DNA of 64,000 nucleotides, from assembly GCA_943736015.1 (NCBI GenBank), contig OX031057.1:42122501-42186500 (forward strand). Direction: 5' to 3'. Of the stretch, positions 1 through 64,000 are shown in pieces. The notes beneath the pieces are model-generated. The model was given only the letters and a program-made list of their open reading frames with translations, was not told the origin of the DNA and made no database searches. The stretch's first letter is position 1. Each line of letters begins with the position of its first letter. Source of the stretch: Tridacna crocea. Taxonomy: Eukaryota > Mollusca > Bivalvia > Cardiida > Cardiidae. Made by a program: the position numbers and the translations under genes.

Positions 1-1185
1 TATACCACCCGTAAAAGCACATACATTTATTTGGCCGCTGAAATGATTCCCGTGACCGGTCCAATACGACTTAAGTTTATAGAGTTACCTTGCTTGATGG
101 GGGATTTCCCTATTCACAAAAGTCAAATATCTTTAAAAAGGAATGCGCACAAATACTTTTGTTAGTTACTTCTAGAAAAATCTTTAGTATCATGTGATGT
201 CCATAAATATATCTTAAAAACGAAAAAAAAAAATTGTAATAAGTAATACGAAAATACGCTTCCTGGCTCTTCCTGTGACGTTAGCGAATGGCCTCCCAGA
301 CAAATAGAAATTGTCAAAAAAAAAAAAACCCGTAAAACATGACGGATATCTCCGCTTAAAAGGTGTCTACTGAGGAATCACCGAATGTCGCAGGTACATT
401 GTTGTGTTGTCTATCGCTAAGCTAAAGGAAATTATGATCAATGTTTGTTTCGTGGGTGATTTTGGATTGGAAAGGCTGTCTTGTGCTGGCGCCGGCAAAC
501 GATCGAGACGTTGCATTCCTTGTGTTTATATTATATAGGGAAGATTTTTTTTTCATATTTTATCATTTATTTTGGTTATAGAATGTCAATTTCCTGTGGT
601 TGTATTTACAGATAATAGATTGAACACCATAAGTACTGGCCCGACCGTTGACTGCGCGTGTCATATTCTTCACTGGTGTAACGGATTGAGTCATGTAACG
701 TTATATCATATCTTATCCGTTGTCTTCGCATGTCATATTCTTCAAAGATACGACCTGTATTATATGACGCATTACTCTCCCCAAAATTGTGGGAGTGGGG
801 GGGGTGTAGTAATATGCGCTATAAAGTGGCAATAGAGAAAATGCCTTTTATCAATACGTTTGAGGAAAAATCAGGCCTGTTTTAGCTCTAGATTTCTCTA
901 AACTGCTGATCATAGCTGAATGAATCGCAGCAGATAGCGTTTTATTGAGTAAACGTTTAGTTTAGTTTGAAATTTAAAGTAACGGTTGTCGCGTAGAAAA
1001 GTAGTCCGGTTCTGTATCCAGGATGCCAAATTAGATGTGTATTTGTAGAATGCCATCTAGCGGGAGATAATGCTGGCCCGACAGCTGTTTTACGCATTCG
1101 CGTTTTATATCTTTTTGTTTTTCGACTGTATTATATCATATAGGCTTAACTAACCATGTAAAGATCCGAAAGACTGAAAGAATAA
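1..1185. other. No gene seen
   Basis: AT-rich. CATGTCATATTCTTCA-type words repeat at about 656 and 728. No conserved frame. Confidence 0.6.
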
Positions 1186-1310
1186 AAGCTTTTTGGAGAG
1201 AGAAACAGAGAGAGACAGAGAAGCAAGACAGAGGCAGAGAAACGGAGTACAGGACACAGCGAGGGGCTGCGCACACGAGAGACGGAGAGAAAGACAGACA
1301 GAATGACACA
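1186..1310. repeat. GA-rich low-complexity tract
   Basis: About 125 bases of AGAGA/CAGA-type purine-rich sequence; creates spurious serine/leucine-rich frames on the minus strand. A smaller GA tract lies at 11640-11672. Confidence 0.8.
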
Positions 1311-1589
1311 CAGACTTACCTCTATGAGTAATAAACCAGTACATTCCACATGTAAATGAACACAAAATCGGTACTACAAAAACAATAGTCTTTCGCATAG
1401 TGCGTGTTGTAGCCATTTTTTTGTCATACGAACAAAGAGTTACCCTGTGAATCATCACCGTGTAGAGTCTATTGGTTTCGTTTCATATTTCAATACACGT
1501 AGATCTAGATCGAATTACCTTTTGGCTCGTTGACAAACAACAAAATTAAACAAAAAAAAAACTTATCAAATTTTTAAGTACATGCGGCC

Positions 1590-1722
1590 GTAGTTTAGAT
1601 AAAACATTGTGGGAAATAAAGAAAATGCTGCTTACCAGCATTTTACCCTTTTCCCACAATGTTTACAAAAGTTTGTTCCCCAGGGTTGTTTAATACGAGA
1701 TGGTTTTGGTTAAGGGTTACGT
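1590..1722 (+). mobile_element. Family A MITE fragment
   Basis: Hairpin with worn right arm ending GGTTAAGGGTTAC. Confidence 0.65.
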
Positions 1723-1851
1723 GACAGGGGCGACTGCTCTTCTTGAACAAAGCTTCCGTTAGATTGTGTAGTTTAAGATCTGAAACTACGTATACAATCT
1801 GACATCGGATTTACATGTACCTTTTTGAAAAAAATACTTGAGTCATGCTCT

Positions 1852-2175
1852 GTTAAAAGGGAACTTGATGCAACTGCGAAAAGCATCGACCAGGTCAGCC
1901 TGCGCAGTCCGCGCAGGCTGACCTTGGCCGAAACTTTTCGCTACTGGTCAGTTTTTTGTGTGTTTAAGGCCCAGTCTACCTTACGATAAAGTCAGTTGTT
2001 AGAAAAAGTGGCCATTATCGATCCTGCAGGAGTATGTAATGGATACCTTGGTTTCATGCGACACGGAGATGCATCAAGCCCCCTTTTGCCAAAGCATAGC
2101 TCATTTAGTTCACAGTTCACACCTACAATATAAGGTCTAATTATATTGCTTTTGTACAACAAATAAATACAACGT
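1852..2175. repeat. Repeat E with a GGTCAGCCTGCGC hairpin, uninterrupted copy
   Basis: Contains the palindrome CAGGTCAGCCTGCGCAGTCC with its complement and a segment GATGCATCAAGCCCCCTTTT. Second copy at 22232-22800. Confidence 0.65.
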
Positions 2176-2381
2176 GGGTATTGCAAAATACTAGATCCCT
2201 TCTACACCCTGTATCAGATGTCGCCTCTCCAAAATACATGTATACTGGACAAAAAAGTTAAGGATCATTATTTTGTTTTAACCTACTACTGAGACTGAAA
2301 TATATTTTTAGGTAAAATTGACATCTTTACGTTCCTCAGTTCACTCTCAGTAACACCAGGTTATTGAATTGTCTTTGCATT

Positions 2382-2648
2382 AATGGAGTGCAACACACGA
2401 AAAGGGTCATTCGGACATTTGCGTAAAGTGTCGTCTCTGATCAGCGTTTGCAGTCCGCACAGGCTAATCCAAAACGATACTTTCCGATTTTATGTGATTT
2501 TCTGTTTTACGCAAGTCTACTGTAACACAAAATCTAATGTAGTCGTAAAGTGCCGTCTCGGATTAGCCTGCGCGGACTGCGCAGGCTAATCCGGGACGAC
2601 ACTTTACGCAAATGTCCGAATGCACCTTTTCGCGTGTTGCACTCCATT
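2382..2648. mobile_element. Family F foldback MITE, full copy
   Basis: 267 bp; AATGGAGTGCAACACACG start mirrors CGCGTGTTGCACTCCATT end. Inner hairpins include GCCTGCGCGGACTGCGCAGGC. Contains TTACGCAAGTCTACTGTAAC between the arms. Confidence 0.82.
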
Positions 2649-4552
2649 TCATGGTTGAATAATCACACGAAAACAACGCATGGTTGGGTCAAAAACAAAA
2701 TGTAACAGCATGTGTAGCATTAATCTTGATAGAAGTCTACGTTTTTAACTTTCTTTCGGCTGCTTTGGGTGTTTGATGAAACGTTTGCATTTCTTGGTGA
2801 GAAGTCTGTGATGCGGCACCTATTATAAGGAACAAGGGAGTCGCTCAAACGATGTGTATACTGGAAGGAGGCCATATTAAAGGGGCGGTAGCTATAACTT
2901 TTAATGTGTCACAGGATGTCATCCCAAAAACCAGGAATAATACTGGCAATGTTGCTGAAAGATCCCCGAACGGATCGTTGAATGTGTACTGTGCCCGTCA
3001 GGAACATTATCTTGCGACATAATCGCCACAATATGACATGCATGCAAAAGCTTAGATTAGCTGTCAACCTCATTAATGACTTTTTTTAAGCAACTGGAAA
3101 GCAAGTAACATCACAGATCCTTTGTAACAGACACCGCTCTCCAATTACTGGTTCTAAACGAACGATTGTCCGAACAATTTTGACAAGACCGTGCCGGATG
3201 GTCTACGTCTCATGTCTCGTGGCAGGTTAATGTCACTATACAAAAGTTAGTAAAACTCACGAAAATTTTGTTCGTAACTATATACCTTAGTGAAACGGGG
3301 CCCAGCTGTTACAACGCATTTTGTAATAAACCTGCAAAATGTAATAAGTATTACAAAGTGCGTTTTGATGACATGAAATGTAATAAAAAGTTATGCACCG
3401 CGTTTTGTAATAAATTTGCAAAATGTTATTATCTTTGTTACCTGGACCCCAGTTCTAAGATGTTGAATAGAAGGACATATGTATACTTGACGGTTATTTG
3501 GCCTTCTTGTCGCGTTTTCAAGTCGCATGATCTTGTCTAGCCGTCTTCTTTCTCTTTTTTAACGAACTTATTCTTATTTTTTCTTCTGCTTAGATTTATT
3601 TTCTTAATGAAAATTTACAATTATTCTAAGGGTCATTTGCAGCCATGGCAAATTAATGTAACAAATATTTTTCTGAAATTCGCCATATAAAAATAAACCA
3701 CGTCTATTTCCTGGTTCGGCATTTTGATTTCGATTTATTTACAAAACCATGACGAAACAGACTGTGTATCGGAACAATTTCCAAGAAAAATGGATTTAGA
3801 CAGCAAATTCTGTGACAGTCAGCCTTTTAAACTCAATGTTTACACACTGTTTACACGGTTGTAGGATCTATCTAAGCGTCAGCTTCTTGGATCCATTTTC
3901 GTAGATTTTATTTCTTACCGATTATGGTTCTTTCTTACCGATTATGGTTCATCACTGTTGGAGAGGTGAATGGCAAGCTTACTGATGCCAGATATAGGGG
4001 TGGGATCCTTTACACCATTTTTAGGTCATATGCAGGTGCTTATTGAAAAACAATTCTCCTTTTGGACCATAATGCAGTCCCGCACACAGCAAGTTCATTG
4101 AATGATTATCTTGAGGTTGAAACAATTGATCGGCCCAGTTGATTCTAACCTGAACCCTGCCTTGGAAATGTTCCAAAGGACATTTTCTACCCGATCAGTA
4201 GTTCCATGTAACCCTTTCTTTGCCATGTTTAATACGTAAAAGCCTTCTTCACTGGGATCTTTAAAAGTTAGCATTGTGTAGTAAAAGATTAAAATGCTAT
4301 CCAATGAGAAATGTTGGTCAAAAGTCGTACGTTGTAAATCAATTGGTAAACAAACCAGGAAGGAGAAGTGCAAACACAGCTAACCATGCATGTAAAATAA
4401 AACATGCCTAATAATGTCTCTTGTAACAATGATATAAAATCAAAATAGATAAAAAATATCATTCTATCCATCACATATTTCATAAGCTGGTACGAATTTA
4501 TACCGCTGGCTTTTTTTGCCCAAACCTAATACTAGTACTTAAGTTTTTTTTT
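2649..4552. other. No gene seen
   Basis: Apart from the small inverted-repeat element at 3297-3450 nothing is recognised. TTTCTTACCGATTATGGTTC is tandemly duplicated near 3910-3950. Confidence 0.55.
3297..3450. repeat. Short inverted-repeat element with TGTAATAA motifs
   Basis: GGGGCCCAGCTGTTAC start mirrors GTTACCTGGACCCC end; the inside repeats CATTTTGTAATAAA-like words four times. Probably a MITE; only one copy is seen here. Confidence 0.55.
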
Positions 4553-5268
4553 GTGGTATTTGTCGAAGACAATACCACTATGAGTTCAAGATTGAATTTT
4601 AATAACTATGTATCTTATTTTGTTCAAAGCCGAAGGAAATAAACCCCGTTAAACTCATTTTTTCTCAGGCAAATGAGTTTTACGGTGGCACTCTGATATG
4701 TGATTTGAAACGACATATTAAAATACATTGGGTGAGGCCATCGATCGTTGAGATATTTATTTTTGAATATAGCTTCTGTCGCGTATAGCCTTTTATTGGC
4801 GCAATGATACAAATTTGCCAACTGACCCAGGGCTTTTTCGTTCCATAACCAATTCGTTCCATGGCTTGTCCATCCTATAATTGTGCGCTTCCCCATTTGA
4901 TTGCTCATGAATATTTATAGATCGAGGTAATTGATTGTAATGTTGGAAATTAAATGTAAAAGGCTAGAGATATTTCAAAATGATAGTTTTTAGGAAAAAC
5001 TTAATTGTGTTCGATATATCAACAGGACTTTTCTCTCTATTCATCATGAATCCTACTGTCAAGGGGCGTTACTCCTGCTTCCTTCTCTAATGATCAAACG
5101 GAGACCAATTATACAAAAATAAACCAAATTTTGTCATGAGTACCCTCCCTTCAACCGAAAAAGTATTATTTGCTTAGTGGGTTGACTTTTAAGCCAATAT
5201 TTGAACAATATGTCTCTGTTTCTTTCAAACTATAATTCCACACAATGGGTTTCCTCGACAAATACCAC
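4553..5268. mobile_element. Family K inverted-repeat element (about 0.72 kb)
   Basis: GTGGTATTTGTCGAAGACAA start and an inverted TCGACAAATACCAC end. Shared inner blocks with the copies at 56028 and 57548 include AAGCCGAAGGAAATAAACCC and GGGTGAGGCCATCGATCG. No transposase frame; a non-autonomous DNA transposon. Confidence 0.72.
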
Positions 5269-5601
5269 TTCAGTGTTCTCAATGCTTTGATTTTAAAACC
5301 TGGTTGGGTTTGGCTTCTTCTAGCCATGACTTGTACCTAGTATGCTTCTTTTGTCAAGTTGGGTCTGGATTATTTCGTATAGTCTCTATGGATTTTAAAC
5401 ACCAGAAAAGACATACGTTTATAGCCTTCAAATTGAAGTGTAAATTCGTCAATTTTGAAATGACGAACAAAACAAATTTCAGAAGTAGATCTCTAAGTTA
5501 AATTAACGACGTTTGGTATAAATGTTTACGCGCATCCATACTGCGCATGTGTATTTCAGCCATCCAACGATGCAAATGATACGGCTTCTGTCGTTTTCCT
5601 G

Positions 5602-5671
5602 AAACTGGCATGCCAGTTGTCATGCTATCCTTTCAGGAGAAGGTGATAGCATCAAAACTGGCCTGCCAGTG
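5602..5671. repeat. Hairpin with CTGGCATGCCAG arms
   Basis: ACTGGCATGCCAGTTGTCAT pairs loosely with ATAGCATCAAAACTGGCCTGCCAGT; about 70 bp. Confidence 0.5.
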
Positions 5672-6494
5672 TAAGGATGATATGACTGGTAAAGAATTAG
5701 CTGGAAGAAAGGTCCAGTTACACAGTAAACAATGAAACAGGCAGAAAATTGAAGCTGTTGAAGTATACCTATTTCTTGAAGTATAGCTATTTCCTCTTTG
5801 AAAAATACTATGGGAAAAGAGAAAATTTCTTCCACTGAATAATTTTTCCTTTTTCCATCATGTCAGCCGAGCTTTTATCCCTTTCCATGGAAAAAATTAA
5901 CTTCCAATGTGACCTTTATCCCTTTTTCCTGGGGAAAGAAGCACGGGTAGGTGCCATTTTTATTTTTTCTTATTGTCAAGATGTATTAGTACTATGACTG
6001 TGGAAAATTTTTCAAAAATCTGTTCGTTAGAAAGTATGTTTTTATTGAAAATTAACCCTTAACCCGGTCAAATTATCTCCTTTTTTAACCCAATGGTCTA
6101 TATATAAAATGCATATTGGTACATTTGCCATGCTCAGAACCAGGCTTTTATAAATATGTTTTTTGTGCAAAACTGAATTATTTTTCTTTAAAGTGATGTA
6201 TATTTGTATATTCTTCTGGCAATTTTCCTGTTTAATTGACTATTCAAGGAAAGTGTGTTAAATCCAGTATATGCTTTTGTACTTTTGTAAAATTTTCGTC
6301 CCAGAATCTGAACGGCCACCTTTAACAAAGGCAATGTTAATTTTTGACACTATCGGGGGTTTAACTGAGGAATAGCAACATGAAAGGCTCAAAACGATAT
6401 GAAAATTATGGTAGTAAATTGTAATTTAATATCAATTATATTATTTAAAAATATGAAAATTATTGTGAACAAGAGCATCTGTTTTTGTGCGGGC

Positions 6495-6645
6495 AGTCCG
6501 AGTGTTAGTCACTAGCATAGAAATGACTAAAAGTTGTCAAATGGCCGGCTTTAAGATTGTTTTTTTTTCTCTCTTCTCTTTTTAACTGGTTTTAAAATGC
6601 ATTTTACGGACAGCAACTAACGCTCGGATTGGCAGCACAATAACA
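6495..6645. repeat. Inverted repeat CAGTCCGAGTGTTAG
   Basis: CAGTCCGAGTGTTAG (6497) mirrors CTAACGCTCGGATTG (6618). About 135 bp apart, probably another small foldback. Confidence 0.5.
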
Positions 6646-6787
6646 GATTGCGATCTTCACGCAATAATTTCCATACTTTTAAATGGTAAATTGAGTTATG
6701 ATGCATAGATCTGATACCGTCATTGCTTACTTTTAATGTTTTTTTTTTATTTGTTTTAAACCCCAGGGCTATTTGCGATTCACTGAC

Positions 6788-6890
6788 CTTTTGCCGACAG
6801 CGTATATCAAGATCAGACGGCATAGAACGCGCAGTCTGATCTTGAATCTACACTTACCGATAGGGAATTATTTTTCCTATCCTTTTGTAT
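6788..6890. repeat. Repeat I fragment (AGATCAAGATCAGAC)
   Basis: TTTTGCCGACAGCGTATATC and AAGATCAGAC. Related fragments at 7905-8000, 42715-42810, 47440-47560 and 53640-53700 make this a dispersed old repeat. Confidence 0.5.
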
Positions 6891-7103
6891 CCTGTGAAAT
6901 ATGTCATTATGCTGCAGCAATACAAGGACACTGAACTTTGTGTGCAATTTTACTTGACAATCTTTCGTTATTACGCCGGAAATATCTTAAACGCTTCTCG
7001 ATTGTAGTGTTGACGGGCGCCGCCATAAAGAAGGTACATGTATATAGTTAAGCTTGATTTGCAACGCATGATGTGATAGGATATCGTCAAGTAATAGAAA
7101 TGG

Positions 7104-7362
7104 CATCCTCGGGTAACCCGGGGTCTCCCTATTTGCAACGCTACATCGACCCCTGGGACAATTAATTGAATTTCCCTCGCTATACCGCTGGCCGAATGCT
7201 GGATTTTCATTGGTTCCATCATCATTTTGTGATGGGCGAGTGGACTGTACGCTATGACGTTTCGTATCGATTTTCGGCGGCTGATTCAAAGTTTTATTAG
7301 TCAATTGTCCCAGGGGTCGATGTAGCGTAGCAAATAGGGAGACCCCGGGGTATCCGAAGATG
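7104..7362. mobile_element. Family G foldback (Mutator-like) with 9-bp target duplication
   Basis: 259 bp. Terminal inverted repeats of about 60 bp begin CATCCTCGG and contain GGGTCTCCCTATTTGC. TAGAAATGG occurs at 7095-7103 and again at 7363-7371. Non-coding. A 9-bp duplication suggests a Mutator-type transposase supplied elsewhere. Confidence 0.85.
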
Positions 7363-7904
7363 TAGAAATGGCGGCGTTTTTGTGATAAAATAGTTCAAAT
7401 TTTCTCAAAGAAAATTGAGATCACCAATCACCAAAATGTTTCATGAATAATTCATAAAAACGAGGAAACGCAAGCGAAATAGCCCTGGGGCGAATACAGA
7501 ATATATCGACACTTGGTCACTGAGGATGAGTTAAGGTATGCAAGCATCAAATGTGAAAAAGAGCATTGCTACAGTTTATGAATTAACGACTGAAATAAAT
7601 ATTTGCTGAACTTAACGCTAGTTCACACATTTGGGTAACGCAGAGGTCTTATGTGGGCGTGCGATCTATGCATTTTATTGAAACGCAGACCTGGACGGAA
7701 AATCTTTTGAATACACTTGTAGGAAAAAAAAAACCAGAAAATGGTGGTAATCATGCAGCATTTTCTCCTTTCTCTGTATTTTTAAGCCTTTCTGACACAA
7801 ACCTCCATTGAATAAGTCGTCCGCGAAGGCTCTCAATTTGGACCGATCTATATATAACATCTATTTTTCTGTTATAGAGTTAACTCTCCATACTGTAGAC
7901 GACA

Positions 7905-8000
7905 CAGGATCCTTTTGTGGACAGCGTAGATCAAGATCAGACTGCACAAACCAGAAGTCTGATCTCTGATATACACTTTCCACTCGTCTATTCAAGATTA
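7905..8000. repeat. Repeat I fragment
   Basis: CCTTTTGTGGACAGCGTAGA then TCAAGATCAGACTGCACAAA. Confidence 0.5.
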
Positions 8001-8043
8001 TGACCAAACTGCCTCTTAATCTTACTGTGAAACTGTACTTAGC

Positions 8044-8233
8044 AGAGCTCCAGATGAGAGGGAGTGATGGTATTATAAAATCATTATTCCTCTCCCAAAC
8101 CCTATGTTGTGGGTACTCATTAGAATCGTCTCAATGAGACGATTCTAATGAGCACCCACAACATAGAGTTTAATGTATAATAATTGATATTTTCAATTTT
8201 AAAATCAAAATCACTTCCTCTATCTGGAGCTCT
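8044..8233. mobile_element. Family C foldback MITE
   Basis: Ends AGAGCTCCAGAT and ATCTGGAGCTCT. The middle (8115-8160) is a near-perfect palindrome, ACTCATTAGAATCGTCTCA against its complement. No clear target duplication. Confidence 0.8.
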
Positions 8234-8313
8234 GAGCACTTGCTGCCTTTGACAATGTGTACTTAATGTGTTCAGTTGATGACAAGAAAATATCAGTGAG
8301 ATCGATGCCTTCG

Positions 8314-9462
8314 TCACCACGGAGGCGGGTCGTAGCTGTAACCAAACATGTCAAAGTCCACACTGTACACCTCTTTAATCCCTTCTATAATCTCAGAATC
8401 TACCGTCTTGTAATACATATTAAACGCGCTTTTTCTTTGTAAAGATCTCGCAGTCTTCGTTAAAGGATAAGTTGCACGAGCGTCATTTAAAGCCGCTCGA
8501 AAAATGTTCGTTTTTTGATAATCGTCCTGGCTTTTATATCGGTCATGTGGGAAAAGGGCTCTATCCGAAATGAAACCTTGAATTTTTAAAGCGTCCCACA
8601 ATCGCCTTGTGACTTGTTCCCATGTTTGACAATCTAGGGCATGCCGATGGTTTTTGAGAGTGACATAGTCTAATACATCATCAGCAAGTGAAAAACCGGT
8701 CCAGTTGGCTTCCAGCTGCATGACTTTTAAAAGAACATCAAGTTTGTAAGGCTCTAACTTGGTTTGATTGATGGTGAAGTAAAAATCATCATTCAAGGTT
8801 TCTTGTTTTAAGACAAAAGAAGGATTGATCTCACAGGGTTTGCACAGGTAAAAAACTGGAGACCAATGGTAATCAAAAATACCACGTCGGGTGTTTCTTA
8901 CGACAAACTGCAAAAACTCCGAGAAAGTTATCTCTGATTTACATTTTGGATCTATTTCTCCCCTGACGGATATAGATGTTGATGGAGTGTACATACGGTC
9001 TATGTATGCAGAAAATAGTCTTGTATAAGGATTTCTCGCTGAAAGTATCATTCGGGTTGATTCACTCTTTAAGTTTTTTACACCATGTACAAGATGTTTA
9101 TTCTCCAAGGTATGAATGCCTTCTCTATATTCAGTCAACACATCTTTGATTGCTCTCCCGTCGTGGTGAAGGATATAAAAAAACTGAGCCATACGCGTGG
9201 AACCAATCTTTCCAATTTTACAATATGACCAGTTGTACTTTGAAGCTTGGTAAAATACGGGGTTGTGTATCTGATAGCCTGCTGAGGTCAACATTTTTCT
9301 GTATTTATCGCAAGTTTTATTGACTTTAACAAGTCTGTCTCTTTGGATGTCTTCATGACCTTGTTTGTTCGTACCTTTTGATGTTTTTCCAGTAGATACG
9401 CTTCCAATGCTGTAGATGTTTGGGAAAATATGTATGACTTCTGAAATGAGAATTTTAAACAT
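8314..9462 (-). CDS. Carbohydrate sulfotransferase (Golgi chondroitin/dermatan/HNK-1 type)
   Basis: Single-exon frame of 382 residues. Seen: a 5'-phosphosulfate-binding loop at residues 80-91 (YCKIGKIGSTRM), a 3'-phosphate-binding motif at 143-156 (RNPYTRLFSAYIDR) and a C-terminal FGY motif near 374-376, in the order used by the Sulfotransfer_2 family (CHST8-14 relatives). Such enzymes move sulfate from PAPS to sugar hydroxyls of glycosaminoglycans or glycoproteins in the Golgi lumen. Length fits the family (about 350-420). The start is the first ATG after an in-frame TGA; residues 3-20 are only moderately hydrophobic, so a true type II anchor could lie on an unseen upstream exon. A foldback element (8044-8233) begins 80 bases past the stop and may be in the 3' UTR. 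Acceptor sugar cannot be told from sequence; family call is firm. Confidence 0.9.
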   Translation of the reverse strand: MFKILISEVIHIFPNIYSIGSVSTGKTSKGTNKQGHEDIQRDRLVKVNKTCDKYRKMLTSAGYQIHNPVFYQASKYNWSYCKIGKIGSTRMAQFFYILHHDGRAIKDVLTEYREGIHTLENKHLVHGVKNLKSESTRMILSARNPYTRLFSAYIDRMYTPSTSISVRGEIDPKCKSEITFSEFLQFVVRNTRRGIFDYHWSPVFYLCKPCEINPSFVLKQETLNDDFYFTINQTKLEPYKLDVLLKVMQLEANWTGFSLADDVLDYVTLKNHRHALDCQTWEQVTRRLWDALKIQGFISDRALFPHDRYKSQDDYQKTNIFRAALNDARATYPLTKTARSLQRKSAFNMYYKTVDSEIIEGIKEVYSVDFDMFGYSYDPPPW

Positions 9463-9860
9463 CTTAACAACGTCAGTGTTTTCTTCACGTCGTCATGAAA
9501 AACGCCAACTTTATTTCATCCTTTCCGGTAGGTTATCGAGGGATATTGGTGAAATATTTTTCGATATTTCAAGGTTACGACCAGTGAAAATACTGATTTT
9601 TGGTATTTTAACTCTTCAACTAAAGGCGGAAACAGCTATTCCCGCGCACTAGTTACCTAGTAGGTAAAATGAGCGTGCCTCGCAAACAGATGAAAATATT
9701 TAGCTTACATTTCTCTTGCTTCACGTAATGTTGTAGTGTGTTGCTACCCGAAGGAGGAACCCCACGGGGAATATCCGAACAGAACTGTACTGGATTTTGA
9801 TTTGTCTCCCCCCCCCCACCCCTTAAAAGGGTTATAAGCATGAAATTAATAGAATATATA

Positions 9861-10040
9861 ATCCGAGACGGCACTTTCCGTTTAAATGTAATTTTCTGTT
9901 TTTCGCAAGTCTACTGTAGCAAGAAATCTAATGTAATCGTAAAGTGCCGTCTCGGATTAGCCTGCGCGGACTGCGCAGGCTGATCCGAGACGACACTTTA
10001 CGCAAATGTCCGAATGTCCCTTTTCGCGTGTTGCAAGCCA
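9861..10040. mobile_element. Family F foldback MITE, left arm truncated
   Basis: Begins inside the left arm (ATCCGAGACGGCACTTTCCG); right arm complete to CGCGTGTTGCAAGCC. Confidence 0.78.
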
Positions 10041-10664
10041 TATTGTCCATACTTTCAAATGGTGTGATTTAAAGTTAATTGTTTCATGACACATGCTTTG
10101 ATATTTTAGCCTTTACTTGGCCCTTCAGATCTTGGGACGAAAATTTACAAAAATGCAAAAAAATCATCCTTATACTCCCATAGCCTTATAATTTGCATTC
10201 ATAAAACCCAGTAGTCGAAAACCATCTGATAACACGATAAATTAAAGATTTATTACGGACCAGGTTGACACCAACGGGAGACACATTCTATTTTTAGATT
10301 ATCATTTCTCTCATTTAAATACAGGAAAACACAGACAAAGTTTCAAACGTCTGTCCGAAAAAGACAATATGGAAAATAATTATTACATGTTTGTTATGTA
10401 ATGGAATTTTTATTTAAAAGCGTTATTAGTCAAGTGCCAGTCACTTGACATTCCCGCAATGCGTTATTGATTTTTGGCGCGAAATCTAAAAATAGCTTAA
10501 GAGGGTACGTAGCCTTTTAAGGGAATACCATCAAAAAAACATTTTGGTAATTTTATGATTCTTAATTATTGATAATTTGTATTGTTTTTTTTTTCACATA
10601 AATTTCAATGAGATATTTATATATTTTTAATTTGGTGTGATGTGAAAATTCTAAATACCCACCT

Positions 10665-10893
10665 TTAACCCTTTACCGAAGGACAAAATTTTAGATTTGT
10701 CCAAATTGAAAGCACTTGAAGACGACAAAATAAATGTAACGCTAAAACTGAAATTTGTTTCCAGCTGGGTAGAAAACATTGTGAGAAATGGAGAAAATGC
10801 TGGAGACCAGCATTTTCTCCTTTTCCCTCGATGTTTTTAAAAGGCTTCTATCTAGGGGTCGTAAAAACCAGGGATTGTTTGGAAAAGGGTAAA
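10665..10893 (+). mobile_element. Family A MITE, full length
   Basis: 229 bp; right end reads GGGTAAA instead of GGGTTAA. Stem has a few mismatches. Confidence 0.83.
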
Positions 10894-10988
10894 TTATTAG
10901 AGGTAAATAGAGAACGAGATAAAGTTTCCTCTTTCAGGATTCATTACTGGCGTTACTAGTTTTGAATACATGCTCTGGCAAAAGGACG

Positions 10989-11203
10989 TTTAATCCTTAC
11001 TTTGGACGCCCCAGAGAAAGAAGCCTTTTGAAAACACTATGGGTAAACGAGAAAATGCTGGTAACCAGCATTTTCTCCTTTTCCCACAGTGTTTTCTACC
11101 CTTCCCTGAACAAATTTCTATTTTTTAGTCACCTTTATTTTGTCGTCTGCAAATGCTTTCATTTTGGACCAGTCTAAAATTTTCTCGTTTGGTAATGAGT
11201 TAA
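10989..11203 (-). mobile_element. Family A MITE, left end clipped
   Basis: L arm complete to TTAA at 11200-11203; the S-arm end is shortened. Confidence 0.82.
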
Positions 11204-12040
11204 TGTATCTCGGTGATGCATTATACTAAGCAAGTCATCATAATTTATAATAATTATGGATCCATCGAATTCGTTTTGTCTGAAAACCTGTGGTAGAATG
11301 GTCCTTTGTCATGTAGAAAATTTACCAAACCCAAAAAAGGTTCGACCTATATCAGCCTGGTAGTACAGATAACTGTCCCCAAAGGCGATGTTACTTTTTG
11401 ACTGGTCGCCTCTGGTGCGTACAGTAAATGTCCAAATATGAAAAAGATCACCGGAACGTCTCATTATTGAGACTACCTGTGCGGGCTAACTTGAGTCGAT
11501 AAATAGGTCATATCATTCCATATATTTCTCGCGTTATTCACCGAAAATAGCCATTCAAACCTCAGGGTGGGAAATCCCGGGGTTTTGCGTATTTCGCATA
11601 TCGATGGGATAATTCCAGTAAGCAGTTTATCCACAACAAGAAAAAAGATAAGAGAGAGAAAGAGAGAGAGGGTTTGACTTACTCTCTGAATAAATTAAAT
11701 AAATTCCACCAAAGCAAATCATAACCACAAACAGGAAATACACCAATGTTCTTGTATTAGGCATTTGTATGTTGCAGAACATTTACTGTAACCTAACATT
11801 AAGAATACTGAACATCACCCTTGAATAACATATTACGCGACATATATCTATTTTTATAAATCTTACACTCAAAGTATCTATTACAGTGCTCCTATTGGTG
11901 AATTATATTCTACATTGTGTACGCGGAAGTTTTTTGTTTTCAAAAAGGTGTACATACATTGGTGGCAGAGCACACAATGTGAATAGGCCTATAAGTTTCC
12001 GCTCACCTGGGCATCAACCGCGTGTACCTTGCCTACATCT

Positions 12041-12240
12041 GGGCCCGTATTCACCAACCATTTTTAGAACATTCTTAGTTTTATTCTTCAGAATTTTGTA
12101 ACTGTGAAATTAACAGAACTTCTGATTGGCTAAACCATTTGGTTTACTAAATCAGAAGATCTGTTACTTTCACAGCTGGAGAAAATCTTGAAGAACAAGA
12201 CAAAGAATAGTCTTAAGAATGGTTGGTGAATACGGACCCT
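12041..12240. mobile_element. Family H foldback MITE
   Basis: Arms GGGCCCGTATTCACCAACCA and, inverted, AGGGTCCGTATTCACCAACC, with a second palindrome CTTCTGATT-AATCAGAAG in the middle. Confidence 0.8.
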
Positions 12241-13041
12241 GGTGCTCCAAGTCATCCACTTTAAACCTTCAACACCACCGCCTTACAAACCTCGATCCCT
12301 TGTTCGGACATTTTGGTAGTCCTACCTGGCTCATTGGTAAAGTGCGGAACACATAACCTAGAAAGCATGTGTTCTAGCTGCACTGGAGGCACTTGTCTTT
12401 TTTTTTTTTAGCTCACGCGAACACGAAGTGCCCAAGGTGAGCTATTGTGATCGGTCAATGTCCGTCGTCCGTCTGTCCGTTCACAATTACAAAAAAAAAA
12501 TCTTCTCCTCCTAAACTAACAATCAGATTTCAATCAAACTTCAAAGAAATGATCCTTAGGTCATGTTCTTTCAAAATACATCAAAGAATTGAAATCAGTG
12601 ATGAACTCTGGTTGCCATGGCAACTGAGTGAAAAAAAAACTTTAAAAATCTTCTTGTCCCAAACTGTTAGGGCTAAAGCGTTCATATTTGACATGTAGCA
12701 TCATCTAGTGACCTTCTACCAAAATACTTCAAATTATGGCGCTGGTGTTGAAATTGGCCCTATGTTGTGGGTTCTCGGATTTACCAAAGAGATAAAGAAG
12801 GAAATCTTTAAAAATCTTCTTGTCCCAAACCCTAAGGGCTAAACCTCTCATGTATGACATGTAGCGTCATCTAGTGGCCCTCTACCAAAATACTTCAAAT
12901 TATGGCGCTGGTGTGGAAACTGGTCCTATGTTGTGAGTTCTCGGATTTCACATAAGGATAAAGAAAAAATCTTTAAAAATCCTCTTGTCCCAAACCCTAA
13001 GGCCTAGAGCTCTCATATATGACATGTAACATCATCTAGTG

Positions 13042-13578
13042 TGTTACGGGAGACCACTCCTTCCTGCATGGCATTCTCCCGATTTAAATACAATACCTGG
13101 CTACTGCGTCAGGGAGATATCTCTTTGGCTCAGTGGTTAGGGTATTGGCTTTGCGTCCGGGAGTTCGGAGTTCGAATCCCGCTCCGATCCTTATTTTTGC
13201 CATGCATTTATTCATTTGTTTCTTTGTTACGGGCTCGTTCGTAAGATGGGGGCTCGTCCGGGATTGGCCGGGATTGGCCATTGAGCCATTAATCCCATTT
13301 GTTGTCCAAAATCGGACTTCCTGCCTAATAAGGCTTTGAGTCATCAATAAATGATGACTTTAAGAGGGGGTGTGTTACGGGAGACCACTCCTTCCTGCAT
13401 GGCATTCTCCCGATTTAAATACAATACCTGGCTACTGCGTCAGGGAGATATCTCTTTGGCTCAGTGGTTAGGGTATTGGCTTTGCGTCCGGGAGTTCGGA
13501 GTTCGAATCCCGCTCCGATCCTTATTTCTGCCATGCATTTATTCATTTGTTTCTTTGTTACGGACTTCGTTCGTAAGA
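13042..13578 (+). mobile_element. Miniature LTR element (TRIM) with tRNA-like LTRs
   Basis: 537 bp fossil-type LTR kin that looks structurally whole and non-coding. LTRs 13042-13246 and 13373-13578 start TGTTACGGGAGACC. Primer-binding site TGGGGGCTCGTCCGGGAT (13247-13264) matches the tRNA-Pro site known from gammaretroviruses; a purine tract TTTAAGAGGGGG ends at 13370. AGTG flanks both sides (13038-13041, 13579-13582). LTR similarity suggests a fairly recent insertion. Confidence 0.85.
13121..13192 (+). promoter_or_regulatory. tRNA-like region with Pol III A and B boxes in the TRIM LTR
   Basis: A box TTGGCTCAGTGG and B box GAGTTCGAATCCC at tRNA-like spacing, then CGCTCCGATCC. The same region occurs in the other three LTRs (about 13452-13522, and on the minus strand 34591-34662 and 34915-34986). 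Not called a tRNA gene because the acceptor stem does not pair. Confidence 0.7.
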
Positions 13579-13870
13579 AGTGGCCCTCTTATAAAAATAC
13601 TTCAAATTATAGCCCCAGTGTGGAAAATGGCCCTGTGTTGTGGGTTCTCGGATTTCACAGAGAAATAAAGAAGGAAATCTTTAAAAATCTTCTTATCCCA
13701 AACCGTAAGGGCTAGAGCTTTCATATTTGGCATGTAGCATCATCTAGTGGCTCTCTACCAAAATACTTTATTATGGCGCTGGTGTGGAAATTGACCCTAT
13801 GTTGTGGGTTCTCATATTTCACATAGTGATAAAGAAAAAACCTTTAAAAATATTGTTGTTTACACTTTAA

Positions 13871-16461
13871 CATCTTCAATTATTAACCACTCAGCACTAA
13901 ACTTGATCAAAATATATATGATGATAAGATCTCGAATGGGTTCGATTATTGATCTGGTCGGATAGAATGACTGGAGTTATTTGCCCTTGAAATTGAAAAT
14001 TCTTTAAAATACATGTAGTTCTTTGTTCGGAGCATAACCTTGTCATCTCCAAGCTTAAAACTTGGCATTTGTGTTTGTTGCAATAATACGGAGTGCAGTG
14101 CAAAAGAATAAAAACTCTTCCTAGCATGAATTTTGAGTTATTCCTCCTTTAATCTTCATTTTTGGAAGGCGAGATTTTCATTCTCGCCTTCATATGTCAA
14201 CGCTCGGCAGCTTGCTGAAAATGCCTCTGAACAGCATTATCAAAACGCCTTTCAAATAGTTCGATACTTCTCGAGTGCATTAGAACAAAATAATGTCGAG
14301 ACCATTGTAAATTTAATCAGAACAGGAAGATGAAACTTCAAGTTTCTAGACGGAATGAAATCGAATTCGTAAAAAGCATCGTTTTTGACAAATGCAAAAT
14401 ACTTTGGATCGGTTCATTGATATAATCACGTTGCTACAGCAACAAATAAACCATAGCTATTATAAGCCAATCGAAAGCTACTAACATGACGTCATTCGGA
14501 CCTACTTTCACTTCACAACGCATAAACAACTAACCAGTGGGATCGTACATGTAAATTTACTATCCCAGAACTAACCAATCGGATACCTTCTTTGAATGAC
14601 GTACCGCTGATAGACCTCTTTCCTCTGTTGGCAACCTTATTCTGTCTTTGTGAGAAGTAAAATTTCAATGAAATAAATTCCTTTGAATCATCAAGTGTTT
14701 AAACAAAATGTTCTCTTTCAAAGAAATATTTTTCTTTCATCAAAGTTGTGCTTGACTTTATGATTAATGACTAGGTTATTGTTACGCATCGGCGTGGCCG
14801 AGTTTTCCAGAGCCCCTTGAAAAGAAAAAGGTAAATCAGTTGAAATCACAATAGATGTGTCATTTCGAAGTAGTTCTGGTCAGTATGATGTACTGATGTA
14901 TAGCCTGAGTTACAGGCTGATCACCGCTTTCCTTATATACGAGTATGATCGGATTTTACTACGTCAAAAATGACAATAACATGATCTGTAACCGTTTTAA
15001 CATGCAAGGAATTTTAACTTCTTCTTTTGGTCGTCACGTTGCTTAACGTTCAGCAATTATTCATAAATATTTACCCTTTACCACTCACTTAAAACGACTC
15101 TGAAAATCAAGCTTTTAAAAACATCGAGAGGAGAGGGGAAATTACAAGCGGAAACCGGTAATTTGGGCCACCCTGAATTTGTCATCTGTATGAATCAGTG
15201 CTTTCAATTTCAACTTAGTCTGAAATTTCTTTGTCAGGTAAAGAATAAACGCTTATCGCAATGAATTGTTGCATTTCTTGCGACAATTTGCTGCACTTGT
15301 TTAATTATCATTTGGCCTTGAACTCGATATTTGGTATTTATCTTTATTGTTGACCTTTATTGCTTAGTTCTCAGGTGAGCCATATAGGACCATCTTGGTC
15401 CTCTTCTTTGTGGAAGTGTCGCAAATCTTTAAATAGCTTGTGTAGCCCTAGAGCCATTATTTTCTGTCCAATGCTCATGAAAACTGATCGGAGTAATTTT
15501 CTTGATAATCAATATGATGTAATTGACAATGGGACACATTGCTTTAAAAATGTAGGTGGCCGTGTTAAATCTTGGGGAAAAAACTTGTGAACACTCTAGA
15601 GTCCACATTTTCTATCCAATATTTACGAAATATAGTCAAAATCTTTGTTTTAATGATATCTACAATAGAGAAATCTGCTGTTATTGGCTAAAAGGTAGGT
15701 CTGAGAAAATTCTAGAAGAAACTTGTGTATATGCTAAAGGTCAGATTCTCAGTCCAATAATTATAAAAGCTTGGCAGAATGTTTGTGGGGAGTGACAACT
15801 CTACGTGCCAGAACAGGCCTTCAAACCAAGATCCTGATAAATAAACAAGCCTATGAAGGGTTTCACTGAATTGAAATGGGAACTGTGAAATATTTAGATT
15901 GCGAAAATGTAGAGCGTGCGTGTGTTCTGGCTACGCGCCTGACTTAAGCCTTTAAAGTCCATGTCACGGAATTACGAAATTTTCATTGTCCGACATCGAA
16001 CGGTGTTCTCACCGAGTTGGCACGGCGTCTTTTAATTTCTCATAGCGCAGGAAAAATCGGGTACTTTTCGCGTTGATGAATATGTCAGGGCATTCTCACC
16101 ACGACCAAGGCATTGCTATACAAAGCTCCTACGGTGCGTTATCGCGTTCCTTCGGAGTTATTCTTGGCAAATCTCTGCACTATCACAACGCTTTCACCGC
16201 ATCCTCTGTGCTTTCAATTATTAAAATTGATCAAATATTTTTTTCAAATATATTGGCCACCGGCCCATAATAAATACATTTTTACAGTACATTCCCTCAC
16301 AAGATTTCTCCTGTTGATATTCATTAAAACCGAGACATTATCGTTCGAAAGACAAGGAAGTTTTGACTTATCCAATATAATTTATTGAAAAACGTCTGCT
16401 GTAAATAGATCAACGGTCCAATTAGGTTGTATTCATTCTATAACAGTAAACGACATTATTT
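13871..16461. other. No gene seen
   Basis: Longest stretch free of clear repeats. Holds a small hairpin (GAAGGCGAGA-TCTCGCCTTC, 14166-14192) and an AGCTCAC-family end scrap (CAGGTGAGCCATATAGGACC at 15373). Confidence 0.5.
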
Positions 16462-16529
16462 GAAAAGGAGAAAATGCCAATTCTGAGCAAATCCTCCTTA
16501 TCCCAAAATGCTCTTACTGCTTACTATCC

Positions 16530-16758
16530 TTAACTCATTACCAAACGACAAAATTTTAGACTGGTCCAAATTGAAAGCATTTGCAGATGACAAAATAAAA
16601 GTGACTGAAAATTTGAAATTTGTTTTGTGAAGGGTAGAAAACATTGTGGGAAAAGGAGAAAATGCTGGTTACCAGCATTTTCTCCTTTTCCCACAATGTT
16701 TTCAAACGGCTTCTTTCTCAGGGGCGTCAAAAGTAGGGATTGTGTGGTAATGAGTTAA
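16530..16758 (+). mobile_element. Family A MITE, full length
   Basis: 229 bp, TTAA at both ends, hairpin centred near 16674. A smaller hairpin scrap (16462-16512) lies just upstream. Confidence 0.9.
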
Positions 16759-16919
16759 ATTAAGTTCATTGTCCTTTCTCAAACGTAGGCCACCGGTAAA
16801 ATGATAGAAACATTTTTGTATACCATTTCCACAACAGGATAATAATTAGTAATATTCGTGTGAATAAGTCGGTCCAATGTTACATTTAGGTATTTAAAAA
16901 CATGTTATCACACGATCTA

Positions 16920-17052
16920 AATCCTTACCAAATGACATTTTTTTTTTATTCCCTTAAATTCAAAGCTTTTGCAGACGACGAATTAAATGTGGCTAAATGG
17001 ATGAAATCTGACTTTAGATAAGGGGATAACACCGTGGGAATAGGGCAAAATA
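16920..17052 (+). mobile_element. Family A MITE, left part of a split copy
   Basis: L arm and start of the hairpin; continues at 19720 after the inserted 2.67-kb element. Confidence 0.75.
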
Positions 17053-17590
17053 CACTGTATGGAAACTCTGTACGGGAAATTTCTTCGGTGAATTCAAGAT
17101 GGCGGACACCTGTTATTGACAAAGTAAGTGTCGTTTAATTTTGGTCCAAACTTGTTTCAAATTGCATCCCCTACAACGAGTAAGGTACCAATCTAAAGAG
17201 CTTTGATTGAAAAATCAAGCGATAGTAGCTTATGAGAAAACGGGAGTCCCTCTTGTCCGAAATCCCTCGCTGAATATGATGTTTTGATGAAGTTGAAAAA
17301 CTAAGCGGGAGACCGGAAGAAAACTGGCTTTATTTCATCGCATAGAAAGTTAATGATAAAAGAATGTACCTCGATCGGTGGGGAAATGTCATATTCTTAC
17401 AACTGTACCAAAATACTTTGCTTATATTTACTGATTTAGCTGTTATAAAGTTTTGAAATTTTGCATGGTGTACTCTTCGGTGCAAACCGAAACTAAACTA
17501 CTATACGGTTGGGTGATCGGAATTTCTGTACGCTTCAGTAACAAATATGAAGTCAAAAATCTGTACGCTACAGTGAAAACAATTAAGGGA
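17053..17590 (+). repeat. Left long terminal inverted repeat
   Basis: Includes GGTGAATTCAAGATGGCGGA and a short open frame (17453-17656) that is repeated inverted at 19122-19319, as expected from the symmetry. Confidence 0.82.
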
Positions 17591-19181
17591 GGAATAACAG
17601 AAAAGTACGAACAACCTACATGGGTCATTTACTTGATGTTTTTATGTTTAATTTAAAGAAACGTGATGTATAAATCCACAACTTCGCACACTAAAATGGC
17701 TCGTTATTGAGAAGTGCTGAGCAACATGAACAGAAGCATCTTGTATACATATATATAGGCCTTAAAATAATAATAAACTTAAGGTTTTTGTCTTGGTCTG
17801 ACACCAAAAAATGTAGAAGCCATCCAAAATATGAACTTCAAAGACGCATTATGCGAAAAGCGAATTATAGAACCGTACTTCCTCTTTCATCATTTATTGA
17901 TCAGGGGACCTCCGTGGCGCAGTAGGTAATATAGATTTTTAGTAACTTTTTTGTGGATTGTGTTGGTTAGAATTCCACAAAGAACACTGGTTATGTTTGT
18001 ATGTCTGTTGGCGACACATTTTTAGAGCCCAAGCTCAGTGCTGGTGAACACATGAAGCACTTTCAGAGCAAACTTTGTGTTGATCAGACAAGAACCAGTT
18101 AGAAAGTCATATAAAGCCCGAATCAAACAATGACACATCTCTGAGCTTTGGCTTGACTTTGCAAACACTAAGAACCGGCAGTGAAAAATGCAATACAAAA
18201 CTCCTTTGTGCACTGCCTTGTAGCTATAGCATTTTTTTCATTTACATTGATATCGCCTAGTGATCATTTGTTATTCTTTGTACCTTAAGAGACCTTTTAA
18301 AAAGGATAATCGTATGCCTGTTGTTAAATTCACATTTAAGAGTTTCGCTTTAGAATAAATTATACGTTTTTGCATTAATTGAAACCATCAATTTTCATAC
18401 ATTGATAGAAATGAGAAATTCAGCCTAGAAGAACCATGGCTCCCTTTTTTATTTAGGAAAAAACAAAACATTAATTTCGACCTTAATTTTCAAAGTATCA
18501 AATCCTTTGACTAGAAACTCTGATGATATACAACAATCCCAGGCAAATCTGTCTTCATTACATCATTTTCTGAGTTACGTCCCCTTTATAACTTGTTTAT
18601 CTAGTAAGCATTTCCAGGGGACATTGTCTTTATTTCGTAGCTTTCATTTTAAAGCTTTTGATTTATAAACTCCCACTTTTATTTTTCAGTTACACGGATG
18701 AGGAACTACTTTAGTGATTTTTTACTTCTTCTGTTTTCAGTGTTCTTCTATAGAATCATATATACATGTACATGGAACTTAAAAATTGTTTGTTACATTC
18801 TGTTAATAACATAGTTTTATTTTGTTACACTCCGGTATTTAGTACACCCGACTAAAAGGTCTTGATCGAGGTCATCTGAATACGTTGATACATTGCAGTT
18901 TTATCTGGAGATAAGTTTTCTTTTTTAATTCACACTAATTTTAAACACCATTTTAAAATGACTCGTACTTTTCCTTTAGAAAATAGGAATAACAAAGAAT
19001 TCTCTATCAAATCCTTGAAAGCCAAGAAACCCTGGCCTGACTCATTTTTGAGGCATTATACAGTTTTAACATAATAAACAAGATACAGAGTAAATGACAC
19101 AACTAGGTTTCATGTACTTGTTTAAGGAATTCTCGCTGTGCGGGAAATACATGTAACAAGTAGACTGTTGTAGCATTTTTC

Positions 19182-19719
19182 TCCTTTAATCATTTTCACC
19201 GAAGCGTACAGATTTTTGACTATATATTTGTTACTGAAGCGTACAGAAATTCCGATCACCCAACCGTACAGTAGTTTAGTTTCGGTTTGCACCGAAGAGT
19301 ACACCATGCAAAATTTCAAAACTTTATAACAGCTAAATCAGTAAATATAAGCAAAGTATTTTGGTACAGTTGTAAGAATATGACATTTCCCCACCGATCG
19401 AGGTACATTCTTTTATCATTAGCTTTCTATTCGATGAAATAAAGCCAGTTTTCTTCCGGTCTCCCGCTTAGTTTTTCAACTTCATCAAAACATCATGTTC
19501 AGCGAGGGATTACGGACAAGAGGGACTCCCGTTTTCTCATAAGCTACTATCGCTTGATTTTTCAATCAAAGCTCTTTAGATTGGTACCTTACTCGTTGTA
19601 GGGGATGCAATTTGAAACAAGTTTGGACTAAAATTAAACGACACTTACTTTGTCAATAACACGTGTCCGCCATCTTGAATTCACCGAAGAAATTTCCCGT
19701 ACAGAGTTTCCATACAGTG
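19182..19719 (-). repeat. Right long terminal inverted repeat
   Basis: Inverse of 17053-17590, equal length within a few bases. Confidence 0.82.
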
Positions 19720-19806
19720 AAAATAATGGTTATCAGAATTTCTCATTTCCCCCCAGTTTTCAGAATGCTTCTTTCTCAGGGCCGTTAAAATCGGGATTGT
19801 GTGGTT
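19720..19806 (+). mobile_element. Family A MITE, right part of the split copy
   Basis: Rest of hairpin and S arm. It begins with AAAATA, repeating the six bases at 17047-17052. Confidence 0.75.
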
Positions 19807-19860
19807 AGTCCACCAGTGAAAACCAAAGGACTTGTCAAGTTGTGAATACTTAGGTGCAAT

Positions 19861-19960
19861 CTTCGTAAAGTGCCGTCTCAGATCAACCTGCGCGGACTTC
19901 GCGAGCTGATCCCAGACAATGGTTTACGCAAATGCCCAAATGTCTTTGCGTGTTGCAGGC
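19861..19960. mobile_element. Family F MITE, right half
   Basis: CGTAAAGTGCCGTCTCAGAT to GCGTGTTGCAGGC. Confidence 0.7.
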
Positions 19961-20438
19961 TATAAACATGTAGTAGTTTATCGTGGAGGATCAGAGTGCT
20001 TTTCGAACGTAAGTATGGAAACAATTTGTTTGTGTACTTGCAAGCATTGTCGCTCCTCGGAATTGGGCCGAGCTAACAATCATACCAGGGACCCCAAACC
20101 CTGTAAGATACCGAGTAAGCTACCTGGCTTGGCGGGCCATTTGAATTCACCCTAACATGATTTAATATGGTTAATGAAAGCAGGCAGATAACAACCGTTA
20201 TTGAACAGTATGTGGTTCGTTGAACAAAATGAATGTTTATAAATTGTTAACCTTGATGCATTTTTCTGCAATCTCCTGCAAAATGCTTTCGTAAGCACAA
20301 AGTCCGCACACATACACAACACGTCAGTAACTTAACTTCTGTATAGTCACAAACACTGTTATTCTTCATAGATGAAGTCCTAGAAGCAAATAGTCGGCAA
20401 ATTTCATCATGTACTGTGTCCAGGCTTTAAATTATTGC

Positions 20439-20668
20439 TTATCTCTTTACCACACAAGAAAATTTTCGACTGGTCCAAATTGAAAGCATTTGCAGACGAC
20501 AAAATGAAGGTGACTAAAAAAATAGAAATTTGTTCTGGGAATGGTAGAAAACACTGTGGGAAAATGAGAAAATGCTGGTTACCAGCATTTTCTCCTTTTC
20601 CTGTAGTGTTTTCAAAAGGCTTCTTTCTCAGGGGCGTCAAAAGTAGGGATTGTGTGGTAATGGGTTAA
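20439..20668 (+). mobile_element. Family A MITE, full length
   Basis: 230 bp; right TTAA intact, left one altered to TTAT. Confidence 0.85.
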
Positions 20669-20981
20669 GTCAATTACAGTACAAATATATGAGCCATCAT
20701 CTGGTAAAGGAGGGTCTAATATGGCTCCCTGATTTATAGGGATCATAATATGAGGGATCATAATAATTATATAGATACAATCCCTGTGGTGCATCATAGC
20801 ACGCACATTTACGCAGTTAGGGGTCCTCAGCCTCTCACAAATATTGAAGAAAAAATCCCAACAATTCCACATTTCTTTTTAATTGCGCAATGTGTTGTTA
20901 ATGATCAGACTGTACAAAAGCCACTGTGTATGTATCTTCTGATCATACTTGATAATTGGTTGAGCCTCTTTGTTTGGCCTT

Positions 20982-21205
20982 TTAACCCTTTCCCAAACAA
21001 TCCTTGGTTTTCACGACCCTGGAAAAGAAGTGTTTTGAAAACATTGTGGGAAAAGGAGAAAATGCTAGTTACCAGCATTTTCTCCTTTTTTCACAATGTT
21101 TTCTACCCTTAACAAAGAAATTTCAAATTTTCAGTCACTTTTATTTTGTTGTCTCCAAATGCTGTCAATTTGGACAAGTCTAAAATTTTGCTGTTTGATA
21201 AAGAC
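20982..21205 (-). mobile_element. Family A MITE
   Basis: S arm first with TTAA at 20982-20985; its L-arm end runs into the next copy. Confidence 0.82.
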
Positions 21206-21358
21206 AACTCTTTACCAACCGATAAAATTTTAGACTTGTCCAAATTGAAAGCATTTGCAGACATCAAAGTCAACGTGACTCAAATGGAGGAAAACAACCT
21301 GGGAAAAGGTTTCTTTTCAAATGTCCTGAAAACCTGCGATTGTTTGGTAAAGGGCTTA
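21206..21358 (+). mobile_element. Family A MITE, hairpin lost
   Basis: Both arms are present but the central palindrome is almost wholly deleted. Confidence 0.75.
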
Positions 21359-21600
21359 GGCTTTACCAACCCAATCCCAAGTTTCAAAGACTCTTAATAA
21401 CAAAGTAATGCTTTTGGAAACATTGTGGAAAAAGAACAAAATGCTTGTACATGTATGTATCTAGCATTTTCTTCTATTGCCACAATCTTTTCTGCATTTT
21501 CATGGACAGATCAGTCTTTTGAACCACAATTTTTTTTTTTTCATCTGCATATGTATTTGATATGGACAAGCCAAAAATTTGTCATTTGGTAAAGAGTTAA
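21356..21600 (-). mobile_element. Family A MITE, diverged
   Basis: Third copy of a head-to-tail run starting at 20982; TTAA at 21597-21600, hairpin worn. Confidence 0.72.
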
Positions 21601-22033
21601 CATTTTTTATAGCTTGTTTACACATATTTATTTAACATCAACTAATAAACAAGTTATTACAACTAACAATAATCTCTCTTCATTCTGCTTCCAGGGAACT
21701 TCACTTAAGTGTACAGCTCATTATCAGATAATACAAATAAATTCAATTTACATACGTGGAAAGCAAATGGGTGTACAAACATAAAGCTGTTGGGTTGATT
21801 CGCAAACAGAGTAAATGGATGAATTAATTTTAACAATCTTTTCATGTTTCCCTACTATTTTAGATGAATAGATAAAATTTCGATATACGTTAATTCAAAT
21901 GATAGATGACCATGGGTGTGAGAGTATTTCCTATTGTGGTAAAGCATATGGAAGCATATAGAAAGGAAGTACAAGAGTAAAATGTGCACAATCTCACTAA
22001 ATTACTCAATGGGACACCACACAACTCTTTTTA

Positions 22034-22225
22034 GGTTAACACAATTTTAGATTTGTTCAAATTTAAAGCACATATGTACCAAACTGATACTGCCCAAATG
22101 ACCATATTTGTCTTTGAAAGGTTAGAGAAACAGTATTGGAAAGGGAGATAATACTGGTTACCAGCATCCTCCTTTTCCCAAAATATTTTCATGACATTTT
22201 CCATAGGGTCATTAAAAACATATGA
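22034..22225 (+). mobile_element. Family A MITE, diverged
   Basis: Shortened arms, hairpin recognisable around 22155. Confidence 0.65.
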
Positions 22226-22231
22226 GCTGTG

Positions 22232-22800
22232 CACAGTTAAAAGGGGGGCTTAACATATCTGCGAAAAGTATTGACCCAGGTCAGCCTGCGCGGAATGCAC
22301 AGGCTGACCTGGGTGGAAACCTTTTCACTATCAGTCAATTTTCAATTTTACCTCAGGATTAATTCAGTTATTGAAAAAAATGTGGTTACTGTAGATCCAG
22401 AATAATGTGTTGATTGTGCCAGTTATGTATCATGGGTGATGCATTAACCCATCATCACACAATCCCTACTTTTGATGCCCCTGAGAAAGAAGCCTTTTGA
22501 AAACACTATGGGAAAAGGAGAAAATGCTAGTAACCAGCATTTTCTTCATTTCCCACAGTGTTTTCTACCCTTCCCAGAACAAATTCCTATTTTTTAGTCA
22601 CCTTTACTTCGCCAGTTGCAAATGTTTTCTCGTGCGGTAAAGAATTAAGCCCCCTTTTGCCAGAGCATGGATCATATGCTTGGTTTGATATATATTTGCT
22701 AGAGGGCTGTGATTGAGCAAAGCTGAATCATATTCAACCTAACACTGTACAATAATACCCACACTGTTATCAACAACAAACAAGCAAATAAAACAAATAG
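22232..22800. repeat. Repeat E, copy carrying a family A insertion
   Basis: Hairpin CCCAGGTCAGCCTGCGCGGA with its complement near 22275-22312. Interrupted at 22444-22648, then GCCCCCTTTTGCC resumes. The outer end is approximate. Confidence 0.65.
22444..22648 (-). mobile_element. Family A MITE inserted in repeat E
   Basis: TTAA at both ends; the flanks GATGCA and GCCCCCTTTTGCC are adjacent in the other repeat E copy near 2070. Confidence 0.87.
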
Positions 22801-22809
22801 ATTATTGAG

Positions 22810-22870
22810 TTAACCCTTTACCCCATGAAGTATTTATATGGTATCTCTAATTGACCCTAAATAAGGCCTA
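22810..22870. mobile_element. Family B MITE end fragment
   Basis: TTAACCCTTTACCCCATGAA followed by the GTATCTCTAATTGACCCTAA inner segment of the 47738 copy (inverted there). Confidence 0.65.
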
Positions 22871-23108
22871 AATTAAAAAATTGTTTGTTTGTCCTTTACC
22901 TACCCAGTATTTCAGTCTTGGGTAGGTAGGTAGGGAAATTATTATATTATATTTTGCGTTCTGTAGAAAGCAGACAAATAACATAAATAAAAGATTTTTA
23001 AAGATTTTAGCCACAGAACTTGCTGCTTGCATAGCCTTTTATTCTGCATCTGTTTTTCATTGAATGGGTTTTTTAAAAACATTTTTAACCTTGCTTTCAA
23101 TGCCCCAG

Positions 23109-23366
23109 CATCCTCGGATACCCAGGGGTCTCCCTATTTGCTACGCTACATCGACCCCTGGGACAATTAAATGAATTTCCCTCGCTTTACCGCTGGCCGA
23201 ATGCTGGCTTTTCATTGGTTCCATCATCATTTTGTGATGGGTGAGTCAATGTACGCTATGACGTTTCGTATCGATTTTCAGCGGCTGATTCAAAGTTTTA
23301 TCAGTCAATTGTCCCAAGGGTCGATGTAGCGTAGCAAATAGGGAGACCCCGGGGTATCCGAGGATG
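23109..23366. mobile_element. Family G foldback, second copy
   Basis: 258 bp, very similar to the copy at 7104. Flanked by ATGCCCCAG at 23100-23108 and 23367-23375, a different exact 9-bp duplication, confirming the element ends. Confidence 0.87.
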
Positions 23367-25013
23367 ATGCCCCAGTATATACATATTAAGCTAAAGGTTG
23401 TAGTTTAGCACTTTCATGATGAGCACTAGTATTACTAACCAAATATCTGTAGCATGTGTATGTCTGACCTAACCACACCTCAGTAGAATAGATGTAAACC
23501 TTTATGCTTTACCAACAGCTTGTAGATGAACCGCAAGATCATAAATATTAGAACAAATGCAATCATGAGCAAATAGTCTAGACCTAGACATGACGTTCAA
23601 TATAGCAATGACATTTGAACCTTACAAATGCTTGATTAGGATGTTAAAAAATATTTGATCTTATTGTAGCATATGCTGAGTATGTTCCAAATTTTTAATC
23701 ATTATGGTACTTCTTAAATTTAGCTTATATTTGGTTTCTGGGAATGTAATTTTTGTGTCATCATTTTTTATGATGTTTTCATAATGCTTTGCACTGCACC
23801 TTCAACAAATGTTAAATACTGACAAGAAAACATTTGTCTTTATTATTATCTACAAATACAAATCAGGTAAAAAAAAAATTCTCAGAGGCCAATCTAAGCA
23901 TAATAGCTGTCTTGCCTTGCTTGTGATTTCTGTTGTATTGTTAGGGTCCAAAGTCTCTAGAAAGTGGGAGGTTGTCAGGAAACAAGAGTATTATAAAAGT
24001 CTGTGAACTCACCTTTCACTCTATTTGGTGGTGGGGAGAGATCAAATGATCATTGGAGAGGTTATCAGACCTCTCCAACAGTGGTGAGTTTAAAAGGCAG
24101 AGTGCCTCAGAAATTGCTGTCTAAATCCAATCTTTGTAGGGGAATTGTTCTGATACACAGTCTTTTTTGTCATGATTTTATCAAATAGGAAATAGACGTG
24201 GTTTGTTTTTATATGGCGAATTTCAACAAAATTGTAAATATTTGATAGCATATGACATTTTTTTTTTTCAGTTTTGTATTAAACAGTTAAATCTAAACAA
24301 AAAGGAAAAAAAGAACAAAAAAAAATCTTAAAATAAAAAGGAACACAGCCAAAAAAATCATGTGACGTTAAAACGCGGGAAGAAGGTCATGTGACTCACA
24401 AAAATTACAAGGACAGATGAATGTGTATTTACAGCTGAACAGATTTCAAAGACCCGTTTATTGCCTTGCTTGTTTCATTACATGTACTGAGATATATTTA
24501 TTTTGAAAGTATAAAAAGTATTTGAAAAAAAATTGATTTCTTGGCTCTTTTTCTAAAGAAACAACTTGTTTTTCTATTAGTTTGATCTGTCAGATATTCT
24601 TTGATCTAAAGAAGGGGCCTTAAATCACCAAAACATTTGGTCAGAAAAGAAGAATGAATTCACAGCTACTTAAATGAATTAAATCTCTAAGGATTGTCAG
24701 CAACAAGAACATTTTAATAGCTTTTCTTTTTGATACAACCAACAAAAAAAAATCAATTCTGCCATAAAACTTTGGATAAAATCTAAAATGTACCAATAAA
24801 CTGAGTAGAACTTGGGAAGTCTTGTGTGCATACACAGTGAAGAAACTGCTATGGCGATTTTGTCCATATACAGAGACGCAACTCTTTTAACCAGTTACAA
24901 CAGCATGAGTCAACTAGCAAAGAAGAGAATCTGGATTTCAGGAACAGCTTTATATTTCAAATTGAAGTGCTTGGCATATAATATCACAATTTTTCTATAA
25001 ATTTGCACATCCA

Positions 25014-25221
25014 TATCTCTTTACCATATGACATAGTACTAGACTGGTCCAAATTGAAAGGTTAGATGTGCATAAAATGTTAATATTAATTCTCTAACAA
25101 AAGTAGAAAATCTGGTGGGAAAAAAAATTGCTTGTTACCAGCATTTTCTCCTCTTCCCACGTTTTCGAAAGCCTACATTTCTTTAGTCAAGAAAACCAGG
25201 AATCGTTTGGTAAAGGGTTAA
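25014..25221 (+). mobile_element. Family A MITE, diverged
   Basis: Right TTAA present; stem contains gaps. Confidence 0.72.
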
Positions 25222-25724
25222 TAACCTTTAACATTACAAAATATGTAGACTGAATTGCATAAAAATGGATCTAAAGTTAATGTCCGATGGCTTAATGTGC
25301 ATAACATCATGAATGGAGAGAATTTGCTCGTGGCCATTATGTTTCTTTTATCCTTAAATTCATTTTTTTTTCATATCCCACAATAATAGTTAACTCTTCA
25401 ACCATATTAAATTGTCGACCCGAAATGTTTTGAAATTGACAAGTCCACATCTTTCTCCTGTCTACATATTTTGTCGTTTAAAGAAGTAATAGGTGAAATC
25501 AGTGCATGTATTATTCAATTACAGGAATTTCACAACAAGAATACTTTCGCCATGGCCAAATAAAGTGCAAATAAAGTTCAAAACTGATTTTTTTTCGATG
25601 TCTCAGTAAAAACGTTCAAGAACAAAGAGGAAATTACACTCCTAAATTATTAAAGCAAACAAAACATACACCCAATAATACAAAAACAAAATATGAATAC
25701 TGGAGCGAGTTCCCTCTATTTCTC

Positions 25725-26065
25725 AACGATTGGGCCGAATCTTCTCCAAAAAGGGGATGAGAAGTACGGTCCTGAGAAGTACACCACTAAAATCAACTAA
25801 TAATGGCGTTAGCAAAACACAGTAATGATCTTAACGTTATGCAAAACCACATGTACGGTATTCACATGTACGATTAATCATTAAGATTACTTTAACGTTT
25901 CAGAATAAATAGTCCAATCAGGTAATTTTACTGATAAAATCAATCTATACAACCTGTGCCAAATCTTCTCATCCTCGGGGCCGAATCTTCTCACCTGCTG
26001 GGCCGAATCTTCTCAAAAATCGCTGGAAGGCCCTGAGCCGAATCTTCTTGGGTCCGAATCGTGAC
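25725..26065. repeat. Scattered GGGCCGAATCTTCTC repeats
   Basis: The word GGCCGAATCTTCTC or a close form occurs five times (about 25733, 25968, 25981, 26001, 26037), three of them about 20 bp apart. No gene recognised. Confidence 0.6.
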
Positions 26066-26424
26066 TTCCGTTTTGACGAGTGAACCCTATTATAGACGGG
26101 TTTTCGTGTTATTTAATGGAAATTGTAATCTTTCTGTCTGAAAATTCTCCTAGCACAGTCTATCATCTGTCTTGAGCGTAAGAACGCTTGATTATACATA
26201 TTGATGTGACAACAAAGCTTCGGACAGATCAAGAGGAACGAACGTCTATGTCTGGCATCGAACTACCGAGTTTGTTTGATAAAACCGGATTCCTTCCAAA
26301 TAACCGGATGTTTCGGCGCGAACGATAAAAATATTTTGTCCTCACAAGAATGCAATATAATTTTTTGAGTCGGGGGGTAAATTGTGGGTCGGGCGGTCGA
26401 GGACAAACAAACAAAATTTTACTT

Positions 26425-26606
26425 TCAGCCTAACAGCAAGGATGAAGCCGTTTCTTATGTGTATATGACACCTTTTGATAGCATAGAAAACATTGTGACA
26501 AAAGGTGAAATTGCTCATCATGAGCAATTTCACCTTTTGCCACAATGTTTGCCACAGGCTCCTACAAGCAATGCGTAGAAATGAGTATCTATGGGGTAAA
26601 GGGATA
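26425..26606. mobile_element. Family B MITE, left end truncated
   Basis: Inverted relative to the copy at 47738. Stem GGTGAAATTGCTCATCATGA with its complement is intact; right end GGGGTAAAGGGATAA. Confidence 0.8.
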
Positions 26607-26732
26607 AACAAGCATATACAACATAATGGGTAAATATCACAATCAAAGAGCACCTTTAAGGCTATTCAAAACTTCTCAACTATGATCAGCAAGATCCTGC
26701 CTTTTGCAAATATCAAGATCCTTACCTCTGTA

Positions 26733-26958
26733 TTAACCCTTTAATACACAACCCTGAGTTATACAGACCCAAGGAGAGAACTTTTTGAAAACATTATGGG
26801 AAAAGAAGAAAATATTGGTAACTGCATTTTCTCCATTTCCCACAATAACTTTTACCCCTTGAAATGCAATGGTCCAAGTAATTTGTCATCTGTTATAGTA
26901 TACATGTATGTTTTTAAATTGGACATGCCTATTATTTGATCGGCTAGTAATGAGTTAA
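26733..26958 (-). mobile_element. Family A MITE
   Basis: 226 bp with TTAA at both ends; hairpin weakened by several mismatches. Confidence 0.82.
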
Positions 26959-28138
26959 AGGCTCACTTTTGACCAAAAGTACCTCAATTCATAACTTCAA
27001 AATAATTGTTTCTACATATTAAGTTTTTTGCTGGGGCTGAAACATGGTACGAAATGTTTAGACTCCTTATAACATTCCATTCACATGAGGTTTGACTCAT
27101 AAATTCTTTACTTTTGGCTGTTAGTAGGCCTTTTAGATCACCTATGATCTCACTGGGTTTCATATATATTGTAAGTTGTGAGTTAAACAGCTCTCTTTAT
27201 TTCACAAAATAACAAGGCAAGTGAAGAATGGACTTCTCAGTGCAAAATATGTATAGGAAAACAATGGCTGATTGTATCGGGTTTAAAGCCATTTTCGACA
27301 TTATTTCAGTTATATTGCAGCAACCAGTGCACCTATCCATGCTTTCCTAGAGTCTCTTTTACGAGTACTCTGCAAAATATTCTTTCAAAGCCACTTTTTC
27401 CAACATAATTGTCGTCAAAAAAATAGTCAAAAGTGGAAATAAGAAAACAAGAGCTCTATTATAACAAGCAAAGGCTCCTTTTTCCAGTAAATTCTCAATT
27501 ATAAAACAATCATTCAAATGTTTCCTCTTCAAGAAACTTTATCCTGAGAGCACAGTATGAATCTTATATACATTTTAAGTCCAGAAAAAAGATTCAGATA
27601 CTTTCAGTTTCTGAGCTGCTTTCTGTCCAGAAAATCTTGGCAAAATGGACAACCAACCTTTCGTAAGGTAAATTTCTGTTATTTTGTAGTCTGAAAAAAA
27701 CTTTTAATATGAGCAAGTTTGACGTTTTGTCCTTTGGAAAAGGGTTAAAAAAACATGGTAATGCAGCTGATCAGTCAATGGACCACTGCAAAAAAACAGT
27801 TTCTTTCTTGCCATGATGCTATGTTGACAGTCAATTTGTGTGTTTATTTGATAATTAAAAGTGATTCCTGTCAACAAGTAGGGAGTAGCCACAAGGAATT
27901 ACCAAATAGAACTGTGCTGAATTTTCATGAAGTTCCCTCAAAAAAAGGGTCAGAAGCATGAAAAAAATAGAATTTTTTTTTTGGTGAAAGATTGAACCTT
28001 ATTTCATCTCGGGAACATTATCCATAATATTTTCAGTCATGGCTGTGCCACAAGTCAAAATATTGCCAAAGATATTTACTTCATGAAAAAAATTTCTGTC
28101 TTTCACTGAAAACAAACAAATATCCTCTATATGTCTGT

Positions 28139-28365
28139 TACGTTGACAGTTATTTCATCCGTTTATTTGATACTTAGAAATGTTTTCTGTCGGATTGGTG
28201 GTTATCTCTATGATATTTGGACAACATTCCAGTTTCTAGAGGGACATGTTTGCATCTATCATGTTGACAGTTATTTCATCTGTTTACTGGATAGTCAGAA
28301 ATGTTTTCTGTCAGATTGGTGGTTATCTCTACGATGTTTGGTCAACATTCCAGTTTCTGGGAGTT
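28139..28365 (+). repeat. Tandem duplication, period about 121 bp
   Basis: GTTGACAGTTATTTCATC at 28142 and 28263, each followed by AGAAATGTTTTCTGTC and GATTGGTGGTTATCTCTA. Confidence 0.85.
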
Positions 28366-28437
28366 TTGTTTCTAAGAAACCCTGTCAAGAAACATTAAGA
28401 TATAAATGATAAGTAATGGCAGGACACTATACAACAA

Positions 28438-29237
28438 CAAGAGGGCCATGATGGCCCTGTATCGCTCCACTAGGTTTTTAACCCTTTTCCACAGATTTTG
28501 AAGTGTTCATGACCCTGAAAAAGAGGGCTCTTGAAAACAATGAACACTCTCAGGCAATACAAGCAGGTTTATTAATTGGCATGAAAGGTAAAGTTCTTGA
28601 GGACAAAACTTCAGTAACAGAAACCTTACTTTGAATTTAATATTCCACTCATGTGATTATAAATTTTAGCATCAAAATGAATCACTCTACCTGAAAACAG
28701 AATATTTTCTTTCCAAAAACTTAAATATCTGGCACCAGTCATGTGTCATTGCAGTTTGATAAATAAGGGAAGTAAATAGTAACAAACTCTATCCTTTATA
28801 ACAAGAGTTACATCCCTTGATTAATGTATACATTGAAGTGACTACATGTGGAAGCCCATGTTAAACTTGTGATCCCCGGAATGGAGCCAATTTTGACCCC
28901 AAGCCTATAATATGAAGAACTTGTTAAAGGTCTATTAGATAAACCTACATGCCAAATTCAGTACCCCTGGGCCTTGTGGTTTCAGAGAAAAAGATTTTTT
29001 AATTTTCTTTTTTTTTTTTTTTTCGGTTTTGTTGCCATGGCAACTAGAGTTTTTGAAGGAATCAAATTCTTTCAAGAAATTTTGAAGAGGACCGTGGCAG
29101 GACAATTTCTGTGAAATTTCATCAAATTTGGATAGGCAGTTTCAGAGAAGAAGATGTTTGAAATAAAAATTAACACATGGATGAAGGGATGGATTCCAGG
29201 CCATGACATAAGCCAACTGGCCTTGGCCAGTGGAGCT
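28438..29237 (-). mobile_element. AGCTCCACTGG element, inverted and shortened
   Basis: Begins AAGAGGGCCATGATGGCCCT and ends GGCCAGTGGAGCT, the reverse of the copy at 48711. Confidence 0.65.
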
Positions 29238-29480
29238 GAAAAACTGATGTACAGAAAACCATGCAAAGAGCCTGGCGTGTGGCGCCTAGTCAATCCCATG
29301 TTTTATTGACTTTGAGGGGAAGGAATTTAAAAACAACATGGAAAAAGGACAAAATCTTGGCAACCTGCATTCATTACTCTTCTCCTGTTTTTTTTTCTGT
29401 CATTTAAGAGCTATAACATACTGTCCAAGTCATATTTAATTTGCCACCTGCAAATTCTTTACATTTGGAAAAACTTTACA
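28478..29480 (-). mobile_element. Two worn family A pieces around an AGCTCAC element
   Basis: A short S-arm piece at 28478-28545 and a degraded copy at about 29290-29480. Both are weak matches judged by eye. Confidence 0.4.
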
Positions 29481-29689
29481 CTACTACTTGCTGTTACATA
29501 TTGCTCTTTAATTGATTATGCATGATCTTTAAAGATGTCTTAAAATCGTCTGCTGTAAGACTGTTTGGAAAATGGTTAAGCATGATCAACAGTTATAGAA
29601 TTATGTTAAATGAAAAAAAAAAAATGTTACAAATATTGTAACAGCTCCCTTAACCCTGGTCACCCACATGCTATTATTTAGAAAGTTCA

Positions 29690-32600
29690 TCATACCTTGA
29701 CAGCAGCCCCAACTCCATTCAGATCCAACAGAAATGTGTCATGACCATACATGGAATTCAATTCATAGAACGTGACAGCTGAATTACCTGTAACAAAAAC
29801 ATGATTCATGATCTGTGAAATGTGGTTAAACACATTTGTTAAAGTATTGACCAACAGCAGCCTTACAAAGATGCAACCTCTTTTCCCAGAGCACTGATAT
29901 TAACTCTTTACCAAACCACAAAATTTTTGACTTGCCAAAATTACAAGCATTATGCAGACAACAAAAAAAAAAGGTGACTCAAAAATTGAAATTTGTTTTG
30001 GAAAAGTTAAAAAATATTGTGGGAAAAGGAGAAAATGCTGAATACCAGTATTTTCTCCTTTTCCTACAATGTTTTTGAAACCTTTCTGTCTAAGTGTTGT
30101 TAAGAGTCAGGATCGTGTGGTAAAAGGTTAAACAAATTACATGTAAGGTCATTTGGATCTATTTTGAACAATACTTGTCATGTGAAGCTGAACCCCCATA
30201 TTCATGGGTAATGCACATTTTTTTAAATCTATAAATTGGAGTTGTAATCTAAACTTGGCTACAGGTCTGTTGAAGGATTCCTGAAAGGATGTATGAAAGT
30301 CATAATAACATGACCCATTATCTTCGGTAGCTGAACATTTTACTCCTTACACTGGAACAGGCTTGAAAAGAATATTGAAGGTTGTGCTTGGTGAAGAAAC
30401 AAAAAGGCTAATGGATTTGCACAGTGACATAACTGAAATACTGTGGTAAACAAGACCTCTGTCAAGTGGGACATAGCTATACACCCAAAGGCAGCTTTCA
30501 AGAACATAACACATTTTCTCACCAGCTCTGACCTCTGAAATTCCATATTGCATACCTGGTATTTAATCACCAAAGGACATGCACTAGAGGAATATTTTTT
30601 AAATCTTACCTGAGTCCCTATTCACCAACCATTGTAAAGAATGTTCTTTGTCTTATTCTTCAAGGTGTTCTAAGTTTGAAAGTAACACAACTGAGGCATT
30701 GTGTTACCTTCAAAGTTTGAATATTCTGGAAATAAGACATAGAACATTCCTCAGAATGGCTTGGGAATACAGACCCTGTACTTCCAAGAGATATAGACTG
30801 GAGAGGATGTAAAATTACATGTATGTGACCTTGGACCACTGCTGTGATCTTGACTTTGACCGTTGTCTGGCAACTGCATGTTCCCTCATTATGGGGAAAA
30901 TATATGTGAAAGATGTATTATACCAAGCAAGTCATCACGTAAATAGGGAAATCCATAATATCCATTTTGTTTACTAGCAAACTGAATGGTGAGGTCCTTG
31001 GACATAAATGAATTTTACCAGAGGCAAAATTTATCAATTCGTATCAGCCTGTGCAGACTGCATAAGTTAATATGGATCAATACTTTTTCAAGATGTATGA
31101 AGTCTCTTTTTCATAATGCATTGCTCGTATGTTCCATTGGTCAAGTAAAAATAAAGCAAAAACGATCTAGTGCACATAGACACTACATATTCCATTACCT
31201 TATAATCCTGAGTTATAATGACTCTGTGGGAAAAAGTTTTTAAAAAATATTGTGGGAACAGGAGAAAATGCTGGTAACCAGCATTTCCTCCTTTTCCCAC
31301 AATGTTTTCTTCCCCATCCTAAACAAGAACCATCATTTCAGTTACATTTAATTCGTTATCTGCAAATCCTTTCAATATGGACCAGTCTAATTTTGTGTCC
31401 TTTGGTAAAGATCTATCGGATAAAAGTTTCAACAACTAGGCTACCTGCTCTCTGTAAAAGGTCTGACAATTCTCTCTGTTGTATGATGGGAAACAAAATG
31501 TCTGTCTGTACACCAATGACCATCACAGGACATGTAACACGAGATAAGCCCTCCACTATCGAGTTAAATCCTTCTGATATATCAAACAGGTCCATTGCCT
31601 ACAAGGTGAAAAGCACTAAAGAGAAATTATGATTGAACTGAAGTGTGATGCAATGAAGGGGTATACTCTTTAATTCATCACCACATGATCCCGACTTTTT
31701 ACGACCCTTGGAAAGAAGCCTTTTGAAAACATTGTGGGGAAAGGAGAAAATGCTGGTAACCAGCATATTCTCCTTTTCCCACAATATTTTCTACTCTATC
31801 AAAGACAAATTGACAAATTCCATCATTTGAACTATGTTTAAACTGTCATCCGCAAAGGTTTCAATTTGGACAAGTCTATTGTTAGCTTATGTGGTAAAGA
31901 GTTAAAGAGTGGAAACTTTCATACCTATACAAAATACCCATGGGCCGTGTTCTCGCAAAAGGGAATTTTCACAATGCATTATTTCATGGCAGTCATCGGC
32001 CAGAGGCAGAATCCTTTGGCATGTGGTATTTTACGAATAGCAAACAGTTCCAACCTATAGCAGCATGCACAAATTGGGCAGGCTGATATGGGACTGAAAT
32101 TAAACCCCCTTTCTGCAGAGCATGGCTCATATTAAGGGTATTTAACTACACCAGTATAACTCTTCAATAGACAACAATAACTTTGGTTTGTTTCCAAATC
32201 AAGTGCATTTGCAGACATCAGAAAAAAAAAAGTGGCTCAAGTGATGAGTGGCTGGAAATGAGAAAATGCAGGTTACCACCATCCCATCCCTTTTCCAGAC
32301 GTTTACATAAGCTAACATTTTTGGGTTTGCTATTTGGCATAAAGTTTGATTTGACTAAAACAAGTTGGGATTTACCTTTTTGTTTGTGCACAGAAAACAT
32401 ATCACATGCCTACAAGAAAAAATACCAATGCTCTGCAGCTGAGGATAGCTAATGATGTATGATATACGATCGCTGTTCAATAAATTTGTGGAACGCTGCT
32501 GTAAAAAACACATTTTTTTTGTATTTAGAGCTAAACTCTTGCCTATAATAGAAATGAATGTATTGTTCCATTTTTATTGAACAGCCCATGTAGATAATCT

Positions 32601-35600
32601 GCTCTTACCTTTGAAATGTAGAGTAGAGAATTAGGATCAAATTTGACACTGAATTGTTCCCCTTGGTATTCTATGTAATTTTCTATCAGAAAGGTTGGGC
32701 AGAGAGCTGGTGGTTCTTTATTGTCAATTCTCTTTCTCCCAAATCTTTCATCCCATTCTGGTCCACTTCTATAGGTCATTGTAGCTATCTCCCTGAGATT
32801 ATGGGAGAAAAGGAAAAGTTGATTGAAGAATGCCATACTGAACCAAATGGAGGATCTTACATGAGAGTTCATACTAGTATTTTATCATTTGCATCAAACA
32901 AGTTGACTGACATTTATATGATCCGAGCCTTGGCTAGCCTGTAATGCATATATTTTGGTGAAACAGGTTGGTGAAAGTAATAACTACATGTACATATATA
33001 CATATATACATGTAGGCCTATACAAATAGTCTTTTTAATACATTATTTTCTATTTTATTACCATTTATATTCATCACATAAAACAAATTGCAAACAAGTA
33101 TCCCATATCATCACTTAAACCTATTACTATCCAGGTGTCAGTGGCAAAATGTAGTTCAATTTGAAATGTGTACTATACACATGAAGAGAGCTCTGTGACT
33201 TTTACATCGAAAGTAAAACCTCTTATTTCACTCATGATTTAGTTTTGATTGGATTCAGATTGTAGTTTAATTTTAGGTATGAGTGGCTGACAACCAGTGA
33301 AACCAACCACAGGAAAATAAGAGTCATTACTCTACTGTATTCATGTGGAAAGTTTTATGATTTTCATGTCATAAATGGAGAGAAAGCCATGTCATAAATG
33401 CAGAGAAAGCCACTTAAAATCATAAAAATTGTATAAATACATTGATTTACTTCCTTTATTTGCCGTCTTATTTTACTATTGCAGATGACGAAATGTGTCT
33501 CCGTCCATGTAGTTTTTCTTCAAAGGGGAGAAAGGTGAGACAGAGGAAGGCTGTTGCATTTTCTTTTTTCTCCTTTCTCATTTATGAAAAAAAACTTTTC
33601 TTCAGGATTGTCAAAATATTGAAAAGTATAGTAAATAGCTAAAGACAGAAAAATAGCCTACCTAGCAAGTTTCATTCCCATTTTGGGATAAGCACCTTTG
33701 TAATAATGTCCTTTATTCCAGTTTGGGTCAGTCATTATACACTTTCTTTGTAAATATCTCATGGCTATTGATGATGGATGACTGTGTGCACATGATGATA
33801 TAGAGATCATTCTGAAATAGAAACATGACAGTTACAGCATGATGGTAGAGGGATCTGATAATGTACACTTGGTACTATACACATCATTCTGGAATGTAAA
33901 CATGACAAAGAACATATGGTGGTATAGAGATTATTCTGATATGCAAACATGAGAGAACATAATTATGGTGGTATAGAGATCATTCTGAAATGTAAACATG
34001 ACCATAAAATAATGAATACTGTGGTATAGAGATCATTCTGAAAGGTAAACATGACCATAAACATAATAAATATTGTGGTATAGAGATAATTCTGAAATGT
34101 AAACATGACCATAAACATAATGAATATTGTGGTATAGAGATTATTCCTATATGTAAAAACGAGAGAACATATGGTGATACAGAGATCATTCTGAAAGGTT
34201 AACATGACCATAAACATAATAAATATTGTGGTATAAAGATCATTCTGAAATGTAAATATGACTGTGAACATATGGTGCTGTAGAGATGTGAGTAGAGAAA
34301 AAGGATCATTTTGAAACATAAATATGACTATGAGCACATGATGATAAAAATATCATTCTGAAACATAAACACAACTGTGAGCAGATTACTGATACTGAGA
34401 TCATTCTAATATATTGACAATGATATGATGATATACAGCTCATTTTTAAATAATCTATAACTGTAAGTGCACAGTGTTTTAGTGATCCAGCTGCAATAAA
34501 AACATGAAACCCTTGAAATACTTACTGCTCTTACGAACGAAGTCCGTAACAAAGAAACAAATGAATAAATGCATGGCAGAAATAAGGATCGGAGCGGGAT
34601 TCGAACTCCGGAACTCCCGGACACAAGACCAATACCCTAACCACTGAGCCAAAGAGATATCTCCCTGACGCAGTAGCCAGGTATTGTATTTAAATCGGGA
34701 GTATGCCATGCAGGAAGGAGTGGTCTCCCATAACACACCTCTTCTTAAAGTCATCATTTATTGATGACTCAAAGCCTTATTAGGCAGGAAGTCCGATTAT
34801 TGGACAACAAATGGGATTAATGGCTCAATGGCCAATCCCGGACGAGCCCCCATCTTACGAACGAAGTCCGTAACAAAGAAACAAATGAATAAATGCATGG
34901 CAGAAATAAGGATCGGAGCGGGATTCGAACTCCGGAACTCCCGGACACAAGACCAATACCCTAACCACTGAGCCAAAGAGATATCTCCCTGACGCAGTAG
35001 CCAGGTATTGTATTTAAATCGGGAGTATGCCATGCAGGAAGGAGTGGTCTCCCATAACACTGCACAAACTAGAATTGTGAGAAAAGGTGATTACATATTA
35101 TTGGCTAGTGTGCAAGTGTTTCGATAGAGTATATGGATGTTAAACCCCTAGCACTCTTACTTATAAGGTTGCATTGATGGGGAAACAATTACTGACTTAT
35201 GCAACAGACCAATGCTATGTTAGACAGATGTTCAAACCTAGAATTCACCAACAAGAAAGATTTTGCTGAAGGGGAGATCATTATGGACTCATAAGGGCAG
35301 AACTTAACGGAAACTGTGTCTAGCAATATCAGAAAACTGATAAAGTTTTAAACATCTATGTGTATGTTCAATGACTATCAGAAGGACAAATAGGCAGTTA
35401 CCATTACTCAAGAAAATGTGTAACAAAATGATAATATTTGAAACATTTGTTTTTTATGGGTAATTTCTTCTTTTGCTAATAATGTTTTTGTAAGTGACAC
35501 CACAAAAAATAGTTGTCGGCAGCAGATTTTTTACAAGATCACACTGCACAAGGCAACAAATTTACACTGCAGGAGGTAGAAAGTTTACATTAGGGTAATT

Positions 35601-38600
35601 TTACCTTCCAACCCTTTCAGGATACAAGGCGGCAGACATTAGAGAACACATACCACCTAGTGAAGATCCAACACTAGCATGAAGCTGAAATTGAAAAATT
35701 ATATTTTTTGTAACTCTTTACCAAATGACAAAATTTTAGACCTTGTTCAGTTCCATAACATTTCCAGATAACAAATAAAGCATGGCACAAAAAGTGGTAA
35801 TTGTCTTTGAAAAGATAAAACACATTGTGGGAAAGGAGAAAATGTTGGTTACCAACATTTTTTTTTTCTTTTCCACACTATTTACATAAGGCCTCTGTCT
35901 GAGGGTTGTTAGGACACTAGGTTATTTGGTAAAAAATAAAGCACTTAAAATAGAATTACTTTGTGAGAAAATGAAGCAATCTGGTGAGACAGAGCCAAAT
36001 TTTCGGGATACCCGCAAGATAAAGATACCATAAAAAAATGGGGATAACAATAAAAGAGCTACATTTTATGTCTGAATTAAGCCTGAATGCTAGTTAAATT
36101 TACCATTTCTAGTGTTGCTGTTTCCATTTGAAAACATTTCACTGTATATATTAATTGATGCCATGTTTGCTTGTTCATTTGCTGTCATGGCAGTAAGCCG
36201 AAACTAACCTTTGATTTGAAGGGTTTCACTTACGGAAAAAGGTAGAACTGGGAAATGTTTCTGTCAAAGGTTACAATCAAGTAAATCTATCAGTTAATGT
36301 AAATCCAGAATAATTCCATTGTCAGTTGATAAACACCCAATGAAAAAAAAAAAAAACCTGTTTTGGTCCAAGTTGAAAGCATTTGCATACAATAAATCAA
36401 ATTTTGCACAAATTATGAAATCTATTTTTGAAAAGGTAGAAAACATGTTGCGAAAAGGAGAAAATGCTTGTTACGAGCATTTTCACCATTTTCTCATCAT
36501 GCTTTCAAAAGGTCTTTTCCTTGTGGTCATAAAAACCCCATAAGGTGTGCTACAGGGTTACAGAGACTTTCAGGTGAAAGCTCAGAATCAAGTACTAACA
36601 AGATAGAACATGAACTTTGATCTCAGTACACACTGCTTTCACAAGCACATGAAGTTGTATATGGCGTGCAAAATGTGAAAAGAGGTATTAGAACATTTGC
36701 ATAAAGGGTCGCCTCAGATCAGTCAATGACAATTTCTGTTTTTATATCATTTTCTTTTTTGCACAAGTCTACTGCAGCACAAAATCAAGTGCAATTGTAA
36801 AGTGCTGTCTGGAATAGTCTGTGCATATTGCCCAGGCTCATCTGAGACAACACTCTACGCAAATGTCTGAATGCCCCTTTTTGTGTTTTGCAAGCCATGA
36901 TACATGTAGTGTCTAAATGGTTCATGCTTACTGTCTCTATTCCTAGATGGTCAAGCACCAGAAACTGGGCATTTACCATATCCTCCACACTGACAACTGG
37001 AAAAGTTGTTGCGTAAGCCTGAAAAAGATGCACAGCTAGGTTACCTTTTACCACTAAAGCTACTTTTGTAAACAATACAGCTTAAGATTATACTATAAAT
37101 CTGCAGTCTGATCTATATCTCCAACATCTGCCTTGTTTAGACATTCTAGACAATCTGATTTCTAGTCACTTTAACTCTTTAACAAATAACAAAAGTTTGG
37201 ACTGATGGCATTTGCAGACAACAGACAAGTAAGGCTTCTACAAAAGTCTGTCTTTGACAGGACAGGAGAAATTGTGGGAGAAGGAGAATTTGCTTTTGAA
37301 AGCATTCTTTCTCAGGGCAGTCAGTTTACTCTTTACCACACAATCCCAAAGAAGAAACCTTTGGAAAACATTGTAGGAAAAGGAGAAAATGCTGATAAAC
37401 AGCATGTTCTCCTTTTCCCTCAATGTTTTCTAAAGGCTTCTTTCACAGGGGTGTTAAAAGTCGTGTTTGTATGGTAAAGGGTTAATACATACAATTATTG
37501 TTAGAGTTTAGAAATGATTTTTTTGAACACAATGTCCTTGTTTATTTGTTGGTAATTATGCCATTCTTCAATAATTTCAGCCAGTCCATCATTCCATGCT
37601 TTCCTAGAGCTCCTTTTACCAGAGCATGTACTTCCCAAAATATTCTGCCAAAATCACTGGCTGCTTTCTCACATAATGTAATCATTTTAAATGATCTGTT
37701 GTGATAGAAGAATGAAGCCCTGTTGCAGTAAGTATCACTTTTAAGTGAATTTGAGAGAGAAGACTTTTGAAAACATTGTGGAAAAGAAAGAAAATGCCAG
37801 TAACCAGCGTTTCCTCCCTTGCCCACATTGCTTTTACCCTATCAAGGGAAACGTCTACAATTTAAGTCATGACTGATTTGTTGTCTGTATCTATATATTG
37901 TTCCATGACCTCTCTTCCACTCTTCTTGCATTCTTACTCTTGGACAAATAGACAGGCTTACCTGACCAGTGACTGGATTTATACTGGATGGGCCACTGAA
38001 ATGAAACAAACCTTGATTATCGAAAGAATTAAAATGTTCTTGATCAAGTATATGAAGTTGAGTCTCTTCAACTTCTTTGCCTTCTGTACATTAGTTTTAG
38101 CCTTGTGGCAACTGTGCCATACTTTTTGAAAAGGGGGTTTAACTATATACCACATAATCCTGACTTTTAACAACCCTTAAAGAAAAGATGATGTGAGAAT
38201 GTAGCCAGTGGCTTAGGAAGACAAAGCTTATGAAAACACTGAGGGAAAAGTAGAAAATGCTGTTAACCAGCATTTTCTCCTTTTTCCACAATGTTTTCTA
38301 TCCAATCTAAGACTGATATCATCACTTTTAACACTTTACAACACAAGGAAATTTTGGACATGTCCATGTTCAAAACATTTGCAGTACTGGTACTGAAATT
38401 ATGTAAATTGTCCTTGATAGGGTAGAAAACATTGAGGGAAAAGGAGAAAATGCTGATTACCAGCATTTTCTCCTTATCCAAAAATGTTTTCTTAAGGTTT
38501 CTTTCTCAGGATCGTCAAAAGTAGGGATTGTGTGGTAATGGGTTAAACAATATTTAATTTGTCCTCTGGGAATGCTTTGAATTTGGTTCAGTCCAAAATT

Positions 38601-41600
38601 TTGGTGTTTGGTAAGAGTTAATGCATCTCGGTCATTCATTATACCAAGCAAGTAATGAAAAAAAAAAAAATTCATCTATGAATTCCATTTAAAAACAACT
38701 AAATCATGAAGTAGACAGGTCCTTTTAGACTGGTATCAATCTGTTAAATAGAACATTTTCATTAAAACAAAATCATCCAGTAAAACTGCAAAACAAATAC
38801 TATGTGTTGTCAATGTTCTGAATATCTGAATTAATGTTTTTGAGAAGAAGGGCAAATAACAGCACATACTTCTGCGACTTTGATGTAGTTGTGTACCTTG
38901 TTTATTAGAATGACTTAAATACAGGTCCTGAGTGTCACGCTAAAACTGATCAATAGTTAAAGATCACAGGTCAGCCTGATCAGACAGCGTAGGCAGACTG
39001 GGGTCGAAACCATTTGGAAATGCATCAAACCAAACAATCCAAAATTTTAAAGACTCTGGGAGAAGGCTTTTTCAAAAAAAATTGTGGGAAAGGAAAAAGA
39101 AAATGCTATTAAACAGCATTCTCTTCTTTTTCAACAATTTTTTTTACTCTGTCAAATATCAGATTAAATCATTTTCACCTGTTCTGATTTGTCGTCTGCA
39201 AATGCTTTGATGAGTACAAAATTTTGTCTATTGGTAAAGAGCTAGAGATTTCAATAGAAGATAAATTTGCAATGTATTATATCATAAAGATAATATTACA
39301 ACATTGATAACAAGGTTAGTATCTATAACGGTACACTGACCTTTTTTCATTTAACTCTTTACTAAATCACATAACTTTAGACAAGTCCAAATTGGAAGCA
39401 TTTGCAGACAAAAAAAATAATGTCAATCACAAATTGAAATTTGTATTGGAAAGGGTATGAAACATTATGGGAAAAGGAGAAAATTCTGGTTGCCCGCATT
39501 TTCTCCTTTTCTATGTTTTCAGATGGCATCTTTCTTAGTGAAACCTGGGATTGTTTGGTAAAAGGTGAATTAACTCTTTATCAAATGACAAAATTTCAGA
39601 CTCAGAAATTGAAAGTAATACAGAACACTATTTAAATGTAGGTCTTATGATGAGATATGATAGGGTAACCGACATTGTGGGAAAAGGAGAGAATGCTGGG
39701 TACCAGCAATGTCTTCTTTTTTCGTAACATTTCAGAGTGTTCTTTTACAGGGCCATGACATGAGATTGTATGGTTGCAGACAACAATTTCATTGTGGTTC
39801 AAAATGGTGCAATCTTGCTTTGACAGGGTAGAACACACTGTGGAAAAGGGAGAAAATGCTGGTAACCAGCATTTTCTTCTTTACCCACAATGTTTTGAAA
39901 AGGCCTCTTTTACAGGGTCATGAAAACCCGGGATTGTTTGGTAAAGGGTTAATCCTCAATGGCAAAAGAAATTAACTTTAAGACCTCAGAAGTAATGCAA
40001 ATTTCTTGTGCTGGTAGTGAAAAAGTTAAGTCACATGACTTCTGAACGAATTACTGGTAGTCTACAATCTAGAACATAAACCAGGAAACTGTAATCAGTG
40101 CTTTGATATGAAGGTCAATTTACTGTCACATTGTACTCCTAACACCCTATGATAATACTTCACTCTTTATCAAACAATCCTGAGTTTAAATGACCCTGAG
40201 GGAAAAGGCTTTTAAAAACATTGTGGAAAAATGCTGGTAACCAGCATTTTCTCCTTTTTCCACAATGTTTTCTTCTCCATCAGAGACAAATTCTACCATT
40301 TGAGCCACGGTCCACCATGTATTTCTTATCTGCAAAAGCTTTTAATTCTAACACATAAAATTTAGGACTTGTCATGACTGAGAGTATTCACAGGGAACAC
40401 ATTAACTCTCTACCACACAAGAAAATTTTAGACTAGTCCAACTTGAAAGCATTAAATTTTGCAGGTGACAAAATAAATGTGAATGAAAAATTGAAATTTA
40501 GTTTGGGAAGGGTAGCCAAACATTGTGGGAAAAGGTGAAAATGCTGGTTTCAATAGGCTTCTTTCTCAGTGTCGTCAAAAGTCAGGATTGTTTGGGAAGT
40601 AGTTAAATATGGCTTAATATATTGCTTATAATAATTTACCTGTAGTAACATTTTCCTAACAATGCTAACCCAACAATTATAACCATCAAGTTTGTTTTTT
40701 TCTTTGGCTAGTATTTGTAATGAAGAATAGCACAAATTCTGATCATTTTTGCCAGCTTTGATAACACAGTCATCTATGAGCTTAGTTTTTACCTGCTTCC
40801 ATAGCAGCCCCCTAGACTGTTTGTACATATCACAAAAAATTTATCTGTGTCCACTGCGCACCCAGGTCCCACAAACTTCTCCCACCACCCTGGGTCTGGG
40901 TTCTCCTGCAAGCAAATATTTCAATTTGTCACAAACTCCCTTGTTAACTCTTTACCAACTACAATTTTGAAGACTAGTTCAAATTGAATGCATTTGCAGA
41001 CGACAAAGTCATTGTGATTGTAGAATCGAAATTTGATTTCGGAAGGGTTAAAACATTGTGGGAAAAGGAGAAAATGCTGGTTATTAGTGTTTTCTCCTTT
41101 TCCCACATTGTTTTTAAAAGGCTACTACCTCAGGGCCTCCGAAAGTCGTTATTGTGTGGTACACAGTTAATGTTCATTGTAATATGGCCATTATGAATTT
41201 TCTTATCTTGCTAATGATAAGACAGGAGATATATAGGATCTGACATGAGTGGGCTTTTGAGATAAGATTTTATTAAATGAGTCTACGGAAATGTTATGAA
41301 GGGAGCCTTTGCCGAGCTTACTAACGTTTTCCTTGACAAGTTTAATAAAATTTTATATCATGTCCACGAATATCAGATTCTTTTTATCACATAACGATAT
41401 TTCATAAATATAGATCAGCTGCAGATGACGTAAAAACATTCATAAGTAAGTGCACTCGCGGTATTATCCATAAGACCCATTCACTTGTATGAAATATGTA
41501 CGAAATGACATCAAAAATGACATCACACAAATGTGATATCAAACATGTATAAGATAAGAAAAATCGTAATTGGTATATAACACTGAAAACAAGAGAGGTT

Positions 41601-43317
41601 GTGTGATAAAATATTTTGTGATAACACAAGATCATTATGCGATGTCATTAGAATTCTGTTAACGTCTTTTTATTCCTAACTTTAAATAGTAAGTGCATCC
41701 TATCATTCTTTATTAACTATATTTGTAACACTTCCAACCTTATGATTACCAATGCTAAAATTCATATCATTCTGTTGTGCCATATCAACAAGATTCTGCA
41801 TTTTAAGATATTTTTCATGCAATGCTAATCATTAATAAAACAAATTCATTTCTTTTTAAATGTCTGATTAACTATTATTCTCGTGTGTTATTCTTATAAT
41901 TATGGGGTTTATCTAAGGAAAACAGGTATGGTTAACAACAAGATAGAATTTCTGCTTTATTATTCACCACACCACCTAATTTGGAACTTGTCCAAATTGA
42001 AAGCATTTGCAAACGGCAATTTAAATGTAGCTAAAATATTCGGACTCACTTGAAAGAAAACATAGTAGGAAAAGCAGTAATACTGGTTGGCAGTGTTTTT
42101 TTTTTTTACTTTTCGACAATGTTTTCAATTTAACACATCTTTCCCAGGGTAATTTAAACCCCGCATTGTGTGCTATAGGGTTACTATACAATATACATTA
42201 TTATACCTCATGACTTCTAGCATGTGAACTTGCAGATAAGCCTGCATGAATAATAACTGCATTGTCTTTAGCATCATTCAGTTCCCCCCACGTCTCATAG
42301 GCCACACTAAGTTCTGGTAACACAGCATTGTTGTACTTCATTCGGAACGGGTATTCTGTTTTGAAAGTTTTGAAACCTGAAACTATCTTCCGGTACTCTG
42401 GTTCAGGTCCAGTTGCCTGACTGAAAAGGGGGAAAAGTTGAAAAAAGAAAAAAACATTTATTTTTCGCTGAATATTACAATCATTTGAAATGTTTTGAAC
42501 CATTCACTAAACAATCCATGTGGAGTAAAGCTTTTGAAAACATGGTGGAAAAGAGATGATGCTGGAAAACTCAGTGTATAGACTTGTAAGCACTAGCCAC
42601 CATCAGACCATAATTCCACTTTGTCTGATATTCTTTAGTAAGTTCTTTCCAAAATAGAATCAGATTTTCAAAAAATATGCTCTTACAACTCTTTCCATAC
42701 CATACACAACACCAGCAGCTTTTGTGGACAGTATAGATCAAGACCAGACTGCACATTCTACACTGATCTACTCTGTCCAATTCTATATATTCTAGATTAT
42801 GACCATGCATGGCTTCACCCTGAACTAAAAACAATAGGGACTGTAATACCTAACAACTGTGTCAGGAAGAATTCTATTTAGCTCAGGAGTTACGGTGTTG
42901 GCCTTTCATCAGAACATTCTAGTTTTGAATCCTGCACAGTCCCTTTATTCTGCTAGGCATTTGTTTATTTATTTCTAAGTTACAAACTTCGTCCGTATAG
43001 ATGGTTCTTTGGCAAAAAGTTATAGGGTAATGTTCTATAAATTATGAATCTTACTTTCTCATCAAACATGGAAATTCTGTCTCCATTCCACGAAAGACCA
43101 GAAGGTCGTTCTCTGGCACTTTGAGCTGTGGTAGGTCTGCAAAGTCTTCAGCTAATTTCACATTCTCTAAAGATTGGAGTTTCCCACTGGATCCAGATTT
43201 AGAGGAACCATGGACCTTCTTCACACCACTTGTACTAAATACACAAAACCTTGGTTGAAAGCCACTTTGGTTTCTGGAGGCACAAGTCCTTACTAGGGAT
43301 CTCACTGCTGATCTCAT
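29690..43317 (-). CDS. MetX-family homoserine/serine O-acyltransferase, ten exons, probably mitochondrial
   Basis: Exons in transcript order: 43317-43055, 42420-42207, 40905-40793, 37995-37962, 37018-36932, 35684-35605, 33811-33662, 32792-32609, 31598-31445, 29787-29696. All introns are GT-AG and all phases agree, giving 457 codons. The protein is an alpha/beta hydrolase: a YETWGELN strand, the GWWE..VGPG..DT segment, nucleophile elbow GSSLGG (Ser245), acid in [11 protein letters not shown] (Asp408) and base in YGHDTFLLD (His442). The family acylates the hydroxyl of homoserine (methionine route) or serine (cysteine route). The SINP-TG and GHY-type segments look closer to the serine-acylating branch (serine O-acetyl/succinyltransferase), which is inference. 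Residues 1-33 are Arg/Ser-rich without acids, like a mitochondrial presequence. Either the frame reads through the last donor to TGA at 29692-29690 or a short last exon was missed. Confidence 0.9.
29696..29787 (-). CDS. Acyltransferase exon 10 (catalytic histidine)
   Basis: 92 bases, residues 427-457: [19 protein letters not shown] then [12 protein letters not shown]. His442 completes the triad. The exon ends AAG before GTATGA. If that is not used as a donor, translation adds Val and stops at 29692-29690; if it is used, a few C-terminal residues lie on an exon I could not find. Confidence 0.9.
29900..30131 (+). mobile_element. Family A MITE
   Basis: 232 bp, TTAA at both ends, in intron 9 of the acyltransferase, 113 bases from exon 10. 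Confidence 0.85.
30613..30777. mobile_element. Family H foldback MITE, second copy
   Basis: CCCTATTCACCAACCATTGT start and inverted end, GTAACACAA-TTGTGTTAC-type centre; in intron 9. Confidence 0.72.
31195..31411 (-). mobile_element. Family A MITE
   Basis: Near-complete; its L arm ends about 34 bases from the exon 9 donor. Confidence 0.78.
31445..31598 (-). CDS. Acyltransferase exon 9 (catalytic acid)
   Basis: 154 bases, residues 376-426 plus one base: [11 protein letters not shown], then [15 protein letters not shown] and QQRELSDLL. The Asp in TDILFP (residue 408) is the triad acid. Confidence 0.93.
31670..31905 (-). mobile_element. Family A MITE
   Basis: 236 bp with TTAA at both ends, 72 bases upstream of exon 9 in transcript sense. 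Confidence 0.83.
32175..32330 (+). mobile_element. Family A MITE, degraded
   Basis: L arm (AAATCAAGTGCATTTGCAG) and worn hairpin in intron 8. Confidence 0.55.
32609..32792 (-). CDS. Acyltransferase exon 8
   Basis: 184 bases, residues 314-375: [20 protein letters not shown], then a lid segment ending [18 protein letters not shown] and LLYISK. TYRS, RFGR and FD-NS are family signatures. Confidence 0.93.
33662..33811 (-). CDS. Acyltransferase exon 7
   Basis: 150 bases, residues 264-313 with split codons at both ends. Reads [18 protein letters not shown] then [18 protein letters not shown]. The acceptor and the first exon bases (TTTCAG then AATGATCTCTATA) are the source of the minisatellite in the intron just upstream. 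Confidence 0.92.
33798..34440 (-). repeat. Minisatellite of about 12 units, derived from the exon 7 splice acceptor
   Basis: Units of roughly 45-70 bp sharing GTATAGAGATCATTCTGAAA followed by TGTAAACATGACCATAAACA. In transcript sense each reads ...CATGTTTACATTTCAG/AATGATCTCTATAC, the same as the true exon 7 acceptor at 33811. All extra units lie upstream of the real acceptor, in intron 6. Confidence 0.85.
34529..35059 (-). mobile_element. Miniature LTR element (TRIM), second copy
   Basis: 531 bp; LTRs 34853-35059 (5') and 34529-34735 (3'), the same primer-binding site at 34835-34852 and a purine tract before the 3' LTR. CTGC flanks both sides (34525-34528, 35060-35063). Lies in intron 6 of the acyltransferase. 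Looks whole; the two LTRs are nearly the same, so it is young. Confidence 0.85.
35605..35684 (-). CDS. Acyltransferase exon 6 (nucleophile elbow)
   Basis: 80 bases, residues 238-263 plus two bases: [12 protein letters not shown] then [14 protein letters not shown]. The G-x-S-x-G elbow places the catalytic serine at residue 245. A family A MITE starts about 24 bases upstream of the acceptor. Confidence 0.93.
35708..35940 (+). mobile_element. Family A MITE, diverged
   Basis: Complete layout, worn ends; next to the exon 6 acceptor. Confidence 0.72.
36336..36560 (+). mobile_element. Family A MITE, diverged
   Basis: Begins inside a poly-A run; hairpin centred near 36473. Confidence 0.68.
36664..36898. 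mobile_element. Family F foldback MITE, diverged
   Basis: Same layout, many CpG-to-TpG/CpA-type changes, in intron 5 beside exon 5. Confidence 0.7.
36932..37018 (-). CDS. Acyltransferase exon 5
   Basis: 87 bases, residues 209-237, [15 protein letters not shown] then [14 protein letters not shown]. Matches the family's FP-V-DMV-AQ-LLD-LGI block just ahead of the nucleophile elbow. Confidence 0.92.
37326..37485. mobile_element. Family A MITE, symmetrical S-S form
   Basis: Both sides of the hairpin carry the S arm (ACAATCCC-type start; GTATGGTAAAGGGTTAA end). A broken L-arm piece, 37170-37325, lies directly before it. Confidence 0.75.
37740..37890 (-). mobile_element. Family A MITE, degraded
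   Basis: Hairpin and part of the L arm, ending 72 bases before exon 4. Confidence 0.6.
37962..37995 (-). CDS. Acyltransferase exon 4 (34-base micro-exon)
   Basis: Only 34 bases, residues 197-208 ([12 protein letters not shown]). It exactly fills the family's GS-GP-S-P-TG segment between exons 3 and 5 and keeps phase 2 to 0, so it is convincing despite its size. Confidence 0.88.
38139..38621 (-). mobile_element. Family A MITE interrupted by a second copy
   Basis: Outer element is 38139-38327 plus 38547-38621, ending in GTAAGAGTTAA. The gap is filled exactly by the copy at 38328-38546. Confidence 0.78.
38328..38546 (+). mobile_element. Family A MITE nested in another family A copy
   Basis: 219 bp, TTAA at both ends, opposite orientation to its host; strong stem. 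Confidence 0.85.
39026..39243 (-). mobile_element. Family A MITE, diverged
   Basis: S arm, AT-rich hairpin and L arm recognisable; end reads AAGAGCTA. Confidence 0.7.
39351..39952 (+). mobile_element. Three family A MITEs in tandem, same orientation
   Basis: Copies at 39351-39566, 39568-39775 and 39775-39952. The first starts with TTAA, the last ends with TTAA at 39949-39952 and lacks the outer part of its L arm. Confidence 0.78.
40161..40370 (-). mobile_element. Family A MITE, diverged
   Basis: Hairpin shortened on its left side; L arm scrambled towards the end. Confidence 0.68.
40402..40606 (+). mobile_element. Family A MITE, half hairpin lost
   Basis: TTAA at both ends; the sequence jumps from GCTGGTT straight into the S arm. 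Confidence 0.8.
40793..40905 (-). CDS. Acyltransferase exon 3
   Basis: Residues 160-196 plus two bases, reading [15 protein letters not shown] then [19 protein letters not shown]. This is the highly conserved GWWE/GPG/DT.-FFVIC.NSLG block of the family. Confidence 0.93.
40944..41170 (+). mobile_element. Family A MITE
   Basis: 227 bp with TTAA at both ends, 39 bases upstream of exon 3 in transcript sense. Confidence 0.85.
41171..41959. other. Intron 2 sequence, no exon seen
   Basis: Contains an inverted pair GATAAGATTTTATTAAATGA / TAATAAAATTTTATATCATG near 41262-41362 and AT-rich sequence. Confidence 0.5.
41960..42183 (+). mobile_element. Family A MITE, diverged
   Basis: Complete layout with a weak hairpin; ends 24 bases before the exon 2 donor side. 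Confidence 0.68.
42207..42420 (-). CDS. Acyltransferase exon 2
   Basis: Residues 88-159, from [11 protein letters not shown] to [10 protein letters not shown]. Holds the family strand ending in [10 protein letters not shown] and the following [15 protein letters not shown] segment, which forms the oxyanion region. Flanked on both sides by broken family A MITEs. Confidence 0.92.
42499..42575 (-). mobile_element. Family A MITE fragment
   Basis: S arm and half hairpin in intron 1, close to the exon 2 acceptor. Confidence 0.55.
42715..42810. repeat. Repeat I fragment
   Basis: GCTTTTGTGGACAGTATAGA then TCAAGACCAGACTGCACATT, in intron 1 of the acyltransferase. Confidence 0.5.
42838..43000 (+). 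mobile_element. Old solo LTR fragment of the TRIM family
   Basis: Recognisable TRIM-type LTR middle and end (TTTAGCTCAG, AGTTTTGAATCC, ACAAACTTCGTCCGTA), without internal region. Much more diverged than the two whole copies, hence older. In intron 1 of the acyltransferase. Confidence 0.6.
43055..43317 (-). CDS. Acyltransferase exon 1 (presequence and linker)
   Basis: Start ATG at 43317; codes residues 1-87 and two bases of 88, then donor GTAAGA. The first 33 residues hold six basic and no acidic residues, then comes a Ser/Gly/Lys-rich linker. A pyrimidine-AG at about 43372 suggests a 5' UTR intron; this is weak. Confidence 0.88.
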
Positions 43318-43533
43318 CTTTGAAATTAGTTAGTCAAAGAAATGAAAAGTCTCATGTAACTTTGTATTGACCTGAAAACAACGGAAGACTATTTAAAGTC
43401 ATGCATTATAATTCAGTTATGCAAAAAAATACAAAAAATTTAAAAAAAGGTTTTCATTGAAAATCTCTTTAGGTCTTTACCAAACAGCAAAATCTGTTGT
43501 CTGGTTAAATCTTTACCAAACAATCTCAAGTTC

Positions 43534-43762
43534 TTAACTCTTTACCAAACGACAAAATTTTAGACTGGTCCAAATTGAAAGCACTTGCAGACGGCAAAAT
43601 AAAGGTAACTCAAAAATTGAAATTTGTTTTCAGTTGGGTAGAAAACATTGTGGGAAAAGGAGAAAATGCTGGTTACCAGTATTTTCTCCTTTTCCCACAG
43701 TGTTTTCAAAAGGCTTCTTTCTCAGGGGTGTCAAAAGTAGGGATTGAGTGGTAATGGGTTAA
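43534..43762 (+). mobile_element. Family A MITE, full length
   Basis: 229 bp with both TTAA ends, 217 bases upstream of the acyltransferase start codon. It seems to sit in an older family A scrap (43475-43533). Confidence 0.88.
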
Positions 43763-43794
43763 TTAAACAAGCCAAAAGAAGATGACCTTTTATC

Positions 43795-44030
43795 TCTTTA
43801 CCAAATGACAAAAATCTAGAATTGTCTAGATTAAAAGCACTTGTCGTCGACAAAATAGATGGAACTCAAAAATTGTCATTTGTTTTGAGAAAGGTAGAAA
43901 ATACTTTCTTTTCCCACCCTGCTTTTTACCCTTCCGAAATCAAAGTTTTGATTTTTTAGTCTCATTTATTTTGTTGTCTTCAAATGCTTTCAATCTGGAC
44001 TAGTCTAAAAATTCTGTCATTTGGTAAAGA
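43795..44030. mobile_element. Family A MITE, symmetrical L-L form
   Basis: L arm at both ends (AAATGACAAAAATCTAGA start; inverted L ending CATTTGGTAAAGAG). Most of the central hairpin is missing. Confidence 0.75.
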
Positions 44031-44117
44031 GTCACAGCAAAGTGAAAAATCTTCAGTACTTTAACCTGCTGGCAACAGAAAAAAAGTTTTTATCATGATT
44101 GTGTGAACTGCATCCCA

Positions 44118-44335
44118 TTAACTCTTTACCAACTTTTATCGACCCCGAAAAAGCAGCTTTTGAAAACATTGTATGAAATGGAGAAAATGCTGGTAACCAG
44201 CATTTTCTCCTTTTCTCACAATGTTTTCTAACCTTCGATAGACAATTTTCAATTTTTGAGCCATCCTTATGTTGTCCTCTGCAAATGCTTTCAATTTGGA
44301 CTGTTCTACAATTTTGTGGTCTGGTAAAGAGTTAA
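44118..44335 (-). mobile_element. Family A MITE
   Basis: 218 bp, TTAA at both ends, near-perfect stem centred near 44199. Confidence 0.85.
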
Positions 44336-44447
44336 AATACATTAGCAGCAAAAATTTTGCCATGGATGACTGACAAACTAATATTTGTCAAAATTTTCAT
44401 ATAACCATATCAACATGACTGAAGACATGTTTGACTTGTCATTTACT

Positions 44448-44705
44448 GAGCTGATTAGTGCAGTTGGTAGTTGAGACATGGGGGTCAGTAGTTCAAACCT
44501 CAACAACTACAGTATATGCTAATCTACTTCTGGCAAATGATCATAGTCATCCCTATAGGATTTACTCCTCTCTCACCACTGATTATTCTTTTGAAGATAG
44601 TTATGTGGGAAAGCAGCAGTGGCTTGAGATAGATATTGTGAGAAGTAATGCTAATCGAAACTCCAGATATTTGGAAGGCATGGATAAACTTTTGCACTAG
44701 CCACC
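44448..44705 (+). mobile_element. tRNA-derived SINE
   Basis: Head with A-box-like ATTAGTGCAGTTGGTAG and B-box-like AGTTCAAACCTC, followed by an unrelated body of about 190 bp. No clear poly-A tail or target duplication. Confidence 0.5.
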
Positions 44706-44775
44706 ATGACATGACTAATATAATATTGACAAATGCCATAAACACCAACCATAACAAGAACCAAGTCTTTTAAGC

Positions 44776-44997
44776 TTAACTCTTTACTAAACAACAAAAT
44801 TTTAGACTTGTCCAAATTGAAAGCATTTGCAGACGACAAAATAAAATTGACTGAAAATTTGAAATTTGTCTAGTGAATGGTAGAAAACATTCTGGAAAAA
44901 GGAGAAAATGCTGGTTAACAGCATTGTCTCCTTTTTTCCACAATGTTTTTGAAAGGCTTCTTTGTAAGGGTTGTTAAAAGTCTGTATTGTGTGTTAA
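44776..44997 (+). mobile_element. Family A MITE, nearly full length
   Basis: 222 bp, opposite orientation to the neighbour with which it shares a TTAA. Confidence 0.85.
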
Positions 44998-45222
44998 CCC
45001 ATTACCACTCAATCCCTACTTTTGACGCCCCTGAGAAAGAAGCCTTTTGAAAACACTGTTGGAAAAGGAGAAAATGCTGGTAACCAGCATTTTCTCCTTT
45101 TCCAACAGTGTTTTCTACCCTTCCCAGAAAAAAAATCTATTTTTCAGTCACCTTTATTTTGTCGTCTGCAAATGCTTTCAATTTGGACCAGTCCAAAATT
45201 TTCTCGTGTGGTAATGAGTTAA
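44994..45222 (-). mobile_element. Family A MITE, full length
   Basis: 229 bp. Its left TTAA is also the right TTAA of the copy at 44776-44997, so the two abut with a single shared target site. Confidence 0.88.
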
Positions 45223-45558
45223 AGAGTTAAAGCATATGACCAAAAGGTCCAAAGTTCAAAGAGGAGTTGGTTTCAATTTTTGGACTGCTCATTGGCCAAC
45301 ACATTTGGCATGAGTACTGGTGTAGTTCCCAGGAGCCAGAATTGAGACAGATTAGTTTAAGTTGTAAGAACTTGTTTCCCAATCGGTGCAAATTAAATAT
45401 GTTTAAACTAAATTTTATAAATCAACAGTTTACTATGTCTTATACATAATATTACACTCAAAGTGTGCACAAAAAAATAAGTTAATACAACACTCCACTG
45501 CATTTTGAACTTCAGCCAATTAATGATTACATTACAATCTGTATGTCTAGATCTTTCA

Positions 45559-45835
45559 ATTACCCCTTTACCATACAATCCCAAGCTTTAGCAACCTTTA
45601 GAGAGAAGCTGTTTGAAATATGGTGGGAAAAAATGCATTCTCTCCCTCTCCCACAGTATTTTTTATCCCTTTTAACCCTTTACCTAACAATCCCAACTTC
45701 TAACGACCCTGAGGTAGAAACCTTTTGAATATATAGTCCGAAAAGGAGAAAATGCCGGTAACCACCATTTTCTCCTTTTCCCACAATGTTTTCTACCCTT
45801 CCCAAAACAAATATCAATTTTGTGTTATCTGGATA
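45559..45835 (-). mobile_element. Two family A MITEs, one inserted into or abutting the other
   Basis: A copy truncated at about 45672 is followed at TTAACCC by a second S arm and hairpin, itself cut off near 45835. Confidence 0.68.
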
Positions 45836-45904
45836 AACTATTACGAAATGATACCAAGGGGGAAAACACATGGCTCAGTCTTACACTAGATGGTGAAAAA
45901 AAAA

Positions 45905-46180
45905 TTAACCCATTATCACAGGATCCTGAGATTAAACGAGCCTGAGAAATTTTAATCTGAAAACATTGTGGAAAAAAAAGAGAAAAAATGCTGGTAACCA
46001 GCATTTTCTCCTTTTCCCACAATGTTTTCTGACCTTTAAGAAACAAATGTAATCATTTGAGCCATGTTTTATTTGTCATCTGCAAAAAATTTTAAAGACG
46101 TAATTTAAGACAAATCCAAATTGGAAGCATGTGCAGATGACCAAAAAAAAATTTAATGCAACCCAAAAATTGGAATTAAT
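45905..46180 (-). mobile_element. Family A MITE plus extra L-arm piece
   Basis: S arm, hairpin and L arm, followed after 46115 by an L-arm fragment in the other orientation. Confidence 0.7.
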
Positions 46181-46284
46181 AATACACTGACAAATTCTTG
46201 CTGAATTGTTTAGTAGTGGGTTAGCATCTACTATCAAAATGTCAGAACGTTACAAACTGTGACATTCCATCAAAACTCTTTACC

Positions 46285-46677
46285 AGAGCTCCAGATAAAG
46301 GGAGTAATTTCAATTTCATTATTTAACCCTATATCAAACAATTCCTGGTTTTTATGACCTGAGTTAGAAACCTTTTGTAAACATTGTTGAAAAATGAGAA
46401 AATGCTGGCAACCAGCATTTTCTCCTTTTCTTACAATGTTTTCTACCTTGTCAGAAACAAATTTCAATTTTTGAGTCACATTTATTTTGTTGTCTGCAAT
46501 TGCTTTCGATTTGGACCAGTCTTAAATTTTGTTGTTTGGGAAACAGGGTTAAAATATTAGTTATTCTGCACTAAACCCACTGCACTAAACCCTATGTAAT
46601 GGGTACTCCCACAACTTAGGGTTTGGAGGAGAAATAACTGATTTAGAATGCCATCATTCCTTCATATCTGGAGCTCT
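46285..46677. mobile_element. Family C foldback MITE split by a family A insertion
   Basis: Halves 46285-46322 and 46553-46677 carry the same AGAGCTCCAGAT ends; the right half also keeps CCCTATGTAATGGGTACTC. Confidence 0.8.
46323..46552 (-). mobile_element. Family A MITE nested in a family C element
   Basis: 230 bp, TTAA at both ends; flanked by the two halves of the family C foldback. Confidence 0.85.
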
Positions 46678-46682
46678 GTTGC

Positions 46683-46912
46683 TTAACCCATTACCACACA
46701 ATCCCTACTTTTGACGCCCCTGAGTAAGAAGCCTTCAGAAAACATTGTGGGAAAAGGAGAAAATGCTGGTAACCAGCATTTTCTCCTTTTCCCACAATGT
46801 TTCCTATTTGTTACAAAACAAATTTTTAATTTTCAGTCACTTTTATTATTGTCATCTGCAAATGCTTTCAATTTGGACAAGCCTAAAATATTGTTGTTTG
46901 GTAATGAGTTAA
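46683..46912 (-). mobile_element. Family A MITE, full length
   Basis: 230 bp with both TTAA ends, only six bases after the end of the family C element at 46285-46677. Confidence 0.88.
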
Positions 46913-46931
46913 CTGAATACTCTTATCTTTT

Positions 46932-47120
46932 ACTGGGTAGAAAACATTGCAAGAAAAGTACAAAATGCTGGTCACCAACATTTTCTTCTTTACCCATAAT
47001 GTTTTCAGAGGATTTTCTTCTCTGGATCTTTTACTATAACTCTGTATTATGTAGTAAAGCCTTAACTTGAAATCTGTAAGCGCTTTCAAGTTAGACATGT
47101 CTACCATTTTAGAAGTACTA
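46932..47120 (+). mobile_element. Broken family A pieces
   Basis: Hairpin plus S arm (46932-47064), then an inverted L-arm scrap (47065-47120). Confidence 0.6.
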
Positions 47121-47337
47121 ATAAATGCAACAGATGGTCCTATTTTAATTCTTATGTCGAGATCAATATTGCTGCATTTGCTAATCCCCGCATAAACAAT
47201 CATACTGCAGATCTGACAAATGTTAAGGTGTCCTTGTAAATAAGGCCAAAATACTTTTGATATGGTTTCCAGCAGTTGTCCCTTTACTTCCATCCTCCAG
47301 TGATGGGGAGCAAGTTGACATGTACTATAGAACAGCA

Positions 47338-47740
47338 TGCTTTACTAAATGACATAATCTTAAGACTTATCCAAATTCAACGCATTTTAAGACAAAAAAT
47401 TTAACTCTGAAAGCACCTTTCACAAATACATGTGTTGTTGCCTTTGTAACCAGAATAGATCAAGGTCAGTAAATACAAGCTGTGGAGTCTGATCTTTCAT
47501 CTGCAGTGTCCGAGACATTCAGATGAAAAGCAACTTTGAAATTGCAATAATTTCTAGATTGAAAATGTGTGTAGGATTATTTAAGCACAGTAACATTTAA
47601 AAGTGGCTCAGAGGATGAAATTGTCTCTAAAAGAATACTAAATATTGTGTGAGAAGGAGAAAATGGTAGCCACCACCATTTTCTCCTTTTTCACCCGTTT
47701 CAAAAAACCGTCCCACTAGGCATCAATAAAAGTTTCGTTA
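47338..47740 (+). mobile_element. Broken family A pieces
   Basis: An L-arm fragment at 47338-47415 and a hairpin remnant with short arms at 47595-47735. Between them is a fragment of repeat I (AGATCAAGGTCAG near 47456). Confidence 0.55.
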
Positions 47741-47972
47741 ACCCTTTACTCCATAGATATGCATTTCATTTTCTATGCATTGTGTGTAGGAGCCTTTGGA
47801 AAACATTGTGGCAAAAAGTGAAATTGCTCGTGATGAGCAATTTCACCTTTTGCCACAATGTGTTCTACATTATCAAAAGGTGTCATATACACATAAGAAA
47901 TGGCTTCATCCTTGCTGTTATTTAGGGTCAATTAGAGATACCACAGATATGCCTTATGGGGTAAAGGGTTAA
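47738..47972. mobile_element. Family B TTAA palindromic MITE, full copy
   Basis: 235 bp, TTAACCCTTTACTCCAT at one end and ATGGGGTAAAGGGTTAA at the other. The hairpin is GTGAAATTGCTC-GTGA-GAGCAATTTCAC-type, framed by the ACATTGTGGCAAAA/TTTTGCCACAATGT steps also seen in family A. Confidence 0.85.
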
Positions 47973-47984
47973 AGTTTTAAACCA

Positions 47985-48198
47985 GCCTTTTACCATATCT
48001 TGACAAATCTGCGCTAGAAGGCTTCTGAAAACATTGTGGAAAAAGGAAAAAAAGCCAGTAATCACCATTTCCTCCTTTTCCCCCGACAATGTTTTCTAGC
48101 CAATCATAGGACTTTTGACTTATTTAGGTGCATTTTTGTAAATTGCAGCTGCAAGGAATTTTGAAGATTCCCAAATTTACCATTAGGGAAAGGGTTAA
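47985..48198 (-). mobile_element. Family A-like MITE, old
   Basis: Worn hairpin centred near 48058; right end AAAGGGTTAA. Confidence 0.6.
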
Positions 48199-48710
48199 AC
48201 TTCAGCTGCTATATACAAAGATTTGATTTGGTGCATATCCTACTGTGATAGTGAACTCTTCACCAGAAGATAAAGTTCAGATATGCCAAACTAACAGAAT
48301 CTGCAGCCACAATACTTAATTTAGGCGAAAATTTACTACGATAGAGAGAACTCCCTTAAAGGTACTATCTTTTGAACTATTATAAACTATTTCATGAAAG
48401 TTACAATTAATATTGCTATCGAAGTTTAAGTTGTGTTTTCAAACAGAAACATCTAGGTCAAGTTACTATGTTCACAAGAAGAACAGGTGCTCGAAGGAAG
48501 TCCACTATGGTACTATGTTACCTCCTCAATTTGGAAAATTGAAATTAAAGGATTTCTATTTTTAGAAATGATTTAGCTACTGTAGTTTTTTGTTTCCAGC
48601 AAGGACTATGACATCATAGCAGATAACCTTCACTTGCCTAACATGAATTATCATTTTTATGAAGAAAAATGGGTATGTTTACAATATGGAGGAAAATTGT
48701 GCTTTATTAT

Positions 48711-49699
48711 TAGCTCCACTGGCCAAAGACCAGCTGGCTCATGTCATGGCCCAGTGTCTGTTGTGCGTCCATCCATGCCTTAACTTTTATTTCAAACTAT
48801 TCTTCTCTCGAACTAACCATCCAATTTTGATGAAACTTCACATAAATGATCCTGCCATTGTCCTCTTTAAAATTCCATGAAAGAATTTGATTCCTTCAAA
48901 ATCTCTGATTACCATGACAACAAAACTGAAAAATATTGAAAATCTTCTTCTCTGAAATGATTAGGTCTAGGGCTACCAAATTTTGCTACATGTAGTTTTA
49001 TCTAGTGGACCTCTACCAAGTTCCTTCAAATAATAGCCCTGGGGTCAAAATTAGCCACGTTCCAGTGGTCACAAGTTTTATAAAATCTTTATCAAGAGGG
49101 TATCCACCAAGAGTTTTATATGGGCTTATATAGGGAAAATTTTAAAAATCTTCTTTTACCTAGCAATATGGCCTAGAGCTACCAAATTTGGTATATAACT
49201 TTATCTAGTAGGTTTCTATAAAGGGTGCCCAAATTGTAGCTCAAGGGTCAATTTGGTCCCTTCCCATGGGGTCACAAGTTTTACATGGGCTTATATTTGG
49301 AAAACTTAAAGAACCTACTTGTAACCAGCCATAAGGCCTGGTAACCATAATAAGACCTAGGGCTACTAAATTTAGCTCTGCCTCATGGTTCTGATGTTTT
49401 ACAGGGCCTTTTATTGAGGAAACTTTGAAAATCTTCTTGTTTATAACCACATATTCTGGACCAGTATTATTTGCAATGGGGCTTTATCATGTGGACCTCC
49501 ACCAGAATTCAAGTAATAGTAGCTTTGTGGAGAAAATTGACTTTGCTTGGGGATCATAGGTTTCTCGGATTTTACAGAAAAAAATAGTAATGTATGTCTT
49601 CAAGTTTGAAACAAATTGGCCAAGTATTGTAATGTTTGGCTTGTAGTGTTACTACTTATTAGCCAGTAGAGTGATACAGGGCCATCATGGCCCTCTTGT
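48711..49699 (+). mobile_element. AGCTCCACTGG element ending in a GGGCCATCATGGCCC hairpin
   Basis: TAGCTCCACTGGCCAAAGAC start, repeats of CTAGGGCTACCAAATTT and a CAGGGCCATCATGGCCCTCT end. About 1 kb, non-coding. Confidence 0.68.
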
Positions 49700-51014
49700 T
49701 GAGTCATTTGAATATTAAAAGTAATTTACTAGCATAGGCGTAACTTCTACTACGCACACCATGCACATGCATAATGTAAAAAAATCGAGAATAGGTCGTA
49801 GGTTTACCTGTTTTCGCGTATAAGATCAGAAATATCTTAATTATATGGCTCCGATTCAGTTTGGTTGATTCCGAATTGCTCTTGTCATCTGCCTTAGAAA
49901 ATGGCCAACTACATAAATAAGTGCAGTCTAGCTTTCTGAACCTTCAATACTATCAGTGCTTTGGTGACGTGCGCATATTTACTTTTTCTTGGCCACATCC
50001 ACGACTAGTAACGAAGGCATGTCTGATATTTTTTCACTGATGCCATTCAAAAACACTTCTGCTTTCAATTTGTTCGAGTAGGCAGTGAATATGTGACACT
50101 ACATAATTATATGTTAATTAGGTATTTTTCAGATCAACAAAGCAGTTTCATCAATGAAACAGTTCCAGCAAGGACTAGACTGCCTCGTCATATGCTCGCG
50201 GTACTTACGCTTACGCTGCCAATATAAACTACAAAGAAGAGAAGGCGCTTATTATTATCATGAATTAACTTACTATTATATTCAGTTTGTTCAAATAAGT
50301 CGTCATACAGCGGTTTTGAAAGGGCATTCCAGTCTCTTTCGGTGTCTTGACGTGTGTACCCAAACAACAGCCATCTTTGATGATGACGTCATGTATTCGC
50401 GGTAAATGAGAAAACTTGTGTATGGTGGCCTGAATGTATCATATATTTACTTCAAGGTAGTTCATAGGACTTATTTGTTTTCAGTTTTGTGCAGCTGAAC
50501 CGTATATCGGTCAGAATTTGATGGGAATTATATTTTTTCAGAGGGAAAATGGGTGATAAAGGTACTGAATAAGCATATCTACATTGATTTTTTTTATTGA
50601 TTAGTTACCGATAAACGAAACATTCTTGGGTTTTCTTTTTCCGTTTGACAGTCTCCCGTGACGGCTTTGCATCCATAAACGACCGTTAGGTGCCGCTAGT
50701 ATTTGTTTATATCAGAAAATACCGTTAACGCGAGGATATGAAGCCCGCGAGCATATGACGTTACAGTATACTACATGTTGAATCTTGCTCAACTGATTGA
50801 AGCCTGTTGACCAAAATACGAGAAAACATTGGTCAGAAAAGCCTACAGGAGCAAAATTAATGCTGGCTACCATAATTGTAACCAGGTTTTTTCTCCTTTA
50901 CTTTACTTTTTGTTTTGTTTAAATTTTCATTTTATCCCCATTTCTTAAATACTTGTACATGCCGAAGGATTTATTTTACAAAATCAGTTCACATGAGGCA
51001 AAGGTTGCTTTAGT
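49700..51014. other. No gene seen
   Basis: Possible hairpin scrap of a family A-like element at 50815-50900; no conserved frame. Confidence 0.5.
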
Positions 51015-51243
51015 TTAACCCTTTCCCAAACGACAAAATTTTAGACTGGTCCAAATTGAAAGCACTTGCAGACGACAAAATGAACATAACTCAAGAACTG
51101 AAATTGGTTTCCAACAGGGTAGAAAACATTGTGGGAAAAGGAGAAAATGCTGGTTACCAGCCTTTTCTCCTTTTCCCACAATGTTTTCAAAAGGCTTCTT
51201 TCTCAGGGCCGAAAGAACCAGGGATTATTTGGTAAAGGGTTAA
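51015..51243 (+). mobile_element. Family A MITE, full length
   Basis: 229 bp, both TTAA ends present; isolated copy outside the dense 35-48 kb cluster. Confidence 0.88.
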
Positions 51244-52313
51244 AGCGCGAAAGATCGTGGATCGAATCGTTGAGCTCTTACAAGTTTTCGAAACTAATAT
51301 AGATTGGCAGAATATTTACAAATTCAAACCTTCGTACGCAATCTCCGATCCAGTTGCTTTTGTTTTTACTTCCAAATTTGTACTGTTTCAACAATGCCTT
51401 TCCGTCCTTATGCGTCAATGAAGAAGAAATAACCTAATTCAGTATTTCGTACAGTGAGCCGTTCTACATGCACGAGACAGACAATAACATTGGCCAAGTT
51501 TAAGAAATAAATAGAACTATTTGACGAATTTTACGATAACTCAAAATGATTTCAAATTCAACTCTTTGTGTAAAAAGGATTTTTGAAATCTACTTTGATT
51601 CCATATAATTATATTCATATTGCATCAGGATTATTTATTGGATTTACAGATGTATCATACCAAATAAGACTTTTAGTTTCGTTAAATTGATTTTCCTACT
51701 TACGCCGGTAAGATAACCGACCTCTCAAATTGCACGGGCTCCATTCATGTTTGACAATGTGAAGGCCAGATGCATTCGGCATTACTCGGGTGATGGGAGC
51801 GCTATGCATATGGTGTCGCACCACTGCGAGATTGCTTCCGGGTCGTAGTCAAAAGTAGTCCTATGTGAAATTTTGCAGTAGCACTTTTGTTGCACTGTTA
51901 CACGGAGCCGAGATGGCTTGGAGGTATATGATTAATATTTGCTTGAAATTTGGGCAATGGGGGACCACTTAGATGTGTTTTTATTGTGCACTGACAGGAC
52001 GACTTTGTAATAGTGGAGGAACAAAAACTTGGTATCATAGCGGTGAATAGGTGTTCCTGAGAGGATAAAATTTAGGGTGCCTAAGTTGGTTGGAAATTAG
52101 CGAAAAACGCAATCGGTTGACATGTTGTTTTTTTGCATTTTTTTGCAGGCCTATGGTGGTACTTTTCAGAGTAAGGAACGGACAAGCCATAATTTTGCCG
52201 TCAAGCAATATGCAAAGCTTCATATATGGTCAATTTTGCTCTATATTCAACTAGGGAAAAAACCACAGGTATGACACCATATGAAATCGGCCGAGTTGTG
52301 ACGAGTAGGCCAG
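51244..52313. other. No gene seen
   Basis: Unremarkable AT-rich sequence. Confidence 0.5.
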
Positions 52314-52864
52314 AGGTGTGTTCAACATCGCGGGCGCTTCACAGAGCGCCTGGCGACAATGCACCTCGTTAATTGAACGCAAGCGAGCGCTCGCTTATTT
52401 TTCAAAAGTGGCGCCAAAAACAAATCTTTCTGGGACATAAGACTGGCCATCATTATAGAGTTATCTGTAAAATTCTGTAAACTATTTAATGATAAAAAAG
52501 CATGAACAATGAAAACAGTTGTATGCTGAATCTCTTTGTTCCGATCAGAGATCTGTTAATTCTCCGTGTTTATAAAAAGAAAAACAAATCGAATAAAATA
52601 CTGAAGTTGTCTTCAAAACATCTTTAGTTAACATCTAAAGGAACGAGCATGGTGTAATTTTGTCCAGTCGCCTCATTGTTTAGATTCTCATTAGACTCTC
52701 TAATTTGGATAACACTTCTGCTATTGGATGCCATCTTGGAAATACAAGCGAAACTCCTATCAAGTGTGCACGCGGGCGCTATCGAGCGCCTCAGCGGGCG
52801 CCCGCGTTCAGAACGAAAGCGCTTGAGAGCGCTCGATGCGCTCGCTCTGTTGAACGCACCTCAG
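52314..52864. mobile_element. GAGGTGYGTTCAACA inverted-repeat element
   Basis: GAGGTGTGTTCAACATCGCG start; CTCTGTTGAACGCACCTC end. The ends are unusually GC-rich and contain palindromes GAGCGCTC. About 550 bp; the two overlapping frames across its right end are not believable genes. Confidence 0.6.
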
Positions 52865-53639
52865 ATGTTCTCGATCGTTGTCTGCGGTTCTCGACGGAAA
52901 ATTGGGAAATTTCGAACTACCGGAATGAAAATCAATTTACTGAAACCCATATCATGTTGGAAAGGACAGGAAGGAACTTATGTATTTAATATTGATTGCA
53001 CCTAGATCTACATATATGTGGGCATCCAAAAATCATCCCTGCACCGAAAGACACATGTTTCATGTATCTAGAGCGCTCTAGAATCTGTGTACAGCGTCGA
53101 TCCGCTAGCATTTTTTCCCACAATATTTTTGCAAAGCCATTGGCAACATTTTAGTAACTTTATTCTTATCCGGCTAAATATAATTAGACGTGAAAATATT
53201 AATTCGATAGTCTAAAACCCAAATAGACCTAGATCTATTGCTATTTAAGGTAAGACTTGTGTAATGGAAAACAGCTAGATCTATTTCCACTAAAATATCA
53301 ACCTGCAAAATTAGCTATAATTTAAAATTAGTAGAATCTATTATTGGACTACTTTCACCGATTCATTTTTCCCCATTTTTCCTTCTTTGTATTATCATTT
53401 ATAAATCTAAAACCACTAGACTTCTATATTCTCAATTCAAAAAGAGATAATAATTACCCCCCCCCCCTTTTCAGAAAAGTATCAAAAAATAATTTGAAGA
53501 TAGACATGAACGGAATTTCTGACGCGTTAGAAAAATATTATTTCAGCATAAATCCTTAGTTATCCTTAATTATCAACCAATTAGAATGTTTGCCCCATGT
53601 TCACCCGAAGTGCATTACACAGGTCTTTCCTTAAGTTAT

Positions 53640-53910
53640 ATATTTTGGGAATGATAACTGTAGATCCAAGATCAGACTGCACGTACTGTGCAAAGCGTTG
53701 TCTGCGCATGTCATATGAGTATTTATAGAATGCCATCTAGCGGGAGATAACGCTGTACAAAGGTCAAAAGGTCAGTGCAGGAGTCGCCCTTAGAAGCCTG
53801 TGAACGGTTTAGATCAAATATTAAAGATCAGACTAGAAGAAGCTGTGCTGTCTGACCTTTGCATTTCGACATCTGCTACTGAATATCTGAAAACTTGCAG
53901 ATCTAGATTT
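53640..53910. repeat. Repeat I-like region with a copy of the 1036-1075 block
   Basis: Contains AGATCAGACTGCACGTACTG and TAGAATGCCATCTAGCGGGA; the latter is shared with 1050-1070. Confidence 0.5.
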
Positions 53911-54784
53911 ATCTAAAAGCAGCCGCATGCAAACAAGAAGAACATGATAGGCATTTTTTTTAGATAATGGTCGTTAGGACAATTAATGACTTTTAAAATA
54001 AAATAAAATAGTTGATAAAAGGAGGTAGTTATATGAAAAAAACATTTCAAAAAATGTTATAAAGCCAAACCCACTGGGCTCATTTCTATTTCTCGTAATG
54101 TTGTAGACTATTAAACTTACCTAGGGTATATCTATAATCTAGCTCTGATTTCATACTCAGATACCAAAAAGAATGTTTTGTTTTGAATCGGAAGAGAACT
54201 TTATAAAGTCGCAAAGATTGATTGCTACCGACATTCAGCTGGGATAAGCTATCATAACCAGCTAAACAGTTTAGTTTTTCAACGTTACAAGTTATTTCCT
54301 GCCTAAGTCGTCATAATTTGAAACCAAGGGCTCGCTTGTTCAAATGTCCCGCTCAGCAAATTCATTCCAGAGGACATAATTATGATAGTCATTCCAAAAG
54401 GATTCATTCCTCTGCTGATGATTTTTTCGGACATTGTTATTAACTTATTAGATAAAAGCAGCCAGTGGTTTAGGTAGAATATTGTGCAAAGTGCAATTAC
54501 ATAAAATTAATAACGCAAAGTGGTGGGTTTTATATGTTGATATATTAGCTGAGACGGAAGAAGTTCTGCTGCAGTTTAGATGCATCAGACTATTTGACTG
54601 CATCAAGTCCCTGGATGTGGTAATGTGGCCTTAGTTGTCTCGATTTTCTCATTTGCTCTCTATTGTGACGTGCACATTGTTTATCTCTATACAGCACACA
54701 AAGTTTTTGGAATTGTCCAGATCTTAAACATCTGTGCATGATGAATTGGATGTTGGTGAAAAAATCATATCTTTCTTCAAAGAA

Positions 54785-54905
54785 AAGTAGAAAACCATGA
54801 TTATGGCAAAGCGAGACTGGTGATCAGCATTTTCTTCTTTACCCACAATGCTTCAGAAGACTTCTTCCTTAGATTTGTTAAAACTCACGATAAAGTGATA
54901 AAGGA
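54785..54905 (+). mobile_element. Family A MITE remnant
   Basis: GTAGAAAACCATGATTATGG, hairpin scrap and an S-arm-like end. Confidence 0.45.
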
Positions 54906-55538
54906 CCAATTAATCTACAAAAGGTCACACTGTTCCACAAATTTATTCCATCTTTATTTTGTAAACAAAGTCAAAATGATTTATTACTTTTAGCTATCCA
55001 TACTCTCTGGTAAATTATTGAACACATTTGCCATCTGGCAATATATTTCATTTTTTTCCAATTTATTACGAGCTGTATTTGTAAACTGAATAAGCGTCAA
55101 GTACCAGTTTGATAACTGGGGTTCATATGAACCTTCAACCAAACAATCTCGGAGTTAGTCAGCCCTGCGCGAAAGATTTATCTGCGGAGTCCACTGAACC
55201 GTCATAATTTTCTGAAAACCTCACGTAACATGGAGCTATCGGGAGAGGGTTCAATTTTCTTTGGAGAACAACGCAAAATGCGCCAGGAAACCAAACAAGG
55301 CAACTTCTCTAATGTTGTTAACTTACTTAGATGAGTTAATATTCTGTGACGGCCTCCACTCCCTAAAAAGGGATGGACGCTAATTTGGCTTCCTGTTACA
55401 TCTTTGTCATAAGTACATTCTGATAGTTGAGAGAGATATATCTCTTTCAATTAATGCCAAAACAGGTTCCTGGTGATTTGGCAACCATGGTGTTTTTTTT
55501 TCTATGATCAGAAAACCTGTACTGAGATTATATGGCCT

Positions 55539-55780
55539 ATCACACGCAGAAAGGGCATTCGGACATTTGCCTAAAGTGTCGTCTCTGATCAGCCTACGCA
55601 GTCCGTGCAGCCTAATCCGAGACATTTTACGACTATTTTGTGCTAAAGAAGACTTGGGCAGAACAGAAAATTACATGAAAATGGAAAGTGTCGTTTCGGA
55701 TTAGCCTGCGCGGAATGCGCAGGCTGATCCGAGACGACACTTTACGCGAATGTCCGAATGCCCCTTTTCGCGTGTTGCAG
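55539..55780. mobile_element. Family F foldback MITE, full copy
   Basis: Arms GGGCATTCGGACATTTGC and the complement, GCCTGCGCGGAATGCGCAGGC hairpin near 55705. Confidence 0.8.
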
Positions 55781-56027
55781 ATCATAGGAGAAAAGGGGTA
55801 GCACAGTAAGACACATAGAATCCTTTGCAATTCCATTGCTTCAAAATTTGATTGAATAGTTTTGAAGAGATACGTTGAACCTATCAGAGGGCAGCCAAAG
55901 TGTGTTTTTTTTCTGTGGAAAGAAGAGCTAATTCAAGTAGGTTAAAGGCATAAAATTCATTCCCACTTCTTGACTTTAAAGATTCATCCGTACTCCTTTC
56001 AGCCAGTGTAAAACCCATTTCATTTTT

Positions 56028-56749
56028 GTGGTATTTGTCGAAGACAATACCACTACCAGTGCATTATTAGATTTTGGAAACCATGTATAGTATTTTGTGC
56101 AAAGCCGAAGGAATTAAATCCTATTAAACTCATTTTTTCTTAGGCATATGAATTTTTCGGTAGCACTCGGATACGTAACTGGAAAATGGCATGTTAAATT
56201 ACACTGGGTGAGGCCATCTATCGTTAAAATACTATTTTTCTTTTCATTGAAATTAGCTTTATCCGCTTATAGACTTCTATTGACGCAATGATACAACATT
56301 GTCGCTTGGTGCTTGGCTTTTTCGTTCCATAACCAGTTCGTCCCATGGTTTGTTCATCCCATGATTGCGCGGCACTCCATTTGAATGGGCGTGAATATTT
56401 ATAGATCGAAATAACTCATTGTAACGTTGGTAATTAAATGTAAATGACCAAAATATTTCAAAATTGTAGTTTTCAGTTGCAAACTTAATTTTATTCGATA
56501 TATTCACATGGTTTCTCTCTCTATCCATCATACATCCTACTGTCAAGGACCGTTACTCATGACTCCTTCTAATGATCAAAGAGAGACAATCAATACAAAA
56601 TAATCCTAACTTTGTCACGAGTACTCTCCCTTCAACCTAAATTGTATTCATTTGCTTAGTAGGTTGTTTTTCAAGCCAATGTTAAGTAGCATTTCTCTTT
56701 TTCTTTCAAACTATTAATTCCACACAATGGCTTCCGTGAAAAATACCAC
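56028..56749. mobile_element. Family K element, second copy
   Basis: 722 bp, collinear with the copy at 4553 and same orientation. A third partial relative, 56985-57070, follows. Confidence 0.72.
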
Positions 56750-57070
56750 TTCAGTGTTCTCAACACTTTGATTTTTGATTTATCTTCGAAAATGATAAAT
56801 CATACAAATACAGGCACGGCTGGGATTTTTTTTCTTTTCTATTTCTGTTTTTATGCATTTAGGGTGGATTACATTTCAAAACTATAACCCTATAACTATT
56901 TGGGTATATTCAAGAATTGTTTAGCTTGTCCGGTGGGTCTATTCGCGAGGAAACTAACTCTTGGTGACACATCAGTATCGGTAATTGGCAAATGGTCTAT
57001 TTTGAAGACTATGTATCGTATTTTATGCAAATGTGCAAAACTGAAGGAAATAAACCCAATTAAACTCCTA

Positions 57071-57547
57071 TGACGTCAAGACGTAAAGACATGCATATTC
57101 ACCACCAGCGTCTTAGGAATCGCTTTCAGACAGCAGCATTAAATGTCCCAAGCTTCCTTAATCCCTTGCCGACAGTGGACAGACTTTTAAATACAGGTAT
57201 TGATAACAAGAGCACGACATACGCCCGATACGCCCTACTATACACCCTATACTACGTCGTCATCAGCGAGCAACTCATTTTGCGTGGTACAGACGACATA
57301 TTCGATTTTGGAGACAAACTTGGGCAAATATCCTGCTTTCCCTATGGTCTCGTTACCATTTAGACAGTAAAGTGGGCGACGTCGTGTCGATCCACGTCCC
57401 CATTTTTTTTTCAGGGTATTTGTGATCATTTTTTGGGGAAAAGCTGTAATTCATAGACCCTAGCTGTGTATTTCTATAGTAACTTAACGACATCATGCGC
57501 TACGATACTGGGACGTAATCATCCATTCTTTCGTTTTGCCGTTTTTT
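57071..57547. other. No convincing gene
   Basis: An open frame of 97 codons (57070-57363) lies between two family K copies. It has no recognised motif and starts inside repeat sequence; most likely chance. Confidence 0.45.
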
Positions 57548-59407
57548 GTGGCATTTGTCGAAGCCAATGCCACTATGAGATCAAAAATGTTCAATATTAA
57601 ATGCTAAAGAGAATATATTGGATTTTTATGCAAGACCGAAGGAAATAAACCCGATTAAACTCATCTTTTTTATACAAATGAGTTTTTTAATAGCACTCAG
57701 ATACAGAATTGGGAATGGCGTATCTAAAATAAACTGCAAAAGGCCATCGATCGTGCAAATACTTCTTTTTGACAGAAAATAGCTTCACCTCCTCAGACCC
57801 TTCTATTGGAGTAATGATATGCATAAAATGTGTCGACAGCTTTGATCCCGGGGTTGTTCGTTCCAAAACCAGTTCGTCCCTGAGCTTGTTTATCCCATGA
57901 ATGCACGCTACTCATTTGACTGTGCATGAATACTTATATGTAGAAAACGTTATTATAATGTTTGAAATTAGATCGTGACGACCAAAGACATCTCAAAAGC
58001 ATAGTATTTAGGTATAAACTTAATTGAATTTAATATATTTACATGACTTCCTTCTCTACCCATCAAGCATCCTTCCGTCAAGGGACGTTATTCCTGACTC
58101 CTCTTGAGATATCAGACGGAGACGATCGATGCACAGATGACGCAAACCTAGGCACCAGTTATCTTCCTTTAACAAAAAAAAAAAAAAAAAACGTATTAAT
58201 TTGCTCAGGGGGTAGATTCTCAAGTAAATATTTAAATAATATTTCTCCTTTTTTTAGCTCACCTTAGCACGAAGTGCTGAGGTGACGTATTATGATCGGT
58301 CATTGTCAGGCGTCCATCTGTTCATCTGTCCACAATTCCTTAAAACATCTTCTCCTCCTAAACCGGTGGGCCAATATTAATGAAACTTGGCAGGTATGTT
58401 ATTTGGATGAAGCTCTACCAAAATTGTTCAAGAAATTGAATTACACTCGTAACTCTGGTCCTCATGGCAACAGAAAGGAAAGAAATAGCAAATTGATATA
58501 TCGTATGTAGCATCGCCTGGTGGACCCCTACCGAGTTTGTTCATATGATACCCCTGGGGTCAAAATTGGCCCTGCTCCTGGGGTCACGAATTCTAACATG
58601 GAATCAAAGAAGGAATATTCTAAAATTCTTCATCTCTGAAACTTGAAGGCGTAGAGCTTTGATATTTGGCATCTAGCTATTCCCGGTGGACCTCTACCAA
58701 TTTTGTTCATATGATGCCCCTAGGATGAAAACTGGCCACGTCCCAGGGGTCATAAGTTCGAACATAGGAACAAAGAAGGAAAACTTTAAAATTCTTCTTT
58801 TCTAAAACTGGAAAGCAAGGAGCTTTGTTATTTGGTATGTAATGAATCTGTTCTACGTTTGTAAGCCCACCTGAGCACAACGTGTTCAGTCAGTTAAAAT
58901 GGGGTCACCTGGGGTCAGAAACTAGGTCTCAAGGTCAAATTAAAGTAGTGCTTTGTGGGCACTCTAGAGGCCATATTTTCTGCTCACTTTACTTGAAAAT
59001 TAGTCAGAAAGTTTGTCTTCATAAAATCTAGGATGAGTTCAAAATTGGGTCACCTGGGGTTATAATCTAGACCACTAGGTCAGATGAAAGAAATTCCGTG
59101 TGTTTACTCTAGTGGCTACATTTCTTTCTCAATTGACTGAAAAAAATGGGCATAATCTTTTTCTTGATGAAATATTTGGTGAGTTTGGAATTGGGTCACT
59201 TGGGGTCATGAACAAGGTCACTTGGTCGAATTCAAGAAATACGCTGTGGGCACTTTTTATGCTCGATTGACCCGACAATTGGTCAGAAATTGAATTACAC
59301 GAGGAGTAAATTTTGCCTATTGACTCAGGTGAGCATTCCAGGGCCATCGTGACCCTCTTGCTTTCAAATTATTAATTCCACACAGTGGCTTCCTTGACAA
59401 ATGCCAC
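57548..59407. mobile_element. Family K element, third copy, interrupted
   Basis: Ends GTGGCATTTGTCG and, inverted, TTGACAAATGCCAC. The body is split by an AGCTCAC element at 58256-59360; removing it restores the family length of about 0.75 kb. Confidence 0.7.
58256..59360 (+). mobile_element. AGCTCAC element (GGCC-hairpin repeat), inside family K
   Basis: Starts AGCTCACCTTAGCACGAAGT after an oligo-T run and ends CAGGGCCATCGTGACCCTCT. Contains repeated CTGGGGTCA-AATTGGCC and CACCTGGGGTCA words. Non-coding; class uncertain. Confidence 0.68.
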
Positions 59408-59481
59408 ATCAGCTTTCTCAACGCTTTAATTAAATCACCTGAACACCAGTTTCCATCGTTACAACTGATATATACAGGTTT

Positions 59482-59574
59482 CTCTCGTCAGCATTTTCTT
59501 CTTTTCCCACACTGTTTTCCAAAGGCTTCTCTCTCATTGTCGTCAAAAGTAGGGATTGTGTGGTAATGGGTTAA
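59482..59574 (+). mobile_element. Family A MITE, right half only
   Basis: Half of the hairpin and a complete S arm to TTAA at 59571-59574. Confidence 0.78.
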
Positions 59575-60305
59575 ATCTCTCAATATATAAAGTTTGTGCT
59601 ATTGTTACTGTCGATTTTGACTGATCTTGATCGAGGAAATGAAAGAGAGATGAAGGTCAGCTATATAATTAACAAACGAGGAAAGAACAAAGTGTTTTGA
59701 TCACTGGCGTCCCATCATGAGGTATGATAATGGCTATCTCAAGTATGGATGAAATTATCTCTCAATGTAAATCTGTATTTTTTTAAGCCAACATCATTTC
59801 ATTGACTTATTTGTGACATATAGCTGAAATAGCTTAAATTTAAAATTGCAGAACTGTAAAGAAATTCTGTGAAAACCTAAGCACACCCCTCTCCACCTCT
59901 TTTACATGTATTTATTCAGCTTGCTACATGTATATCAAAGTACTTGACAGACGTGTGCACCCTTTAACTTGCCATCAGTTGAAAATGGGCATCTTTTATA
60001 ATCGACGAGAGAGAAGAAGAAATTTCGTAAAGATTTCCCAGTAATTTTTTCCATACCACACCAAAGGATGCTTTTCTTGAAAAGCTTTCTTTTTTTGTGA
60101 CACGTGTAGGCTACATCTAAAGTTTGTGGGTATTATTTAAAATATTAACGGCGGAAGTGGTTAAATTGTTAAGAAACAAATTCAATCAGATCGTCTCCTA
60201 CTGCTTTTAACAACACTGATTTGTCAGACTCTCCGTAATGATAAATGATTTATACACGGTCTAGTTTATGTTTCATGGGGCGGGTGTCGAGAACGTCTGA
60301 GAGCC

Positions 60306-60460
60306 ACTTTACCCTTCACCACGAAACTCCGATTTTTCAGTCCGAACAGCTCCAGAGGAGTTTCGAAAATATTGTGGTAAAAGAAGAAAATGCTAAATGC
60401 TGGTGACCAGCATTTTCTTCTTTTCGCATAATATTTTCTACCTCCTGCCCACCAACTACT
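60306..60460 (-). mobile_element. Family A-like hairpin variant
   Basis: Stem GAAGAAAATGCTAAATGCTGG with its complement; arms differ from the consensus. Confidence 0.5.
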
Positions 60461-60716
60461 CCTTTTCATCAATATTAGAAAGATAATCAAGAAATTAGCA
60501 CCATGTTTGATCCGAATATACTTCTCCTGCAGACGAGATATTTGCACTTAGAATTCTTTTATCAAATGGCGAAACTTAAACTTATAAATAAACACCCTTC
60601 ATAACTTTCACGATAGACTGATGATAGTTAAACTATCATCATTAAGACTACCATGACAGCATGCTTATAGATACAATATTAAGGTCTACGGCCCCCTAAC
60701 TGTTATATTAATGAAC

Positions 60717-61060
60717 GGAAGCTGCCGAGATTGGCCGAATGGCCTTTACGAAACCGAATGTTACACTATATTAAGCGATTAGTTAGTTAGTGTACAGACA
60801 CTAACACTCATATTACAAGACGGAAGCTGCAGAGATTGGCCGAATGCCTTTTACGAAACTGATATTAAGCGATTAGTTAGTGAGTGTACAGCCACTAACA
60901 CTCATATTACAAGACGGAAGCTGTAGAGATTGGCCGAATGGCCTTTACGAAACCGAATGTTAAACGATATTAAGCGATTAGTTAGTGATTGTGCAGACAC
61001 TAACACTCATATTACAAGACGGAAGCTGCCGAGATTGCAGAGTAGCTTTTACGGAAACAT
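60717..61060 (+). repeat. Tandem repeat, about 3.3 units of 94-105 bp
   Basis: Units start at 60717, 60822, 60916 and 61021 with GGAAGCTG and contain GAGATTGGCCGAATGGCCTT and ACACTAACACTCATATTACA. Confidence 0.85.
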
Positions 61061-61258
61061 CGATGATACACGATATGTTTCGACGAATTAGGGGTCGTAG
61101 ATCTTTTAGTTACACTAGCTGCCAAATTCAAGCAGCTCGGGAGTGAATTGAAGATGAATTAATACCATTTAAAAGTCTATATATTTGACCCCTTTAATTA
61201 TGAAGAAAAGTATAGCCTGGTTTTCCTTGACATTTCTGATGCCAAACGTAATGATTTT

Positions 61259-61470
61259 TTAACCCTTTACCAGACAAAAAAAAATTTAAGCCTTGTCCAA
61301 CTTGAAAACATTTGCAGACGACAATTTCAATGTGGCTCAAAAAGTGCAATCATTTTTTAATGGAGTAGAAAACATTTTGGGAAAAGGAGAAAATGCTGGT
61401 CACCAGCATTTTTCCTTTTCCCAAAATGTTTTCAAAAGGCTTCTTTCCAAGGGTCGTTAATAGTCGTGGT
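61259..61470 (+). mobile_element. Family A MITE
   Basis: TTAA at 61259-61262 and strong stem; right end lost. Confidence 0.8.
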
Positions 61471-61845
61471 TGCAAGATCTTTTTGATCGCTTTTGAAAAC
61501 TTGACTTCATGCATAACAAACTTTCTGATTTAGTTTATAAGTTTCGTGAATGCTTCACATGGTAAATTAATTTGAATTTAGAGACTACCATTCAGAGAAG
61601 AATGAACGAAATTAACACGGAGATCTATGAGGTGTATCAAGTTACATCTATGTATATGTTAAATGAAAATGAACAAAACATCTGAGCTCATCCGAGTTCA
61701 GCAAGAAAAATATGTTATTTTACACATTGGTCACAGTTCTGCGAAAAAAGCCCCTTTTATTTCCCGACAAGAGATCTGGAAAAGCTCTGTACATTAGCGA
61801 AGATATAGTTACTCTATATATATATGCCGGGTAAAATTACATCTA

Positions 61846-62887
61846 CGAGGGGAGGTCGATAAGTTCGTAGAACTCGGTATTTTTCTTTACAGTTCAAATG
61901 TTTTTCTTTTATTTTTGGGCAGTATAAACCTTTGCCAGTTGAATGACAAAAGCCATTCAGTCAACACTTTACAGTTTTTGCTCTTACTTTTTGTTGGAAA
62001 AGCTATACCCATAGACATAAAAAAAGTCAGTATATTGAGTTCAGAGCACAAGTCCAGAGTTGCACAAGCGGCTATTCGTGAGTGCAAACTGGAGCAGTTA
62101 AATCACCCACCATATATAGTCCACAACTGGCCCCAAGTGATTATTGTCTGATCTGAATTTTGATATCCCACTTGCTTGGAGCGAGATTTTCGGACGATAA
62201 TGAGCTCAAGTCTGCTACAGAGCATCTTCGCAAGCCAAGGCTGACGATTCACTACGCTACTCTACCCTTGGCGGATCGAGCTTGATTTTTACATTCACCC
62301 GATACGCTTTTTCATTGGATGCAGCCAGCTCTAGTTGCAACGAATGAAATCGCTTGTAGCATTTCATCTTTAATAAAAATAGAACAAGGTCGCTACCTTA
62401 CGAATAGAAGGTAAACATGGAAACCCACGTGGATGTCTGCTTATCGCTCCATGTGTATTTGTAAGCGGTTTGTAAAGCGATATTTCATTTGCTTTTAGAA
62501 ATATGATGTAAAGGGGAGTAATAACCAACATCCAATAGAGGGCATATCGCAGGAATCTCGAAATCTAGTAGACTGGTTACCGCCCCTGATACTACTACGT
62601 GTACAACGGTGGCCAGTTCAGAAATCCGGCTCAATCAGCCAAGGTAAGATCCACGTAGTGATCGTAAACTTGGCTCGCGAAGATGGCTACAGAGTGGCTT
62701 CTGACTTTCTATTTTTGCCGATGGGTATAGGTTTTCCAACAAAAAGTAAAAGCAAAAAAAAGTAAGAGCTGACTAAATGGCTATTATAATTCAACTTACA
62801 AAGCTTTATACTGCCAAAAAATGAAATAAGAAATTTCGAATTGTATAGAGAAATACCGAGTTCTATGAACTTATTGACCTCCCCTCG
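61846..62887 (+). mobile_element. Deleted mariner-type transposon
   Basis: TA at 61844-61845 and 62888-62889; terminal inverted repeats CGAGGGGAGGTCGATAAGTTC, similar over about 190 bp. Plus-strand 62040-62230 encodes, across a frameshift and with an in-frame stop, the mariner stretch RVAQAAIRECKLEQLNHPPY then SPQLAPSDYCLI and LGARFSDDNELKSATEHL, including the third catalytic Asp (APSDY). The first two catalytic acids are absent, so the copy is dead. Confidence 0.8.
62040..62230 (+). pseudogene. Mariner transposase C-terminal remnant
   Basis: HPPYSP-LAPSDY and FSDD-ELKSAT motifs of the mariner DDD domain; reading needs one frame change near 62113 and crosses a stop. The upstream catalytic region is deleted. 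Confidence 0.75.
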
Positions 62888-63210
62888 TAAATCCATTAAG
62901 TTACAATTTGAATTTCATATTCCGCTAAGTTAAAGTAACAATAAAGCCCAAAAGTAAACAAAGCAGGCGTTTAAAATCATTTAACGTTTTATCATACCAT
63001 TTACAGGTATTGAAACTATGGTGAATTTGACAATCTGTCATTGTACGGTCGGTCGGTACGTACAAGTGTAAGTCACTGACAGCGAAGTTATTCCTTGGTA
63101 AAAACCTGCCAGGTAGCTGTATTTTCTCTACTTTTTGCCTGATTTTAGAATTCTTTTTATTCTGCCTGTGATATGTTGGTCTTTACTTTTAAATCATGAG
63201 CAGTCGACCT
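62888..63210. other. No gene seen
   Basis: About 320 bases between the mariner relic and a family A piece; nothing recognised. Confidence 0.5.
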
Positions 63211-63340
63211 TAATCCTTTACTACACAATCCCGAGTTTTAACGACCTTGAAGAAGAAAACTTTTGAAAACATTTTGGAAAAGGTAGGAAATGCTGGTATA
63301 CAGCACTTTCTCCTTTCCCCATTATGTTTTCTAGCCTACG
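63211..63340 (-). mobile_element. Family A MITE, left part
   Basis: S arm and hairpin; L arm missing. Confidence 0.68.
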
Positions 63341-63553
63341 TAATAATGGATAACTCGTTACTAACGGAATGAGAAAAAAAAAAAGAACGCATGATAATGT
63401 TAAAAAAAGTGGATATTTCCTTTTGTTTTCTCATATGAACTACTGTCTATAATTCATTTTAAACTCTGATTGTGATTTAAAAAAATCCATCTTTACACGC
63501 GGACGATGATCAGCAGTAAAAAGCTTGCAAACAAAATCTTGTTTGATGCCACT

Positions 63554-63782
63554 TTAACCCATTACCACACAATCCCTACTTTTGTCGCCCCTGAGAAAGA
63601 AGCCTTTAGAAAACATTGTGGGAAAAGGAGAAAATGCTGGTAACCAGCATTTTCTCCTTTTCCCACAATGTTTTCTACCCTTCACAAAACAAATTTCAAA
63701 TTTTCAGTCACTTTTATTTTGTCGTCTGCAAATGCTTTCGATTTGGACAAGCCTAAAATATTGCCGTTTGGTAATGAGTTAA
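63554..63782 (-). mobile_element. Family A TTAA palindromic MITE, reference copy (229 bp)
   Basis: Bounded by TTAA on both sides. Ends are CCCATTACCACAC (short arm, S) and, inverted, CTCATTACCAAAC (long arm, L). The middle, 63607-63677, is a perfect 35-bp stem around a single A. Non-coding. TTAA target duplication with C-C/T-C/A-TTACC ends fits a piggyBac-type non-autonomous element (inference; Kolobok also uses TTAA). Below, + means the L arm comes first. Confidence 0.9.
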
Positions 63783-64000
63783 CAGCACGAGAAAAAATAT
63801 CTAAGCACTGGGTCCAGCAACGACAGCCTATACTGTTATAGAATTCTTCTCGGAACTCCCCGACGCCAGTATAATGTATTTCTATAGTGTTCCGAATCGG
63901 ATATTATTCGTATACATGTAGTCGCTTTACCATTAGCACGTATCTCAGGATTTGGTGAACCATTTACAAGGTAATTTATAGAATTCTTTGGGGAAAATTG

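What the first reader, a model, noticed from the sequence alone, without database searches (positions are those of the whole stretch)
13042..13578. Miniature LTR element whose LTR contains a tRNA-like Pol III promoter
Seen: two direct repeats of about 205 bp, 4-bp flanking duplication, an exact tRNA-Pro-type primer-binding site next to the left repeat and a purine tract before the right one, with no coding capacity. Inside each repeat sits an A box and B box at tRNA spacing. Known: most TRIMs use Pol II LTRs; plant Cassandra TRIMs carry 5S rRNA promoters. Inference: this is an animal, tRNA-based analogue, a SINE/LTR hybrid that may be transcribed by Pol III.
Basis: partly seen in the sequence, partly recalled or inferred. 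Interest (0 to 1): 0.85.

Follow-up and report, generated by a model that had tools for sequence, protein, structure and literature searches.

The report
Helenus mini-retrotransposon with tRNA-like promoter
This is a very small, non-coding copy-and-paste element of the already described Helenus type, and malformed copies of it elsewhere in the same genome mark where its RNA probably starts, which fits a tRNA-style promoter.

Summary
Window 13042-13578 is a TRIM: two ~205-bp LTRs, an 18-nt PBS of tRNA-Pro type, purine tract, 126-bp interior, AGTG target duplication. The family is large (2,856 PBS-junction and 7,825 A-box hits, controls 0). Of 75 fetched copies or arrays with intact ends, 66 have an exact 4-bp duplication (chance 0.6%). 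Thirty exact A-box hits (19 elements) all lie in such LTRs, none in a plain SINE. The kind is known: Kojima 2024 named it Helenus and left Pol III use unproven. New here: (1) 55 of 58 intact copies lack TTTT, the Pol III stop signal (one unit: 3.25 expected, P=0.008); (2) 38 loci carry a perfect palindrome centred on GAGATATCTC, the mirror image 2; the six palindromic loci read are head-to-head R-U5 repeats, which I take for integrated self-primed strong-stop cDNA, placing the RNA start 9-12 nt before the A box; (3) one locus joins a Helenus R-U5 dimer and PBS to a Ty3/Gypsy element, with TTAC at both outer ends, suggesting a helper (2.4 kb between the two pieces unread). Pol III transcription remains an inference.

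The parts
13038..13041 (.). left target-site duplication AGTG, in a ~166-bp tandem repeat
13042..13246 (+). 5' LTR (TGTTACG...CGTAAGA)
13091..13147 (+). imperfect inverted repeat across the U3/R border; as RNA a near-perfect hairpin, -32.4 kcal/mol, z -7.4
13114..13123 (+). 10-bp palindrome GAGATATCTC, inferred RNA start site (R would begin here)
   Evidence: inference
13126..13136 (+). A box TGGCTCAGTGG
13168..13179 (+). B-box-like GAGTTCGAATCC
13194..13198 (+). TTTTT run in the 5' LTR only (TTTCT in the 3' LTR); one other of 58 copies has the same run; would stop Pol III about 80 nt after the inferred start
13247..13264 (+). primer-binding site TGGGGGCTCGTCCGGGAT (tRNA-Pro type)
13265..13361 (+). 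short non-coding interior, with a 9-bp tandem duplication; this copy is 537 bp, the other 39 scored full-length matches 527-530 bp
13362..13370 (+). polypurine tract AAGAGGGGG
13373..13578 (+). 3' LTR
13445..13454 (+). palindrome GAGATATCTC in the 3' LTR
13457..13467 (+). A box in the 3' LTR
13499..13510 (+). B-box-like in the 3' LTR
13579..13582 (.). right target-site duplication AGTG
34529..35059 (-). second full copy in the window (each LTR 95.7% identical to this element's 5' LTR), flanked by GCAG on both sides

Best explanation
[quoted passage not shown] Proposed cycle: Pol III binds the A and B boxes in the 5' LTR and starts at GAGATATCTC, 9-12 nt before the A box (inferred); with no TTTT in most copies it reads through PBS, interior and 3' LTR into the flank (inferred); a tRNA-Pro primes first-strand synthesis at the PBS (recalled pathway); helper RT and integrase finish the cDNA and insert it with 4-bp duplications (duplications shown; helper inferred from one chimeric locus and the shared PBS). 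Some first-strand strong-stop cDNA primes itself at its palindromic 3' end, and the resulting inverted R-U5 dimers are integrated alone or used as an aberrant 5' LTR (inferred from junctions). The window copy has TTTTT after its B box and, if this is right, cannot make full-length Pol III RNA.
For: Shown: LTR/PBS/PPT anatomy and 4-bp duplications; 8 of 11 end-intact solo-LTR hits and 5 of 5 tandem or rearranged ones also have exact duplications. A box TGGCTCAGTGG counted 113 times in 58 intact copies (116 LTRs). In 14 divergent stretches from 7 loci, identity to the window is 0.90 in the A box, 0.85 in the B box, 0.72 between them, 0.80 upstream. TTTT absent from 55 of 58 copies; for one 322-bp period of copy L002, 3.25 runs expected, none seen, P=0.008; AAAA not avoided. 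Palindromes: 38 exact loci against 2 for the mirror image (one more at 1 mismatch) and 0 for another centre at up to 1 mismatch. L122 and L124 are free-standing inverted R-U5 dimers with exact duplications AGAC and ATCG; L123 matches 3 of 4. L009 has the same dimer in place of its 5' LTR, with TTTT on both sides if its last base is taken as mutated. L120/L125: TTAC at both outer ends, Helenus dimer + PBS at the left, Gypsy sequence inside, Gypsy LTR end at the right.
Against: No RNA data. The B box of the young copies is mostly AGTTCGAATCC (106 of 115 counted), whereas the canonical form as recalled, GGTTCGANTCC, prevails in diverged copies (13 of 14 stretches have G at that base). A stretch outside the boxes is as conserved as they are (13214-13231 at 0.90). 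The start site is read from cDNA junctions and would hold for any polymerase that starts there. The exact-palindrome search could find only junctions of that form; L009, L117 and L120 alone were met independently. The normal LTR already has an imperfect palindrome there, which favours fold-back whatever the RNA end. The helper rests on one chimeric locus read in two pieces with 2,371 bases between them unread, and both junctions read inside its Gypsy part look rearranged.
Confidence: 0.75

Rival explanations
1. Helenus-type TRIM by anatomy, but transcribed by Pol II; the tRNA-like stretch is an inherited SINE fragment without present function.
For: Pol II is the rule for LTR elements (recalled); the young copies' B box departs from the canonical form; no RNA evidence; the tRNA fold is gone.
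Against: A box counted at 113 of 116 young LTRs and 0.90 identity in 14 divergent stretches; TTTT avoided, AAAA not; inferred RNA start directly before the A box, so that the boxes would lie inside the transcript.
Confidence: 0.2
2. A tRNA-derived SINE whose tandem pair here only looks like an LTR element.
For: A and B boxes at tRNA-like spacing.
Against: 30 of 30 exact A-box hits read (19 elements) are in LTRs of this element; 53 of 59 simple LTR-interior-LTR copies carry exact 4-bp duplications; PBS and PPT are in the right places; most intact copies end at CGTAAGA rather than in a tail.
Confidence: 0.01
3. The palindromic copies are not strong-stop products but come from DNA-level hairpin repair or fold-back at the imperfect U3/R palindrome, so they say nothing about the RNA start.
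For: The normal LTR has a long imperfect inverted repeat at exactly this place (13091-13147, z -7.4), and mirror-image palindromes exist (2 exact loci and 1 with one mismatch, not read).
Against: The inverted arm runs to the U5 end, far beyond the 57-bp inverted repeat, and then meets a 4-bp duplication in L122 and L124 and probably L009; the U3 bases expected next to the centre are missing in all six palindromic loci read, though three of the six were fetched because they matched the perfect palindrome; the ratio of the two directions is 38 to 2.
Confidence: 0.25

Closest known systems
Helenus (Kojima 2024, PMC10886601; parts 1-5 of 6 of the text read)
   Same: TRIM with tRNA-like A/B-box sequence in the LTR, PBS and PPT, 4-bp duplications in animals, tRNA-Pro PBS among bivalve families, thousands of copies and tandem arrays in zebrafish, Gypsy helper suspected, mostly unable to encode a tRNA.
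   Different: Whether this exact family is in Kojima's supplement could not be checked. A TTTT test, palindromic R-U5 insertions and a Helenus-Gypsy chimera are not in the parts I read.
Cassandra (plants; PMC7215508, passages read)
   Same: TRIM with an RNA-gene promoter in the LTR; tandem LTR-interior arrays.
   Different: 5S rRNA promoter instead of tRNA; its abstract speaks of conserved Pol III terminators, while this family avoids TTTT.
biv-TRIM (bivalves; PMC6934838, parts 1-2 of 5 and passages read)
   Same: Small LTR element of bivalves with repeats of 202-218 bp, solo repeats and tandem arrays.
   Different: 77-80-bp interior, no unambiguous PBS; the words 'polymerase III' and 'box' do not occur in its main text.
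Ty3/Gypsy elements with a SCAN domain in gag (the name Gmr1-like for such elements is recalled)
   Same: L114 shares the 18-nt PBS and a similar LTR end (CGTAACA against CGTAAGA); proposed helper.
   Different: Protein-coding; L114's upstream 1.5 kb, LTR included, has no hit with the Helenus LTR; 5 bases between LTR end and PBS in L114. Its pol domain order was not established.

Membership tests
TRIM | two LTRs, PBS next to the left one, PPT before the right one, under 1000 bp, no coding capacity | tested here: met
TRIM | short target-site duplication on integration | tested here: met
   66 of 75 end-intact copies or arrays, 4 bp exact
Helenus | tRNA-derived sequence with A and B boxes inside the LTR | tested here: met
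   A box TGGCTCAGTGG 113 in 116 LTRs, B-like AGTTCGAATCC 106 and GGTTCGAATCC 9; Rfam tRNA model not matched; Kojima too reports that few families could encode a tRNA
Helenus | 4-bp duplication in animal families | tested here: met
Helenus | PBS shared with Gypsy elements | tested here: met
   L114 has the identical 18-nt PBS followed by a gag frame with a SCAN domain; one locus read closely
Helenus | sequence relation to a published Helenus family | not testable with these tools
TRIMp3 (TRIM transcribed by Pol III) | demonstrated Pol III transcription | not testable with these tools
   only indirect evidence:
tRNA-derived SINE | tailed single unit, LINE-type insertion | tested here: not met

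The most novel reading that the evidence does not exclude
The genome keeps a class of insertions not found in my literature searches: integrated self-primed dimers of first-strand strong-stop cDNA ([U5'R'][RU5], both ends U5, 4-bp duplication), alone or as a substitute 5' LTR. They act as fossil 5' RACE and place the RNA start of a Helenus element directly before its A box, in effect showing an internal, Pol III-type promoter in an LTR element; the same aberrant dimer became joined to a Gypsy cDNA, recording helper and parasite in one particle.
Probability: 0.53. Interest if true: 0.7.

Novelty: new member of a known kind. Interest (0 to 1): 0.5.

Why it matters
Kojima left open whether Helenus is really a Pol III element. 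The palindromic insertions turn that into a test that needs only genomes and can be repeated in every host with Helenus families: the symmetry centre should lie just before the A box each time. The chimeric locus gives a concrete helper family to test.

Tried and rejected
Plain SINE reading: rejected for the copies sampled. Chance tandem: rejected. Functional tRNA gene: rejected. Splicing as the cause of the ~350-bp gap in the Gypsy part of L120: rejected in favour of a template switch at the 10-nt repeat TGTCTTTTGA, since the junction shows no GT/AG. I first took RNase H next to the LTR in L125 as a sign that integrase precedes RT; on checking, RNase H runs into the LTR block exactly at TATAAAAGGAAAA, which may be another template switch, so I withdraw that. 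The pattern ACA+PBS found 4 sites, all diverged Helenus copies. Of the 23 sites I read 8; only L114 and L120 showed the Gypsy gag; L117 has the palindromic dimer, PBS and an unidentified interior. Host: COX1 on contig C31 with 3 TGA codons read through, and a frame upstream on the same strand that I recognise by eye as ND1; I infer a bivalve but could not name it. The hairpin at 13091-13147 is strongest in the window copy and weaker in 8 diverged copies, with one pair showing compensatory change; I do not claim selection on it.

Literature on integrated strong-stop dimers: searches (6 papers; 8; 0; 5), open-access library only. Of these I saw passages of PMC5445492, PMC6934838 and PMC5371799, the rest by listing.

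Counting notes: 1,110 loci at up to 3 mismatches is inflated, because the normal LTR is 4 mismatches away; I use the 38 exact loci. I read 5 of the 38 (L009, L120, L122, L123, L124) and one 1-mismatch locus (L117). The mirror loci were not read. The T-run count leaves out one of 59 simple copies, L010 (old, LTRs 85% identical). The first box-conservation figures (21 stretches) included 7 palindromic stretches and were replaced (14 stretches, 7 loci; one of them, L061, was fetched by an exact A-box match). The A-box and PBS genome counts use different mismatch limits (3 of 26 and 2 of 25).

Full report
WHAT IS THERE. It sits in a ~166-bp tandem repeat. The window lies on contig C2 of an unnamed 1.05-Gb genome. 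A second full copy lies at 34529-35059 on the minus strand with GCAG on both sides.

FAMILY. The PBS-junction 25-mer has 2,856 hits with up to 2 mismatches, and a 26-mer over the A box 7,825 hits with up to 3; the reversed control patterns have 0. That is about 2.7 A-box hits per PBS junction; the limits differ, but an excess over 2 is what a mix of full copies and solo LTRs would give. From 112 loci I got 95 element groups after removing exact duplicates (some of the incomplete ones may be copies cut by a locus end); 75 had both ends intact, and 66 of these have an exact 4-bp duplication: 53 of 59 simple LTR-interior-LTR copies, 8 of 11 solo-LTR hits, and 5 of 5 tandem or rearranged ones. Random pairing of flanks gives 33 of 5,550. 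The sample is biased to intact copies, since loci came mostly from best DNA hits, exact PBS-junction hits and exact A-box hits, the last two on contig C1. The 30 loci fetched by exact A-box match come from 19 elements and all lie in LTRs of this element; 4 are solo LTRs. Median LTR-LTR identity is 99.5% and 24 of 59 pairs are identical, so the family moved recently.

PRIOR WORK. Kojima 2024 (PMC10886601; parts 1-5 of 6 read) defines Helenus: TRIMs with a tRNA-like sequence in the LTR, 4-bp duplications in animals, bivalve families with PBS for tRNA-Pro among others, likely moved by Gypsy elements. The paper says a functional Pol III promoter cannot be concluded without experiment. A 2026 meeting report repeats the finding in passing (PMC12859917, two passages). 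So the kind is known. In molluscs Kojima reports Helenus from bivalves of the subclass Pteriomorphia; my host looks like a bivalve (inference) but I could not place it.

TERMINATOR TEST. Pol III stops at runs of T (recalled). In 58 intact copies, 55 have no TTTT and 3 have one each: L001 (the window copy), L090 and L098. For copy L002, dinucleotide shuffles give 5.8 on average and never 0 in 2,000; this overstates the case because the LTR counts twice. For one 322-bp period from start to start, 3.25 are expected and P(0) is 0.008. AAAA is not avoided (1 seen, 0.57 expected in the period). The window copy has TTTTT at 13194-13198 in its 5' LTR only; one other copy has the same run.

PROMOTER BOXES. 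In the 58 copies (116 LTRs) the A box TGGCTCAGTGG was counted 113 times; the B box is AGTTCGAATCC 106 times and GGTTCGAATCC 9 times. In 14 divergent stretches from 7 loci, identity to the window is 0.90 in the A box, 0.85 in the B box, 0.90 in GAGATATCTC, 0.72 between the boxes, 0.80 on the U3 side and 0.75 after the B box; but 13214-13231 also reaches 0.90. The boxes are conserved but not alone in that.

PALINDROMIC COPIES. L009 and L120 were found without looking for palindromes: each has, in place of the 5' LTR, the reverse complement of the LTR from its U5 end back to GAGATATCTC, followed by the LTR from there to the U5 end. A perfect 30-mer of this junction occurs at 38 loci; the mirror image made from the U3 side at 2 exact loci and 1 with one mismatch; another possible centre, ATGCAT, at 0 with up to 1 mismatch; the form with an older A box at 1. 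Three of the 38 were fetched for this: L122, L123 and L124 are stand-alone inverted dimers of up to about 258 bp, with no PBS or interior match, ending in TCTTACG...CGTAAGA, with flanks AGAC/AGAC, GATT/AATT and ATCG/ATCG. L009 has TTTT on both sides if its last base is counted as mutated. L117 has one mismatch in the palindrome. Arm identity in the five exact ones read is 93 to 98%.

READING. First-strand strong-stop cDNA ends at the RNA 5' end. If that end lies in GAGATATCTC, two such ends, or one folded back, can pair and prime each other without a loop, giving exactly [U5'R'][RU5]. Extended into the tRNA primer it would carry a PBS end and could stand in for plus-strand strong-stop DNA in the second transfer, giving L009. 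Pairing of at least 4 bases limits the start to 13114-13117, 9 to 12 nt before the A box at 13126. The boxes then lie inside the RNA, as in a Pol III gene. This is inference from junctions; it does not by itself name the polymerase. The steps of reverse transcription are established for LTR elements (Ty3, passages of PMC5371799); the self-priming step is my proposal. I found no report of such insertions in four searches of the open-access library.

HELPER. Searching for the PBS not followed by the Helenus interior gave 23 sites; 8 were read. L114 is a Gypsy-type element with the same 18-nt PBS, an LTR ending CTCGTAACA and a gag frame with a SCAN domain. L120 begins after TTAC with a Helenus R-U5 dimer and PBS, then continues as a relative of L114 (94.5% identity over 1,309 bases). 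L125, read separately 2,371 bases further on, has RT and RNase H running into a block 96.7% identical to the L114 LTR, which ends CTCGTAACA and is followed by TTAC. I read this as one insertion with a Helenus end and a Gypsy end; the matching TTAC supports it (4-bp matches by random pairing 0.6%), but the middle was not read. Two junctions inside the Gypsy part look like template switches: one at the repeat TGTCTTTTGA, one at TATAAAAGGAAAA. A 321-base query from this Gypsy's leader and gag gave 1,850 first-look candidates; the 39 other scored places match at 98-99% over about 248 bases, so a recently active helper is plausible.

VERDICT. Membership in Helenus is well supported. Pol III transcription is likely but unproven. 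The palindromic insertions and the chimeric locus are the part a specialist would want to follow.

Noticed in passing
13091-13147: Long imperfect inverted repeat across the U3/R border; as RNA a 57-nt near-perfect hairpin (z -7.4), stronger in the window copy than in 8 diverged copies compared. It looks like an old inverted copy of the tRNA-like 5' half.
   Followed up: partly
12633-13041 and 13574-13850: Element sits inside a ~166-bp tandem repeat that continues on the right side.
   Followed up: no
34529-35059: Second full-length copy on the minus strand, duplication GCAG.
   Followed up: yes
42845-42983: Old LTR fragment, 70.5% identical to the element's LTR over 139 bases.
   Followed up: no
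L024, L026, L035: Tandem arrays LTR-interior-LTR-interior-LTR (three or four LTRs) with a single outer 4-bp duplication.
   Followed up: partly
L117, L119, L050, L072: Diverged copies whose tRNA-like stretch has an extra ~20-base insert, hairpin-like (CCTCGAAAAACGAGG) in several of them, between the A and B boxes.
   Followed up: no
8314-9492: Open frame of 392 aa on the minus strand, Pfam Sulfotransfer_2 (E 1.4e-23).
   Followed up: no
L113: Mitochondrial-type COX1 in a frame of 624 aa from stop to stop under table 5, longer than the 436-position Pfam domain, with what looks by eye like ND1 upstream on the same strand.
   Followed up: no
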